45,609 nucleotides of DNA. Origin: Chloroflexota bacterium (lineage in GTDB: Bacteria > Chloroflexota > Anaerolineae > Anaerolineales > Villigracilaceae). A model generated the notes under the pieces. The model searched no databases, had not been told where the DNA came from, and saw only the letters and a program-made list of their open reading frames with translations. The translations under genes were made by a program, and so were the position numbers. This document shows positions 1 through 45,609 of this stretch, one piece after another. Location of the stretch: assembly GCA_021824575.1 (NCBI GenBank), contig JAKAKJ010000082.1, positions 114,211-159,819 of the forward strand, in the 5' to 3' direction. Positions within the stretch are counted from its first letter, which is position 1. Every line of letters begins with the position of its first letter.

Positions 1-2
1 AG

Positions 3-389
3 CCTTTTAGCGATCGCTTCCAGTTGGTCACGCCGCTGCTGCGATTGAACATTTCCTATCGCCGCGTTCGCCGTACGACGACCGCGACCATGTATTCCCT
101 GTTTCCACCGCGTGCGCTCTCCGGTACCCGGCGCGCCATTCTCGAGCCGCTTGCCAGTCTTACAGCGGTCGTAGTCGAACTCAATTCATTCCCAATTTCA
201 CCCGCGGCTTTGAAACTTTTTCTTTCCCCTTTTTTCTTCAAGGATAAAACCCCGCATTTTGTAATTTTGGTCCAGAATTGGATGGGCTTCAGCACCGAAC
301 TGGAAAGCATGCGCGCGAGCGGAAACGAATCCGTCCAGCCGCCGCGGCCAGGCAATTATTCTATCTTGTCGCGGCTGCCCAAGAAATGA
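3..389 (+). CDS. C-terminal part of an unidentified protein (5' end outside window)
   Basis: The reading frame is open from the first bases of the window to a TGA at 387-389, giving about 128 residues of a C-terminus; the true start lies upstream. The stop overlaps the next gene's start as ATGA (386-389), a classic translational-coupling arrangement, which is the main reason to believe this frame is real. The visible part is basic near its start (an arginine-rich SYRRVRRT stretch), then has hydrophobic stretches and a tail rich in Pro and Ser. The early part vaguely recalls bacterial PH-like domains, but I do not recognise the family and assign no function. Confidence 0.6.
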   Translation, partial: PFSDRFQLVTPLLRLNISYRRVRRTTTATMYSLFPPRALSGTRRAILEPLASLTAVVVELNSFPISPAALKLFLSPFFFKDKTPHFVILVQNWMGFSTELESMRASGNESVQPPRPGNYSILSRLPKK

Positions 390-823
390 ACATCTACTTT
401 GCCTGTTCCATCACCGGCGGACGCGAGTTCGAACGCGTCTATCAGGACCTGATGGCGGCCCTGCTTTCGGACGGCCACCAAATCCCGACCGCACATCTCG
501 CTGACTCGAATGTCCTGGCAATGGAATCTGTGATCGCGCCGCGCGAGGTCTACGACCGCGATGTGACATGGATCCAATCTGCCGACGCGTTGATCGCAGA
601 AGTCAGCGCACCATCGCATGGGGTGGGCTTTGAAATTGGATTTGCGCTTCAAGCGGAGAAGCCGGTGCTTTGTCTTTATCAGGCCGGACGAAAAGTTTCC
701 AAGATGATCACGGGAAATCCAAATCCAAAGCTGTCAATAAAAGAATATAAAGATTCCGAAGAAGCAGTTTTGTTTGCGCGCGAATTCATCTTGAAGCTCC
801 ATTCCGGGAGCGAAGTTTTATAA
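386..823 (+). CDS. 2'-deoxynucleoside 5'-phosphate N-hydrolase-like (DNPH1/Rcl family)
   Basis: A 145-residue protein of the nucleoside 2-deoxyribosyltransferase fold, the usual length for the DNPH1/Rcl branch that cleaves the N-glycosidic bond of deoxynucleoside monophosphates in nucleotide salvage or sanitation. Family signs are the N-terminal IYFACSITGGRE (nucleotide-binding start), YDRDVTWIQSADALIAEVSAPS in the middle, and GVGFEIGFA, which carries the expected catalytic Glu. I chose the ATG at 386 because the conserved domain begins there and it overlaps the upstream stop as ATGA; the longer frame from 278 adds non-conserved residues. Substrate preference cannot be read from sequence, and a broader deoxyribosyltransferase role is possible. 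Confidence 0.85.
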   Translation: MNIYFACSITGGREFERVYQDLMAALLSDGHQIPTAHLADSNVLAMESVIAPREVYDRDVTWIQSADALIAEVSAPSHGVGFEIGFALQAEKPVLCLYQAGRKVSKMITGNPNPKLSIKEYKDSEEAVLFAREFILKLHSGSEVL

Positions 824-911
824 AATTTCCTTGATTTTTCCCTGCAATTATTTGTGAAGATAATCACCAAGCATAAGTGACATTTGATAATGACTTGACC
901 ATTCCCCCTAG

Positions 912-1020
912 TGTATGATGAGCATGGAGACGGAACAAAGACACCTCCAAGATGCTCCTCACTGTCTCCTCCTTTGGCGAAAGCCACCGCCGGTTCTCCC
1001 CGGCGGTGGCATATTTTAAC
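912..1020 (+). ncRNA. Candidate small structured RNA ending in an intrinsic terminator
   Basis: The gap between two convergent genes is highly structured. There is a TATGAT hexamer at 914-919, a GGAGAC (926-931) complementary to GTCTCC (964-969), AGCAT (921-925) complementary to ATGCT (952-956), a GGC-GAAA-GCC tetraloop hairpin (976-985), then a perfect 11-bp stem (983-993 with 1000-1010) followed by ATATTTT. The last hairpin could simply be the terminator of the upstream gene. The structured stretch before it is what suggests an independent short transcript of roughly 90-100 nt. No known RNA family was recognised, and the -35 region is weak. Confidence 0.35.
983..1017 (+). terminator. Intrinsic terminator between convergent genes
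   Basis: Perfect 11-bp GC-rich stem (983-993 / 1000-1010), 6-nt loop TTCTCC, followed by ATATTTT on the plus strand. It lies between the DNPH1-like gene and the histidine kinase gene. The minus-strand flank after the stem has only three T residues, so it works better for plus-strand transcripts. Confidence 0.8.
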
Positions 1021-1032
1021 GACAAGTGGGGT

Positions 1033-2496
1033 CTATTGATTTTCCTGCGGCGCAAGCGCGGGCAAAACCACAAAGAACGAAGCTCCCTGATTGAGTTTGG
1101 ACTCCACCCATACGCGGCCATGATGAGCATCCACAATGGATTTGACAATTGCCAATCCCAGCCCGGTGCCCCGGCTGCTCTCGGCCACATTTGTGGCACG
1201 ATAGAATTTATCGAAGATGAGATTTTGTTCGGCCAAAGGAATCCCCGGGCCGTTATCTGATATCTGAAAAATAATCTGACGATCCTCGGTCTGCAGGGAA
1301 ATGCGGATCTCGCCCTCCTCCGGTGTGTATTTGATGGCATTCCCGATCAGGTTATCAATCATCTGCCGGATGCGAATGGGATTGGCGCGCAGAGGCGGAA
1401 TATTCCTGGCGATTTCCTGCGTCAGGTGAATATTCTTTTGCCTGACCAAAGCGTCCAGCAACCCAAGCGAATATTGCAGAACATTTTCGATCTGAACAGT
1501 CTCGCGGCGGGTATCGAATCCCGCTTCGAGTCGGCCCAAATCCAGCAGGTCATTGACCAACGCAGTAATGTTCTGAACACTTCCTTGAATGCGATGAACA
1601 AATTCGGTTTGCTGTTCGTTGAGCGGACCCACGCGTTCGACCAATTCTGCGTAACCCAGCACCGCCGTCAGTGGAGAACGAAGATCATGCGAAACGGTAT
1701 GCACGAAATCGTTCTTCATCTGGTCAAGGCGTTTGAGATAACTGATATCCTGCATCGTGATCGCCGAGCCAATGCCTGGGATTGGTGTATGCTGGGCATT
1801 GAACACGCGGCCATCGTCGAAGTTCAGCTCGTAGTATTTGACGCCGCCATCATCCGCCTTGGTCATCAGAGCCTGGAAGTCGGTATTGGAAATCACGTCA
1901 ACGACAGGTTTGCCGGTGATATCCAATTCGTCCAATGAGAAGGCGCTGCGTGCGACTCGATTCATCATCAGGGTATTCTTCTGTTCATCCAAAACGATTA
2001 CGCCATCCTCGATATTGGCGATGATGGTTTCGAGGCGGCTCTTCTCGGCCTCCGAAATCTCGGCGCGCCTCTCGAGCGATGATGTCGTCTTCCTGACCTC
2101 GCGGCGGATCCAGTCACCGAGATGCCGGGCGCGCGCCAGGCTTCGTTTAACGGAATCCACTAAATCGTCCGTTTTGAGCGGCGGATAAAGATATCCGCTT
2201 AGTCCTGCGCTGACAATCGCCTTCGCGGTGCCAGTCGTATCTTTTTCAGCATATAACAAAATGGGAAGGGTCGGAAAGCGGTCGAGTTGTTTCTTTGCGA
2301 TCTCGATGCCGTTTTCCCCATGGAAAGTTTCGCCGATCAGCAAAAGTGCGGGCGACGATTCATCCAACACTTTTTCCAGCCCGCCCATATCATGAACGAT
2401 TGCCACTTCGTAATCCACAGCCCGCAAAGCGCGCTCCATGAGTCGCAAGATTTGCGACTCGTCCATTGCAAGCAGAATCAATTCGCTCGCTGCCAT
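1033..2496 (-). CDS. Pseudo-receiver/PAS sensor histidine kinase
   Basis: A 487-residue soluble signal-transduction kinase. Residues 5-120 form a receiver-like domain, 145-255 a PAS domain, about 260-325 the dimerisation/phosphoacceptor domain with the H-box VSHDLRSPLT (His270), and 340-480 the HATPase domain with N-box (DNLIGNAIKY), DNGPGIP and GTGLGL. The receiver lacks the phosphoacceptor Asp: where families have a LLD motif it reads LLLIGE, with Gly55 at the Asp position, so it is probably a non-phosphorylated or protein-interaction receiver. No membrane segment is seen. It is the second gene of an operon, its ATG 3 nt after the stop of the REC-GAF gene, which probably works in the same phosphorelay. 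Confidence 0.9.
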   Translation of the reverse strand: MAASELILLAMDESQILRLMERALRAVDYEVAIVHDMGGLEKVLDESSPALLLIGETFHGENGIEIAKKQLDRFPTLPILLYAEKDTTGTAKAIVSAGLSGYLYPPLKTDDLVDSVKRSLARARHLGDWIRREVRKTTSSLERRAEISEAEKSRLETIIANIEDGVIVLDEQKNTLMMNRVARSAFSLDELDITGKPVVDVISNTDFQALMTKADDGGVKYYELNFDDGRVFNAQHTPIPGIGSAITMQDISYLKRLDQMKNDFVHTVSHDLRSPLTAVLGYAELVERVGPLNEQQTEFVHRIQGSVQNITALVNDLLDLGRLEAGFDTRRETVQIENVLQYSLGLLDALVRQKNIHLTQEIARNIPPLRANPIRIRQMIDNLIGNAIKYTPEEGEIRISLQTEDRQIIFQISDNGPGIPLAEQNLIFDKFYRATNVAESSRGTGLGLAIVKSIVDAHHGRVWVESKLNQGASFFVVLPALAPQENQ

Positions 2497-2499
2497 CGG

Positions 2500-3666
2500 T
2501 CACTTCGTTTTCACGGCAGACGGCGGAATGGTTTTCTCCGCCGAGCGCGACAATCGCTGCAGGGAATTTTGTACGGTCTTCAAAGCCTGCGATTGCGCTT
2601 CAGTAAGCGATCCTGTCTGGCCAGAGATCAAAGCTTCGAGCGGATAGATGGAAACTTGAAGTTCCTCCTGAATGGACTTTCTCAAAAACTCCAGTATTGC
2701 GCTGCGGGACTTTTCATTTAGCTTCGCGGCCTCAGCCGTTTGCTGAACGGCGCGGAACAGCTGCGCGTTGACCAGCGAGATGGAAGCAAAATCCGCAACG
2801 GCTTCGAGCAAATTTTCGGTATTTTTCTCAAACTCGTGGTCGGCTCTGCGGACGACGATCAACAAGCCAATCACTTCATTTTGGACTTTGAGCGGAATCA
2901 CTGCCGCCGATTTTCCGAGCGCAGCCACCCTGAACTTTTCGAGCGCCGCGCCGTGGATGACCAGCGGCTCACCGGAGACGGCCACGAGCGAACTGATGCC
3001 GTCATCCAATGGCTGATTTATTTTCTTCGTCCAGCCATCCGGAAGGTTGCGATATGCCGTGAGCAAATACGATTTGCTCTGCTCATCCCGCAGCATCAGC
3101 CAGCCGACATTCGCCTCCGCAACTTGCAGCGCGCCTTCGACAATCTGGTCAAAGAGCTGGTGCTGGTCAGTGATGGAAAGGACCGCTTTGGCAATCGCCA
3201 AAATGGTGGTCAGTTCGCGGACACGGCGCTGAAGTTCCTGATTGGCGGACTCCAACTGCTGCCCAAGCTGTTGACGCGCCCGCGTTTCGCGCGTCTGCTG
3301 GAGGGCGCGTTCCACCACGCGCACGATCTCAGCGTCACGCGCCGGCCAGAATAACGCGTCCACCGCCCCAAGTCGGAAGGCTTGAATCGCACTTTGTTCC
3401 TGCCCTTTTCCCGTGATAACGACCAGCGGCGCGCTGATTCCTTGCGAGGCGAGCGCGGTCAATAAATCCTTTCCGCTCAAACCAGGCAGGTTTAAATCAG
3501 CCACGATCAAGTCTGGCGAAGTCTGAACCGCCTGCTTGATGGCCGCCCCCGCGTCCCCGACCAGGGCAACTTCATAACCAAGCGGTTTTAACGCCTGCCG
3601 CGCAATAAAATCACTGATATCGGGGTCGCTTTCAACAACAAGAATCCGTTCCCTCGAAGACGCCAT
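2500..3666 (-). CDS. Response regulator with GAF domain (REC-coiled coil-GAF)
   Basis: A 388-residue protein. Residues 6-120 are a receiver domain with a canonical acidic pocket and phosphoacceptor Asp57 (PDLIVADLNLPG). A coiled coil at about 125-155 (QQLESANQELQRRVREL) leads into a GAF sensor domain at about 160-300. The last 80 residues are helical and resemble a histidine-kinase dimerisation segment, but there is no H-box and no ATPase domain, so it is not a kinase itself. No DNA-binding domain is present. It is the first gene of the operon with the kinase at 2496-1033. A TAGAAT hexamer at 3712-3707 is a possible -10. A role as receiver partner or scaffold for the downstream kinase is inferred. 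Confidence 0.85.
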   Translation of the reverse strand: MASSRERILVVESDPDISDFIARQALKPLGYEVALVGDAGAAIKQAVQTSPDLIVADLNLPGLSGKDLLTALASQGISAPLVVITGKGQEQSAIQAFRLGAVDALFWPARDAEIVRVVERALQQTRETRARQQLGQQLESANQELQRRVRELTTILAIAKAVLSITDQHQLFDQIVEGALQVAEANVGWLMLRDEQSKSYLLTAYRNLPDGWTKKINQPLDDGISSLVAVSGEPLVIHGAALEKFRVAALGKSAAVIPLKVQNEVIGLLIVVRRADHEFEKNTENLLEAVADFASISLVNAQLFRAVQQTAEAAKLNEKSRSAILEFLRKSIQEELQVSIYPLEALISGQTGSLTEAQSQALKTVQNSLQRLSRSAEKTIPPSAVKTK

Positions 3667-3764
3667 ATTTGCCCGTGAAAACCTTTGTTCGCCTAAATCT
3701 GGAGCTATTCTAACGCAAAAAACGCCAACGCTCCGCGCGAAGGTTCGATTACAATTATCTGAAA

Positions 3765-4742
3765 ATGTTTCAGCCGATTGATCTTCAAAAGTATTGTATC
3801 GCGGCGGTGATTCCGGCGTATCGCGTGGAACGCCAGATCACGTCTGTACTGGCTGGACTCCCGCCATTTCTCGATCATATTATCGTTGTGGATGACGCCT
3901 CGCCGGATCGCACCTCGGACCTGGTGGCAGATCTCGTTAAAAATGACTCTCGTCTCATCCTGGTGCGGCACGCGCAAAACCAGGGCGTGGGCGGCGCGAT
4001 GATCACCGGCTTTCGCAAGGCTCTCGAACTTGGCGCGCAAATCGTTGTCAAAATTGACGGCGACGGTCAGATGGACGTCAGCCGCCTGCCTGAGCTTCTG
4101 ATGCCTTTGATCGCTGGAAAAGCCGATTATGCCAAGGGCAACCGTTTCCGCGATTTTGCCGCACTGAGGCAAATGCCGATCATCCGGCGCGTCGGCAATA
4201 TGGGACTTGGATTTCTCGCCAAAGCCGCCACCGGCTACTGGAATCTTTTCGACCCCACCAACGGATTCATCGCTGTCCGCGCTGAGGCATTGTCGCAGCT
4301 GCCGCTGGATCAAATTGATCGCGGCTATTATTTCGAAACTTCGATGCTCGCGAATCTCTATCTGCTCGGCGCGGTGGTGCAGGACGTTTCGATGCCGGCG
4401 CGATATCAAGGCGAAGCTTCGAGTCTGGTCATCCATCGCGTGCTGTTCGAGTTCCCGCCAAAATTGATCGGCACGTTAATCCGCCGCGTTCTTCTGAAGA
4501 ACTTTATCTACGATTTTTCGATGGCGAGCATTTACATCCTGACTGGTTTGCCGCTCCTGTTGTTTGGCCTGATTTTCGGCAGCGTCAAATGGATTCACTA
4601 CGCCAGCGAAAATATTCCCGCGCCGACCGGAACCGTGATGCTGGCAACGCTCTCGGTTTTGCTTGGCATTCAATTTCTACTCTCAGCCATCGAAATTGAC
4701 CTGCATGCCGTTCCGAAAGAACCGCTCTCAAACTCCTTATAA
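3765..4742 (+). CDS. Family 2 glycosyltransferase, polyprenyl-phosphate type, membrane anchored
   Basis: A 325-residue GT-A glycosyltransferase of the DPM1/ArnC-like group, which transfers a sugar from a nucleotide donor to a lipid carrier at the inner face of the membrane. The N-terminal domain has AAVIPAYR (12-20), VVDDASPD (41-48) and the metal-binding DGDGQMD (98-104). The acceptor loop carries DPTNGFIAVR (163-172). Two membrane helices follow at about 253-273 and 289-309. A TACAAT at 3750-3755 would place the transcript start about 3 nt before the ATG, and no Shine-Dalgarno is present. It is divergent from the REC-GAF gene. The sugar and acceptor are unknown. Confidence 0.88.
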   Translation: MFQPIDLQKYCIAAVIPAYRVERQITSVLAGLPPFLDHIIVVDDASPDRTSDLVADLVKNDSRLILVRHAQNQGVGGAMITGFRKALELGAQIVVKIDGDGQMDVSRLPELLMPLIAGKADYAKGNRFRDFAALRQMPIIRRVGNMGLGFLAKAATGYWNLFDPTNGFIAVRAEALSQLPLDQIDRGYYFETSMLANLYLLGAVVQDVSMPARYQGEASSLVIHRVLFEFPPKLIGTLIRRVLLKNFIYDFSMASIYILTGLPLLLFGLIFGSVKWIHYASENIPAPTGTVMLATLSVLLGIQFLLSAIEIDLHAVPKEPLSNSL

Positions 4743-4758
4743 ACATCAATACTGACGG

Positions 4759-4793
4759 TTGTTTTTTATTTTGGGAATTGTATACTTAGTTCA
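4759..4793 (+). promoter_or_regulatory. Promoter giving a leaderless transcript
   Basis: TTGTTT at 4759-4764, 16-nt spacer, and TATACT at 4781-4786. The first A of the ATG at 4793 is 7 nt after the -10, the usual start-site distance, and no Shine-Dalgarno lies between. The transcript is therefore predicted to begin at the start codon. Confidence 0.55.
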
Positions 4794-7009
4794 TGGAGAG
4801 CCTATCCTACATTCCCGGACTCAAACCGGCGGACCCCGGCCCACTATCGCGATTCATTCCTCCGCTTGAAGAGGGAACGGTTTCGATGTGGCTCTCGCAC
4901 CACGCCTCGACCTCAAGCTGGCTCCTCGACCCCTTTGGCTTTGCTCCCCGATTGCCCCTCGAGGCTGCGCGTGCAGGTTATCGCGTGCTTGTTACAGTCA
5001 ATAATCCCATCACGCGCTTTCTATTGGAGATGGCAGCCAACCCGCCATCAGAATCGGATTTCAAAGCGGCATTGGCAGATTTAGCTGTCTCGAAAAAGGG
5101 CGATGAGCGGTTAGAGACTCATCTTCAATCGCTTTATTTGACCCAATGCGAAAAATGCGGGCATGAGATTCAAGCGCAGGCTTTTCTTTGGCATAAAAAC
5201 GAGGATGCGCCGTTTGCTCGAATTTACGAATGTAAAAATTGCGGCGATAAAGGCGAACGCGTAGCAACATCCGAAGATATCGAGGGCGCAAAAAAAATTG
5301 CAGCGACGGACGCGCTGCATCGCTCGCGTGCGCTCGAACGCGTGACGGGCCTTGATGACGAAGACCGCGTCTTTACGGAAGAAGCAATCCAACATTATTT
5401 ACCGCGTCCGCTTTATGTATTGACTACGGTTATCAATCGTCTCGATAGCTTGAATCTCACATCGGAACGCCGCCGCGCGCTGACCGCGTTGATTCTGATG
5501 GCTTGTGACGCAGGCAATACGTTATGGGGACATCCAACCGAAAGGCCGAGGCCGAAACAACTGTCCACGCCAAATCAATTTCGCGAGCACAATATTTGGA
5601 AAATGCTCGAGGACGGGATTGCATCATGGACAGAGACCGCTTCTGGCGTCCCGTGTGTGGCGTGGCCAAATCAAATCCCGGAAAGCGGCGGCATCTGCAT
5701 TTATGAAGGTCGACTCAAAGACCTCGCGCACGAAGTCAAAAAGGAAATTCCCATTGCGGCGGTGATCGGTTCATTACCGCGTCCCAATCAGGCATTTTGG
5801 ACTCTCTCGGCTTTGTGGGCCGGATGGTTGTGGGGGCGCACTGCGGTCGAACCATACAAGATCGCATTGCGACGCCGCCGTTACGATTGGGCATGGAACG
5901 CGACTGCATTGAGTTCTGCATTCAGTCATCTGTTTGAACTGCTAGCGCTTGGCACACCGTTCTTTGGGTTATTGCCTGAAGCGGAGCCGCTTTTTCTCAC
6001 ATCCGCGTTGATGGCCGCCAGCGCGGCAGAATTTGATTTGAAAGGCATGGCCTTGCGAACGGAGCATGACCCGATTCAAATCGTGTGGGAACGCGGCGAA
6101 CATCTGAAACGCAAATTTGTTGACCCGGATGTTGAAATCGTTCGTCATGCTGTACATGAGCATCTTGCCGAACGCGGCGAACCAGCAAGTTATCTTCACG
6201 TTCACGCCGCGGCATTATTGGCTTTGAATGAAACACGTTCGTTGAAAAAAACAAACCAGGAATTCGATGTTGCATTGAGGGCAATTCAGCCATTGATGGA
6301 AACAGCTTTGAAAGAAGATGATCGTTTTGTTCATCATTCGACCGGCGAAAGCATCGAGACCGGATTGTGGAGTCTGCGTCAGCCGCCGCCAACCGAATCA
6401 CTGGCGGACCGCGTGGAAGTGGAAATCGTCACCTTCCTCCAAAAACACCCAGAGAGCATTTATCTCGAAATCGAAGGTGCGCTTTATCAAAAATTTACGG
6501 GCCTGCTTACGCCGTCCAAAGCCATGATTTACGCGGTGCTGAATTCGTACGCCGAGAAGGATGGCGCAAGATGGAAATTGAGGCTGGAAGACCACGCGTC
6601 CGCCCGGCGCGCGGATTTGAAGAAGACCGAAGAGTTGATCTTGTCCATCGGTAAACGATTGGAATATCAGACTCAAAAACAGGATCAAGTTTTGATTTGG
6701 GAGGAAAACGGAACACCGGCGCGTGTATTTTTTGTTTTGGCTTCCGCGCTGGTTGGACGCGTGCTGGCCCACAATTCTTATCCGTCGGCGCAAAGCCTTA
6801 TCATTATTCCCGGCGGACGGGCGGGGCTTGTCGCTTACAAAGAGCAGCGCGATCCGCAATTCGCGGAACGGGTGAAAAACTATCGGGTGGTGAAATATCG
6901 TTTGGTGCGCGCCCTCTCTGAGGTCCCGATATTGACGCGGGAAACATTCGATGAACAGATTGCCAGTGATCCGGTTGAACAAGCGAAGGGTCAGATGATG
7001 ATGTTCTAA
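4793..7009 (+). CDS. Degenerate DUF1156-like DNA methyltransferase homologue
   Basis: A 738-residue protein laid out like the DUF1156 adenine-specific DNA methylases but with eroded motifs. The SAM-binding segment (45-62, LDPFGFAPRLPLEAARAG) matches DPFxGxGxxPLEA in position but lacks the glycines, and the following acidic position is in VTVNNP (68-72). A zinc-ribbon-like CEKC (119-122) / CKNC (147-150) pair follows. The catalytic DPPY position is read as SLPR (327-330) inside IAAVIGSLPRPNQAFWTLSA. The C-terminal third is unassigned, with a winged-helix-like stretch and a final alpha/beta region. It is therefore probably not an active methylase, and a DNA- or nucleotide-binding structural role is only a guess. 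It stands alone with its own promoter. Confidence 0.6.
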   Translation: MESLSYIPGLKPADPGPLSRFIPPLEEGTVSMWLSHHASTSSWLLDPFGFAPRLPLEAARAGYRVLVTVNNPITRFLLEMAANPPSESDFKAALADLAVSKKGDERLETHLQSLYLTQCEKCGHEIQAQAFLWHKNEDAPFARIYECKNCGDKGERVATSEDIEGAKKIAATDALHRSRALERVTGLDDEDRVFTEEAIQHYLPRPLYVLTTVINRLDSLNLTSERRRALTALILMACDAGNTLWGHPTERPRPKQLSTPNQFREHNIWKMLEDGIASWTETASGVPCVAWPNQIPESGGICIYEGRLKDLAHEVKKEIPIAAVIGSLPRPNQAFWTLSALWAGWLWGRTAVEPYKIALRRRRYDWAWNATALSSAFSHLFELLALGTPFFGLLPEAEPLFLTSALMAASAAEFDLKGMALRTEHDPIQIVWERGEHLKRKFVDPDVEIVRHAVHEHLAERGEPASYLHVHAAALLALNETRSLKKTNQEFDVALRAIQPLMETALKEDDRFVHHSTGESIETGLWSLRQPPPTESLADRVEVEIVTFLQKHPESIYLEIEGALYQKFTGLLTPSKAMIYAVLNSYAEKDGARWKLRLEDHASARRADLKKTEELILSIGKRLEYQTQKQDQVLIWEENGTPARVFFVLASALVGRVLAHNSYPSAQSLIIIPGGRAGLVAYKEQRDPQFAERVKNYRVVKYRLVRALSEVPILTRETFDEQIASDPVEQAKGQMMMF

Positions 7010-7054
7010 GCGCCGCAAATCTTCAGCGTGTCGAACAGTCAACAAGCCGTTCCC

Positions 7055-7066
7055 AAGGAGATGGTC
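7055..7066 (+). promoter_or_regulatory. Shine-Dalgarno deciding the start of the first CAP lipoprotein
   Basis: AAGGAG at 7055-7060 lies 6 nt before the ATG at 7067. This favours the MKKFFS start, which gives a proper lipoprotein signal peptide, over the upstream in-frame ATG at 7061 and the GTG/TTG-type extension from 7028. Confidence 0.7.
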
Positions 7067-8128
7067 ATGAAAAAATTTTTCAGTATAGTATTTCTGATGC
7101 CTTGTTTGCTTATGGCTTGCAGCGGCAATACGCCGGTCGCACAACCGCCCACGATGACGCCGGTTCCGCCCACGATCTCAACGCAACCTCCTGTTACAGA
7201 AACATCAACGCCCGCACCAGCCACACAAACGCCGATCGCTCCACTGCCCACCAATTCGCCTGATTGCACTGACTCGGCAGCTTTCGTTGGGGATGTGACC
7301 GTGCCGGACGCCACCTATTTCGATCCGGGCCAGTCGTTTATAAAAACATGGCGCGTCCAAAATACGGGAACCTGCACATGGAACAGCCAATATTCGCTGG
7401 TGTTTGTGTCCGGCAATCAAATGGGCGCACCTAATTCGACTCCGCTGAGCGAGACCAGGCCCGGCGACATGCTTGATATTTCCGTGGATATGACTGCACC
7501 CAGCGATGCCAAAATATATCGCGCCAACTTCGAGATTCACAATCCGTCCGGTGCGAGGCTGACGATTGACCAGAACACCAAGGTATGGGTCATCATCGGT
7601 GTGAACGCTGTCGCGGCGAGTTCAGGTGGCGGATCTGGAGGCGGATCCACCAGCGCAAACGGTTCGAATTCGGTTACGAACACACCGAGCGGCTCCGGTT
7701 TGCTTGTATCAACGTGTGCGTTCACTGCTGATTCGAGTCGAGCAAACGATGTGATTACCGCGATCAATGCATATCGCGCCCAAAATGGATTGCCGCCTTA
7801 TAACGTCAACGCGCAGTTATCCCTGGCCGCGCAGTCACACAGCGAAGATATGGCCTGCAATGGTCTGTTTACGCATGGCGGCTCGGACGGTTCCACGCCG
7901 ATTTCACGCATTGCCGCGGCGGGTTATTCTGCATCCAGCGTGTCGGAAAATGTTTACGGGAGTTATCCGCCGCGTACCGGCCAAGGTGCTGTGACCTGGT
8001 GGGCCACCGACCAGACAGACCCAAATCATAATTTGAATCTTCTCAGTTCAAAATACAAGGATATCGGCGTTGGGTACGCGTTCTTCAATAATTTCGGTTA
8101 TTACGTGGTTGATTTCGCCGCGCCGTAA
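7067..8128 (+). CDS. Lipoprotein with NBR1-like Ig domain and CAP (SCP/PR-1) domain
   Basis: A 353-residue exported lipoprotein. It has a signal peptide with lipobox LMAC (lipidated Cys18), then a Pro/Thr-rich spacer (about 22-65) typical of surface lipoproteins. An NBR1-type Ig-like domain spans about 67-178 (TWRVQNTGTCTWN, SVDMTAP, FEIHNPSG). A Gly/Ser linker (186-210) is followed by a CAP domain at about 225-353 with AINAYRAQNG, HSEDMA, FTHGG, SENVYG and a late HN. The CAP cavity residues His258, His270, Glu294 and His321 are present. CAP proteins are extracellular and often bind lipids or act in stress or colonisation; the role here is unknown. The next gene is a paralogue of the same length. 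Confidence 0.88.
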   Translation: MKKFFSIVFLMPCLLMACSGNTPVAQPPTMTPVPPTISTQPPVTETSTPAPATQTPIAPLPTNSPDCTDSAAFVGDVTVPDATYFDPGQSFIKTWRVQNTGTCTWNSQYSLVFVSGNQMGAPNSTPLSETRPGDMLDISVDMTAPSDAKIYRANFEIHNPSGARLTIDQNTKVWVIIGVNAVAASSGGGSGGGSTSANGSNSVTNTPSGSGLLVSTCAFTADSSRANDVITAINAYRAQNGLPPYNVNAQLSLAAQSHSEDMACNGLFTHGGSDGSTPISRIAAAGYSASSVSENVYGSYPPRTGQGAVTWWATDQTDPNHNLNLLSSKYKDIGVGYAFFNNFGYYVVDFAAP

Positions 8129-8219
8129 ATGGCTATTACAACCATGCTTATGGAACGCACCTCTTTTTGTTTGCTCGCCCATGCCAATTTTCACAAACAA
8201 AACATTGGCGGTTGATATA

Positions 8220-8255
8220 ACGATTCTGCGTGGGCTTTTTTTGCTTTAGAATCGT
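8220..8255 (+). promoter_or_regulatory. Promoter with inverted repeat before the second CAP lipoprotein
   Basis: TAGAAT at 8247-8252 ends 7 nt before the ATG at 8259, so the mRNA would be leaderless; no Shine-Dalgarno is present. An inverted repeat ACGATTCT (8220-8227) / AGAATCGT (8248-8255), 20 nt apart, overlaps this -10 and could be an operator, or the stem of a hairpin around the T7 run at 8236-8242. Confidence 0.5.
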
Positions 8256-8258
8256 CAC

Positions 8259-9320
8259 ATGCGTATTTTCGTCTTGATCTCACTTTGCGCGATCCTCGCC
8301 CTGACATCGTGCAGTATTTCCATCTCCGCACCCGCGACGCCCAATGCAACGCCATTCTTTGTGACCGCGACACTGCCGCCGACGTCAACGCCGTACGCCG
8401 GCGCGATTGCCGCTCCCTCCGCCACACCCGTAAGTTCGACTTCAACGACTCCCTCCGCCGCTTCGAGCGGCACGCCGTTTTCGATGACCGCATCGCCCAA
8501 TTGCAAAGATTCAGCGGTGCTGCTTCAGGACGTTACCATAGCCGACGGGACCAACGTGCCGCGCGGTTCGAAGTTCACAAAAACATGGCAGTTCAAAAAC
8601 AACGGACAGTGTCCGTGGAATGGATATACTATCGTTTTTGTTTCTGGCGACCAAATGAATTCTCCGCTCTCTGTGCCTGTCCCGCCGACCGCGCCGGGGT
8701 CAACCGTGAATATTTCCGTTGATTTGGTCGCGCCGACCGCCGATGGAACCTATACCGGCTATTTCGAGTTGCATAATGCGAATGGAATTGTTCTTCCGAT
8801 TGGGATCGAAAAGAATTTCTGGGTTCAGATCACAGTTGGCAGCGCGCCAACCTCGGCTGCGCCAACCGCCCAGGATAACGGCACACCGGTCAGCGTGCCG
8901 AAAGGCCCGGCGAGCTGCAAATATACGGTCAGCGCTTCATACCCGGACGAAATCATGAGCCTGATCAACAACGCGCGCACGCAGGCAGGTCTCAAGGCAC
9001 TGACTCTCAATTCCAGGCTGGCTGCGGCCGCCCAAGGTCACAGCATTGACATGGCGTGCTACGGATTGCTGAGTCACAGCGGCTCGAATGGTTCGACCAT
9101 TGGCCAGCGCATCTCCGCCGCAGGTTATCCCGCCACTTTCTATGAAGAGATAATCTATGGCGGGGGATATCCGCAGGATGCATTCAACTGGTGGATGAAT
9201 GACCCGATGCATCACGCGGTCATCTTTGATACCCGCGTAACCGAAATCGGCGTGGGATACGCCTATGTTGCGGATACCGCCGCTGGCAGTTATTACACGG
9301 TGGATGTGGGAAGCCAGTAA
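8259..9320 (+). CDS. Paralogous NBR1-like Ig / CAP-domain lipoprotein
   Basis: A 353-residue paralogue of the gene just upstream, with the same order: signal peptide and lipobox ALTSC (Cys18), a Ser/Thr/Pro-rich spacer, an NBR1-like Ig domain (TWQFKNNGQCPWNG, SVDLVAPT, FELHNANG), then a CAP domain (LINNARTQAG, GHSIDMA, LSHSG, RISAAGYP, YEEIIYGG, HHAVI). The two are clearly similar over their whole length but diverged, so the duplication is old. Expected at the cell surface. The CAP site looks complete. Ligand and function are unknown. Confidence 0.88.
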   Translation: MRIFVLISLCAILALTSCSISISAPATPNATPFFVTATLPPTSTPYAGAIAAPSATPVSSTSTTPSAASSGTPFSMTASPNCKDSAVLLQDVTIADGTNVPRGSKFTKTWQFKNNGQCPWNGYTIVFVSGDQMNSPLSVPVPPTAPGSTVNISVDLVAPTADGTYTGYFELHNANGIVLPIGIEKNFWVQITVGSAPTSAAPTAQDNGTPVSVPKGPASCKYTVSASYPDEIMSLINNARTQAGLKALTLNSRLAAAAQGHSIDMACYGLLSHSGSNGSTIGQRISAAGYPATFYEEIIYGGGYPQDAFNWWMNDPMHHAVIFDTRVTEIGVGYAYVADTAAGSYYTVDVGSQ

Positions 9321-9347
9321 ATCAGGCCGGCAGAAATCGGGTATCTC

Positions 9348-9400
9348 GCCTGTCCGATGAGACAGGGCACAACTCCCCGTGCGGACGGGGAGTTTTTATT
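9348..9400 (+). terminator. Double hairpin terminator after the CAP gene pair
   Basis: A smaller hairpin (CCTGTC / GACAGG, about 9349-9366) precedes a perfect 9-bp stem ACTCCCCGT (9372-9380) / ACGGGGAGT (9385-9393) with a GCGG loop and a TTTTTATTTT tail. It ends the plus-strand CAP transcripts. Confidence 0.9.
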
Positions 9401-9507
9401 TTCATGAAGCTAGACTATTCGTGTTGAATTATGGATCGGTGAAACTTCAAGGAGGAACTGTCGTACATATTGGTGACGATTTTGAAAAGCAAGTTGTGAA
9501 GGAAAAC

Positions 9508-10428
9508 ATGTCTAACTTAACCTTGAGGGCCGAGGGGCTGAAGTTTGAAAGCAAAGCATCAGATTCTTCATTCGCTTCTACAATCACCCGGTCAGCCAGC
9601 AAACAAACTTATTACACCATCCACCTGCTTGCGGATCGCGACCGCGTTGCGGATGCCTATCGCGCTTACGCTTATTTCCGTTGGGTGGATGATCAGCTCG
9701 ACCAAAGCGGGATAACCAAACGCGAACGCCTTTATTTTGTGGGGCGCCAGCTGACATTGATGGAACGCTGCTATCGCGGCGAATGGCCGCGCCGCGCATC
9801 GGATGAAGAAATGATGCTCGTGCAGTTGATCCGCTCTGAGCGCGGGGAGCGAAGCGGTTTGCGGTCTTACATCCATCACATGATGGCGGTCATGGCTTTC
9901 GATGCCGAACGCCGCGGCCGTTTGATATCCGCCGATGAACTGGATGATTACACGCGCAATCTTGCAACCGCAGTCACCGAAGCCATGCACTATTTCATCG
10001 GACACAGATGCAAATCGCCGCAGGACGAAACGCGCTATCTTGCCGTCAGCGCGGCGCATATCACACACATGCTGCGCGACACGCTGGACGACATCGAAAC
10101 AGGTTACTTCAACATTCCGAGTGAAATTGTCGAAGCAAATCATGTTGATCCGCGCGATGTTGAAAGCGAACCGTATCGAAAATGGATCAAGGACCGCGTC
10201 GGGCTTGCCCGGGTCTGGTTCAAAACCGGACGGCGTTATCTCAGCCGTGTCGAGAATCTGCGCTGCCGTATTGCGGGTTTTGCCTACACTGCGCGATTTG
10301 AATCGGTGCTGTCAGCCATCGAAAGCGATGATTATCGTTTGCGCCGCGCGTATCCCGAATGCAAAAGTTTTATGTCGACGCTGAACATGGGATGGTCGGC
10401 AACGTCACGGGCTTTGATTCCACAATAG
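9508..10428 (+). CDS. Squalene/phytoene synthase family protein (CrtB-like)
   Basis: A 306-residue trans-isoprenyl diphosphate synthase of the head-to-head class, which joins two prenyl diphosphates. Both Asp-rich motifs are visible: AYFRWVDDQLD near the N-terminus and HMLRDTLDDIETGYFNIP in the middle. The start at 9508 is chosen because GAAGGA lies 5-10 nt upstream and the conserved region begins shortly after; the open frame from 9379 runs back through a terminator. A phytoene-desaturase-like gene follows after a repeat, so the pair probably makes and modifies a carotenoid-type product. Whether the substrate is farnesyl or geranylgeranyl diphosphate is not clear. Confidence 0.85.
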   Translation: MSNLTLRAEGLKFESKASDSSFASTITRSASKQTYYTIHLLADRDRVADAYRAYAYFRWVDDQLDQSGITKRERLYFVGRQLTLMERCYRGEWPRRASDEEMMLVQLIRSERGERSGLRSYIHHMMAVMAFDAERRGRLISADELDDYTRNLATAVTEAMHYFIGHRCKSPQDETRYLAVSAAHITHMLRDTLDDIETGYFNIPSEIVEANHVDPRDVESEPYRKWIKDRVGLARVWFKTGRRYLSRVENLRCRIAGFAYTARFESVLSAIESDDYRLRRAYPECKSFMSTLNMGWSATSRALIPQ

Positions 10429-10432
10429 TAAT

Positions 10433-10538
10433 GTCATCGCGAGCGCCCAAAAGGAGCGAAGCAATCTTCATAATGATTGAGGAGATTGTTTCGAGGAAAG
10501 AGCATCGCCTTCGGCGTGCTTCGCGACCTCACAATGAC
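10433..10538. repeat. Dispersed palindromic repeat (family B, GTCATYGCGAG ends)
   Basis: A 106-bp intergenic element with imperfect terminal inverted repeats GTCATCGCGAG (10433-10443) and CTCACAATGAC (10528-10538), plus an internal pair GCGAAGCAATCT / AGATTGTTTCG. The ends and internal motif match the element at 35936-36029. It carries no ORF and sits between the crtB-like and crtI-like genes. Confidence 0.75.
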
Positions 10539-10551
10539 ACAGGAAACTTAA

Positions 10552-12045
10552 ATGAAAACACCATCAATTATCATCATCGGCGCGGGCGTAGGTGGGATTG
10601 CCGCGGCGGCGCGCCTCGCTCAACACGGATTGCATGTCACTGTAATCGAGAAGAATTCGCGCCCTGGCGGACGCTGTGACCGCATCAGCCGCGATGGACA
10701 CCATTTCGATACCGGCCCGACTCTGCTGGTCATGCCCTTGCTGTATGATGCGGAATTTGCCGCGCTGGGATATTCCGCCCGCGAGATGCTTCAACTTCAA
10801 CGCATTGACCCGACGTATCATTTGGTTTTCGACGATAGCAGTAAACTCGCGCTTACATCCGATATGAATTCCATGCGCGAACAGCTGGAATCAATCGAGC
10901 CAAACAGTTACTTGGGATTGCTGCGCTATTTGGAAGAGGGCCATCGCCACTATCATCTGGGCATGGACCGGTTGGTGAACAAGGATTTTCGCAAGGCATC
11001 CGATTTCTTCACGCTCAGCAATCTTCCGCTTTTGTTTCAGCTCAAACCGTTCATCGGGCACTATCGCAACATGTCGGCGTACTTCGACAATCCGCGGCTG
11101 AAGGCCGCGTTCACGTTCCAGGATGTGTACATGGGATTGAGTCCATTCGAAGCGCCTGCCACATTCTCGATGATGCCGTACACGGAACTGGCTCACGGCG
11201 TCTGGTATCCAAAGGGCGGGATGCGCCGCATCGTTGATGCGTTGATGGAAATTGCCGAAGCCGCAGGCGTGGAGTTCGTCTGCGACGCGAGCGTGGCGCG
11301 GATTGACGTCAGCGGAGAAAAGGCGCGGGGTGTGATCCTCGCCGACGGTCGGAGGTTGGATGCGGATGTCATCCTCGCGAATGCCGATCTGCCTTACGTC
11401 TATCGCGATTTGCTCCCACAGGAGGGAATGGCTGATCAATTAGAAAACAAGCGCTTCTCGTGTTCGGTTGTCAGTTTCTTTTGGGGCGTGGATAAGACTT
11501 ATGAAATGCTGGCCCCGCACACATTGTTTTTAGCGGACGATTATCGCGAGAACTTCGAGAGCATTATTGATGATTTGGCGCTGCCGGAAAATCCAAGCCT
11601 GTATGTTCATGCGCCGGCACGGCTCGATCCTTCGATGGCTCCGGTGGGCGAGGATACGTTGATTGCCATCGTGCCCGTCGGACATTTAAGCAGAAACGGC
11701 GAACAAGACTGGACTGAAATTCGGGATAAAGCGCGGGCACACGTATTCCGCCGATTGAAAACGTTCGGCATCACAGATTTGGAATCGCACATTAAGTTCG
11801 AAATCAACTTCACGCCGCTTTCGTGGCGCAAGCGCTACAACCTGATGAAAGGCTCCACACACGGGCTGTGCCACAACCTGACACAACTTGGTTATTTCCG
11901 CCCGTCCAACCGGCATGCGCGCTATCACAATCTATACTTCGTCGGAGCGAGCACGCGTCCTGGCACAGGGATTCCGACCGCGCTGGTTTCGGCTCGCCTC
12001 GCCGCGGAACGGATCATGGATGATCTTGGAATGCGCGCCGCATGA
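10552..12045 (+). CDS. Phytoene desaturase family FAD oxidoreductase (CrtI/CrtN-like)
   Basis: A 497-residue flavoprotein. It opens with the dinucleotide-binding motif IIIGAGVGGIAAAARLA followed by the acidic end VIEKNSRPGGRCD. A GVWYPKGGMRRIVDAL stretch in the middle and the C-terminal LYFVGASTRPGTGIPTAL are typical of the CrtI family, which desaturates, isomerises or oxidises polyisoprenoids. It follows a CrtB-like gene by 123 nt with a palindromic repeat between, so a shared pathway is likely, though co-transcription is uncertain. A strong palindrome ends the unit. Exact reaction (desaturase, ketolase or saturase-like) cannot be told from sequence alone. Confidence 0.85.
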   Translation: MKTPSIIIIGAGVGGIAAAARLAQHGLHVTVIEKNSRPGGRCDRISRDGHHFDTGPTLLVMPLLYDAEFAALGYSAREMLQLQRIDPTYHLVFDDSSKLALTSDMNSMREQLESIEPNSYLGLLRYLEEGHRHYHLGMDRLVNKDFRKASDFFTLSNLPLLFQLKPFIGHYRNMSAYFDNPRLKAAFTFQDVYMGLSPFEAPATFSMMPYTELAHGVWYPKGGMRRIVDALMEIAEAAGVEFVCDASVARIDVSGEKARGVILADGRRLDADVILANADLPYVYRDLLPQEGMADQLENKRFSCSVVSFFWGVDKTYEMLAPHTLFLADDYRENFESIIDDLALPENPSLYVHAPARLDPSMAPVGEDTLIAIVPVGHLSRNGEQDWTEIRDKARAHVFRRLKTFGITDLESHIKFEINFTPLSWRKRYNLMKGSTHGLCHNLTQLGYFRPSNRHARYHNLYFVGASTRPGTGIPTALVSARLAAERIMDDLGMRAA

Positions 12046-12063
12046 TCGGAAACTGCCAAAAAC

Positions 12064-12101
12064 AAAATCTCGCTGACAATCATGATTGTCAGCGAGATTT
12101 T
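12064..12101. terminator. Perfect palindrome, bidirectional terminator
   Basis: A perfect 38-bp palindrome (19 bp each side, centre between 12082 and 12083). A-rich and T-rich outer ends provide an A/U-flanked stem for both strands. It lies between the convergent CrtI-like gene and the small minus-strand gene. Confidence 0.85.
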
Positions 12102-12124
12102 GATTCTGCTCATATAACAATGAT

Positions 12125-12340
12125 CTAATTTCCTTGATACGCCGACCAAACTTCCTTTCTGAGAGCGGCCTGCGTATCCGCACTGGGATACCTTTCCACG
12201 AATTCGATCTCCACCTGGTCATAGCCCTGTCTTTGCAAATACTGATAAGCGAATGTCGCGAACTCCTGTGCGTCCTGTGGAGTTGCATCCGGACCATAAA
12301 GTGCCGGATCGGTGGCAACCCAAAATTTTATGGTTTTCAT
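12125..12340 (-). CDS. Small conserved-looking hypothetical protein, 71 residues
   Basis: The start at 12340 is set by AGGAG 7 nt upstream; the frame extends to 12364 without ribosome-site support. The product is acidic and soluble, beginning MKTIKFWVATDPALYG, with no signal peptide or membrane segment. The composition (helical middle rich in Gln, Ala, Glu) looks like a small alpha/beta protein. I do not recognise a family. It is convergent with the CrtI-like gene and divergent from the aldo/keto reductase. Confidence 0.7.
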   Translation of the reverse strand: MKTIKFWVATDPALYGPDATPQDAQEFATFAYQYLQRQGYDQVEIEFVERYPSADTQAALRKEVWSAYQGN

Positions 12341-12488
12341 GGCACACTCCTGTCTTGAAATCAATTATAGAGGGAAATCAACGTCGCACGATTCGCGGAT
12401 GCGGCCAGTGCGGCAATCAGCCATATCGAAACGAAGGGGATAACGACTTCTGTCGTAGAATCAAGGAACAACTAATTCAGGAGAAAAC

Positions 12489-13460
12489 ATGGAATTCACT
12501 CAGCTTGGCCGCACCGGCCTCACGGTTTCGCGTTTCTGTCTGGGGACGATGAACTTTGGCACGCATACAAGCGAGGAAGATGCGTTTGCCATCATGGACA
12601 AGGCCCACGATCTCGGAATCAACTTCTTCGACACCGCCAATGTTTATGGCCGGCCGCGCGGCGAAGGCGTCACGGAAAGCATTATCGGACACTGGTTTGC
12701 CCAGGGCGGCGGACGACGCGAGAAGACGGTCATTGCCACCAAGGTCTACGGGCGCATAACTGACTGGCCCAATCAGTCGAGGCTGTCTGCGCTGCACATC
12801 CGCGCGGCGTGCGAGGCTTCGCTTAAACGTCTGCATACCGATCATATTGACTTGTATCAAATGCACCACGTTGACCGCAATACACCGTGGGAGGAAATCT
12901 GGCAGGCGATGGAAGTGCTTGTGCAACAGGGAAAAGTGCTTTATGTGGGTTCGTCCAATTTTGCGGGCTGGCATATTGCCCAAGCGCAGGAAGCCGCCAA
13001 AGCGCGTCACTTCATGGGGTTGGTCAGCGAGCAGAGTATTTACAGCTTAAATGACCGCATGATCGAACTGGAAGTGATACCGGCTTGCAAAGACTACGGG
13101 CTTGGACTTATCCCGTGGAGTCCGCTCTCAGGCGGATTGCTCGGCGGCGCGCTGCAAAAGATCAAGGAAGGCCGCCGCGCCAGCCGGAACGCACAGGATG
13201 AAATCAAAAAGAAACGCGCGAAGCTCGAAGCATGGGAAAAATTTTGCAAAGCCAAAGGCGAACATCCCGCGGATATGGCATTGGCGTGGCTGTTGAAGAA
13301 TCCCGTTGTGACCGCGCCGATCATCGGGCCGCGCATCATGGATCATTTGACCGGCGCGCTGCGCGCCTTCAAGATTAAGTTGTCGAAAGATGAATTACAG
13401 AAGATGGATGAGATTTGGCCCGGTCCCGGCGGCGAAGCGCCCGAAGCTTACGCGTGGTAA
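12489..13460 (+). CDS. Aldo/keto reductase
   Basis: A 323-residue NADP(H)-dependent oxidoreductase of the AKR (beta/alpha)8 superfamily. The catalytic tetrad is complete: Asp and Tyr in FFDTANVYG, Lys in ATKVYG, and His in YQMHHVD. GSSNFAGW and IPWSPLSGGLLGG are typical of the AKR11/YghZ-YajO-like proteins, and the C-terminal APIIGPRIMDHL matches the cofactor-binding loop. GGAGA about 6 nt upstream supports the ATG. Monocistronic: a bidirectional hairpin separates it from leuS. Physiological substrate unknown. Confidence 0.9.
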   Translation: MEFTQLGRTGLTVSRFCLGTMNFGTHTSEEDAFAIMDKAHDLGINFFDTANVYGRPRGEGVTESIIGHWFAQGGGRREKTVIATKVYGRITDWPNQSRLSALHIRAACEASLKRLHTDHIDLYQMHHVDRNTPWEEIWQAMEVLVQQGKVLYVGSSNFAGWHIAQAQEAAKARHFMGLVSEQSIYSLNDRMIELEVIPACKDYGLGLIPWSPLSGGLLGGALQKIKEGRRASRNAQDEIKKKRAKLEAWEKFCKAKGEHPADMALAWLLKNPVVTAPIIGPRIMDHLTGALRAFKIKLSKDELQKMDEIWPGPGGEAPEAYAW

Positions 13461-13485
13461 ATTGACGTGATCGGAGAAAACAATG

Positions 13486-13520
13486 AAGCCCCTTTGAGTC
13501 CCACAACTCTCAGGGGCTTT
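13486..13520. terminator. Bidirectional terminator between aldo/keto reductase and leuS
   Basis: AAGCCCCT / AGGGGCTTT outer arms with an inner GAGT / ACTC pairing (13486-13520). It can end the plus-strand reductase transcript and the minus-strand leuS transcript. Confidence 0.8.
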
Positions 13521-13546
13521 CACCATTAAACTATCCAACTGCCGAA

Positions 13547-16246
13547 CTAAACGACTACGCTCACCAGCCTCTTTTGCGCCACAATAATCTTCTTTGGCTC
13601 TTTGCCCTCCAAAAACTTTTTGACGTTCTCACTTGCCAGCGCAGCGGACTTGATCTCATCTTCACTTGCCTCGGCTGGCACGACGATTCGATCGCGCACT
13701 TTGCCGTTGACTTGAACAGGCAATTCGATCATATCTTCTTTCGCAGCATCCTCGTCAACTTTTGGCCATGATTGTTGATGGATGGAATATGTCTTGCCCA
13801 GTTGATTCGTCCACAACTCTTCGGCAATGTGCGGCGCGACCGGAGCTAACATCTTTAAGTAAATTTCAGATGCTTCGTTCCATTCGGGGCTTCCAGCTGC
13901 TCCCGCTTCACGCGCTTTGTACATCTCGTTCAGCAATTCCATCAACGATGAGATGATGGTGTTGAATTCGAAGTTCTCGAAGTCACGCGTGACGCGCTTT
14001 AGGGTCTGATGAACGCGTCGGCGCAGATTCTTTTTCGTTTCATCGGAAGCCGCTCCGGCCGGAGTGTGATCTGTGAACAACGTCCACACGCGTCTCAACC
14101 AGCGCGCGGTTCCATCAATGCCCTGTGAGTTCCACGGCCCGCCTTCCTGCCAGCGATAAGCGAACATCAAATACGTCCGCAGCGCGTCCGCACCGAATTG
14201 TCCGACTAATTCATCGGGCGCGACCACGTTGCCGCGGCTCTTCGACATCTTCTCGTTGTCTTCGCCCAAAATGATGCCCTGGTTTCGCAACTGCATCATC
14301 GGCTCGTTGCCTTCGACGATGCCCGCATCGCGCAGTGCCTTGTGGAAGAAGCGCGTGTACAGCAGGTGCATGTTGGCATGTTCGATGCCGCCCGTGTATG
14401 TATCAACGGGCATCCAATAATCATATTCTTTTGGATCGAAGGGCGCCTTGTCGTAATGCGGCGACAGATAGCGCAGGTGATACCACGACGAACACATGAA
14501 CGTGTCCATTGTGTCAGTCTCGCGCACAGCATGTTCGCCGCACACCGGGCAGGTAGTGTTCTTCCATGTTGGATGTAACTTCAACGGCGACTCGCCCGTC
14601 GGCTTCCATTCGACATCATCAGGCAGCAGCACCGGCAGTTGATCTTCGGGAACCGGGGTCCATCCATGCTTATCACAATAGATCATTGGGATCGGCGCGC
14701 CCCAGTAACGCTGGCGCGAAATCAGCCAATCGCGGTAACGATAATTGACCGCTTCCTTGCCAATGCCTTGCTGGGCCAGCCAGTCAATGACTGCGCTGAT
14801 GCCGGGATTCTTTCTGCCTTTTTCCGTGTTGACCCTTGTCCCGTTGAACGGACCGGAGTTGACCATAACGCCTGCGCCAACATAGGCGGCCTGTAAGGGC
14901 GAGTCGTGACTCGTCCCTACAGGTTGAATCACAGGGATAATTGGCAAGTTATACTTCCGGGCAAACGCGAAATCGCGTTCGTCGTGCGCGGGGACGGCCA
15001 TGATCGCACCTGTGCCATAACTCATCAACACGTAATCCGCGATCCAAATCGGAATGCGCTCGTTGTTGACTGGATTGATGGCATAGCCGCCAGTGAACAC
15101 TCCTGTCTTTTCTTTGTCCGCAGATTCGCGCTCGATATCTGATTGACGCGCGGCTTGCGCCTTATACGCTTCAATCGCAGCCTTTTGTTGAGGCGTCGTA
15201 ACTTTGTCCACCAGCGGATGCTCAGGCGCGAAGACCATGAAGGTCGCTCCCCACAACGTATCGGGGCGCGTCGTAAATATCTCGATAGGCTCACCAGCTT
15301 CGGTCTTGAATATCACCGATGCGCCTTCGCTTCGACCGATCCAATTCGTCTGCAAAGTCTTGACACGTTCGGGCCAATCAATCTCATCGAAGTTCAGTAA
15401 TTCGTCGGCGTATTTTGTGGCCTTGAAAAACCACTGCTCCAAATCCTTTTTGATGACGGGCGTGCCGCATCGCTCACAGACGCGATTCTCGCCGACCACC
15501 TGTTCGCGCGCCAGCGTGGTGTTGCAGGACGGGCACCAGTCCACGGCGGACATCTTGCGATAAGCCAATCCCTGTTTGAACAGTTGAATGAAGAACCATT
15601 CGGTCCATCTGTAATATTCGGGATCAGCCGTAATGGCCTCGCGACTCCAATCGAACATGTTGCCCATGGTCTTCAACTGGCGGCGCATGTTGTCAATGTT
15701 TTTATACGTCCATGTCTTCGGATGAATGCCGCGTTTGATGGCCGCGTTCTCGGCGGGTAGACCAAACGCGTCGAAGCCGATGGGGAACAGCACGTTGTAT
15801 CCGTTCATGCGCTTGAAGCGTGCCCGCGCGTCCGATGGCGCCATGGGATACCAGTGACCGAAGTGCAAATCGCCTGATGTGTAAGGCAGCATCGTCAGCG
15901 CGTAATGTTTGGGCTTGCTGTTATCAATCACTGAGCGATACAGCTTGTCCTTTTCCCATTTGGCCTGCCACTTCCTTTCGATGACTTGCGGCTCGTAAGC
16001 AATATTCTTTACAACGGATGCTTTGTTTTTGGGCACAACTCTTTTTGCAACCACTTTCCTGGCCGGCGCGGCTTTCTTTACAGCAACCTTTTTGGCAGCC
16101 GGTTTCTTTGCCGCCTTTGCTTTTGAAACCGCGGGTCCTGTCACTTTTTTAGCTTTAACAGACGCGGCCTTCTTCGCCATCAAGGTCTTTTTGGCTTTGG
16201 ACGTTATCTTTTTCTTGCTGGAAGTTTTCTTTTTCTTTATAGCCAT
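13547..16246 (-). CDS. leuS: Leucyl-tRNA synthetase with Lys/Ala-rich N-terminal extension
   Basis: An 899-residue class I aminoacyl-tRNA synthetase that charges tRNA-Leu. HIGH-type motif in PYTSGDLHFGHW, a zinc-type CPSC...CERC segment, an editing domain with TTRPDTLWG and YGTGAIMAVPAHDERD, and EKMSKSRGN near the C-terminus. I place the start at 16246 because GAGGAAAG lies just upstream; the longer frame to 16300 lacks a ribosome site. Before the normal beginning (AYEPQVIERKWQ) there are about 80 residues rich in Lys, Ala and Val, like histone H1 or AlgP tails, which is unusual for LeuRS. A palindromic repeat appears inserted in frame within the editing region (14890-14923). A T-box leader lies upstream. 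Confidence 0.95.
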   Translation of the reverse strand: MAIKKKKTSSKKKITSKAKKTLMAKKAASVKAKKVTGPAVSKAKAAKKPAAKKVAVKKAAPARKVVAKRVVPKNKASVVKNIAYEPQVIERKWQAKWEKDKLYRSVIDNSKPKHYALTMLPYTSGDLHFGHWYPMAPSDARARFKRMNGYNVLFPIGFDAFGLPAENAAIKRGIHPKTWTYKNIDNMRRQLKTMGNMFDWSREAITADPEYYRWTEWFFIQLFKQGLAYRKMSAVDWCPSCNTTLAREQVVGENRVCERCGTPVIKKDLEQWFFKATKYADELLNFDEIDWPERVKTLQTNWIGRSEGASVIFKTEAGEPIEIFTTRPDTLWGATFMVFAPEHPLVDKVTTPQQKAAIEAYKAQAARQSDIERESADKEKTGVFTGGYAINPVNNERIPIWIADYVLMSYGTGAIMAVPAHDERDFAFARKYNLPIIPVIQPVGTSHDSPLQAAYVGAGVMVNSGPFNGTRVNTEKGRKNPGISAVIDWLAQQGIGKEAVNYRYRDWLISRQRYWGAPIPMIYCDKHGWTPVPEDQLPVLLPDDVEWKPTGESPLKLHPTWKNTTCPVCGEHAVRETDTMDTFMCSSWYHLRYLSPHYDKAPFDPKEYDYWMPVDTYTGGIEHANMHLLYTRFFHKALRDAGIVEGNEPMMQLRNQGIILGEDNEKMSKSRGNVVAPDELVGQFGADALRTYLMFAYRWQEGGPWNSQGIDGTARWLRRVWTLFTDHTPAGAASDETKKNLRRRVHQTLKRVTRDFENFEFNTIISSLMELLNEMYKAREAGAAGSPEWNEASEIYLKMLAPVAPHIAEELWTNQLGKTYSIHQQSWPKVDEDAAKEDMIELPVQVNGKVRDRIVVPAEASEDEIKSAALASENVKKFLEGKEPKKIIVAQKRLVSVVV
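14890..14923. repeat. Palindromic repeat inside leuS (family A)
   Basis: A 34-bp imperfect palindrome with CCTGTA / TACAGG ends and CGAGTC / GACTCG core. Its layout matches the intergenic palindrome at 38291-38319. On the coding strand it encodes the stretch read as PVGTSHDSPLQA in LeuRS, in frame, between VIQ and the conserved YVGAGVMVNSG. It is interpreted as an element inserted into coding sequence without breaking the frame. Confidence 0.65.
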
Positions 16247-16525
16247 TCTTTCCTCATCATGAAAAAATTCGTATTCATCAGTCAACTTGCGACTCTTCAA
16301 CTTTGAACTTTCAAATTTAAATCTTCAACCTCGACAGGAGGCGCGCGGCATCGGCGATGAGAATCGCCGATATGCGCGACCCTGAAAGGGCGCAGGGCGT
16401 TGGCAGCTGGAAGCCGCTTCGTGCGAGAAGGCAGGACATCGCCTTAAGCCTGGAATTCGTCATTATATTCATTCGTGCATCCTTCCGATCCAGCCTCTCT
16501 CCCAATGAGAGAGGGCCAGGGTGAG
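16247..16525 (-). other. Long leader segment between T-box terminator and leuS, filled by repeat-like DNA
   Basis: About 280 nt with no credible gene. It holds a perfect hairpin (ATCGGCGAT / ATCGCCGAT, near 16353-16374) in a GC-rich stretch at about 16330-16470, and a REP-like sequence at 16492-16527 (CCTCTCTC / GAGAGAGG). A TATAAT on the minus strand at 16467-16462 could be a second leuS promoter downstream of the T-box, but no good -35 is seen. Confidence 0.55.
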
Positions 16526-16527
16526 AA
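16492..16527. repeat. REP-like palindrome
   Basis: CCTCTCTC and GAGAGAGG arms separated by CCAAT, flanked by CCAG / CCAGGGTGAG. It resembles the widespread bacterial repeat type with CCCTCTCCC...GGGAGAGGG arms. It lies directly after the T-box terminator in the leuS leader. Confidence 0.55.
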
Positions 16528-16675
16528 AAAAACAAAAACTCTTCATCCACATCAGGGACGAAGAGTTCTCTCCGCGGTACCACCCAGCTTACGTTTTCAA
16601 GTTTGAGCGTTCAAACCTGCCAACGTCACTTTGATCGCTATAACGGGCTTTCCCGTCGCTGACTATTATTCAACA
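16526..16675 (-). promoter_or_regulatory. T-box riboswitch controlling leuS
   Basis: On the minus strand the leader contains the T-box core TGGGTGGTACCGCGG (16586-16572), then a terminator with AACTCTTCGTCC / GGATGAAGAGTT arms (16567-16556 and 16548-16537) and a long T-tract ending near 16526. T-boxes sense uncharged tRNA: the UGGN bulge pairs with the tRNA 3' end, and here N is U, which fits the A73 discriminator of tRNA-Leu. Upstream is a compact stem region from about 16670 (GACGGG / CCCGTT and other pairings). I could not fix the specifier codon by eye. Confidence 0.85.
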
Positions 16676-16752
16676 CAAAGGCACAAAGTTCACTGAGTTT
16701 TACTTTGTGAACACAAAGAAAAAAACTTTGTGTTCTTCGTGTCTCTGTGGTG
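16673..16752. repeat. Palindromic repeat with CACAAAG / CTTTGTG arms (family C)
   Basis: Several nested copies of CACAAAG and CTTTGTG, for example GCACAAAG (16681-16688), ACTTTGTGAACACAAAG and ACTTTGTGTTCTTCGTG, can fold on themselves. The same vocabulary recurs at 33536-33656. It lies just upstream of the leuS T-box and may overlap its promoter. Confidence 0.55.
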
Positions 16753-16922
16753 AGAGTTCACCAGCGCAGTATCTCTTTCGAGATGACAGGCGAGTTCAGA
16801 CTTGGTGCGCTCCCGCTGGCGCTTTGAAAGGCTTCCACCTCGCTCTCCCTTCTCGCTGACGGGATGACTTACTACTCCTGCCGTGACTTTTATTGTCGAA
16901 AAATATTTCGACCTGCGTTGTG

Positions 16923-16995
16923 TGGACCCAGGGGGATTCGAACCCCCGACCTTCTCAATGCCATTGAGACGCGCTCCCAACTGCGCTATGGGCCC
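16923..16995 (-). tRNA. tRNA-Ala, anticodon GGC
   Basis: 73-nt cloverleaf: acceptor GGGCCCA / TGGGTCC, D arm AGCGCAGTTGGGAGCGC, anticodon stem TCTCA / TGAGA with loop ATGGCAT (anticodon GGC, codon GCC), T arm GGGGGTTCGAATCCCCC, discriminator A. CCA is not encoded. It is second of two alanine tRNAs on the minus strand. Confidence 0.95.
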
Positions 16996-17002
16996 GGGTT
17001 CC

Positions 17003-17060
17003 AGAAGGCAGTAAGCGGTCCGCAGACGAATGACTGCCTTCTGCTCTCTGCCTACTGTTC
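17003..17060. repeat. Palindromic spacer between the two tRNA-Ala genes
   Basis: AGAAGGCAGT (from about 17003) and ACTGCCTTCT (ending near 17042) are complementary, followed by CTGCCTACTG. Likely another short palindromic repeat or a processing hairpin between the tRNAs. Confidence 0.5.
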
Positions 17061-17136
17061 TGGTGGACCTGAGGGGATTCGAACCCCTGACCTCTTCAGT
17101 GCGATTGAAGCGCGCTCCCAACTGCGCTACAGGCCC
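17061..17136 (-). tRNA. tRNA-Ala, anticodon CGC
   Basis: Cloverleaf with acceptor GGGCCTG / CAGGTCC, D arm AGCGCAGTTGGGAGCGC, anticodon stem CTTCA / TGAAG with loop ATCGCAC (anticodon CGC, codon GCG), T arm AGGGGTTCGAATCCCCT, discriminator A. Here the CCA end is encoded (17063-17061), unlike its neighbour. It is transcribed first in the pair. Confidence 0.95.
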
Positions 17137-17531
17137 GGTTTCAAGGTGCAAGGTATTCTACTTGAGGCAGAGGGCAATGTCAAGCAAGCGAAAAACTTTC
17201 TCAAAGTCGGCGCGGGTATATGCCGCTCTCGATGTCGGATTCTGCCACCCGTCCCGATTTGATGCGGCTTGAAAATCAGAGACCGCCCGAATCCCGGTCA
17301 TCCATCTTGCGCTCATGATCCGCTTCTCATTCATCAGCAAATTGACACCGAGCCGCATTGCCGTTCGGATATCTTTTGTAAACTTTCCGCAGGACTCGTT
17401 TTCGGCAATGAGAGGATGAGACGAAAGTTTTTTCTCTTACACGCAAGAGAGATTGAACTTTCAGCCGGAAGTCCGTATACTGAATGTGGCGGAGAAGCGG
17501 AAAAAACAAATAAATTAGAACTGGAGGATCT
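17137..17531. other. 395-bp gap with a promoter and one doubtful small frame
   Basis: The right end holds the promoter for the 17532 gene. On the minus strand 17158-17358 is open for 66 codons (starting MRLGVNLLMNEKRIM) with soluble-looking composition, but has no clear Shine-Dalgarno and no recognised family. It may be a small gene, a decayed gene end, or chance. Nothing else is visible. Confidence 0.35.
17453..17481 (+). promoter_or_regulatory. Sigma-70-type promoter
   Basis: TTGAAC (17453-17458), 17-nt spacer, TATACT (17476-17481), 50 nt before the ATG at 17532. Good match in both boxes and spacing. Confidence 0.8.
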
Positions 17532-17936
17532 ATGCTTAAACGGATCGGCTTGTGGATTGACCACAAAAAGTCGCTGATGGTGATCCTCGATGAAAAAAAG
17601 GAGAACATACAAACAATTGAATCAGGGGTTGGAAAACATATCCATTACCGAGGAGCCACGCACACGAAGACGCCATACAGCGCGCAATACCAGCAAGGCG
17701 ACGATCAATTGGATAAGAAGTTTTCGGAACGTCTCAACAGGTTCTATAAGAATATCATTTCCAAAATCCGAGGCGCTGACGCCCTCCTGATCTTTGGCCC
17801 CGGCGAGGCAAAGCTCGAACTTGAAAAACGGCTGGCGCATGAAAAAGTCAGGGTGCAGGATATCCAAATTGAATGCGCCGACAAAATGACGGAACGCCAG
17901 GTCGCTGCAAAAGTCCGAAAACATTTTCGAAGATAA
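17532..17936 (+). CDS. Small eRF1/Pelota-domain-like protein
   Basis: 134 residues. It begins KRIGLWIDHKKSLMVIL and has an ADALLIFGPGEAKLELEKRL core and a C-terminal ECADKMTERQVAAKVRKHF. This pattern matches short bacterial proteins related to archaeo-eukaryotic release-factor domains, often annotated as translational machinery or host-attachment-type proteins. A ribosome-linked role is family-based and unproven here. GGAGG lies 6-10 nt before the ATG and a strong promoter is upstream. It is followed by a hairpin at 17950-17977, so it looks monocistronic. No signal peptide or membrane segment. Confidence 0.65.
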   Translation: MLKRIGLWIDHKKSLMVILDEKKENIQTIESGVGKHIHYRGATHTKTPYSAQYQQGDDQLDKKFSERLNRFYKNIISKIRGADALLIFGPGEAKLELEKRLAHEKVRVQDIQIECADKMTERQVAAKVRKHFRR

Positions 17937-17949
17937 AATAGAAAACACA

Positions 17950-17977
17950 ACTGCCCGCTGCAAATCCGGCGGGCAGT
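17950..17977 (+). terminator. Hairpin terminator after the eRF1-like gene
   Basis: ACTGCCCGC (17950-17958) / GCGGGCAGT (17969-17977), 9 bp, 10-nt loop, followed by CTGTTC. The T-tract is poor, so termination strength is uncertain. Confidence 0.6.
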
Positions 17978-18021
17978 CTGTTCGAAGGCGGGTAAAATTA
18001 CAATACAACAATCAGACAATT

Positions 18022-19053
18022 ATGAAAAACTTCGACGCTCGTTACAATAACCTTCCCAAAACAGAAATCCATTGCCATCTCGAAGGTGCGATTCGGACTC
18101 AAACCATTATTGACATTGCCAAAGAATACGGCTTAAGCCTGCCATCTTATGAGGTGAGCAAGCTCGATCACCACGTCAAGGTTTTTGGTCAATGGCGTGA
18201 TTTACATGCTGTGTTGGGCGCATTCACCATTGCGCAAAACAGCATCGCATCACCGGAAGTTGTCGAACGGATTGCATGGGAATTGTTCGAAGACTCTGCC
18301 AGACAAAATATTCGACTCTTCGAAGTCCGCTTCTCTCCGGACTGGGCTTTCAGCGGCCACCGTTTAAATTGGGACGCGGCCCTCGACGGCATTCTGCGCG
18401 CCAAAGAACGCGCCGAAAAAGAATTTGATATGGTGATTGGATTGATCGCCATCACCTCTCGCAGCAAGGGGCCGGAGTCATGTGTCAAAACCGTGGACTG
18501 GGCCATCCGACATAAAGATCAAATCCTCGGCATTGACCTGGCCGACAGCGAGCGCGATTTTCCTTTGCGCGAATTTGTTCCGTCTATTATGAAAGCCAAA
18601 GACGCGGGACTCAAGGTGACAATCCATACTGGCGAAGATTCGCCTGCTTCTTTTGTGGTTGACACCATCAAGCTGGCAAGCCCAGACCGGATTGGGCACG
18701 GCATTCACATCATCGAAGATATGGCCGCGGTTGAACTTGTCAAAGAACGAGGCATCACGCTCGAGATCAACCCGTGGAGCAATTACCTGACCAGTTCCGT
18801 GCGAACAATTGAAGAACATCCGTTGAAGGAACTGTTCGATCTCGGCGTGCGTGTCACGATCAATTCTGATGATCCTGAAGTGCTGGATACAAATTTGAAT
18901 AATGAATATCGAATCGCACACGAAACTCTTGGAATGAGCATGAGTGATATTGCCACATGCAACCGCTATTCTTTTGAAGCGTCTTTCATTCCGAATGAAA
19001 AGAAACAAAAAGTCTGGAATAAATATTTTCAAGATATGCCACCCCGAGTGTAG
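18022..19053 (+). CDS. Adenosine deaminase family protein
   Basis: A 343-residue metal-dependent deaminase of the amidohydrolase superfamily. Zinc and catalytic motifs are all seen: LPKTEIHCHLEGA (zinc His pair), TIHTGED, RIGHGIHI and NSDDPEV. The likely reaction is adenosine to inosine in purine salvage; adenine or aminofutalosine deaminase are alternatives within the same family. A TAAAAT/TACAAT pair at 17993-18004 lies 18-29 nt before the ATG. The stop codon is supplied by a repeat element (19038-19094), so the last residues (PPRV) are probably not ancestral. Confidence 0.88.
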   Translation: MKNFDARYNNLPKTEIHCHLEGAIRTQTIIDIAKEYGLSLPSYEVSKLDHHVKVFGQWRDLHAVLGAFTIAQNSIASPEVVERIAWELFEDSARQNIRLFEVRFSPDWAFSGHRLNWDAALDGILRAKERAEKEFDMVIGLIAITSRSKGPESCVKTVDWAIRHKDQILGIDLADSERDFPLREFVPSIMKAKDAGLKVTIHTGEDSPASFVVDTIKLASPDRIGHGIHIIEDMAAVELVKERGITLEINPWSNYLTSSVRTIEEHPLKELFDLGVRVTINSDDPEVLDTNLNNEYRIAHETLGMSMSDIATCNRYSFEASFIPNEKKQKVWNKYFQDMPPRV

Positions 19054-19094
19054 CGAAGGTGCCAGTGTCGTTCGCTTCGCTTGCTCAGAATGAC
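19038..19094. repeat. Dispersed repeat-like element at the add 3' end (family D)
   Basis: CCACCCCGAGTGTAGCGAAGG on the left and TTCGCTTCGCTTGCTCAGAATGAC-like sequence on the right, a vocabulary typical of short dispersed intergenic repeats. The left end overlaps the last codons and stop of the adenosine deaminase gene. Confidence 0.5.
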
Positions 19095-19137
19095 AAAAAC
19101 TCTTTACCAGAACCCATGTTATGGCTGTAAAGATGAG

Positions 19138-20088
19138 ATGAAACTTCAACTTTATTTGATTCTTTCAATTGTTGCGTCGACATTTACTGCTTGTGCCAGT
19201 TCAACAACACCAGCGCCAACGTTTGCGGCGATTCGACCAACTTCTCCAATTGAGATCAACGCAGCAACTTTCACACCTGCGCCTTTACCAAGCATCATGC
19301 CGACCTTCACTCTATCGCCGATCAATACGCATCCACAAATTGTCGTCCTTGCAACAAATTTGCCCGCGCCTGATGATCTTTTGCTTGCGCCCGATGGCTC
19401 AGTTTATCTCTCCGATGTCAGCGACGGAACCATCCGGCGATACACAAAAGAGACCGGATTGCAAATTTATCTTTCGGGTTTCGATGAACCGGAGGGTATG
19501 GCGGTTTTGTCGGATGGTTCGCTCATTATTGCCGAACAGGGAAAGAATCGACTCGTGCGTTATGATCCGAACGCGCAAACGGTGGCAACATTTTTGAATC
19601 TGCGGAACGCGACAAATCAAATGGGCGTGGATGGAATCGCACTCGATAAGCACAATCCAAATACACCAACGCTTATAATTCCCGACAGTCCCAACGGAAC
19701 CGTTTTACGCGTCAGCCTCGATGGCAAAACGGTCACGCAAATCGCTTCCGGTTTTGTGCGCCCGACCGGTGCGTGGGTTGAGCCGGATGGCAGTATTTTG
19801 ATTGCAGACGAATATGGCAATGCGCTGGATCGAATTCATTCAGATGGCACAATCGGAAAATTAGCAACCCTGCCGACACCCGATGATGTCGTTGAAGATG
19901 CGAATGGGAACATTTTTGTTGACACGCTTGGAGATAACGCCATCCATTTAATTTCTGCCGTGACAAAACAGAATTCGATTTTGATGGATGGAATAAACCA
20001 GCCGCAAGGAATCATCTTTGATGGCGATGGCAATTTGATCGTCACTGACCCCGGCAATCATCGCCTAATCAAATTGGTAATCCACTAA
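19138..20088 (+). CDS. Lipoprotein with NHL/SMP-30-like beta-propeller
   Basis: 316 residues. Signal peptide with lipobox FTAC, then a Thr/Pro-rich spacer, then repeated blades of the type LAPDGSVYLSDVSDGTIRRY, LSDGSLIIAEQGKNRLVRY, EPDGSILIADEYGNALDRI, ANGNIFVDTLGDNAIHLI and DGDGNLIVTDPGNHRLIKL. This is a six-bladed propeller like the NHL and gluconolactonase-type proteins, expected outside the cytoplasmic membrane. The ATG at 19138 is preferred because it begins the signal peptide; the frame also opens upstream from a TTG inside a repeat. Ligand or enzymatic activity unknown. Confidence 0.85.
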   Translation: MKLQLYLILSIVASTFTACASSTTPAPTFAAIRPTSPIEINAATFTPAPLPSIMPTFTLSPINTHPQIVVLATNLPAPDDLLLAPDGSVYLSDVSDGTIRRYTKETGLQIYLSGFDEPEGMAVLSDGSLIIAEQGKNRLVRYDPNAQTVATFLNLRNATNQMGVDGIALDKHNPNTPTLIIPDSPNGTVLRVSLDGKTVTQIASGFVRPTGAWVEPDGSILIADEYGNALDRIHSDGTIGKLATLPTPDDVVEDANGNIFVDTLGDNAIHLISAVTKQNSILMDGINQPQGIIFDGDGNLIVTDPGNHRLIKLVIH

Positions 20089-20148
20089 ACAAGAATTGCG
20101 CGGCGGATGAAAAAAAGGTAAGATAGCCGCCAGCTTCACCACATCAAC

Positions 20149-20952
20149 ATGTTCGACCTCTCCAACGCGCGCTTCGCCTTCCTCGATCTCGAAACCACCG
20201 GCCTTTCCCCATGGTTCGGTGATCGTATTTGTGAAGTGGGCATTGTTATTACCGAGGGCAGACGCATCAAAGGAACGTATCAGACTCTGGTCAATCCCGA
20301 ACGTCCGCTGTCGCCGGGCGCGGCCAGCATCAATGGTTTATCCGAAGCCGATCTCGAATCAGCGCCGTCTTTTGCAGAACTTGCGAATCGCATCGAAGAA
20401 CAGATCAAAGATGCAGTGGTGATCTGCCACAACTCGAAATTCGATCTGCAATTCCTCGATAGCGAATATCGCCGCATTGGGCGCGATATTCAGATCCCGA
20501 ATTTGATTGATACGTTGATGCTCGCCCGCCAATATTTCAAATTGACATCCTACAGTCTGCATGCCATTGCGGAAGCGTTTCATGTCCCGACGGTGGGCGG
20601 GCGCGGCGCCGAAGCGGACGCGCTCAACGCCCGCGGCATTTTCTTCGCCATGATGGACGCGTTGAAGGAGTTGAACAAACCGCTTGACGATTACATCGGC
20701 ATTTACAATTCTCCCGCCTGGCGCGGTGAAGGCATCCAGCTGCCAATCGAATTAGGCGAAGCGATTTACGGCGGCAAACGCATGTTCATCCGTTATGTGG
20801 ATAAGAATGGCGAGCAAACCGAACGCTGGGTCACGCCGCGCCACGTAATCGGTTTGTCCGATTACATTTATCTTCAAGCCTATTGTCATTTGCGGGAAGC
20901 CGAACGCAGTTTCCGCCTGGATCGAATCGTCCAGGTCCATGTAGAAACATGA
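20149..20952 (+). CDS. DnaQ-type 3'-5' exonuclease fused to a WYL domain
   Basis: 267 residues. Residues 8-170 are a DnaQ-like exonuclease domain: FLDLETTG (Asp13, Glu15), HNSKFD (Asp99), and GAEADALNA (Asp157). The DEDDh histidine, expected five residues before Asp157, is Arg152. Residues about 205-265 form a WYL-type domain (FIRYVDKNGEQTERWVTPR, YLQAYCHLREAERSFRLDRI). WYL domains bind nucleic acids or ligands and occur mostly in regulators of DNA-damage, defence and CRISPR systems. The fusion suggests a nuclease whose activity or targeting is controlled by the WYL part. A TAAGAT at 20119-20124 gives a leader of about 18 nt without Shine-Dalgarno. Confidence 0.85.
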   Translation: MFDLSNARFAFLDLETTGLSPWFGDRICEVGIVITEGRRIKGTYQTLVNPERPLSPGAASINGLSEADLESAPSFAELANRIEEQIKDAVVICHNSKFDLQFLDSEYRRIGRDIQIPNLIDTLMLARQYFKLTSYSLHAIAEAFHVPTVGGRGAEADALNARGIFFAMMDALKELNKPLDDYIGIYNSPAWRGEGIQLPIELGEAIYGGKRMFIRYVDKNGEQTERWVTPRHVIGLSDYIYLQAYCHLREAERSFRLDRIVQVHVET

Positions 20953-20968
20953 TCCATGTTGAGGAAAA

Positions 20969-20997
20969 AAGAGCCTGGCAAATTCCGCCAGGCTCTT
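20969..20997. terminator. Bidirectional terminator
   Basis: Perfect 11-bp stem AAGAGCCTGGC (20969-20979) / GCCAGGCTCTT (20987-20997). On the minus strand it is followed by TTTTTT, so it strongly ends the diguanylate cyclase gene; on the plus strand it is weaker. Confidence 0.9.
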
Positions 20998-21000
20998 GCA

Positions 21001-22446
21001 TCAATCGCCCCTGCGGCGGCGGTAATATTGCCCTTTGTCCTTGTACATCGTATTATCGGCCTGGCTGATAACTTTCTCCAGGGACAGTCCGGGCTGGCTG
21101 GTTGCTGCGCCAAATGAAATACTCAACACAGGCTCACGATAATATTTGTTGTTCAATTCGATCAACAAGTGAAGATGTGATATCAATTCGCTGGCGGTTG
21201 CGCCATCCGCGCCGGGGAGGAGGATGACAAATTCATCACCGCCGATGCGCGCAACCAGGGTGTTTTCTTCAAGGCCGGTTTTCAGAACCTCCGCTGTGCG
21301 CCGGATCAAATTATCCCCGGCCTGATGTCCAGCCGAATCGTTCACCTGCTTTAGACCATTCAGATCAGCGATGATCACGCTGATGGGTTCATGGCGGTCT
21401 TTTTCAAGCTGTAAAAGTGTCTCCTCGAAGTAGGCGCGGTTATACAGCCCGGTCATCACATCGTGCGTGCCAAGATAACGCAAATACTCCTCGGCTTTCT
21501 TGCGCGCAGTGATATCCTGGATGGCAACCAGCACCCACGAGAAATCCTGTTCGTGACCAGGCATCATCCGCCAATCAAGTTGAATGTTGATCGGTTCGCC
21601 TGAAAGTGAATAATTGATCTCCTCCCGTTCATAATTCGTTTTACCGTCCCACATGTCCACAAGCTCATCAATGAAATGATCGCTCATGGCATCGCGAAAG
21701 ACCCGATTGAGGTTCGATAACAATTCTTCCTTGCTTGCAGCTCCAAAAAGCTGGAGCGTTTTGCGGTTCACATCCAGCACGCGGATCAAACCCATGCAAT
21801 GTTCGACTGCTTTTGGATGTTTGACCAGATAGCTGCGAAGATCTTTTACGCCTTGTTCGCGCAGGCCATCAAAATATGACTTGAGTTCGCTGTAATCTTC
21901 CTCCCAAAGCGAAATGGGAGCATATTCGAACAAATTACGCAGCCGGTCTTCGCTGACGGCCAAAGCGCGCTCCGCCTGTTTGCGGGCGGTAATATCTTCC
22001 AGCGTAACAAGCACGCGGCCAAATGTTTCTTCGTAGCCCGGCAAGATGCGCCAGTGAAGACGGATGTCAAGCGGCTCGCCGCGCAGCGTGTAGTTGACCC
22101 CCTCACCAGACCAGGTCAAGGCTCCTTGCCACAGGGCAAGCAGCTCGTCCTGAAAATGGGCGCGCATTTCATCGCGAAAGACCTCGCTGAGATGAGCGAT
22201 CAATTCCTCCCGTGACGCAGCGCCGAACGTTTCAAGGGTCTGATGATTGACGTCAATGATTTTGATGCGCCCCATAACAGATTCGACTTCCGCCGGATGC
22301 TCTTCGAGATAACGCGTCAAATCTGCGACGCCCCGTTTACGCAGGCCGTCAAAGAAATTTTTTATTCCGCTGAAATCCTCTTCCCAAAGCGAAATGGGCG
22401 CATGCTCGAATAACATGGAAAAATGACCTTCATCCTGACTTGGCAT
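21001..22446 (-). CDS. Diguanylate cyclase with two duplicated PAS-like sensor modules
   Basis: 481 residues. Two homologous modules stand in tandem. Each begins LFEHAPISLWEED or LFEYAPISLWEED, contains FFDGLRKRGV or YFDGLREQGV, and ends in EDITARKQAE or QDITARKKAE. The C-terminal GGDEF domain has the intact ARIGGDEF motif and should make cyclic di-GMP; the upstream RxxD inhibition site is absent (EENT). No membrane helix, so cytoplasmic. Start 22446 is chosen because GGAG lies 6 nt upstream; the longer frame to 22542 would run through the neighbouring terminator. Confidence 0.88.
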   Translation of the reverse strand: MPSQDEGHFSMLFEHAPISLWEEDFSGIKNFFDGLRKRGVADLTRYLEEHPAEVESVMGRIKIIDVNHQTLETFGAASREELIAHLSEVFRDEMRAHFQDELLALWQGALTWSGEGVNYTLRGEPLDIRLHWRILPGYEETFGRVLVTLEDITARKQAERALAVSEDRLRNLFEYAPISLWEEDYSELKSYFDGLREQGVKDLRSYLVKHPKAVEHCMGLIRVLDVNRKTLQLFGAASKEELLSNLNRVFRDAMSDHFIDELVDMWDGKTNYEREEINYSLSGEPINIQLDWRMMPGHEQDFSWVLVAIQDITARKKAEEYLRYLGTHDVMTGLYNRAYFEETLLQLEKDRHEPISVIIADLNGLKQVNDSAGHQAGDNLIRRTAEVLKTGLEENTLVARIGGDEFVILLPGADGATASELISHLHLLIELNNKYYREPVLSISFGAATSQPGLSLEKVISQADNTMYKDKGQYYRRRRGD

Positions 22447-22490
22447 TCGATTCTCCGCAAGACTGCCTGGCCCCATTATACGCGCAAACA

Positions 22491-22520
22491 AAAATGAGAT
22501 GGCAAAAGCCATCTCATTTT
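22491..22520 (-). terminator. Terminator of the ABC efflux operon
   Basis: Perfect 13-bp stem AAAATGAGATGGC (22491-22503) / GCCATCTCATTTT (22508-22520), AAAA loop, and on the minus strand a following TTTTTGTTT. Confidence 0.9.
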
Positions 22521-22538
22521 GAATTCCGTACGTTCGTC

Positions 22539-23474
22539 TCAACTGGAATGTGCAAGGAGCGTGAACACATCTTCCAGCGTTGACTCGACGGTCTCGATGG
22601 ACTGGACAGTGATGCCGCTGCCGGCCAATTTTTCAGAAAGACGTTCGGGAGTCCATTCGCCGGGCTTGACGATGACGTGCGCACGGTCTCCGTGGAGGCT
22701 TGCTTGTGCGATCCCCTCCGTCCCGCTCAGCAATTCGACGGCTTCGAGAAGGGGCGTGGCCGCAAGGTCCCATGCCGCGCCTTGGAGATACGTTGACTTT
22801 AATCCGGCAGGCGTGTCCAATGCAAGCAGTTTGCTGCGATACATAAAGGCGACGCGCGTGCAGTGTTCGGCTTCATCCATGTAATGCGTCGTGATGAAAA
22901 TGGTTGTGCCTTCGGATGCCAGTCGGTAGATCAAATCCCAGAATTCGCGGCGCGCCACCGGGTCCACGCCGCTGGTTGGCTCGTCCAAAAACAAAAGCGG
23001 CGGTTTGTGGATCAGCGCGCAGCCGAGCGCCAAGCGCTGCCGCCATCCACCGGAGAGGTCGCGCGTGAAGGTGCTTGTGCGATTCTCCAAACCAGCCATA
23101 CGCAGAACTTCATTGATGCGGCCTGTCTCTTCAGATTGGGGCACATCATAAACGCCAGCGTAGAATTGCAGATTCTCCAAAACTGTCAGATCATCATACA
23201 AGGCGAATTTTTGTGACATGTATCCGATATGCGGTTTGACCGCTTCAGGATTCTTCGTCACGTCAATGCCCAGAATGCTGGCTGTTCCTTCGGTTGGTTT
23301 AATCAATCCGCACAACATGCGGATGGTTGTCGTCTTCCCGCTGCCGTTCGGTCCCAAATACCCAAGCACTTCTCCGGGCTGCACAGTAAATGTCACATGA
23401 TCAACAGCCGTAAAATCGCCGAACTTTCTTGTCAGCCCCTGAACATCAAGCAGCGGAGTGGATTGGTTTTCCAT
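22539..23474 (-). CDS. ABC transporter ATPase, ABC-2 type efflux (second ATPase)
   Basis: 311 residues. Walker A GPNGSGKTT, Q-loop MSQKF, signature LSGGWRQR, Walker B LLFLDEPTSGVDP and switch His in TTHYMDEA are all intact, so it should hydrolyse ATP. The DrrA/YbhF-like C-terminal region follows. The start at 23474 is chosen because GGAAGG lies 8 nt upstream; it overlaps the preceding ATPase gene by 29 nt. Together the two ATPases look like the two halves of a YbhF-type protein split into separate genes, energising the permease at 25940. Confidence 0.88.
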   Translation of the reverse strand: MENQSTPLLDVQGLTRKFGDFTAVDHVTFTVQPGEVLGYLGPNGSGKTTTIRMLCGLIKPTEGTASILGIDVTKNPEAVKPHIGYMSQKFALYDDLTVLENLQFYAGVYDVPQSEETGRINEVLRMAGLENRTSTFTRDLSGGWRQRLALGCALIHKPPLLFLDEPTSGVDPVARREFWDLIYRLASEGTTIFITTHYMDEAEHCTRVAFMYRSKLLALDTPAGLKSTYLQGAAWDLAATPLLEAVELLSGTEGIAQASLHGDRAHVIVKPGEWTPERLSEKLAGSGITVQSIETVESTLEDVFTLLAHSS

Positions 23475-24408
23475 TTTCATTTCCTTCCGTCTCCAGGAGC
23501 TGAATGAACACATCTTCCAATGTTGGTGCGACGGCTACAAGGTGCGTCATGGGTATACCGGCGGAGGCAAGTTTTTCCGGGATGCGTTTTATCGGGCCCT
23601 CGGCAGAACTGACGCGCAGATGCAGATAACCGCCAAACGAATGAACATCCTCGACTTCGGGATCTTGAACTGCTATCTCGCGCGCGGCCATTTGGGAATC
23701 GGAAGCCAGTTCCAAAATCCGGCCTGAAAGACGGGACATCAAAGTGCGCGGCGCGTCCTGCGTCAGAGCACGGCCGTGGTCCATAAAAATCACACGGTTG
23801 AAGCGCATGGCTTCGTCCATGTATGGTGTGCTGACCAGAACTGCCGAACCCTCGCGCAGTAATCCAATCAACAAATGCCAGAACTCCTGGCGCGCAACAG
23901 GATCAACGCCGCCGGTCGGTTCATCCAATAAAAGAACTTTGGGGCGATGGACAAGCGCACAAGCCAGCCCAAGCTTTTTCTGCATACCGCCAGAGAGGGC
24001 GGCCGCTGGACGATTCTGGAATTCAGAAAGCCCGGCGAACCGGAGCAATTCCTGCGAGCGTTGTTCGCGCTCTTTATCCGGGATGTCGAACACTTCGCCG
24101 AAGAAATCAAGATTTTCCTTGACAGTCAAATCACCATACAGACTAAAACGCTGGGCAAGATAACCGATCTCCTCGCGCGCTTTTTCGACCTGAGCCGGGA
24201 CATCATAACCAGCCACACGGATCTTTCCGCTCGTCGGCTGGAGCGCGCCGCACAGCAGACGGATGGCTGTGGTCTTTCCCGCGCCATCCGGGCCGACGAG
24301 ACCGACCATTTCTCCGGAACGGACTTGCAGGTTCAGACCATCTACGGCGCGGGTTGAACCGAACGTTCTAACCAGATTTTCCGCTTCCAGTAAAAAATCG
24401 CTTCCCAT
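23446..24408 (-). CDS. ABC transporter ATPase, ABC-2 type efflux (first ATPase, switch His replaced)
   Basis: 320 residues. Walker A GPDGAGKTT (39-47), signature LSGGMQKK (138-145), Walker B LLLDEPTGGVDP (159-170). The switch position reads STPYMDEA, with Pro195 where most ATPases have His, so this site is probably impaired; similar loss is known in N-terminal ATPase halves of YbhF/RbbA-type proteins. It follows the membrane-fusion gene by 8 nt and overlaps the next ATPase gene. Confidence 0.88.
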   Translation of the reverse strand: MGSDFLLEAENLVRTFGSTRAVDGLNLQVRSGEMVGLVGPDGAGKTTAIRLLCGALQPTSGKIRVAGYDVPAQVEKAREEIGYLAQRFSLYGDLTVKENLDFFGEVFDIPDKEREQRSQELLRFAGLSEFQNRPAAALSGGMQKKLGLACALVHRPKVLLLDEPTGGVDPVARQEFWHLLIGLLREGSAVLVSTPYMDEAMRFNRVIFMDHGRALTQDAPRTLMSRLSGRILELASDSQMAAREIAVQDPEVEDVHSFGGYLHLRVSSAEGPIKRIPEKLASAGIPMTHLVAVAPTLEDVFIQLLETEGNENGKPIHSAA

Positions 24409-24416
24409 TTTAGGTC

Positions 24417-25883
24417 TTATTTCAATATGAACGTTACATCACCAGGCATGCCCGGTTTGAGTTTGCCGCTGGTATCAGGCAGTTGAAGCTTTACCGCAAA
24501 GACCGTCGTTTGACGTCCTTCCACCGTTTGCACGTTGCGCGGCGTGAATTCAGCCTGATCAGAAATGTAGGTGACTTTCGCCTGGAATGTCTGGTTGGGG
24601 AATGAATCAAATTTGACATCTGCCATTTGACCGAGGAACACCTGTCCCAGCCGATCTTCCGGGACATAAACCGTCATGGTCAGGTTGGTGAGCCGACCCA
24701 GTACCAAAACCTCCGCTCCGGGATTGACCGTTTCGCCCGGTTCCACAGCGCGCGTCAATACAACGCCATCGGATGGAGCCGTAATCGTCAGCTTGGCAAC
24801 CTGGGCATTGAGCAAATCCAGATTGGCTTGCGCTTGCTCCACTGCCGTCTGTGCCTGCGCTGATGCGGCTTTGGCTTGATCCAAAGCCTGCTCTGCGGTC
24901 GTAACGGCTGGCGACTGGCTCCCTGTCCGCAGGAAGCTCACATAATCCAATGCCGTGTTGTAACGCTCCTGCGCCAGGCTTACCTGTGCGCGCGCCTTCT
25001 CAACATTGTTGGCGGCATCCGTGGTCAGCGCCGTGTTGTACGCGTCCTGGGCGCTTTTGAGATTGGCTTTTGCATCGTCAAAGAGTTGCTGAGACGCGTC
25101 TTTGATGTCTTGGTCAATGTTGCTCAAATTCAACCTGTACGTGCGGTCACTGCTGTTTGGATTGTTTTGCTGCCGGTGCATGTCCAAAGCCAACAGATAA
25201 AGCTGGCGTTTGGACAGGTCATCAATAGTCTTCCCGTTTTGCACACGATTGTTCAGGTCGTTCGCCACATCATAACTGGCGCGGGCCTGAGCCAGATTGT
25301 TTTCGATCTTCACAAAATCGCTGCCAGCCGCGGAATTCTGAATATCGTTCAAGTTGTTCTGGGCGTCGGTCAAGGCTTGTTGGGCCGCATCCACCTCGGC
25401 TTGCGCGGCGGACATTTGTTCGGATTGGCTGAAATACCACAGCGGCAATGAAAAGTCCGAAGGCGCAGACATGACCCACTGCGAGGTCCGCTGGGCTTTG
25501 TCCGCGGTTACGGAAGCATTCAGCGCCAGGTCATATTGCGTCTGTGCGGAATTCAGAGACGCAGCAGCCGTGACCGCAGCGGCTTTGGCGGAATTCAATC
25601 CGGCAGCAGCCACAGCCTGTTGAGCCTTCAGGATGGTGCCATCAAGAGTAAGTAGCACATCCCCCGCCTTGACCGAGTCGCCTTCCTGCACATTCACGGC
25701 CTGCACTCTGCCTCCCACTTCCGGGGCGATGGATACCTGCGTTGTCTCGACCGTGCCGGAGGCGGTCAGCGCGGTGCTGTTGTTCAAACTCGACTGCCGC
25801 AGTAAAACACCTATGGATACTGCCACAAGAGCAATAATCACGATTACGACTATCACTGTCCTTCGATTTCGTAGCGCACTCAT
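24417..25883 (-). CDS. HlyD/YbhG-type membrane fusion protein
   Basis: 488 residues. One N-terminal membrane anchor (about 10-30), a split biotinyl-lipoyl domain (APEVGGRVQAVNVQEGDSV ... ITAPSDGVVLTRAVEPGE), and a very long alpha-helical hairpin rich in Ala, Gln and Asp in between. The C-terminal beta domain has VYVPEDRLGQVFLG and KPGMPGDVTF. Such adaptors link ABC permeases to export across the envelope. A GGAAAGGAA ribosome site precedes the ATG. In a presumably monoderm Chloroflexota cell the partner outside the membrane is unclear. Confidence 0.9.
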   Translation of the reverse strand: MSALRNRRTVIVVIVIIALVAVSIGVLLRQSSLNNSTALTASGTVETTQVSIAPEVGGRVQAVNVQEGDSVKAGDVLLTLDGTILKAQQAVAAAGLNSAKAAAVTAAASLNSAQTQYDLALNASVTADKAQRTSQWVMSAPSDFSLPLWYFSQSEQMSAAQAEVDAAQQALTDAQNNLNDIQNSAAGSDFVKIENNLAQARASYDVANDLNNRVQNGKTIDDLSKRQLYLLALDMHRQQNNPNSSDRTYRLNLSNIDQDIKDASQQLFDDAKANLKSAQDAYNTALTTDAANNVEKARAQVSLAQERYNTALDYVSFLRTGSQSPAVTTAEQALDQAKAASAQAQTAVEQAQANLDLLNAQVAKLTITAPSDGVVLTRAVEPGETVNPGAEVLVLGRLTNLTMTVYVPEDRLGQVFLGQMADVKFDSFPNQTFQAKVTYISDQAEFTPRNVQTVEGRQTTVFAVKLQLPDTSGKLKPGMPGDVTFILK

Positions 25884-25939
25884 GAAACATTCCTTTCCTT
25901 TTGAAAAGCGATTGAATTTCTTGTTCCTGTACTAAAGGA

Positions 25940-27073
25940 TCAATCAAGCGACTTGCGGAAACGCAACGCGGCCAATCCAAGAAGGATGATCGCAAAAACA
26001 ATCAAGGCAAAAGTCTGGGGGAGGATCAGATCCAGGCCCGCGCCCTTGATGACAATGGCACGCATGATGTAAATAAAATATGTAAGCGGCAGGAGATTTC
26101 CAACGGCTTGCAGGACTATCGGCAGGGATGAGATGGGGAAGATGAAACCTGAAAGCATGAAGGAAGGCAGCATGATTGGCATGCTCATTAACTGGGCCTG
26201 CTGCTGAGTTTGAGCCATGGTCGAGATCAACAGTCCGAGTCCCAGGGTGGGCAAAAGATACAGGCCGGTCAGCGCAAACAGGAGGATCAGGCTGCCTCTC
26301 AATGGAACACCGAAGAGAAAAGTTCCAACCACCAAAATCAAAATGGTGTTTGCAAAAGAAACCAAAATATAAGGAATGATTTTGGCGAGGATCAACTCCC
26401 AACTTCGAATGGGTGTAACGATTAACTGCTCGATTGTGCCGCGTTCCCGCTCCCGGACGATGGCCAGCGCAGTAAGGCTTGTTGCCGTCTGAAACAGGAT
26501 CATCGCAATCAGGCCGGGGACAATGTCGTAGCTGCCCAACAAGTCCGGGTTGTAAAGCACGCGTGTACGCACATCAATTGGCGAAGCGGACGCCATGCTG
26601 CTGCTTACGCCTTGAAGGGCTAGTTGTTGCGCGCGGATACTGGCTCCTTTAGCCTGGCCCGCAAGCGTCGCAGCGGAAAGCACAGCGCTGGCAATGGTTG
26701 GATCGGAGCCATCAATCAATACGGAAACCTGGGCCGTGCGGCCTGAGGCAAGGTCGCTGCTGTAGGTTGGCGGAATCACGATGCCCACTTTGACGTTTCC
26801 GCCATTGATTAAGCGGTTGACATCGGCGTCATTATTGGCAACATAGTCGAACGAGAAATAGCCGGTTGCCTTGAATGCGTCGAGCAGGGAGCGGCTCTCC
26901 ACACTGTTGCTTTGATCGAACACTACTGTCGGCACATTTTTTATATCCGTATTATTTGCGTAGCCCAGTAACACTAATTGAAGTATGGGCATGATAAAAA
27001 TAAATATCAATGTGCGCGGATCGCGCAGCATGTGGGTCATTTCTTTTTTAATCAGCGCTCGAAATCTTCTCAT
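25940..27073 (-). CDS. ABC-2 type permease
   Basis: 377 residues. N-terminal cytoplasmic segment and first helix (TLIFIFIMPILQLVLLG), a large extracytoplasmic domain (about 50-170), then five C-terminal helices including LLPTLGLGLLISTMAQTQQQ and a FMLSGFIFPISSLP region typical of YhhJ/YbhS-type efflux permeases. The ATG at 27073 is preferred over the TTG at 27082 because of its spacing from AAGGAG. Only one permease is present, so a homodimer is likely. Function: drug or lipid efflux, substrate unknown. Confidence 0.88.
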   Translation of the reverse strand: MRRFRALIKKEMTHMLRDPRTLIFIFIMPILQLVLLGYANNTDIKNVPTVVFDQSNSVESRSLLDAFKATGYFSFDYVANNDADVNRLINGGNVKVGIVIPPTYSSDLASGRTAQVSVLIDGSDPTIASAVLSAATLAGQAKGASIRAQQLALQGVSSSMASASPIDVRTRVLYNPDLLGSYDIVPGLIAMILFQTATSLTALAIVRERERGTIEQLIVTPIRSWELILAKIIPYILVSFANTILILVVGTFLFGVPLRGSLILLFALTGLYLLPTLGLGLLISTMAQTQQQAQLMSMPIMLPSFMLSGFIFPISSLPIVLQAVGNLLPLTYFIYIMRAIVIKGAGLDLILPQTFALIVFAIILLGLAALRFRKSLD

Positions 27074-27118
27074 GTCTGTCAATGCTCCTTTTACAACAAC
27101 TGCTTCACTGAATAATGA

Positions 27119-27613
27119 TTATTTGGCTTCTGCCTGCAACGATGTCAGCAGTTTTGTCATCAATTGCAGTAACTGTTTTTGCTCGCTGGACGAAAAGTTT
27201 TCAAGCAGGCTGGCAATGCGCTGCTTGATGAATTCCATTGCTATTTTTGAAAACCGCTTTCCATTCTCGGACATCTGTATACGCACCACGCGGCGATCAC
27301 TTGGATCGTTGACGCGCTCTACGAAATCGCTGTCCACCAGCAGGTCAATGATCCGCGTCGCGGAACTGAGGGGAATACCAAGCTCGCTGCTCAATTCGCC
27401 CATCGTGGGCGGAAGCGTACTGTGCGCCAGGATGGCAAAAATCCGAAAGAAGAGAGGACGATCTTCAGGGTTGGCCATGCCGCTCTTTCTCAGACGTTCC
27501 ATTTGCTTTTTGAATTGAACAGCCTGTTCAGGCTTGATCAGTTTCGGTTGCAAACGGAGGAATCCCTGCAGGAGTTCGAGGAATTGATCTGCTGTTTGTT
27601 CGGTCGTTGACAT
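27119..27613 (-). CDS. MarR-family transcriptional regulator of the ABC operon
   Basis: 164 residues. Winged helix-turn-helix with TMGELSSELGIPLSSATRIIDLLVDSDFVERVNDPSDRR, the hallmark MarR recognition helix and wing. The start at 27613 follows GGAAGGA by about 8 nt; the longer frame to 27682 would begin at the -35 box. It is the first gene of the efflux operon, 45 nt before the permease. A large inverted repeat over the -10 and leader (27615-27658) is the probable operator, so it likely represses itself and the pump, and is released by a pump substrate. Confidence 0.9.
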   Translation of the reverse strand: MSTTEQTADQFLELLQGFLRLQPKLIKPEQAVQFKKQMERLRKSGMANPEDRPLFFRIFAILAHSTLPPTMGELSSELGIPLSSATRIIDLLVDSDFVERVNDPSDRRVVRIQMSENGKRFSKIAMEFIKQRIASLLENFSSSEQKQLLQLMTKLLTSLQAEAK

Positions 27614-27614
27614 C

Positions 27615-27658
27615 GAATTTCCTTCCGTTTCTGGATATTTCCAAAACGGAAGGAATTC
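27615..27658 (-). promoter_or_regulatory. Operator inverted repeat of the marR-efflux operon
   Basis: Arms GAATTTCCTTCCGTTT (27615-27630) and AAACGGAAGGAATTC (27644-27658), 15 matching bases each apart from one extra T, separated by 13 bp. It overlaps the -10 and extends to the Shine-Dalgarno, and could also fold in the mRNA around the ribosome site. Confidence 0.75.
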
Positions 27659-27682
27659 TAATCGTTTTCCCTTTTTTGTCAA
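27655..27682 (-). promoter_or_regulatory. Promoter of the marR-efflux operon
   Basis: TTGACA (27682-27677), 16-nt spacer, TAGAAT (27660-27655) on the minus strand. Perfect -35 and five-of-six -10. Confidence 0.88.
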
Positions 27683-27683
27683 G

Positions 27684-27717
27684 AGAAAAAATAACAGGAC
27701 GCTTAACGTCCTGTTAT
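27684..27717 (-). terminator. Terminator of the LUD-domain gene
   Basis: Perfect 11-bp stem ATAACAGGACG (27691-27701) / CGTCCTGTTAT (27707-27717), and TTTTTTCTC after it on the minus strand. It lies just upstream of the marR promoter. Confidence 0.9.
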
Positions 27718-27787
27718 CAGATTTGAAAAGGTATTGATGTTTGAACTCTGGGGAATCAGATCAGAATACCCCGTCAAAGATTGCTGA

Positions 27788-28435
27788 TTAGAAACCCAGC
27801 GACTCTTTCACGATGATCATCGTGACGCGGTCCGGGCGGAACTCGCGGTTAAAGATCAAAATCTTGTTTGGACTGGTGCCGGTGTGGTAAAGCTGCTGCA
27901 TGTGTTCCTCTTCATGAGGGACACAGTATGCCTCGACGCGCCGCAAGCCCTCGTTTACATCCTTGACAATCTTCTGTGCGCCGACCACCCAGATAATTTT
28001 TCCAGCGCCCGAGGCATACGGGCCAAGCTGGCTGCCCGTCTTCGATGCAATGATCACATGCCCATCTTCAGTGACAGCCTGGACACTTCCCGCAGCATAA
28101 TCGGGTGCGCCGCCCAACTTGCGGATTTCTCTTCCCTGTGTTTCGCGATTCATCGCGAACATCTTTGGCCTGATCGTGTCAAAACGCCCGGATTTATCAA
28201 TTTCATCTTTGATGCCGAGCTGTTCCAACGTAACGGATGCGCCAAGAAAGACTTCTGCGCCATCCGGGATCAATTCAAAAAACATGCGCCTGGCCTCTTC
28301 GCCATTTCGTGCAATCAATGTGTGAATGCCGTTGGCTTCAAGTGCTTTGGCAGTCCGTTCAATTCTTTGGTCTGACGCAATTTTGTCAAATGTGCTGTCG
28401 GGGATTGGTTTGATGGAAACAGCTTTGTCCAACAT
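27788..28435 (-). CDS. LUD-domain protein (LutC/DUF162 family)
   Basis: 215 residues. Begins MLDKAVSIKPIPDSTFDKI; contains ANGIHTLIARNGEEARRMF, GAEVFLGASVTLEQLG and the family-typical ASKTGSQLGPYASGAGKIIWVVGAQKIV. LUD-domain proteins are linked to lactate utilisation (LutC) but the fold also occurs as stand-alone proteins with other roles; no LutA or LutB is nearby. Start 28435 has AAAGGAA upstream; the frame to 28510 overlaps the preceding gene without support. Co-transcribed with the F420/NADP-reductase-like gene (44-nt gap) and probably controlled by the divergent TetR. Confidence 0.8.
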   Translation of the reverse strand: MLDKAVSIKPIPDSTFDKIASDQRIERTAKALEANGIHTLIARNGEEARRMFFELIPDGAEVFLGASVTLEQLGIKDEIDKSGRFDTIRPKMFAMNRETQGREIRKLGGAPDYAAGSVQAVTEDGHVIIASKTGSQLGPYASGAGKIIWVVGAQKIVKDVNEGLRRVEAYCVPHEEEHMQQLYHTGTSPNKILIFNREFRPDRVTMIIVKESLGF

Positions 28436-28479
28436 AATATCGGTTTTCCTTTCGTTCAATAAATGTGTGTGAGGATTTT

Positions 28480-29124
28480 TTAGCTCAAGATTTTTATGGC
28501 GCTCATCCAATTGGAGCCAAGTGTGCCTTGCAAAACGATGTGAAGGAATTGCATCCCTTCGATTTGACGGGCGCGGCTCAACAGACCGATATCAATCGGG
28601 CGCATGCCGCCATCCTTAACCAACTGTGCGACCTTGCTTTTCGCGTCCGCATCGTCGCCTGCGATAAAGACGTCGAGTTGCTGACCCGCTATCTGTCCCG
28701 CGAGAAGCGTGCCCGCAAATGTCGTATTGAAGGCTTTGACAACTTTAGCCCCAGATGTAATCGCCTTTGCAACGTCTTCAGCAGACGAAGAATCCGGCGC
28801 AGTGGCAAGCCCATCGAAGGTCTGGTTCAATGGATTGGCAATATCCACAACGACTTTCCCCGCAAGCTTGTTGCCTAACTGCTTCACGATTTCGATGTTG
28901 GTACCATACCAGACAGCAAGAATAACCACATCACCAAGCGTTGCATTTCCCAGGCTTGATGTGGATACCTTCGCGCCGTTCTTTGCCGCACTTTTTACAT
29001 CTGCCGCGGTCTTTTCCGCGACTTCAGGATTCGCGTCCACAAAAGTGACCGAATGGCCGCCGGCCGCAAGGCGCGTGCCAATGCCGCGCCCCATATTTCC
29101 TGCACCAATAATTGTTACATTCAT
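28480..29124 (-). CDS. NADPH-dependent F420 reductase-like oxidoreductase
   Basis: 214 residues, a single Rossmann domain. It starts VTIIGAGNMGRGIGTRLAAGGHSVTFVD, and has VVILAVWYG, VVVDIANPLN and KVVKAFNTTFAG, the pattern of F420H2:NADP oxidoreductases and related NAD(P)-binding proteins. Hydride transfer between NADP(H) and F420 or another acceptor is possible; the true acceptor cannot be read. AAGGAG lies 8 nt before the ATG. First gene of a two-gene operon facing a tetR gene. Confidence 0.8.
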   Translation of the reverse strand: MNVTIIGAGNMGRGIGTRLAAGGHSVTFVDANPEVAEKTAADVKSAAKNGAKVSTSSLGNATLGDVVILAVWYGTNIEIVKQLGNKLAGKVVVDIANPLNQTFDGLATAPDSSSAEDVAKAITSGAKVVKAFNTTFAGTLLAGQIAGQQLDVFIAGDDADAKSKVAQLVKDGGMRPIDIGLLSRARQIEGMQFLHIVLQGTLGSNWMSAIKILS

Positions 29125-29166
29125 TTCTTGACTCTCCTTATGGATTATGATACATTTCTAACATCC

Positions 29167-29254
29167 GTTGCTTACACAACAGATGTTGTAAAATTTACCA
29201 TTCTTACCTAAGCAAGGTCAACCACCAAAAACTGGTTTTTGTTGCTTAGGCAAC
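29167..29254. promoter_or_regulatory. Two operator-like half-palindromes between tetR and the reductase operon
   Basis: GTTGCTTACACAACA (29167-29181) and GTTGCTTAGGCAACA (29241-29255) are near-identical direct copies, each a short palindrome (second: GTTGC-TTAG-GCAAC). ACAACAGATGTTGT (29176-29189) and a wider CCTAAGCAA (29207-29215) / TTGCTTAGG (29242-29250) repeat overlap them. On the minus strand TTGACC (29221-29216), 18-nt spacer and TAAATT form a likely promoter flanked by the two sites. Confidence 0.7.
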
Positions 29255-29266
29255 ACGGGAGCAAAA

Positions 29267-29854
29267 ATGTTGTCTAACTTGAAAGAGGGGCAGGAAAAGC
29301 TCGATCCTCGCGTGAGGCGCACCCGCCAATTGATCGAACAGGCTTTTATGGAGGTCATTAACGAAAAAGGCTTCCAGGAAATGACCGTTCGGGATATTAC
29401 CGAGCGAGCCGGGATCAATCGCGCCACGTTCTACGCCCATTTCCAGGACAAGTATGGCCTGCTCGACCAGAGTATCCGCCAGGGATTTCTGCAAGAGGTT
29501 GATAAGCGCATGTTGAATGCCTGCCATTTTACGGTGGACAATCTGCGGAATCTGATCATTGCGGTTTGTGAGTTCATCAAGAATGCCAATTCGAAATGCA
29601 AACCAGCGCAAAGCCAGTTTGAAACGCTGGTGGAAGCCCAGGTCAAAGAGGTGCTGTACGATTTGCTCCTGAAATGGCTGGAGCAGACCAGGACGAACAC
29701 CGAACCTGAAATCGCGGCGACAGCCACAAGTTGGGCAATCTACGGGCTGGCTCTGCAATGGAGTCACAGCAAAAGGCTGGAGTCGGTGGAGAAGTTCGCG
29801 GATGAGGTGTTGCCCCTTATTGTGCCAAACCTGCAACTTGTCGAAGCGGCCTGA
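29267..29854 (+). CDS. TetR-family transcriptional regulator
   Basis: 195 residues. N-terminal helix-turn-helix: RRTRQLIEQAFMEVINEKGFQEMTVRDITERAGINRATFYAHFQDKYGLLDQ. The all-helical C-terminal ligand domain is of the TetR_C type seen in DhaS-like regulators. It is divergent from the reductase/LUD operon across 142 bp with paired operator-like sites, so autoregulation and repression of that operon is the natural reading. Inducer unknown; a redox-active or aldehyde-type compound would fit the neighbours but is a guess. Confidence 0.9.
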   Translation: MLSNLKEGQEKLDPRVRRTRQLIEQAFMEVINEKGFQEMTVRDITERAGINRATFYAHFQDKYGLLDQSIRQGFLQEVDKRMLNACHFTVDNLRNLIIAVCEFIKNANSKCKPAQSQFETLVEAQVKEVLYDLLLKWLEQTRTNTEPEIAATATSWAIYGLALQWSHSKRLESVEKFADEVLPLIVPNLQLVEAA

Positions 29855-29895
29855 AAACCTGACAACTAGCATGACATTTGTAGGTCATTTGTCGG

Positions 29896-29924
29896 TTGTG
29901 CAGACGGGGTTAAGCATGTAAGAT
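29896..29924 (+). promoter_or_regulatory. Promoter of the aminotransferase leader
   Basis: TTGTGC (29896-29901), 17-nt spacer, TAAGAT (29919-29924). The predicted start is about 29931, 3 nt before the leader-peptide ATG. Confidence 0.65.
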
Positions 29925-29933
29925 AATTAAGCC

Positions 29934-29981
29934 ATGACAATCGTTCTGGCTGGTTTTTTGTTGGGCATTCTTATGCCATGA
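29934..29981 (+). CDS. Putative leader peptide, 15 residues
   Basis: ATG to TGA encoding MTIVLAGFLLGILMP, rich in Ile, Val and Leu. It sits between a promoter and a terminator in front of an amino acid aminotransferase gene, the standard place for an attenuation leader peptide. There is no Shine-Dalgarno; the start would be nearly leaderless. Its last codons overlap a hairpin GGCAT-TCTT-ATGCC (29964-29977). A chance short frame cannot be excluded. Confidence 0.45.
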   Translation: MTIVLAGFLLGILMP

Positions 29982-29982
29982 G

Positions 29983-30026
29983 GTCAGAAAGCCTGACGGG
30001 TATCAACGTACCTGTCAGGCTTTTTT
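29983..30026 (+). promoter_or_regulatory. Attenuator: competing hairpins and terminator before the aminotransferase gene
   Basis: Terminator arms AAAGCCTGAC (29988-29997) / GTCAGGCTTT (30014-30023) with TTTTTT. GTCAG (29983-29987) can instead pair with CTGAC (29993-29997), removing the terminator's left arm. The terminator stands 49 nt before the ATG at 30075. Confidence 0.6.
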
Positions 30027-30074
30027 CATCTTTAGTGACATTGGGATGCAAATTTCAATCAAAAAGGAGAACGA

Positions 30075-31310
30075 ATGCAGACACCCTGGGAATACCGGTA
30101 CGCGCATCGCACCAAACAGATGGGCAGTTCGGTCATACGCGAGTTGCTCAAGTTGACCGAGGAACCGGATATCATTTCCTTTGCGGGCGGGTTGCCCGCG
30201 CCAGATGTATTTCCTGTTAACGAATTTCGAGAAGCCTGCAATTACGTGCTCGATCATTTTGGCGCGCAGGCATTGCAATACAGCACCACGGAAGGCTATC
30301 GCCCTCTGCGCGAGATGATCGCGCGTCACACATCCCGCTACAGTGTGGAAGTCTCACCCGACAACATCCTCATCACATCTGGTTCGCAGCAAGCGTTGGA
30401 CTTTATTGGCCGTCTGTTCATCAACCGCGGTGACTATATCGTTGTCGAATCGCCGACGTATCTGGGAGCATTGCAGGCGTGGAACGCTTACGGCGCGCAA
30501 TACATTCCCGTTCGCACCGACGAGAACGGCATGATCGTGGATGAACTCGAGGCCGCGCTCCGCATCGGGCCGAAGTTCATTTATGTCCTTCCCAACTTCC
30601 AAAATCCAAGCGGCGCGACTCTCAGCCTCGAGCGGCGCAAACAATTGATCGAAATCGCCGACAAATACGGCGTCCCATTGATCGAAGATGACCCTTATGG
30701 GCAGCTCCGATACGAAGGCGAACATATCCCTTCGCTTGTCACACTGGATAGTCAATATCGCGGCAAAAACGGCGGAACATACAGCGGCAATGTAATCTAT
30801 CTCAGTACATTCTCCAAATTACTTGCGCCCGGCATTCGTCTGGCATGGGTCGTGGCGCCGGAGAAGATCATCCGCAAACTGGTTCTGACCAAACAGGCTG
30901 CCGATTTGAATACAGCCGCATTCAATCAATATGTGGCTTACGAAGTTGCCAAGGGTGGTTTCCTGGATCAACATGTCAATGTGATTCGTTCGGTCTACAA
31001 GGAACGCCGCGATGTGATGCTTGAAATGATGGATGAAATGTTCCCGCCCGAAGTCAGTTGGACACATCCAAAAGGCGGCATGTTCTTATGGGGCATCATG
31101 CCTGAGCACATGGATGCGGCCGAGGTTCTCAAAATCGCACTCAATCGCAAGGTGGCATTCGTGCCCGGAGCGTCCTTCCATGCGTGCGGCGGAGGCAACA
31201 ACACCATGCGTCTCAATTTTTCATATTCCTCCCCCGATACGATCCGCGAAGGCATTACCCGTCTCGGAACAACATTGAAGGAATTGATTGCGGAAAACAA
31301 ACAAAACTAA
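30075..31310 (+). CDS. PLP-dependent aminotransferase, class I (LysN/2-aminoadipate type)
   Basis: 411 residues, fold type I. DIISFAGGLPAPDVFP, YSTTEGYRPLREMIA, PNFQNPSGATLS, EDDPYGQLRYEG and the PLP Lys in YLSTFSKLLAPGIRLAWVVAP (the Lys of TFSK) are the signature of the LysN / MocR-aminotransferase group, which uses 2-aminoadipate, branched-chain or aromatic amino acids with 2-oxoglutarate. AAGGAG lies 6-8 nt before the ATG. The Ile/Val/Leu-rich leader peptide upstream suggests a link to branched-chain amino acids. Substrate remains undecided. Confidence 0.88.
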   Translation: MQTPWEYRYAHRTKQMGSSVIRELLKLTEEPDIISFAGGLPAPDVFPVNEFREACNYVLDHFGAQALQYSTTEGYRPLREMIARHTSRYSVEVSPDNILITSGSQQALDFIGRLFINRGDYIVVESPTYLGALQAWNAYGAQYIPVRTDENGMIVDELEAALRIGPKFIYVLPNFQNPSGATLSLERRKQLIEIADKYGVPLIEDDPYGQLRYEGEHIPSLVTLDSQYRGKNGGTYSGNVIYLSTFSKLLAPGIRLAWVVAPEKIIRKLVLTKQAADLNTAAFNQYVAYEVAKGGFLDQHVNVIRSVYKERRDVMLEMMDEMFPPEVSWTHPKGGMFLWGIMPEHMDAAEVLKIALNRKVAFVPGASFHACGGGNNTMRLNFSYSSPDTIREGITRLGTTLKELIAENKQN

Positions 31311-31330
31311 AGATTGCAAATGCAAAATAA

Positions 31331-31360
31331 AATTGGGACGACCGGACGGTCGTCCCAATT
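31331..31360. terminator. Bidirectional terminator between aminotransferase and malic enzyme
   Basis: Perfect 13-bp stem AATTGGGACGACC (31331-31343) / GGTCGTCCCAATT (31348-31360), GGAC loop. The minus-strand side continues TTTATTTTGC. Confidence 0.9.
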
Positions 31361-31377
31361 GATTCTATTCAATCCTT

Positions 31378-32727
31378 TTATTCATCAGCATACGGAACAT
31401 ATTCCGCACGTGCAATGCCTTGCTCCATGGCCGTCATTGCCACTGCACGCGCTACAGCGCGGTGCACCGCCTTGTCGAGCGGATTGGGAACCAATTCGCC
31501 GGGCGGTGTCATGTCTGCAATGGTTTGAGCCGCGGCAAATAACATCTCATGCGTGATGCGCGGCGCGTTCGCATCCACCGTGCCGCGGAAGATTCCGGGA
31601 AAGCCCAAAACGTTATTGACCATCTTCCCATCAGCCGCAAAAGCCGCGCCATGTTCCATGGCAACATCCGGATCGATTTCCGGATTTGGATTCGACAACG
31701 CAAGAATGATCTGGCCTTTATGAACCATTTCTGGTTTGATCAATCCGGACGCGCCGGTCGTCGCGATCACAATATCGCATCTCGCCATGATCTCGTTCAG
31801 GCTGGACCCTTTGCCGCCCGCCGCCTCGAGACGCTTTATCGCGTCTGACGACAAATCCGCACCATAGACCGGATTGCCAGTTAACTTCATCAACATGCGT
31901 GCGATGGCATTACCCGCCGCACCCAAACCAATCTGACCAATGATTGTTTTCTTGATATTGGTATTTGTTTGACGGCATGCGTTCGTGAGCGCGGCAACGC
32001 TGACAACCGCGGTGCCATGCTGGTCGTCGTGCATGACTGGTTTATCGAGAAGCTTCTGCAAACGTTCTTCGATTTCAAAGCAACGCGGCGCGGAAATATC
32101 TTCAAGCTGGATCGCGGCAAACGTTGGCGAGATGGCCGCTACCGCCGCAACAATTTCATCGGGATCCCTGGTATTCAATAAAATGGGCATGCCTGAAAGT
32201 CCCACCAGCGATTCCATCAACATTGCCTTGCCTTCCATAACCGGCATGGCGGCCAGCGGACCAATATCGCCCAATCCCAAAACCGCGGTGCCGTCCGTGA
32301 CGATGGCAATCATGTGACTTGTGCTGGTGTAAAGCCGCGCCAGCGACGGATCTTTTGCAATCTTCAAACAGACTTCTGCCACGCCGGGCGTATAGACGCG
32401 CCGCAACGTTGCCATCGAATCAATGGCATAGCGTGAGCGGATGGCAATCTTGCCTTTTTGATGCAATTCCAAAACCTCATCGCGAACTTCGAGAATCCTG
32501 GTTCCGGGGTTCGATCCCATCACCTTGACAATTTTCTCGACATGCTCGGCATCGTCGCCATAGACGGTGATATCGCGGATGATCGAGCGCGAGGTCTCGG
32601 TCAGCAATTGGATATCGCCAACAGTCCCGCCCATCTCCGCAATCGAGGTCAACAAATGCGCCAGCAATCCGATCTTTGGATCATTTCGCACGCGGATCGT
32701 GCGGCTGATTTTCCGTTCCCATGCCAT
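31378..32727 (-). CDS. NAD(P)-dependent malic enzyme with N-terminal ACT domain
   Basis: 449 residues. An ACT regulatory domain (about 8-85, RVRNDPKIGLLAHLLTSIAEM) precedes the malic-enzyme core: RRVYTPGVAEVC, IVTDGTAVLGLGDIGPLA, MPVMEGKAML, QLEDISAPRCFEIE, DDQHGTAVV, GLGAAGNAIARML and ALSNPNPEIDP. The enzyme decarboxylates malate to pyruvate. The ACT domain implies allosteric control by an amino acid or similar small molecule. GAGGAG precedes the ATG. Monocistronic, with hairpins on both sides. Confidence 0.95.
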   Translation of the reverse strand: MAWERKISRTIRVRNDPKIGLLAHLLTSIAEMGGTVGDIQLLTETSRSIIRDITVYGDDAEHVEKIVKVMGSNPGTRILEVRDEVLELHQKGKIAIRSRYAIDSMATLRRVYTPGVAEVCLKIAKDPSLARLYTSTSHMIAIVTDGTAVLGLGDIGPLAAMPVMEGKAMLMESLVGLSGMPILLNTRDPDEIVAAVAAISPTFAAIQLEDISAPRCFEIEERLQKLLDKPVMHDDQHGTAVVSVAALTNACRQTNTNIKKTIIGQIGLGAAGNAIARMLMKLTGNPVYGADLSSDAIKRLEAAGGKGSSLNEIMARCDIVIATTGASGLIKPEMVHKGQIILALSNPNPEIDPDVAMEHGAAFAADGKMVNNVLGFPGIFRGTVDANAPRITHEMLFAAAQTIADMTPPGELVPNPLDKAVHRAVARAVAMTAMEQGIARAEYVPYADE

Positions 32728-32753
32728 GGTTCTGTCTCCTCTCGAAAAAATAA

Positions 32754-32775
32754 GGCGGCCATTTGACTGGCCGCC
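32754..32775 (-). terminator. Terminator of the HAD hydrolase gene
   Basis: GGCGGCCA (32754-32761) / TGGCCGCC (32768-32775), followed on the minus strand by TTATTTTTT. Confidence 0.85.
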
Positions 32776-32787
32776 CTAAAGAGTATT

Positions 32788-33513
32788 TTACATTTGTTTC
32801 AGTACGGAAGGCAACTGGTCGAACGAGGTCAGCACCGGGCATTCGGCTTCGGGGAAGATTCCGCGCGGGTCGTAGAGTACCGGCTGAAGTCCCGCGCGAC
32901 GCGCACCAACGATGTCGGCAAAATAATTGTCGCCGACGTAAATGGCTTCCTGCGGATTCACATCCGCACGCTGGCAGGCATGGATGAAAATTTCCGGCTC
33001 CGGTTTCCATGCATTGACTTCGCCGCCCGCCATTGAGAAATCAAAGTATGGACTTAACCCGAGCGATTCGATCTCTACTTGAAATGGTTTTTCGCGATTC
33101 GAGATTACACCCATTTTGAATCCGGATGATTTCAACGCGGGCAAAAGCTGCATGACATCATCCGGCACGACGCTTGCGGGTTTATATGCCTCTTCCATGT
33201 AACCGTGAACTTGCGGGGCCAATTCCTCAGCTTGAGCTTTTGATGCGCCCAATGCAACCAATTGTCGGCGGCTGTAATGCAGCCAGAAATCCCGATTCTC
33301 TTCGGGATAAATTTTCTTATCGGCCTTCAGGTCAATCGAGTTGGCCCAATAATAATTTTCCCAGCGAACCGCGCGCACGCGATCTTCTTGATGAATGGGC
33401 AAACCAAGTTTGGCCGCGTAATCCGCAAAAACCTCCCCGCCGGAGGGAATGTTATGACGGAGCGTGCCGTCCAGGTCGAAGAAGATGGCTTTGACGCCAT
33501 TTGGTGAAAGCAA
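32788..33513 (-). CDS. HAD-superfamily hydrolase, probable TTG start
   Basis: 241 residues. Motif I AIFFDLDGTLRHN (nucleophile Asp and second Asp), motif II GVISNRE, motif III Lys in AWKPEPEIF, motif IV YVGDNYFADIVGAR. It is a phosphatase-type HAD with a helical cap; substrate unknown. No ATG is available near the start of the conserved region. TTG at 33513 has GGAGG 5 nt upstream and is preferred; the frame to 33582 would begin inside a repeat. It lies between malic enzyme and moaA on the same strand, but hairpins and a repeat separate it. Confidence 0.85.
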   Translation of the reverse strand: MLSPNGVKAIFFDLDGTLRHNIPSGGEVFADYAAKLGLPIHQEDRVRAVRWENYYWANSIDLKADKKIYPEENRDFWLHYSRRQLVALGASKAQAEELAPQVHGYMEEAYKPASVVPDDVMQLLPALKSSGFKMGVISNREKPFQVEIESLGLSPYFDFSMAGGEVNAWKPEPEIFIHACQRADVNPQEAIYVGDNYFADIVGARRAGLQPVLYDPRGIFPEAECPVLTSFDQLPSVLKQM

Positions 33514-33535
33514 AAGAACCTCCAAATTCAATTTT

Positions 33536-33656
33536 TTAAACACAAAGGACACGACCCTCAAAAACAAAGGGCAGGCGGGCACGAAGGAAAAAAGTAGGCA
33601 GATTTACAGATTTAGATATTGCTCCACTTTGTGCCTTCGTGTTTAAGGTCTTTGTC
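33536..33656. repeat. Palindromic repeat with CACAAAG / CTTTGTG ends (family C)
   Basis: AAACACAAAGGACACGA on the left and ACTTTGTGCCTTCGTGTTT on the right form imperfect inverted ends, with an inner CACGAAGG / CCTTCGTG pair. It shares vocabulary with the repeat at 16673-16752. Intergenic, between the HAD gene and moaA. Confidence 0.6.
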
Positions 33657-33665
33657 ACAAACGGC

Positions 33666-34670
33666 TCAACCGCCAATGTGTGACATTTCCACTTTGGGTA
33701 ACGAGGCCGTGTTTTCAGAGCGAAGTTCGGAATAACGATCACTGCGATTGTTCCACACACGCATAATGGATTGCGAGATTTCATCATCGCTCGCACCGCC
33801 GCGCAGCAACGCGCGCAGGTCATTTCCTTTCACGGCAAACAAACAGGTATAAAGTGCGCCTTCCGCGGAGAGACGCGCACGGTTGCAATCGCGGCAGAAC
33901 GGTTGTGTCACCGAAGCGACCACGCCAATCTCACCACTTCCATCTTTGTATCGCCAGCGATTTGCGACCTCGCCGCGATAGCTCGGCTCAAGCGGCTCAA
34001 GCGGCATTTCGGCATTGATCGTTTTGATAATCTCTACCGCCGGGACAACATCATTCATTCGCCAGCCGTTGGTGTTTCCAACATCCATGTATTCGATGAA
34101 GCGCAGGATGTAACCTTTCTTGCGAAAGAAACGCGCCATCGGCAAAATGCTGGATTCGTTCACGCCGCGCTTGACGACCATGTTCACCTTGATCGGCAGC
34201 AAGCCGACTTCGGCGGCGGCGTCCATTCCTTCCAAAACTTTTTCAACAGGAAAGTCCACATCATTCAACGCTTTGAAGGTTTCATTATCGAGTGAGTCCA
34301 AGCTGACAGTCACGCGTTTCAGTCCGGCATCTTTGAGCAGGCGCGCTTGCCTGGCGAGCAATGATCCATTGGTCGTCAGTGTGAGATCAACGTCAGGAAT
34401 GGCCGACAGCATGGAAATCAGAAGATGCAAGTCGCGGCGCACGAGCGGCTCGCCTCCGGTGAGTCGAATTTTTCGGGCGCCGAATCCGACAAAAATCCGG
34501 GCCAGACGCGTGATCTCCTCAAAAGTCAGGATTTCAGCGCGAGGCAGGAATTGGTAGTCCGGCCCGAAGATTTCCTTCGGCATGCAATAAACACAGCGAA
34601 AGTTGCACCGATCTGTGACGGAAATTCGCAAGTCACGCAGGGGACGATTGAGCGTATCTGTAAGAGGCAT
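33666..34670 (-). CDS. moaA: GTP 3',8-cyclase, molybdenum cofactor biosynthesis
   Basis: 334 residues, radical SAM enzyme for the first step of molybdopterin synthesis. N-terminal cluster motif [12 protein letters not shown] motif [21 protein letters not shown], and the C-terminal cluster [18 protein letters not shown]. It ends in the family's double glycine tail (SHIGG). Usual length. No other moa gene is within the window, so molybdopterin genes must lie elsewhere. The gene is divergent from the PIN-TRAM gene. Confidence 0.95.
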
Positions 34671-34765
34671 GGTATATCACTTCATCAAAAAAACTAAAAA
34701 GCGCAGTTGGCTTCCCATTATAACTTTAACGGCTGGGCGAAACTCATATCCCGCTTATATCCTAT

Positions 34766-34794
34766 TTGACTGTATAGACCAGCCATGCTATTAT
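34766..34794 (+). promoter_or_regulatory. Promoter of the PIN-TRAM gene
   Basis: TTGACT (34766-34771), 17-nt spacer, TATTAT (34789-34794), about 49 nt before the ATG. Confidence 0.85.
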
Positions 34795-34842
34795 CTTGTT
34801 GTTTCTTGTGTAGTCTTGCACCTTATCAATAAAGGAGCTATT

Positions 34843-35931
34843 ATGAGCATCGAATTTTTTCTTCGCATTATCTTCATGATCATTCTTGCAATCGCGGGCG
34901 GATATTGGGGTTACGATCTTTCAAAGCTCAATCCGCCGGAAACCATTCGCTACATACTTGGAATTGGCCTGGTCGGCGCGCTGACTGGTTTGATCCTCAC
35001 GCCATATTTTACAACCCGCCCGGCACGCGCACTTCGTTCGCTTCTTGGACGAATAGCGGCAGAAACCCTTTTTGCCGGGCTCGCAGGCCTGGTTATCGGA
35101 CTCCTGACCGCCGCACTGTTGGCTTTTCCGCTTTCCCTGCTGCCGTCGCCGCTGGGGAACATCCTGCCCTTCGTCGGCGTGATCCTGTTCAGTTATTTTG
35201 GGGTGTCGTTGTTCGTGATGCGCCAGGGCGATCTGATGAGCCTGTTCGGCGCGTTGAGCGGACGCGGCGGCGAGGGAGGCTCCGGTTCCTCTTGGACGAA
35301 TCTCAACCGCACCATCTTACTCGATACCAGCGTCATCATTGACGGACGCGTGTCGGACATTGCCAAGACCGGCTTCCTTCCCGGTACGCTGCTCATCCCG
35401 CGCTTCGTGCTGAATGAACTTCAATACATTGCCGACTCGCCTGATGGCTTACGCCGCCAGCGCGGACGGCGCGGCATGGAAGTGTTGGCTGAGTTGCAAA
35501 AGCTTCCCAACATCCTCGTGCGCGTCAGCGACATTGACGTGGAAGGTGTGCGTGAAGTGGATGATAAACTCATCGTGCTTGGCAAACAGCTCAAAAGTCC
35601 CGTTCTGACCAACGACTACAATCTGAACCGCATCGCCGAATTGCAAGGTGTGACTGTGCTGAACATCAACGAATTGGCGAATGCTGTCAAGTCGGTTGTT
35701 TTGCCGGGCGAACTCCTGAAGATCAATATTTTCCAGGAAGGCAAGGAAATGGGCCAGGGCGTCGGCTACATGGACGATGGCACGATGGTTGTTGTCGAGA
35801 ACGGCAAGGATTACATCGGCGAATACCGGGATGTGCATGTTACGAAGGTTCTGCAGACTGCCGCGGGGCGCATGATCTTTGCCCGCGTGGAAGAAGAGGA
35901 TGGCAAGCGCAGAAAAACCAGCCAGGGATAA
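34843..35931 (+). CDS. YacL-type membrane protein with PIN and TRAM domains
   Basis: 362 residues. Four N-terminal membrane helices (roughly 5-125), a Ser/Gly linker, a PIN nuclease domain beginning ILLDTSVIIDGRVSD with further acidic residues in VDDKLIV and LTNDYNLN, and a C-terminal TRAM RNA-binding domain. PIN-TRAM membrane proteins of the YacL group are conserved in Gram-positives and Chloroflexota; an RNase role is expected but poorly defined. The start at 34843 is fixed by AAAGGAG; the longer frame from 34603 reads through the moaA promoter side. A repeat follows 5 nt after the stop. Confidence 0.9.
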   Translation: MSIEFFLRIIFMIILAIAGGYWGYDLSKLNPPETIRYILGIGLVGALTGLILTPYFTTRPARALRSLLGRIAAETLFAGLAGLVIGLLTAALLAFPLSLLPSPLGNILPFVGVILFSYFGVSLFVMRQGDLMSLFGALSGRGGEGGSGSSWTNLNRTILLDTSVIIDGRVSDIAKTGFLPGTLLIPRFVLNELQYIADSPDGLRRQRGRRGMEVLAELQKLPNILVRVSDIDVEGVREVDDKLIVLGKQLKSPVLTNDYNLNRIAELQGVTVLNINELANAVKSVVLPGELLKINIFQEGKEMGQGVGYMDDGTMVVVENGKDYIGEYRDVHVTKVLQTAAGRMIFARVEEEDGKRRKTSQG

Positions 35932-35935
35932 TATA

Positions 35936-36029
35936 TCATTGCGAGGGGTCGCGTGACAATCTCACGTAACAAGCGTTTGAATGTTGCATGTGATTGCTTC
36001 GTCGCCTGAAAATCGGCTCCTCGCAATGA
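35936..36029. repeat. Palindromic repeat with perfect 11-bp ends (family B)
   Basis: TCATTGCGAGG (35936-35946) and CCTCGCAATGA (36019-36029) are perfect inverted ends of a 94-bp element with internal GCGTGACAATCTCACG and TGATTGCTTCGTCGC. Related to 10433-10538. It fills the whole gap between the PIN-TRAM gene and cysS. Confidence 0.8.
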
Positions 36030-36047
36030 CATTAGGATCGAGCCATT

Positions 36048-37445
36048 ATGCTTCGCATCTATAATACCCTCACTCGCAAGAAAGAAGATTTCCAGACCCT
36101 CGAGCCAAACGTGGTCAAGATGTACGTTTGCGGCGTGACCGTCTACAATGACGCGCATGTTGGACACGCCATGTTCGCACTGGTCTTCGACATCATCCGC
36201 CGCTACCTCGAATATCGCGGCTACAAGGTCAAACACGTCATGAACTACACCGACGTGGACGACAAGATCATCAACCGCGCAAATCAATTGAAAGAAGACC
36301 CGCTCAAACTCGCGCAGCGTTACATTGACGATTATGCCCAAAACCTGAAAGACTTGAACATCCTGCCTGCGACCATCAACCCGCGCGCCACGCAGACGAT
36401 GGATGAGATTCAAACCATGGTCAAGGGACTGATCGAAAAAGGGTTCGCCTACGCGGCATCCAATGGCGATGTTTATTTCCGCGTCACCAAAGATCCCGAC
36501 TACGGAAAACTGTCCGGGCGCAAACTCGAAGATATGCAGGCCGGCGCGCGTATCGAGGTCGGCGAGCAAAAAGAACATCCGATGGATTTCGCATTGTGGA
36601 AAGCCGCCAAGCCCGGCGAGCCGTCGTGGGATTCGCCATGGGGCAAAGGTCGCCCCGGCTGGCACATCGAATGCTCGGCGATGAACCTTAAAGAACTCGG
36701 CGAACAGATTGACATTCACGGTGGCGGCAACGACCTGATCTTTCCGCATCACGAAAATGAAATCGCACAAAGCGAATCGTTCACTGGCAAACAGTTTGCG
36801 CGCTTCTGGATTCACAACGGCATGTTACAGCTTGGCGGCGAGAAAATGTCGAAGTCGCTCGGCAACATCATCAGCATCAAGGAATTTTTATCGAAGCGCG
36901 ATGCCGATGTGATGCGGATACTGGTGCTGACCGGAAATTATCGCGCGCCGTTGATCTTCAACGACGAGACGCTTGACGCGGCGGAGAAATCCATCGAACG
37001 CCTCAAGTCCGGATTTCGACCAGCCCAGCCCAACGCGAAAGGAATCCCGGCTGGCAGCGCATCCGAACTCACATCGCAAGCCGAAGCGACTCAGCAATCC
37101 TTCACGAATGCAATGGACGATGACTTCAACACGCCGCTGGCGATGGCTTCGATTTATGAACTGGTCAAAGCCATCAACACTGCGCGCGATGAAGGCGCAA
37201 CCGATGAACAACTCAAACCTGCACAAGCTGCTTTGCGCGAATTGACCAGCGTGCTCGGCTTGCGTTTGCAGGAAAAGAAAGGCTCCGGCGGCGCGGACAA
37301 GTTCATTGACCTGCTCGTGGAAATCCGCAGTGAGGTCCGCAAACAAAAATTGTGGGCGCTCTCGGATCAAATCCGCGATAAACTGAAATCCCTCGGCGTG
37401 ACGATTGAAGACAGCAAAGAGGGGACAACGTGGAGATGGAGTTAG
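36048..37445 (+). CDS. cysS: Cysteinyl-tRNA synthetase
   Basis: 465 residues, class I synthetase. Zinc Cys in [17 protein letters not shown] (with the HVGHA form of HIGH), [16 protein letters not shown], the second zinc part [14 protein letters not shown], and [10 protein letters not shown]. Full length and all catalytic motifs present. A TAGGAT at 36033-36038 would put the start site about 3 nt before the ATG. No T-box was seen, in contrast to leuS. The upstream space is occupied by a palindromic repeat. Confidence 0.95.
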
Positions 37446-37483
37446 TTAGTTTGGCGGTTGGATAGTTAAGTAGTTTGATAGTC

Positions 37484-37524
37484 AACTTCCGGGATGTTTG
37501 TAAAGCACCCGGAAGTTTTTGTTT
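37484..37524 (+). terminator. Terminator after cysS
   Basis: AACTTCCGGG (37484-37493) / CCCGGAAGTT (37508-37517), followed by TTTTGTTT. Confidence 0.9.
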
Positions 37525-37530
37525 CTCAAG

Positions 37531-37543
37531 TAAAATCACATCA
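37531..37543 (+). promoter_or_regulatory. Minus-10 box giving a leaderless rRNA methyltransferase transcript
   Basis: TAAAAT at 37531-37536; the A of the ATG at 37543 is exactly 7 nt downstream. No Shine-Dalgarno. The -35 region is poor. Confidence 0.5.
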
Positions 37544-38280
37544 TGAAAGAATTCATCTACTCTCGCAACGCTGTTTACGAAACCCTCCGCGCCAAACGAA
37601 GAGAAGTTTTTCGTGTCCAAATTGCAGAAGGCACGCAGGAGAAGGGCAGGCTCGATGATATTTTGAAGATTGCCAGAGGGCGAAAGATTCCCGTTGAGCG
37701 CGTCCCGCGTTCGCGACTCGACAAGATTCATCAAAACCATCAAAGCGTCGTCGCAGAAATCAGTGAATACCCCTACAGCGACGTGATCGAGATTCTCGAA
37801 TATGCTCGCAACAAAAGCGAATTGCCGTTTGTTTTGATCCTGGATTCTTTGCAGGACCCGCAGAACTTCGGAACATTGCTCCGCACCGCAGAAGTTGTCG
37901 GCGTGCATGGGGTTATCATCCCGCTGGCGCATACGGTCGAAGTGACTCCGGCGGTTGTCAACGCGTCATCCGGCGCGAGCGAGCATCTGCGGATCGCTCA
38001 ATCCAATTTATCCCAAACCATTGACGCGCTCAAAGATTCGGATGTCTGGATCGTTGGCCTCGATCAAAACGGCGAAACCATCGGCGAGAAAGCGGATCGT
38101 CACCTGCGCGGCGCAATTGGACTTGTCGTTGGAGGCGAAGGCGAAGGTCTGCGCGAGTTGACGCGTAAGAAATGCGATATGGTGTTGAAGCTTCCGATGC
38201 GCGGCCAGGTCGAATCGTTGAATGCGGCTGTCGCCGGTTCGGTCGCGCTATATCTCGCGTATCTCGCAAGAAACAAATGA
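37543..38280 (+). CDS. SpoU/TrmH-family rRNA 2'-O-methyltransferase (RlmB-like)
   Basis: 245 residues. An N-terminal substrate-binding domain (about 1-75: FIYSRNAVYETLRAK ... IHQNHQSVVA) precedes the SPOUT knot domain with LDSLQDPQNFGTLLRTAE, VVGGEGEGL and LPMRGQVESLNAAVAGSVALY. This is the RlmB type, which methylates a guanosine of 23S rRNA; TrmH-like tRNA methylation is the main alternative. Follows the cysS terminator; pairing of cysS with a SpoU methyltransferase gene is a common arrangement in bacteria. Confidence 0.9.
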   Translation: MKEFIYSRNAVYETLRAKRREVFRVQIAEGTQEKGRLDDILKIARGRKIPVERVPRSRLDKIHQNHQSVVAEISEYPYSDVIEILEYARNKSELPFVLILDSLQDPQNFGTLLRTAEVVGVHGVIIPLAHTVEVTPAVVNASSGASEHLRIAQSNLSQTIDALKDSDVWIVGLDQNGETIGEKADRHLRGAIGLVVGGEGEGLRELTRKKCDMVLKLPMRGQVESLNAAVAGSVALYLAYLARNK

Positions 38281-38290
38281 ATGTAAAATC

Positions 38291-38319
38291 GTAGGGGCGG
38301 AGCGTCGCTCCGCCCCTAC
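38291..38319. repeat. Perfect palindrome (family A)
   Basis: GTAGGGGCGGAGCG (38291-38304), one T, CGCTCCGCCCCTAC (38306-38319). Same type as the palindromes within leuS (14890-14923) and between the ABC exporter genes (43706-43735). It may also act as a terminator for the methyltransferase gene. Confidence 0.8.
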
Positions 38320-38341
38320 TACATAATTCACGGAGGCAACC

Positions 38342-39667
38342 ATGCCCGAAGCTACATTCCATTTTCCGCGCGGATTTCTATGGGGAACCGCAACCGCGGC
38401 GCATCAAGTCGAAGGCAATAACACCAACAACCAATGGTGGAAGTGGGAACAGGATGGACACACAATGGCAAAGTCGGGTCTGGCCTGTGACTGGTGGGGC
38501 GGACGCTGGCGCGAAGATTTCGACCGCGCCGCCGAAGCCGGCCAGAACGCGCACCGCTTCTCCGTTGAATGGAGCCGCATCCAACCCGCACCCGATAAAT
38601 GGGATGAAGACGCGTTGGAAAAGTATCGGGCTATGCTGCGCGGCTTGCACGAGCGCGGACTCACGCCAATGGTCACGTTGCATCATTTTACCGATCCACT
38701 CTGGCTCTCAGAAAAAGGCGGTTGGGAATCGGAAGACATTGTTTCGCTTTTCGAAAAGTTTGTTCGCAAAACAGTGGATGCGCTCAAGGAATATTGCACG
38801 CTTTGGTGCACGATCAACGAGCCGAATGTTTATGCACTCAGCGGATACCTCACCGGCGACTTTCCGCCGGGCGTTAGCGATCTCAAGCGCTCAATTCAAG
38901 TTGAAGCCAATATGGTGCGCGCTCATGTCGCCGCATATCATGCCATCCATCAAGTCCAGATGGAATCGCGCGTCGGCTATGCATTGCACTACCGCCCGAT
39001 GGTGGCGAAAAATAAATGGTCGCCGTTGGATGCGCTCATGCGGAACATCCGCTATGAGGGACTCAACATGGCGTTTCCGTCTGCGATCAGCACGGGCGTG
39101 TTGAAGTCGCCGGTCATGAAGGTCAATCTTCCTGAAGCCAGGAACACACAGGATTATTTTGGACTCAATTATTATTCCACCGATACCATTTGGTTCAACA
39201 TTCGCAAAGCCAATGAGTTGTTCACTGACAGCGGCTTTGAGAAGGATGCTGATTTCAGTGACGGAAATTACATCGCTAACGTGCCCGAGGGTTTTTATAA
39301 TTCGATCAAATGGGCGGTGCGGATGTATCCAAATACGCCGGTCATCGTGACCGAGAATGGCATCGAGTGTGCCGATGATCATATCCGCCCGCGTTATCTC
39401 GCACAGCATATTCATCAGATGTGGCGCGCGGTGAATTTCAACTGGCCGGTCAAAGGATATTTTCATTGGTCGTTGGTGGACAATTTCGAATGGGAGCGCG
39501 GCTGGAGTCAGCGCTTCGGACTCTGGGCATTGGACCCGGAGACGCAGAAGCGCACCAAGCGTCCCAGCGCGGACCTTTATGCGGCCATCTGCAAAGAGAA
39601 CGGGCTCTCGTCTGAGATGGTGCAAAAGTATTGTCCCGAAGTATTTGAAAAGATATTCCCAAGTTAA
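38342..39667 (+). CDS. Glycoside hydrolase family 1 (beta-glucosidase/galactosidase type)
   Basis: 441 residues, the usual GH1 length. Starts FPRGFLWGTATAAHQVEG; acid/base Glu160 in CTINEPN and nucleophile Glu338 in VIVTENG are present, as are HRFSVEWSRI and GYFHWSLVDNFEWERGW. It cleaves beta-linked glucosides or related sugars. No signal peptide, so probably intracellular and acting on imported oligosaccharides. GGAGG lies 6-10 nt before the ATG. No sugar transporter is adjacent. Confidence 0.93.
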   Translation: MPEATFHFPRGFLWGTATAAHQVEGNNTNNQWWKWEQDGHTMAKSGLACDWWGGRWREDFDRAAEAGQNAHRFSVEWSRIQPAPDKWDEDALEKYRAMLRGLHERGLTPMVTLHHFTDPLWLSEKGGWESEDIVSLFEKFVRKTVDALKEYCTLWCTINEPNVYALSGYLTGDFPPGVSDLKRSIQVEANMVRAHVAAYHAIHQVQMESRVGYALHYRPMVAKNKWSPLDALMRNIRYEGLNMAFPSAISTGVLKSPVMKVNLPEARNTQDYFGLNYYSTDTIWFNIRKANELFTDSGFEKDADFSDGNYIANVPEGFYNSIKWAVRMYPNTPVIVTENGIECADDHIRPRYLAQHIHQMWRAVNFNWPVKGYFHWSLVDNFEWERGWSQRFGLWALDPETQKRTKRPSADLYAAICKENGLSSEMVQKYCPEVFEKIFPS

Positions 39668-39725
39668 TTTGCGTTTTACGCTTTTCTTCCCCGCTTCAAA
39701 ACGCAAAGAACAAAATGTCATTGCC

Positions 39726-40616
39726 ATGATCAAAGATTTCAACACGCCGAAAGTCGTATGCCGTCCCGCCCTGCCGCTTGATAGCACCGATGTTTTCGAG
39801 TTCACCAAATTTATTTGGGAAGGTCATGATTACATCCAATACGTTTGGAACGAATGGTTTGCCGATCCGCACGGTTTGCTGGCCGTTGCTGAGTATGGCG
39901 GACGCGCGGTCGGCATGGCAAAAGTCACGCTGGTCTCCAAAGGTCAGTGGTGGCTGGAAGGTTTTCGCGTGGATCCGAATGTTCAGGGTTTGAAGATCGG
40001 CTCGCGCATCCATGAATACGTCAATGGTTGGTGGGACGAATACGGTGATGGCATGGTGCGATTAATGACCAGTTCGGAGCGCGTTCAAGTTCATCATTTA
40101 TCTGAACGAACTGGTTATCATAAAGTTGGCGAAGTAAACAGTTTCTCCGCTCCTGCACTCGATGAAAAAACAGATTCGTTTTCAACTGTTCGCCCTGATG
40201 AACTCAACGCCGCATTGGATTTTGCAATCACCAGCGAGCCCTATCAACTCAATCACAACCTGATTGACATTGGCTGGACACAGATGGCGCTTGACGAAAT
40301 ATCAATGAAACAATTGATTGCCGAGGAAAAGGTCTTTTGGTGGCACGGGCGGGGTGGGCTGTTCATCAAATGGGATGACAACGATGACGATGGAAATAAA
40401 GTGCTTGGCGTCAGCCTGCCCGCCTGCAAAATTGAATCCGTACCAGAATTGCTGACAAATATTCGCCGCTTTGCATCTGCAAATGGTTATGTATCTGTCT
40501 TTGGAATTTTTTATGTTGATCCGCAAATCGTATCTGCGCTGACAAAGGCAGGCTACAGCTTGCCGTGGGATTCGACGGCGTACATTTTCGAGCGGCGTCA
40601 TCCTGCGCGGCCATGA
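39726..40616 (+). CDS. GNAT-family N-acetyltransferase, two-domain
   Basis: 296 residues. The N-terminal half is a GNAT domain with WLEGFRVDPNVQGLKIGSRIHEYV (the acetyl-CoA-binding loop in RVDPNVQGLKIGSRI). The C-terminal half is diverged and may be a second GNAT-like fold. Target unknown. The ATG at 39726 starts the conserved region, but no clear Shine-Dalgarno is seen, so the start is less sure. Its stop overlaps the next start as ATGA, implying coupling to the phosphotransferase. Confidence 0.75.
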   Translation: MIKDFNTPKVVCRPALPLDSTDVFEFTKFIWEGHDYIQYVWNEWFADPHGLLAVAEYGGRAVGMAKVTLVSKGQWWLEGFRVDPNVQGLKIGSRIHEYVNGWWDEYGDGMVRLMTSSERVQVHHLSERTGYHKVGEVNSFSAPALDEKTDSFSTVRPDELNAALDFAITSEPYQLNHNLIDIGWTQMALDEISMKQLIAEEKVFWWHGRGGLFIKWDDNDDDGNKVLGVSLPACKIESVPELLTNIRRFASANGYVSVFGIFYVDPQIVSALTKAGYSLPWDSTAYIFERRHPARP

Positions 40617-41566
40617 GGCTCGAACTTCCACTTGATTTTGTTCAAACCATTCAGAATACTTTTAAAGAACGCGGCTATCAGTTTTTATCCGATCTTCCGG
40701 CGTTAATTGACGATGCCTCGCGTCGCTGGAGTCTGAAAAACATCCAGCCTGTTCCGAATCTTTCCTATAATTTCGTTGCGTTTGCAACGCGCTCTGCCTG
40801 CGCCAGTGCCGCAGGCACTGGTGAGCGGAGCGGCAAAGCCGCACAGTCGAAGAGCAATGTCGTTCTAAAAATTGGGGTGCCGAATCCCGAACTGACCAGT
40901 GAGATAGCCGCGCTGCGTTTCTTCGATGGCAGAGGCGCAGCCCGTTTGCTGGAAGCGGATGGAGCACGCGGCATGTTCCTGATGGAACGCGTCGAGCCGG
41001 GCAAAATGCTTGCATCGCTTGAGGATGATGACCGGGCAACCCATATCGCCGCGAATGTAATGTTGAATCTCTGGCGGCCCGCACCGACCGAAGGCGCGTT
41101 CATCAAACTGTCAGACTGGTTCAAAGGCTTCGAGAAACTGCGCGCCCGCTTCGAGGGGGGAACGGGTCCGCTTGAAAAAAGCCTGGTCGAGAGAGCAGAA
41201 CGGGCAGCCACCGAATTTTTCAGCGAGGATTACGCACCGATGCTTATCCATGGCGATTTGCATCACTTCAATATTCTTTTGTCGAAAGATAGTTGGCTGG
41301 CGATTGACCCAAAGGGCGTGACCGGGCCCGCTGCGTATGAAGTCGGGCCGTTGCTTATCAATCCGTGGAGCGACGAAACAAAAATATCGCAACACACCGA
41401 AAGGCGAATTGCGATATTGGCTGAACGGCTTGGCTTTGAGCACGAACGAATTTTGGAATGGGGCCTGGCGCACGCCGTCCTTTCGGCCTGGTGGAGTTTG
41501 GAAGAGAACAGCGAATGGAAATTTGCGATGGCGTTCGCCGAAATCTTGTCCGAGATAAAGCTATAA
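40613..41566 (+). CDS. APH(6)/hydroxyurea-type phosphotransferase
   Basis: 317 residues of the aminoglycoside/hydroxyurea antibiotic kinase family (streptomycin 6-kinase type). Catalytic MLIHGDLHHFNILLSKD and metal-binding LAIDPKGVTGPAAYEVG are intact, and the lysine strand is NVVLKIG. It is translationally coupled (ATGA) to a GNAT gene, so the pair could modify one substrate. The insert ACASAAGTGERSGKAAQSKS at about residues 61-80 lies between VAFATRS and NVVLKIG and coincides with two DNA palindromes, so it looks like an in-frame repeat insertion next to the nucleotide-binding strand. Drug resistance is not established. Confidence 0.8.
   Translation: MRLELPLDFVQTIQNTFKERGYQFLSDLPALIDDASRRWSLKNIQPVPNLSYNFVAFATRSACASAAGTGERSGKAAQSKSNVVLKIGVPNPELTSEIAALRFFDGRGAARLLEADGARGMFLMERVEPGKMLASLEDDDRATHIAANVMLNLWRPAPTEGAFIKLSDWFKGFEKLRARFEGGTGPLEKSLVERAERAATEFFSEDYAPMLIHGDLHHFNILLSKDSWLAIDPKGVTGPAAYEVGPLLINPWSDETKISQHTERRIAILAERLGFEHERILEWGLAHAVLSAWWSLEENSEWKFAMAFAEILSEIKL
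40796..40852. repeat. Palindromic insertion inside the phosphotransferase gene
   Basis: CCAGTGCC-GCA-GGCACTGG (40803-40821) and GCGGC-AAA-GCCGC (about 40830-40842) form two adjacent hairpins, followed by ACAGTCGAAGAG. The encoded residues interrupt otherwise family-like sequence without breaking the frame. Confidence 0.6.
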
Positions 41567-41571
41567 AACAC

Positions 41572-41597
41572 AACGGCCCCGCCTGGGCGGGGCTGTA
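41572..41597. terminator. Bidirectional terminator
   Basis: GGCCCCGCC / GGCGGGGCT stem with a TG loop. It ends the phosphotransferase gene and, on the other strand, the small membrane protein gene (GTTGTGTTTTAT tail). Confidence 0.85.
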
Positions 41598-41614
41598 TCT
41601 GCGAACCGGTACGA

Positions 41615-41773
41615 TTATTTATCAATGAAAAGAAGCACCGCGGAGGCAAGTGCAAAGATGCCGGTCAGGATGCCCCATAGCGACCCGCCGACCGATACGC
41701 CAAAGTAGGTCAAGCCCACAAACAGGAAGAACAAAATCATAGCCCATACAGAGTATTTGGATGGCATTTTCAT
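41615..41773 (-). CDS. Small two-helix membrane protein, 52 residues
   Basis: Begins MKMPSKYSVWAMI and is almost entirely hydrophobic: helices about 9-24 (WAMILFFLFVGLTYFGV) and 29-50 (GILTGIFALASAVLLFID), with Gly/Ser in the turn. AAAGGAG lies 8 nt before the ATG at 41773; the longer frame to 41875 lacks a ribosome site. No family recognised. It is divergent from the ABC exporter genes. Confidence 0.75.
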   Translation of the reverse strand: MKMPSKYSVWAMILFFLFVGLTYFGVSVGGSLWGILTGIFALASAVLLFIDK

Positions 41774-41866
41774 TTGACATTCTCCTTTGATTGAGTTGAC
41801 TGCCCGAAATCGGACAATTCTATCTAAATTAACCCTGCTTCCGGGCAATGGATACGTGCTGCGTGG

Positions 41867-41928
41867 TACAATCAAAAAGACATTTTTCTGAGTCGCAGCC
41901 TGCCGCGACCGACTGCGGGAGGCTTTTT
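41867..41928 (+). promoter_or_regulatory. Minus-10 and terminator-type attenuator before the ABC exporter
   Basis: TACAAT at 41867-41872 predicts a start near 41879. A terminator, AGCCTGCCGC (41897-41906) / GCGGGAGGCT (41915-41924) with TTTTT, ends 7 nt before the ATG at 41936. GTCGC (41892-41896) / GCGAC (41905-41909) could form a competing hairpin that uses part of the terminator's left arm. Confidence 0.5.
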
Positions 41929-41935
41929 ACGCCCC

Positions 41936-43699
41936 ATGACGACCCTCACTGCCCCTGCCGAATTCACTCTTACCCGTAAATCCACCGAACGCACCAAAGG
42001 CCCAGCCCGCTGGATCTGGTCACACGCCATGCGTTACTGGCCGATCCTGCTGATACTGGTGATTGGTGCGATTGGCAATGCCGCGCTGGCCTCTGCCGTG
42101 CCAGTGCTGGTGGGCAACGCTTTCAATGACATGCTCAAGCCCAACCCGGTTTTAAGTATTTTGATACCGCTGGCGTTGATCCTCGGCGCTTCGCAGATCG
42201 TGCGCGGCGTCCTTCAATTTGGACGCAACTTCGGCGCGGAATTGATGGCCCAACGAATCGAACGCGATATCCGTGACGAGCTTTACGTTTCGTTGCTCGG
42301 CAAGAGCATGACATTTCACAATCTCCAGCCGGTTGGCGACACGATGGCACGCGCGACCAACGACGTGCGCGAAGTCAATTTCATGTTCAGCCCCGGTGCG
42401 AACCTCGTCATCGGTTCGGGATTGTTCATCATCATCCCGTTCTTTGTGATCCCGCAATACAGCCCCGCGCTATTGCTCACACCCGTTTTGTTTTGCATCG
42501 GCTATTTTATATCCCTTCGGTACTATCTCAAAGACATGTCTCCGGTCACGGACGATGTGCGCCAGACCTTCGGTGAGATGAACACGCATCTCTCCGAGAC
42601 GCTGGACGGCGTCGAGATCATGAAAGGCGCGGCGCAGGAAAGCGCCGAGACCGAAACCTTTGTCACCAACGCGCGGCGCGTGCGTGACGCTTTTGTCCAA
42701 CAAGGCGATATCGAAGCACGCTTCATCCCGAACCTGTTGATGGGTCTCGTTTATGCGACCGGACTTTTTCACGCGCTGATTCTGTTCCGCGCCGGGACGA
42801 TCAATATCGGCGATGTGGTTGCATACTTTGGTCTGCTCCGCATGTTGGAATTCCCAACCTATTCGTCGGCCATGGCATACACACAGATTTCGCTGGGGAT
42901 TTCCGGTGCGCGCCGCATTTTGGAATTAATCAACCTCGAAACGAATCTGGATCAAAACGCCTCGGGCCGGACTTCGACGATGCGCGGCGAAATTGAATTT
43001 CGCGGCGTCTCGTTTGCTTATCCCGATGGCGAGACCATTCTTCACGATATTTCTTTTCACGTCAAACCCGGACAGACCGTTGCCATCGTTGGGCAAACCG
43101 GCGCGGGCAAAACGTCGCTCGTCCGATTGATCAACCGTACCTACGACACCACACGCGGACAAGTGTTGGTGGACAGCGTGGATGTCCGCGATTGGAATCT
43201 TGCTTCGCTTCGTTCACAAATCTCGATGATTGAACAGGATATCTTTTTGTTCTCGCGTTCCATCAGCGATAACATCGCTTTTGGCAGGCCCGGCGCAACA
43301 CGCGAAGAAGTTTTATACGCGGCGGATGGCGCACAGGCACACGAGTTCATCGAAACGTTCGATCAGAGTTATGAAACCGTCATCGGTGAACGCGGCGTGA
43401 CTCTGTCCGGTGGTCAGCGTCAACGCTTGGCGCTGGCACGCGCCTTTTTAACGGATCCCCGCATCCTCATCCTGGACGATTCGACTTCTGCAATTGATTC
43501 CGCAACGGAAGATAAAATCCAGCGCGCAATTGCCAATGCTGCGAAGGGCCGTACAACGATCCTCATCACGCATCGCTTGTCGCAAATCCGCTGGGCTGAT
43601 CTCATCATTGTCCTGCGAAAAGGCAAAATTGCCGCCATGGGCACGCACGATGAATTGATGAAAACGTCAGAGGCGTACAGCCGTATATTTAGAGAATGA
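41936..43699 (+). CDS. ABC exporter half-transporter, degenerate-site subunit
   Basis: 587 residues: six-helix exporter membrane domain (about 30-320) then an ATPase domain. Walker A GQTGAGKTS (386-394), Q-loop EQD (433-435), signature LSGGQRQR (490-497). Walker B reads LILDDSTSAID, with Asp515 where the catalytic Glu is expected, so its own ATP site is degenerate. With the next gene it forms a heterodimeric exporter of the TM287/288 or BmrCD type, exporting drugs, lipids or peptides. The two genes lie 46 nt apart. Confidence 0.92.
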   Translation: MTTLTAPAEFTLTRKSTERTKGPARWIWSHAMRYWPILLILVIGAIGNAALASAVPVLVGNAFNDMLKPNPVLSILIPLALILGASQIVRGVLQFGRNFGAELMAQRIERDIRDELYVSLLGKSMTFHNLQPVGDTMARATNDVREVNFMFSPGANLVIGSGLFIIIPFFVIPQYSPALLLTPVLFCIGYFISLRYYLKDMSPVTDDVRQTFGEMNTHLSETLDGVEIMKGAAQESAETETFVTNARRVRDAFVQQGDIEARFIPNLLMGLVYATGLFHALILFRAGTINIGDVVAYFGLLRMLEFPTYSSAMAYTQISLGISGARRILELINLETNLDQNASGRTSTMRGEIEFRGVSFAYPDGETILHDISFHVKPGQTVAIVGQTGAGKTSLVRLINRTYDTTRGQVLVDSVDVRDWNLASLRSQISMIEQDIFLFSRSISDNIAFGRPGATREEVLYAADGAQAHEFIETFDQSYETVIGERGVTLSGGQRQRLALARAFLTDPRILILDDSTSAIDSATEDKIQRAIANAAKGRTTILITHRLSQIRWADLIIVLRKGKIAAMGTHDELMKTSEAYSRIFRE

Positions 43700-43705
43700 T
43701 TTGTG

Positions 43706-43735
43706 TGTGGGGGCGCAGCGACGCTGTGCCTCTGC
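43706..43735. repeat. Imperfect palindrome between the two exporter genes (family A-like)
   Basis: GTGGGGGCGCAGCG and CGCTGTGCCTCTGCC halves, a decayed version of the palindrome at 38291-38319. The GGAG used as ribosome site for the second gene directly follows it. Confidence 0.55.
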
Positions 43736-43745
43736 CGGAGATATC

Positions 43746-45560
43746 ATGAGTTTCTTTGCGGGTCTCAACGCTGAAAAATATGATCGTCAATATTCCGACC
43801 GCCAGTTGTTTGGCCGGATCATTGAATATTTCAAGCCGCAGAAAAAGCGGTTGGTTTGGGTTTCCATTCTGGTGGCTTTGATCGCCTTTATTGCTGCAGC
43901 CTTGCCTGTGATCGTAAGCCAAATTGTAAATTTGCTTAGTTCTGAACCGAGCTTGCAAGCGATTACGTTATCAGGACTTGCGTTGGCTGTTATCGGTGTC
44001 AGCACGTGGGCCTTGAACTGGGCGCGGCGCAGCCAGGTTGTGCGCGCCGTGGGCGATGTTGTTCTGGCTTTGCGGACGAATGCGTTCAACGCGGCTGCCG
44101 AACATGATCTGTCTTTCTACGATCAGTTTTCATCGGGACGAATCGTTTCGCGTATTACATCCGATACGAACGATTTCGGACAAATGATTATCATCGTCAC
44201 GGATGTGATTTCACAGCTGGTCGCCGCAGTCATCCTTGGCGTGGTGATGTTTCAAACGGAATGGCACATGGCTTTGCTCATGGTCGCTTTTGTGCCGATC
44301 ATGTTCATTGTGACATCCGCTTATCGAAGCCTGGCGCGGCGCGCCACGCGCAACGGGATGCGCGCCATGGCGGAAGTCAACCAGGCCATCAAGGAAACGG
44401 TCAGCGGCATTTCCATTGCAAAGAATTTCCGCCAGGAACAAAGCATCTTTGAATTATTTGACTCAGCGAATCAACAATCGTATCGAGTCAATGTGCAGCG
44501 CGGATTGGTATTATCGCTGGTCTTTCCAACGCTCAATGCCGTGAGCGGAATCTTCGTCGCGATTTTGGTCTATGCAGGCGGCATGGGAATCGTTCAAGGT
44601 GTTATCACAGCCGGCGCCTGGTATCTTTTCATTTTGAGCCTCGATAGCTTCGTCAACCCGATCTCGAATGTGTCCGCGTTCTGGACACAAATACAGCAAG
44701 GATTATCCGCTGCGGAACGCGTCTTTGCTTTGATTGATGCCGACCCGAACGTGGTCCAGACCGAAACGCGCGACGTTCCACGGTTGAAAGGTGAAGTCTG
44801 CTTCGAACATCTCAACTTTCGCTATACGGACAAAGAACCGATCTTAACGGACTTCAACCTTTGCATCCGGGCTGGAGAGAATCTCGCCCTCGTTGGACAC
44901 ACCGGCGCGGGCAAGACCTCGATTGCCAAGCTGATCGCGCGCTTTTATGAATTCCAGGAAGGCCGCCTGCTGATTGACGGCATGGACATCCGCACTTTCG
45001 ATTTGCAAAAATATCGAAGGCAATTGGGAATCGTTTCGCAAGTGCCATTTCTTTTTTCGGGAACCGTTGCCGATAACATTCGTTATGCGTTGCCGTCCGT
45101 AACCGAGACCGAAATTTTGAAGATGGCAGAGCGCATCGGGGACGGCGAATGGCTGGAGACTCTGCCGGATGGATTGAACACTGAAGTCGGCGAGCGCGGC
45201 AATCGCCTCTCGATGGGACAGCGCCAGCTCGTCGCGTTGATGCGCGTGCTTGTTCAGCGACCCGCCATTTTTATCCTGGATGAAGCAACGGCCAGCATTG
45301 ACCCGTTCACAGAATGGCAAATCCAGCAGGCGTTGAATCTGATTTTGGAAAATTCGACGAGTATTCTGATCGCGCACCGGCTCTCAACCGTCAAAGCTGC
45401 TGATAGAATTGTGGTGATGGAGAAAGGGCGTATCATTCAGGAGGGGAACCACGCGTCTCTGCTGCGGCAGGGAGGTCATTATGCCATGCTCTATAATACG
45501 TACTTCAGGCATCAAAGCCTGGCGTATGTGGAGCAGGCAAGGGAGTTGGTAGAAAAATGA
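43746..45560 (+). CDS. ABC exporter half-transporter, catalytic-site subunit
   Basis: 604 residues: six-helix membrane domain, then an ATPase domain with Walker A GHTGAGKTS, Walker B FILDEATASID (catalytic Glu present) and switch His in IAHRLS. The signature reads LSMGQRQ in place of LSGGQ. Thus one composite ATP site (Walker B of subunit one, signature of this subunit) is degenerate, the other complete, as in known heterodimeric exporters. The ATG at 43746 follows GGAG; the longer frame from 43701 runs through a repeat. Confidence 0.92.
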   Translation: MSFFAGLNAEKYDRQYSDRQLFGRIIEYFKPQKKRLVWVSILVALIAFIAAALPVIVSQIVNLLSSEPSLQAITLSGLALAVIGVSTWALNWARRSQVVRAVGDVVLALRTNAFNAAAEHDLSFYDQFSSGRIVSRITSDTNDFGQMIIIVTDVISQLVAAVILGVVMFQTEWHMALLMVAFVPIMFIVTSAYRSLARRATRNGMRAMAEVNQAIKETVSGISIAKNFRQEQSIFELFDSANQQSYRVNVQRGLVLSLVFPTLNAVSGIFVAILVYAGGMGIVQGVITAGAWYLFILSLDSFVNPISNVSAFWTQIQQGLSAAERVFALIDADPNVVQTETRDVPRLKGEVCFEHLNFRYTDKEPILTDFNLCIRAGENLALVGHTGAGKTSIAKLIARFYEFQEGRLLIDGMDIRTFDLQKYRRQLGIVSQVPFLFSGTVADNIRYALPSVTETEILKMAERIGDGEWLETLPDGLNTEVGERGNRLSMGQRQLVALMRVLVQRPAIFILDEATASIDPFTEWQIQQALNLILENSTSILIAHRLSTVKAADRIVVMEKGRIIQEGNHASLLRQGGHYAMLYNTYFRHQSLAYVEQARELVEK

Positions 45561-45609
45561 AACAGGGATTTTCCGTTGATTAACTTGATCGAACTGTTGC
45601 ACAGTTTTC
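45561..45609 (+). other. Window end, possible start of a terminator
   Basis: AACTGT-TGC-ACAGTT near 45594-45607 followed by TTC could be the exporter operon's terminator, cut by the window end. No gene is visible. Confidence 0.4.

Follow-up and report, generated by a model that had tools for sequence, protein, structure and literature searches.

Enzymes joined to WYL domains have been described before, and among the partners with which these domains are reported to combine are 3'→5' exoRNases (Makarova et al., 2014; PMC4012209). When fused to the Pif1 helicase, the WYL domain has been reported to be a module that binds single-stranded DNA (ssDNA) (PMC9964779), and in PafB the residues R181, Y196, R204, R208, R211, and R214 are reported to be needed for ssDNA binding (PMC11804915). 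From the side of the nuclease, the closest precedents are eukaryotic pseudonucleases of the DEDDh fold that are reported to bind nucleic acid, namely Exuperantia (PMC5597691) and PML-1 PXL (PMC12934764).

The protein described here is encoded in a 45,609-nucleotide stretch of a Chloroflexota contig (the window in what follows) and joins an N-terminal DnaQ exonuclease directly to a C-terminal WYL domain (Table 1). This architecture, and the acidic motifs Asp13/Glu15, Asp99, and Asp157, had been claimed in a sequence-only reading of the window and both hold: RNase_T (E 3.2e-27, residues 11–161, above its curated cut-off) and WYL (PF13280; E 4.9e-14, 52.5 bits against a cut-off of 21.8, residues 202–265) were recovered by Pfam, the predicted folds agree with them, and all of the acidic residues are present. 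A profile search with residues 195–267 alone also returned WYL (E 4.9e-15), in a match of ~64 residues where 60 had been proposed. Among the best 25 of 32 NCBIfam matches, the nuclease part is nearest to the DinG-associated, Pol III epsilon, and PolC exonuclease models, and TIGR00573 ("dnaq") is the only one of those listed that passed its cut-off (83.3 against 71.5 bits). No helix-turn-helix (HTH) domain appears among the Pfam and NCBIfam matches listed for the protein, the N-terminus being the exonuclease domain itself.

Table 1. Features of the exonuclease–WYL locus (positions in the window).
Feature	Position	Strand	Evidence
CDS, 267 aa, DnaQ-type (DEDDh-derived) exonuclease domain and C-terminal WYL domain	20149..20952	+	Pfam, orthologues
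RNase_T exonuclease domain (residues 11-161), with D13, E15, D99, and D157	20179..20631	+	Pfam; fold resembling Pol III epsilon and DinG
CGC codon for Arg152, in place of the DEDDh histidine (L004 has CAC, His)	20602..20604	+	Alignment, codons
Helix end and linker, residues 163-201, conserved 'DDYIGIYNSPAW'	20635..20751	+	Alignment of 34 sequences
WYL domain, residues 202-265; R226, Y241, R249, R253, R256, R259 match PafB ssDNA-binding residues	20752..20943	+	Pfam, alignment, fold
Probable bidirectional terminator, inverted repeat GAGCCTGGC...GCCAGGCTC separating convergent genes	20969..20996	.	By eye, unscored

The full-length AlphaFold2 model (pLDDT 88, pTM 0.79) has its lowest confidence at linker residues 191–200 (mean pLDDT 64). 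Its exonuclease part is matched by PolC (9qpc, Z 23.6), E. coli Pol III epsilon (2gui, Z 23.2, rmsd 1.6 over 164 aligned residues), and DinG (9ii8, Z 22.9), and further matches include the CBASS exonuclease Cap18 (7t2s, Z 18.8) and the RNA-acting DEDDh proteins 3'hExo, ERI, and CRN-4. The WYL part also folds when modeled alone (pLDDT 89), with WYL proteins as its best matches, in agreement with the domain call of the sequence-only reading: the best 12 fold rows are BrxR, CapW, PafBC, and DriD (Z from 11.7 to 9.2; 7qfz, Z 11.7 over 73 aligned residues, Sm-like fold), and Hfq follows closely (Z 9.1). The proximity of Hfq and the presence of RNA-acting nucleases would suit an RNA-directed protein, either a 3'-5' exoribonuclease or an RNA binder with the Sm-like WYL holding RNA, as would the name "3'->5' exoRNase" given to such fusions (Makarova et al., 2014; PMC4012209) and the reported stimulation of Cas13d RNA cleavage by WYL proteins (PMC6789036). 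However, the nearest relatives in both sequence and fold are the DNA enzymes Pol III epsilon, PolC, and DinG, and those WYL structures that are named in the fold list have ssDNA as their ligand (from the titles of CapW and DriD, and PafBC), and we consider a role on RNA improbable.

At the position of the catalytic histidine, five residues before the last Asp (D157), the window protein has Arg152, as first noticed from the sequence. In the alignment of homologues around this residue, no nearby His aligns with the DEDDh position, and the column contains His in 116 of 163 rows. The closest relatives (L003/L042, 91% identical) read GRGAEADALNAR, with Arg like the window, and the next ones (L004/L043, 75–76% identical) read GHGAQEDALNAR, with His in the same column ("NGHGAQEDALN" in L004/L043 against "GGRGAEADALN"). 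An alignment shift concealing the histidine is ruled out by these two pairs and by the 163-row column. The window codon is shared by L003, and a sequencing error is unlikely since Arg is found in two genomes. The site therefore has the four carboxylates of a DEDDh enzyme (D13, E15, D99, and D157) with Arg152 in place of the catalytic His. DEDDy exonucleases have instead a Tyr four residues before the last Asp; residue 153 is Gly in the window protein and R, H, Q, G, or S across 162 rows, never Tyr. In having lost a catalytic residue and kept the fold, the protein resembles the DEDD pseudonucleases Exuperantia and PXL. Two nearby histidines were considered as compensating residues and discarded: His145 is found in intact as well as damaged proteins and varies (with 14 changes in the Ser clade and nine in the intact rows, see below), and His153 is found in six rows only, a minority within the Ser clade.

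Judged by sequence matches, the WYL–exonuclease fusion forms a family that is widespread in Chloroflexota. At E ≤ 1e-77, matches, almost all of them full length, were found in 72 of 150 genomes of the taxonomic family of the window, and the same search of a wider contig collection gave 39 loci, all of them from Chloroflexi groups and mostly Anaerolineales. A profile of 34 sequences matched 85 of 396 genomes of the class at E ≤ 1e-30 (14 of these in the family of the window); outside the class, 32 genomes had long matches and 202 of 400 matched at E ≤ 1e-20, the weaker matches listed covering the exonuclease part only or nearly so. The 89 rows fetched from outside the family correspond to 60 of the 71 non-family class matches and 29 of the 32 long matches outside the class; the remaining 11 class genomes scored under 170 bits, several of them partial, and the other three (G559, G755, and G767) are each congeneric with a fetched genome. 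In all 89, the profile match extends over the exonuclease region and the WYL region (the N-terminus of L201, D13/E15 included, is masked), and the five scanned by Pfam (L114, L150, L177, L187, and L202) have RNase_T and WYL above cut-off. What we call family rows are those from family-level genomes plus the contig-collection matches, four of which (L022, L036, L037, and L041) have no identical copy in the fetched family genomes; L041 ends before residue 152, and the rows exclude L002, which is a distinct DnaQ-like protein.

WYL–exonuclease fusions may also exist outside Chloroflexota. Phage records gave 136 matches at E ≤ 1e-5 (four covering at least 80% of the query) and plasmid records 1230 (five covering at least 80%). 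Among the four of these nine long matches that were examined, Pfam found no WYL in L203 (whole gene) or L204 (matched stretch only); of the long matches, H18 consists of two separate genes and H21 is annotated as a TerD family protein. The 58 pattern matches in viral contigs yielded no confirmed relative. The genome of the window (3.6 Mb, 98% complete) encodes two RNase_T proteins, the other being L002, with a DEDDh motif that looks intact by eye, and gives a single WYL match, the one in the fusion gene; no PafBC- or DriD-like WYL regulator was found in it.

The active site was scored at positions 13/15/99/152/157. Outside the family, D-E-D-H-D is present in 88 of 88 readable rows, the masked 89th reading X-X-D-H-D, and we take this state as ancestral since all readable outside rows are intact. 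His152 is found in all 89 outside rows and in 27 of 73 inside. The 74 distinct family rows comprise 41 DEDSD, one partial --DSD, 22 DEDHD, five DEDHG, two DEDRD (the window and L003), two DKDRD, and one truncated, so that the site is changed in 51 of the 73 family rows readable at 152 (42 Ser, two Arg, two Lys15 plus Arg, and five Gly157). The five Gly157 rows (L044, L045, L050, L051, and L054) form a clade that has kept His152 and carries Asp157Gly instead. The most damaged site seen in the family is that of L035 (2182–2985) and L036 (1040–1843), with Glu15Lys plus His152Arg and the WYL residues intact.

How many times the site was lost depends on the tree. At least two separate losses are needed because the Gly157 clade keeps His152. 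In trait-free trees there are four changes among complete states and three changes of His itself, and the first tree, built on all columns and with the partial row as a state of its own, gives five; the strongly supported branches force two changes of the intact label in the trait-free trees and three in the first tree, many inner branches being weak. A topology in which the Ser and window clades group together to the exclusion of L004 was not rejected (p-AU 0.266), and one with all Ser and Arg rows in a single clade fell just short of rejection (p-AU 0.058). The codons are TCN in 42 of 42 Ser-clade rows, CGG in L035/L036, and GGC at 157 in the Gly clade; separate routes to Ser and Arg fit with this, since the Ser clade uses only TCN and never AGY, which is one step from CGC. 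From these phylogenetic results, four losses are our best estimate and two the safe minimum. Two residues before Asp99, residue 97 (20437–20439) is basic in 47 of 51 damaged and two of 22 intact family rows and in three of 89 outside, a distribution that includes only two supported independent pairs, with which a sign test is unable to reach significance, so that the association is no more than a lead.

The changed genes do not appear to be relics. Median omega (NG86) for the exonuclease domain was 0.148 in the Ser clade (227 pairs), 0.12 in the intact rows (33 pairs), 0.091 in the Gly clade (10 pairs), and 0.097 and 0.118 in the Arg clades (the first being that of the window, one pair each), with 0.05–0.16 for the WYL domain. 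As read from these ratios, the gene is under continued purifying selection, with no decay, although the Ser clade lies slightly above the intact rows. A decaying gene or pseudogene would account for the patchy presence within the family and for some broken copies (G109, split over two frames with a stop; G065 and G114, fragments only; and the truncated L041), but elsewhere the frame is open and of nearly constant length, omega is ~0.1–0.15 in the lineages with lost residues, and the WYL core is nearly invariant, which makes this explanation very improbable. We reject pseudogene status for the clade of the window.

The largest clade has a D-E-D-D-Ser site with Glu29 replaced by Gln. Within its 42 rows (tree length 6.0) there are no changes at D13, E15, H94, N95, D99, D157, or Ser152, nor at the six WYL residues, with a mean of 4.57 changes per exonuclease site and 48 of 158 exonuclease sites without change. 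Among the positions at least 90% conserved in the intact plus outside rows, only H152 (now S) and E29 (now Q) fall below 60% in this clade, and E29Q has become fixed along with Ser152 (41 of 42 rows, with one gap). From this pattern, the active site of the Ser clade looks remodelled and held, rather than eroding. The Arg152 clade of the window consists of two sequences, to which the constraint figures of the Ser clade do not carry over.

Such a pattern could also be that of an exonuclease that is still active, slower or differently specific ("DEDDs/DEDDr"), in which Arg152 or Ser152 is tolerated and water is activated by the metal or by another residue. Consistent with this are the four carboxylates kept in the window protein and the Ser clade, the low omega, and above all the invariant Ser152 (42 of 42) with E29Q fixed alongside, which has the look of remodelling and not of drift. 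Against it, related lineages without D157 or E15 persist under constraint, and the loss of either residue should cripple two-metal catalysis. We regard retained activity as rather unlikely, although it is the main rival of a protein that only binds ends because the carboxylates remain.

The second half of the protein points to the ligand. R226, Y241, R249, R253, R256, and R259 have the same spacing as the PafB set, and all six coincide in an ungapped but weak (-0.7 bit) HMMER alignment to the PafB half of the A. aurescens PafBC (6sj9); R201/R204 of PafC align with R256/R259 of the window protein (HMMER). The full set is carried by 73 of 73 family rows, intact members included, and so does not distinguish the damaged ones. 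Outside the family, all six residues occur together in only 40 of 89 rows, and ssDNA binding by the WYL domain may therefore not be ancestral. On these conserved residues, ssDNA is the best-supported WYL ligand in the family of the window and a less sure one for the distant relatives; none of the results suggests a cyclic nucleotide. Many of the rows L183–L201, Chloroflexota from outside the class, have an intact DEDDh and changed WYL residues at 256/259 (e.g., A, L, or V; K or N), the opposite trade to that seen in the family of the window.

The surroundings of the gene were compared in the 145 of 163 loci where a custom ORF caller recovered it as an ORF. In the window, its neighbors are an adenosine deaminase-like protein and an NHL-repeat protein ending 60 bp upstream on the same strand, and downstream, on the opposite strand, a PAS-GGDEF protein and ABC transporter genes. 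The next upstream gene in nine loci and the second upstream gene in five are presumably rnhB and rplS, respectively, from their resemblance by eye. The GGDEF protein (21001–22542, minus strand) has two PAS-like stretches, each with "FEYAPISLWEEDxS", and relatives of it accompany the exonuclease gene at ~10 of the 145 loci (as two clusters, five each). A 134-aa protein at 17532–17936 (plus strand) scores 20.5 bits with baeRF_family5, below the cut-off of 27 bits, and proteins resembling it by eye are near five of the 145 loci. Two tRNA-Ala genes, with anticodons GGC and CGC, are located at 16922–17136 (minus strand) and are the probable source of the repeated "GxRTPDL/RSQLRY" peptides among the spurious ORFs of that stretch.

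From the WYL domain, the sequence-only reading had drawn a connection with transcription regulators and with defence or CRISPR accessory proteins, for which we found no backing: there is no HTH among the matches listed, no conserved defence neighbor, and no Cas1 found in the genome of the window. A nuclease gated by nucleotides or oligonucleotides, or a regulator, in a defence system (CRISPR, CBASS, or BREX-like) would be in keeping with the frequent presence of WYL domains in defence systems, with BrxR and CapW as top fold matches of the WYL part and Cap18 among those of the nuclease, and with PADLOC, in which the DEDDh and WYL models match the window protein and the nuclease part best matches two candidate-defence models, PDC-S48 (145 and 111 bits, against 96.5 for Pfam RNase_T). 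However, these two matches extend only over positions 4–172 of 411 and 14–152 of 512 of the models, no neighbor family recurs at more than 22 of the 145 loci, and none of the 30 neighbor families listed looks defence-like by eye. Within the window, the seven proteins scanned gave as sole defence-like label a generic AAA_21 cross-match of an ABC transporter ATPase, and the viral-contig matches described above also argue against such a role, which we consider slightly less probable still than one on RNA.

Taking this evidence together, we infer a substrate, a loss of activity, and a cellular role for the window protein. The root of the family would be a stand-alone DnaQ-like DEDDh 3'-5' exonuclease with the C-terminal WYL as a built-in ssDNA clamp. 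In the intact form, the ssDNA would be gripped by WYL as the two-metal site shortened it from the 3' end. In the lineage of the window, with the general-base His replaced by Arg152, the protein would still bind metal and ssDNA or 3' ends, its cutting being lost or very slow; slow cleavage would be possible because all the carboxylates are kept. The window protein might then take part in DNA repair by binding ends or protecting them. We put the chances of this reading, a non-cutting or very slow binder of ssDNA and 3' ends derived from a DEDDh exonuclease with a WYL ssDNA clamp, at about even.

Two functions had been proposed for the fusion at the outset, a ligand-gated nuclease or a dead nuclease fold that binds ends. 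The second is favored by the catalytic losses in several lineages, which have kept the fold, the WYL ssDNA set, and the majority of the metal ligands. The first is weakened for the window copy, as the general base is missing, and could still hold for the relatives with an intact DEDDh. At the level of the family, a DEDDh exonuclease may have been disarmed repeatedly into a bacterial sensor or protector of ssDNA ends, in at least two and probably four events within one taxonomic family (H152S, H152R, D157G, and E15K plus H152R), with the WYL residues invariant and the Ser form constrained; we hold this wider proposal more tentatively, at somewhat under even chances.

Compared with known systems, the window protein shares with the DnaQ, PolC, and DinG exonuclease domains the fold (Z 22–24), TIGR00573, and the four carboxylates, and differs from them by the change of His to Arg and by standing alone with WYL, without helicase or polymerase. 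Exuperantia and PML-1 PXL also have a DEDDh-like fold with catalytic residues lost, reported single-stranded nucleic acid binding, and a second (SAM-like) domain (PMC5597691; PMC12934764), but they are eukaryotic, and here the carboxylates are largely kept, none of the four being lost in the window copy and at most one in its damaged relatives. PafBC and DriD resemble the window protein in the ssDNA-binding arginines of WYL, plus the tyrosine in PafB, although they are winged-HTH transcription factors. As the sole WYL found in its genome, the fusion would make a candidate sensor of ssDNA or DNA damage in Chloroflexota that is not a transcription factor. Pif1 with a C-terminal WYL (TePif1 and DdPif1) is likewise a DNA enzyme followed by a WYL reported to bind ssDNA, and R491/495/498/501 of DdPif1 have the 4-3-3 arginine spacing of the window WYL; these are, however, helicases of thermophiles and not nucleases, with no loss of catalysis in what that source reports of them (PMC9964779). 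The fusions of Makarova et al. (2014; PMC4012209) are a domain pairing of the same kind, treated there in one sentence as predicted ligand sensors of defence, a sentence that comes without analysis of taxa, active sites, or ssDNA. A limited open-licence literature gave no prior description of the family of the window or of its active-site loss. The domain pairing is thus not new in kind, while the loss of the active site looks new. Different catalytic residues lost within one orthologous family amount to a natural experiment that asks if an exonuclease fold can persist purely as a binding module, and the intact and damaged relatives, at ~60–76% identity to the window protein, permit a side-by-side assay.
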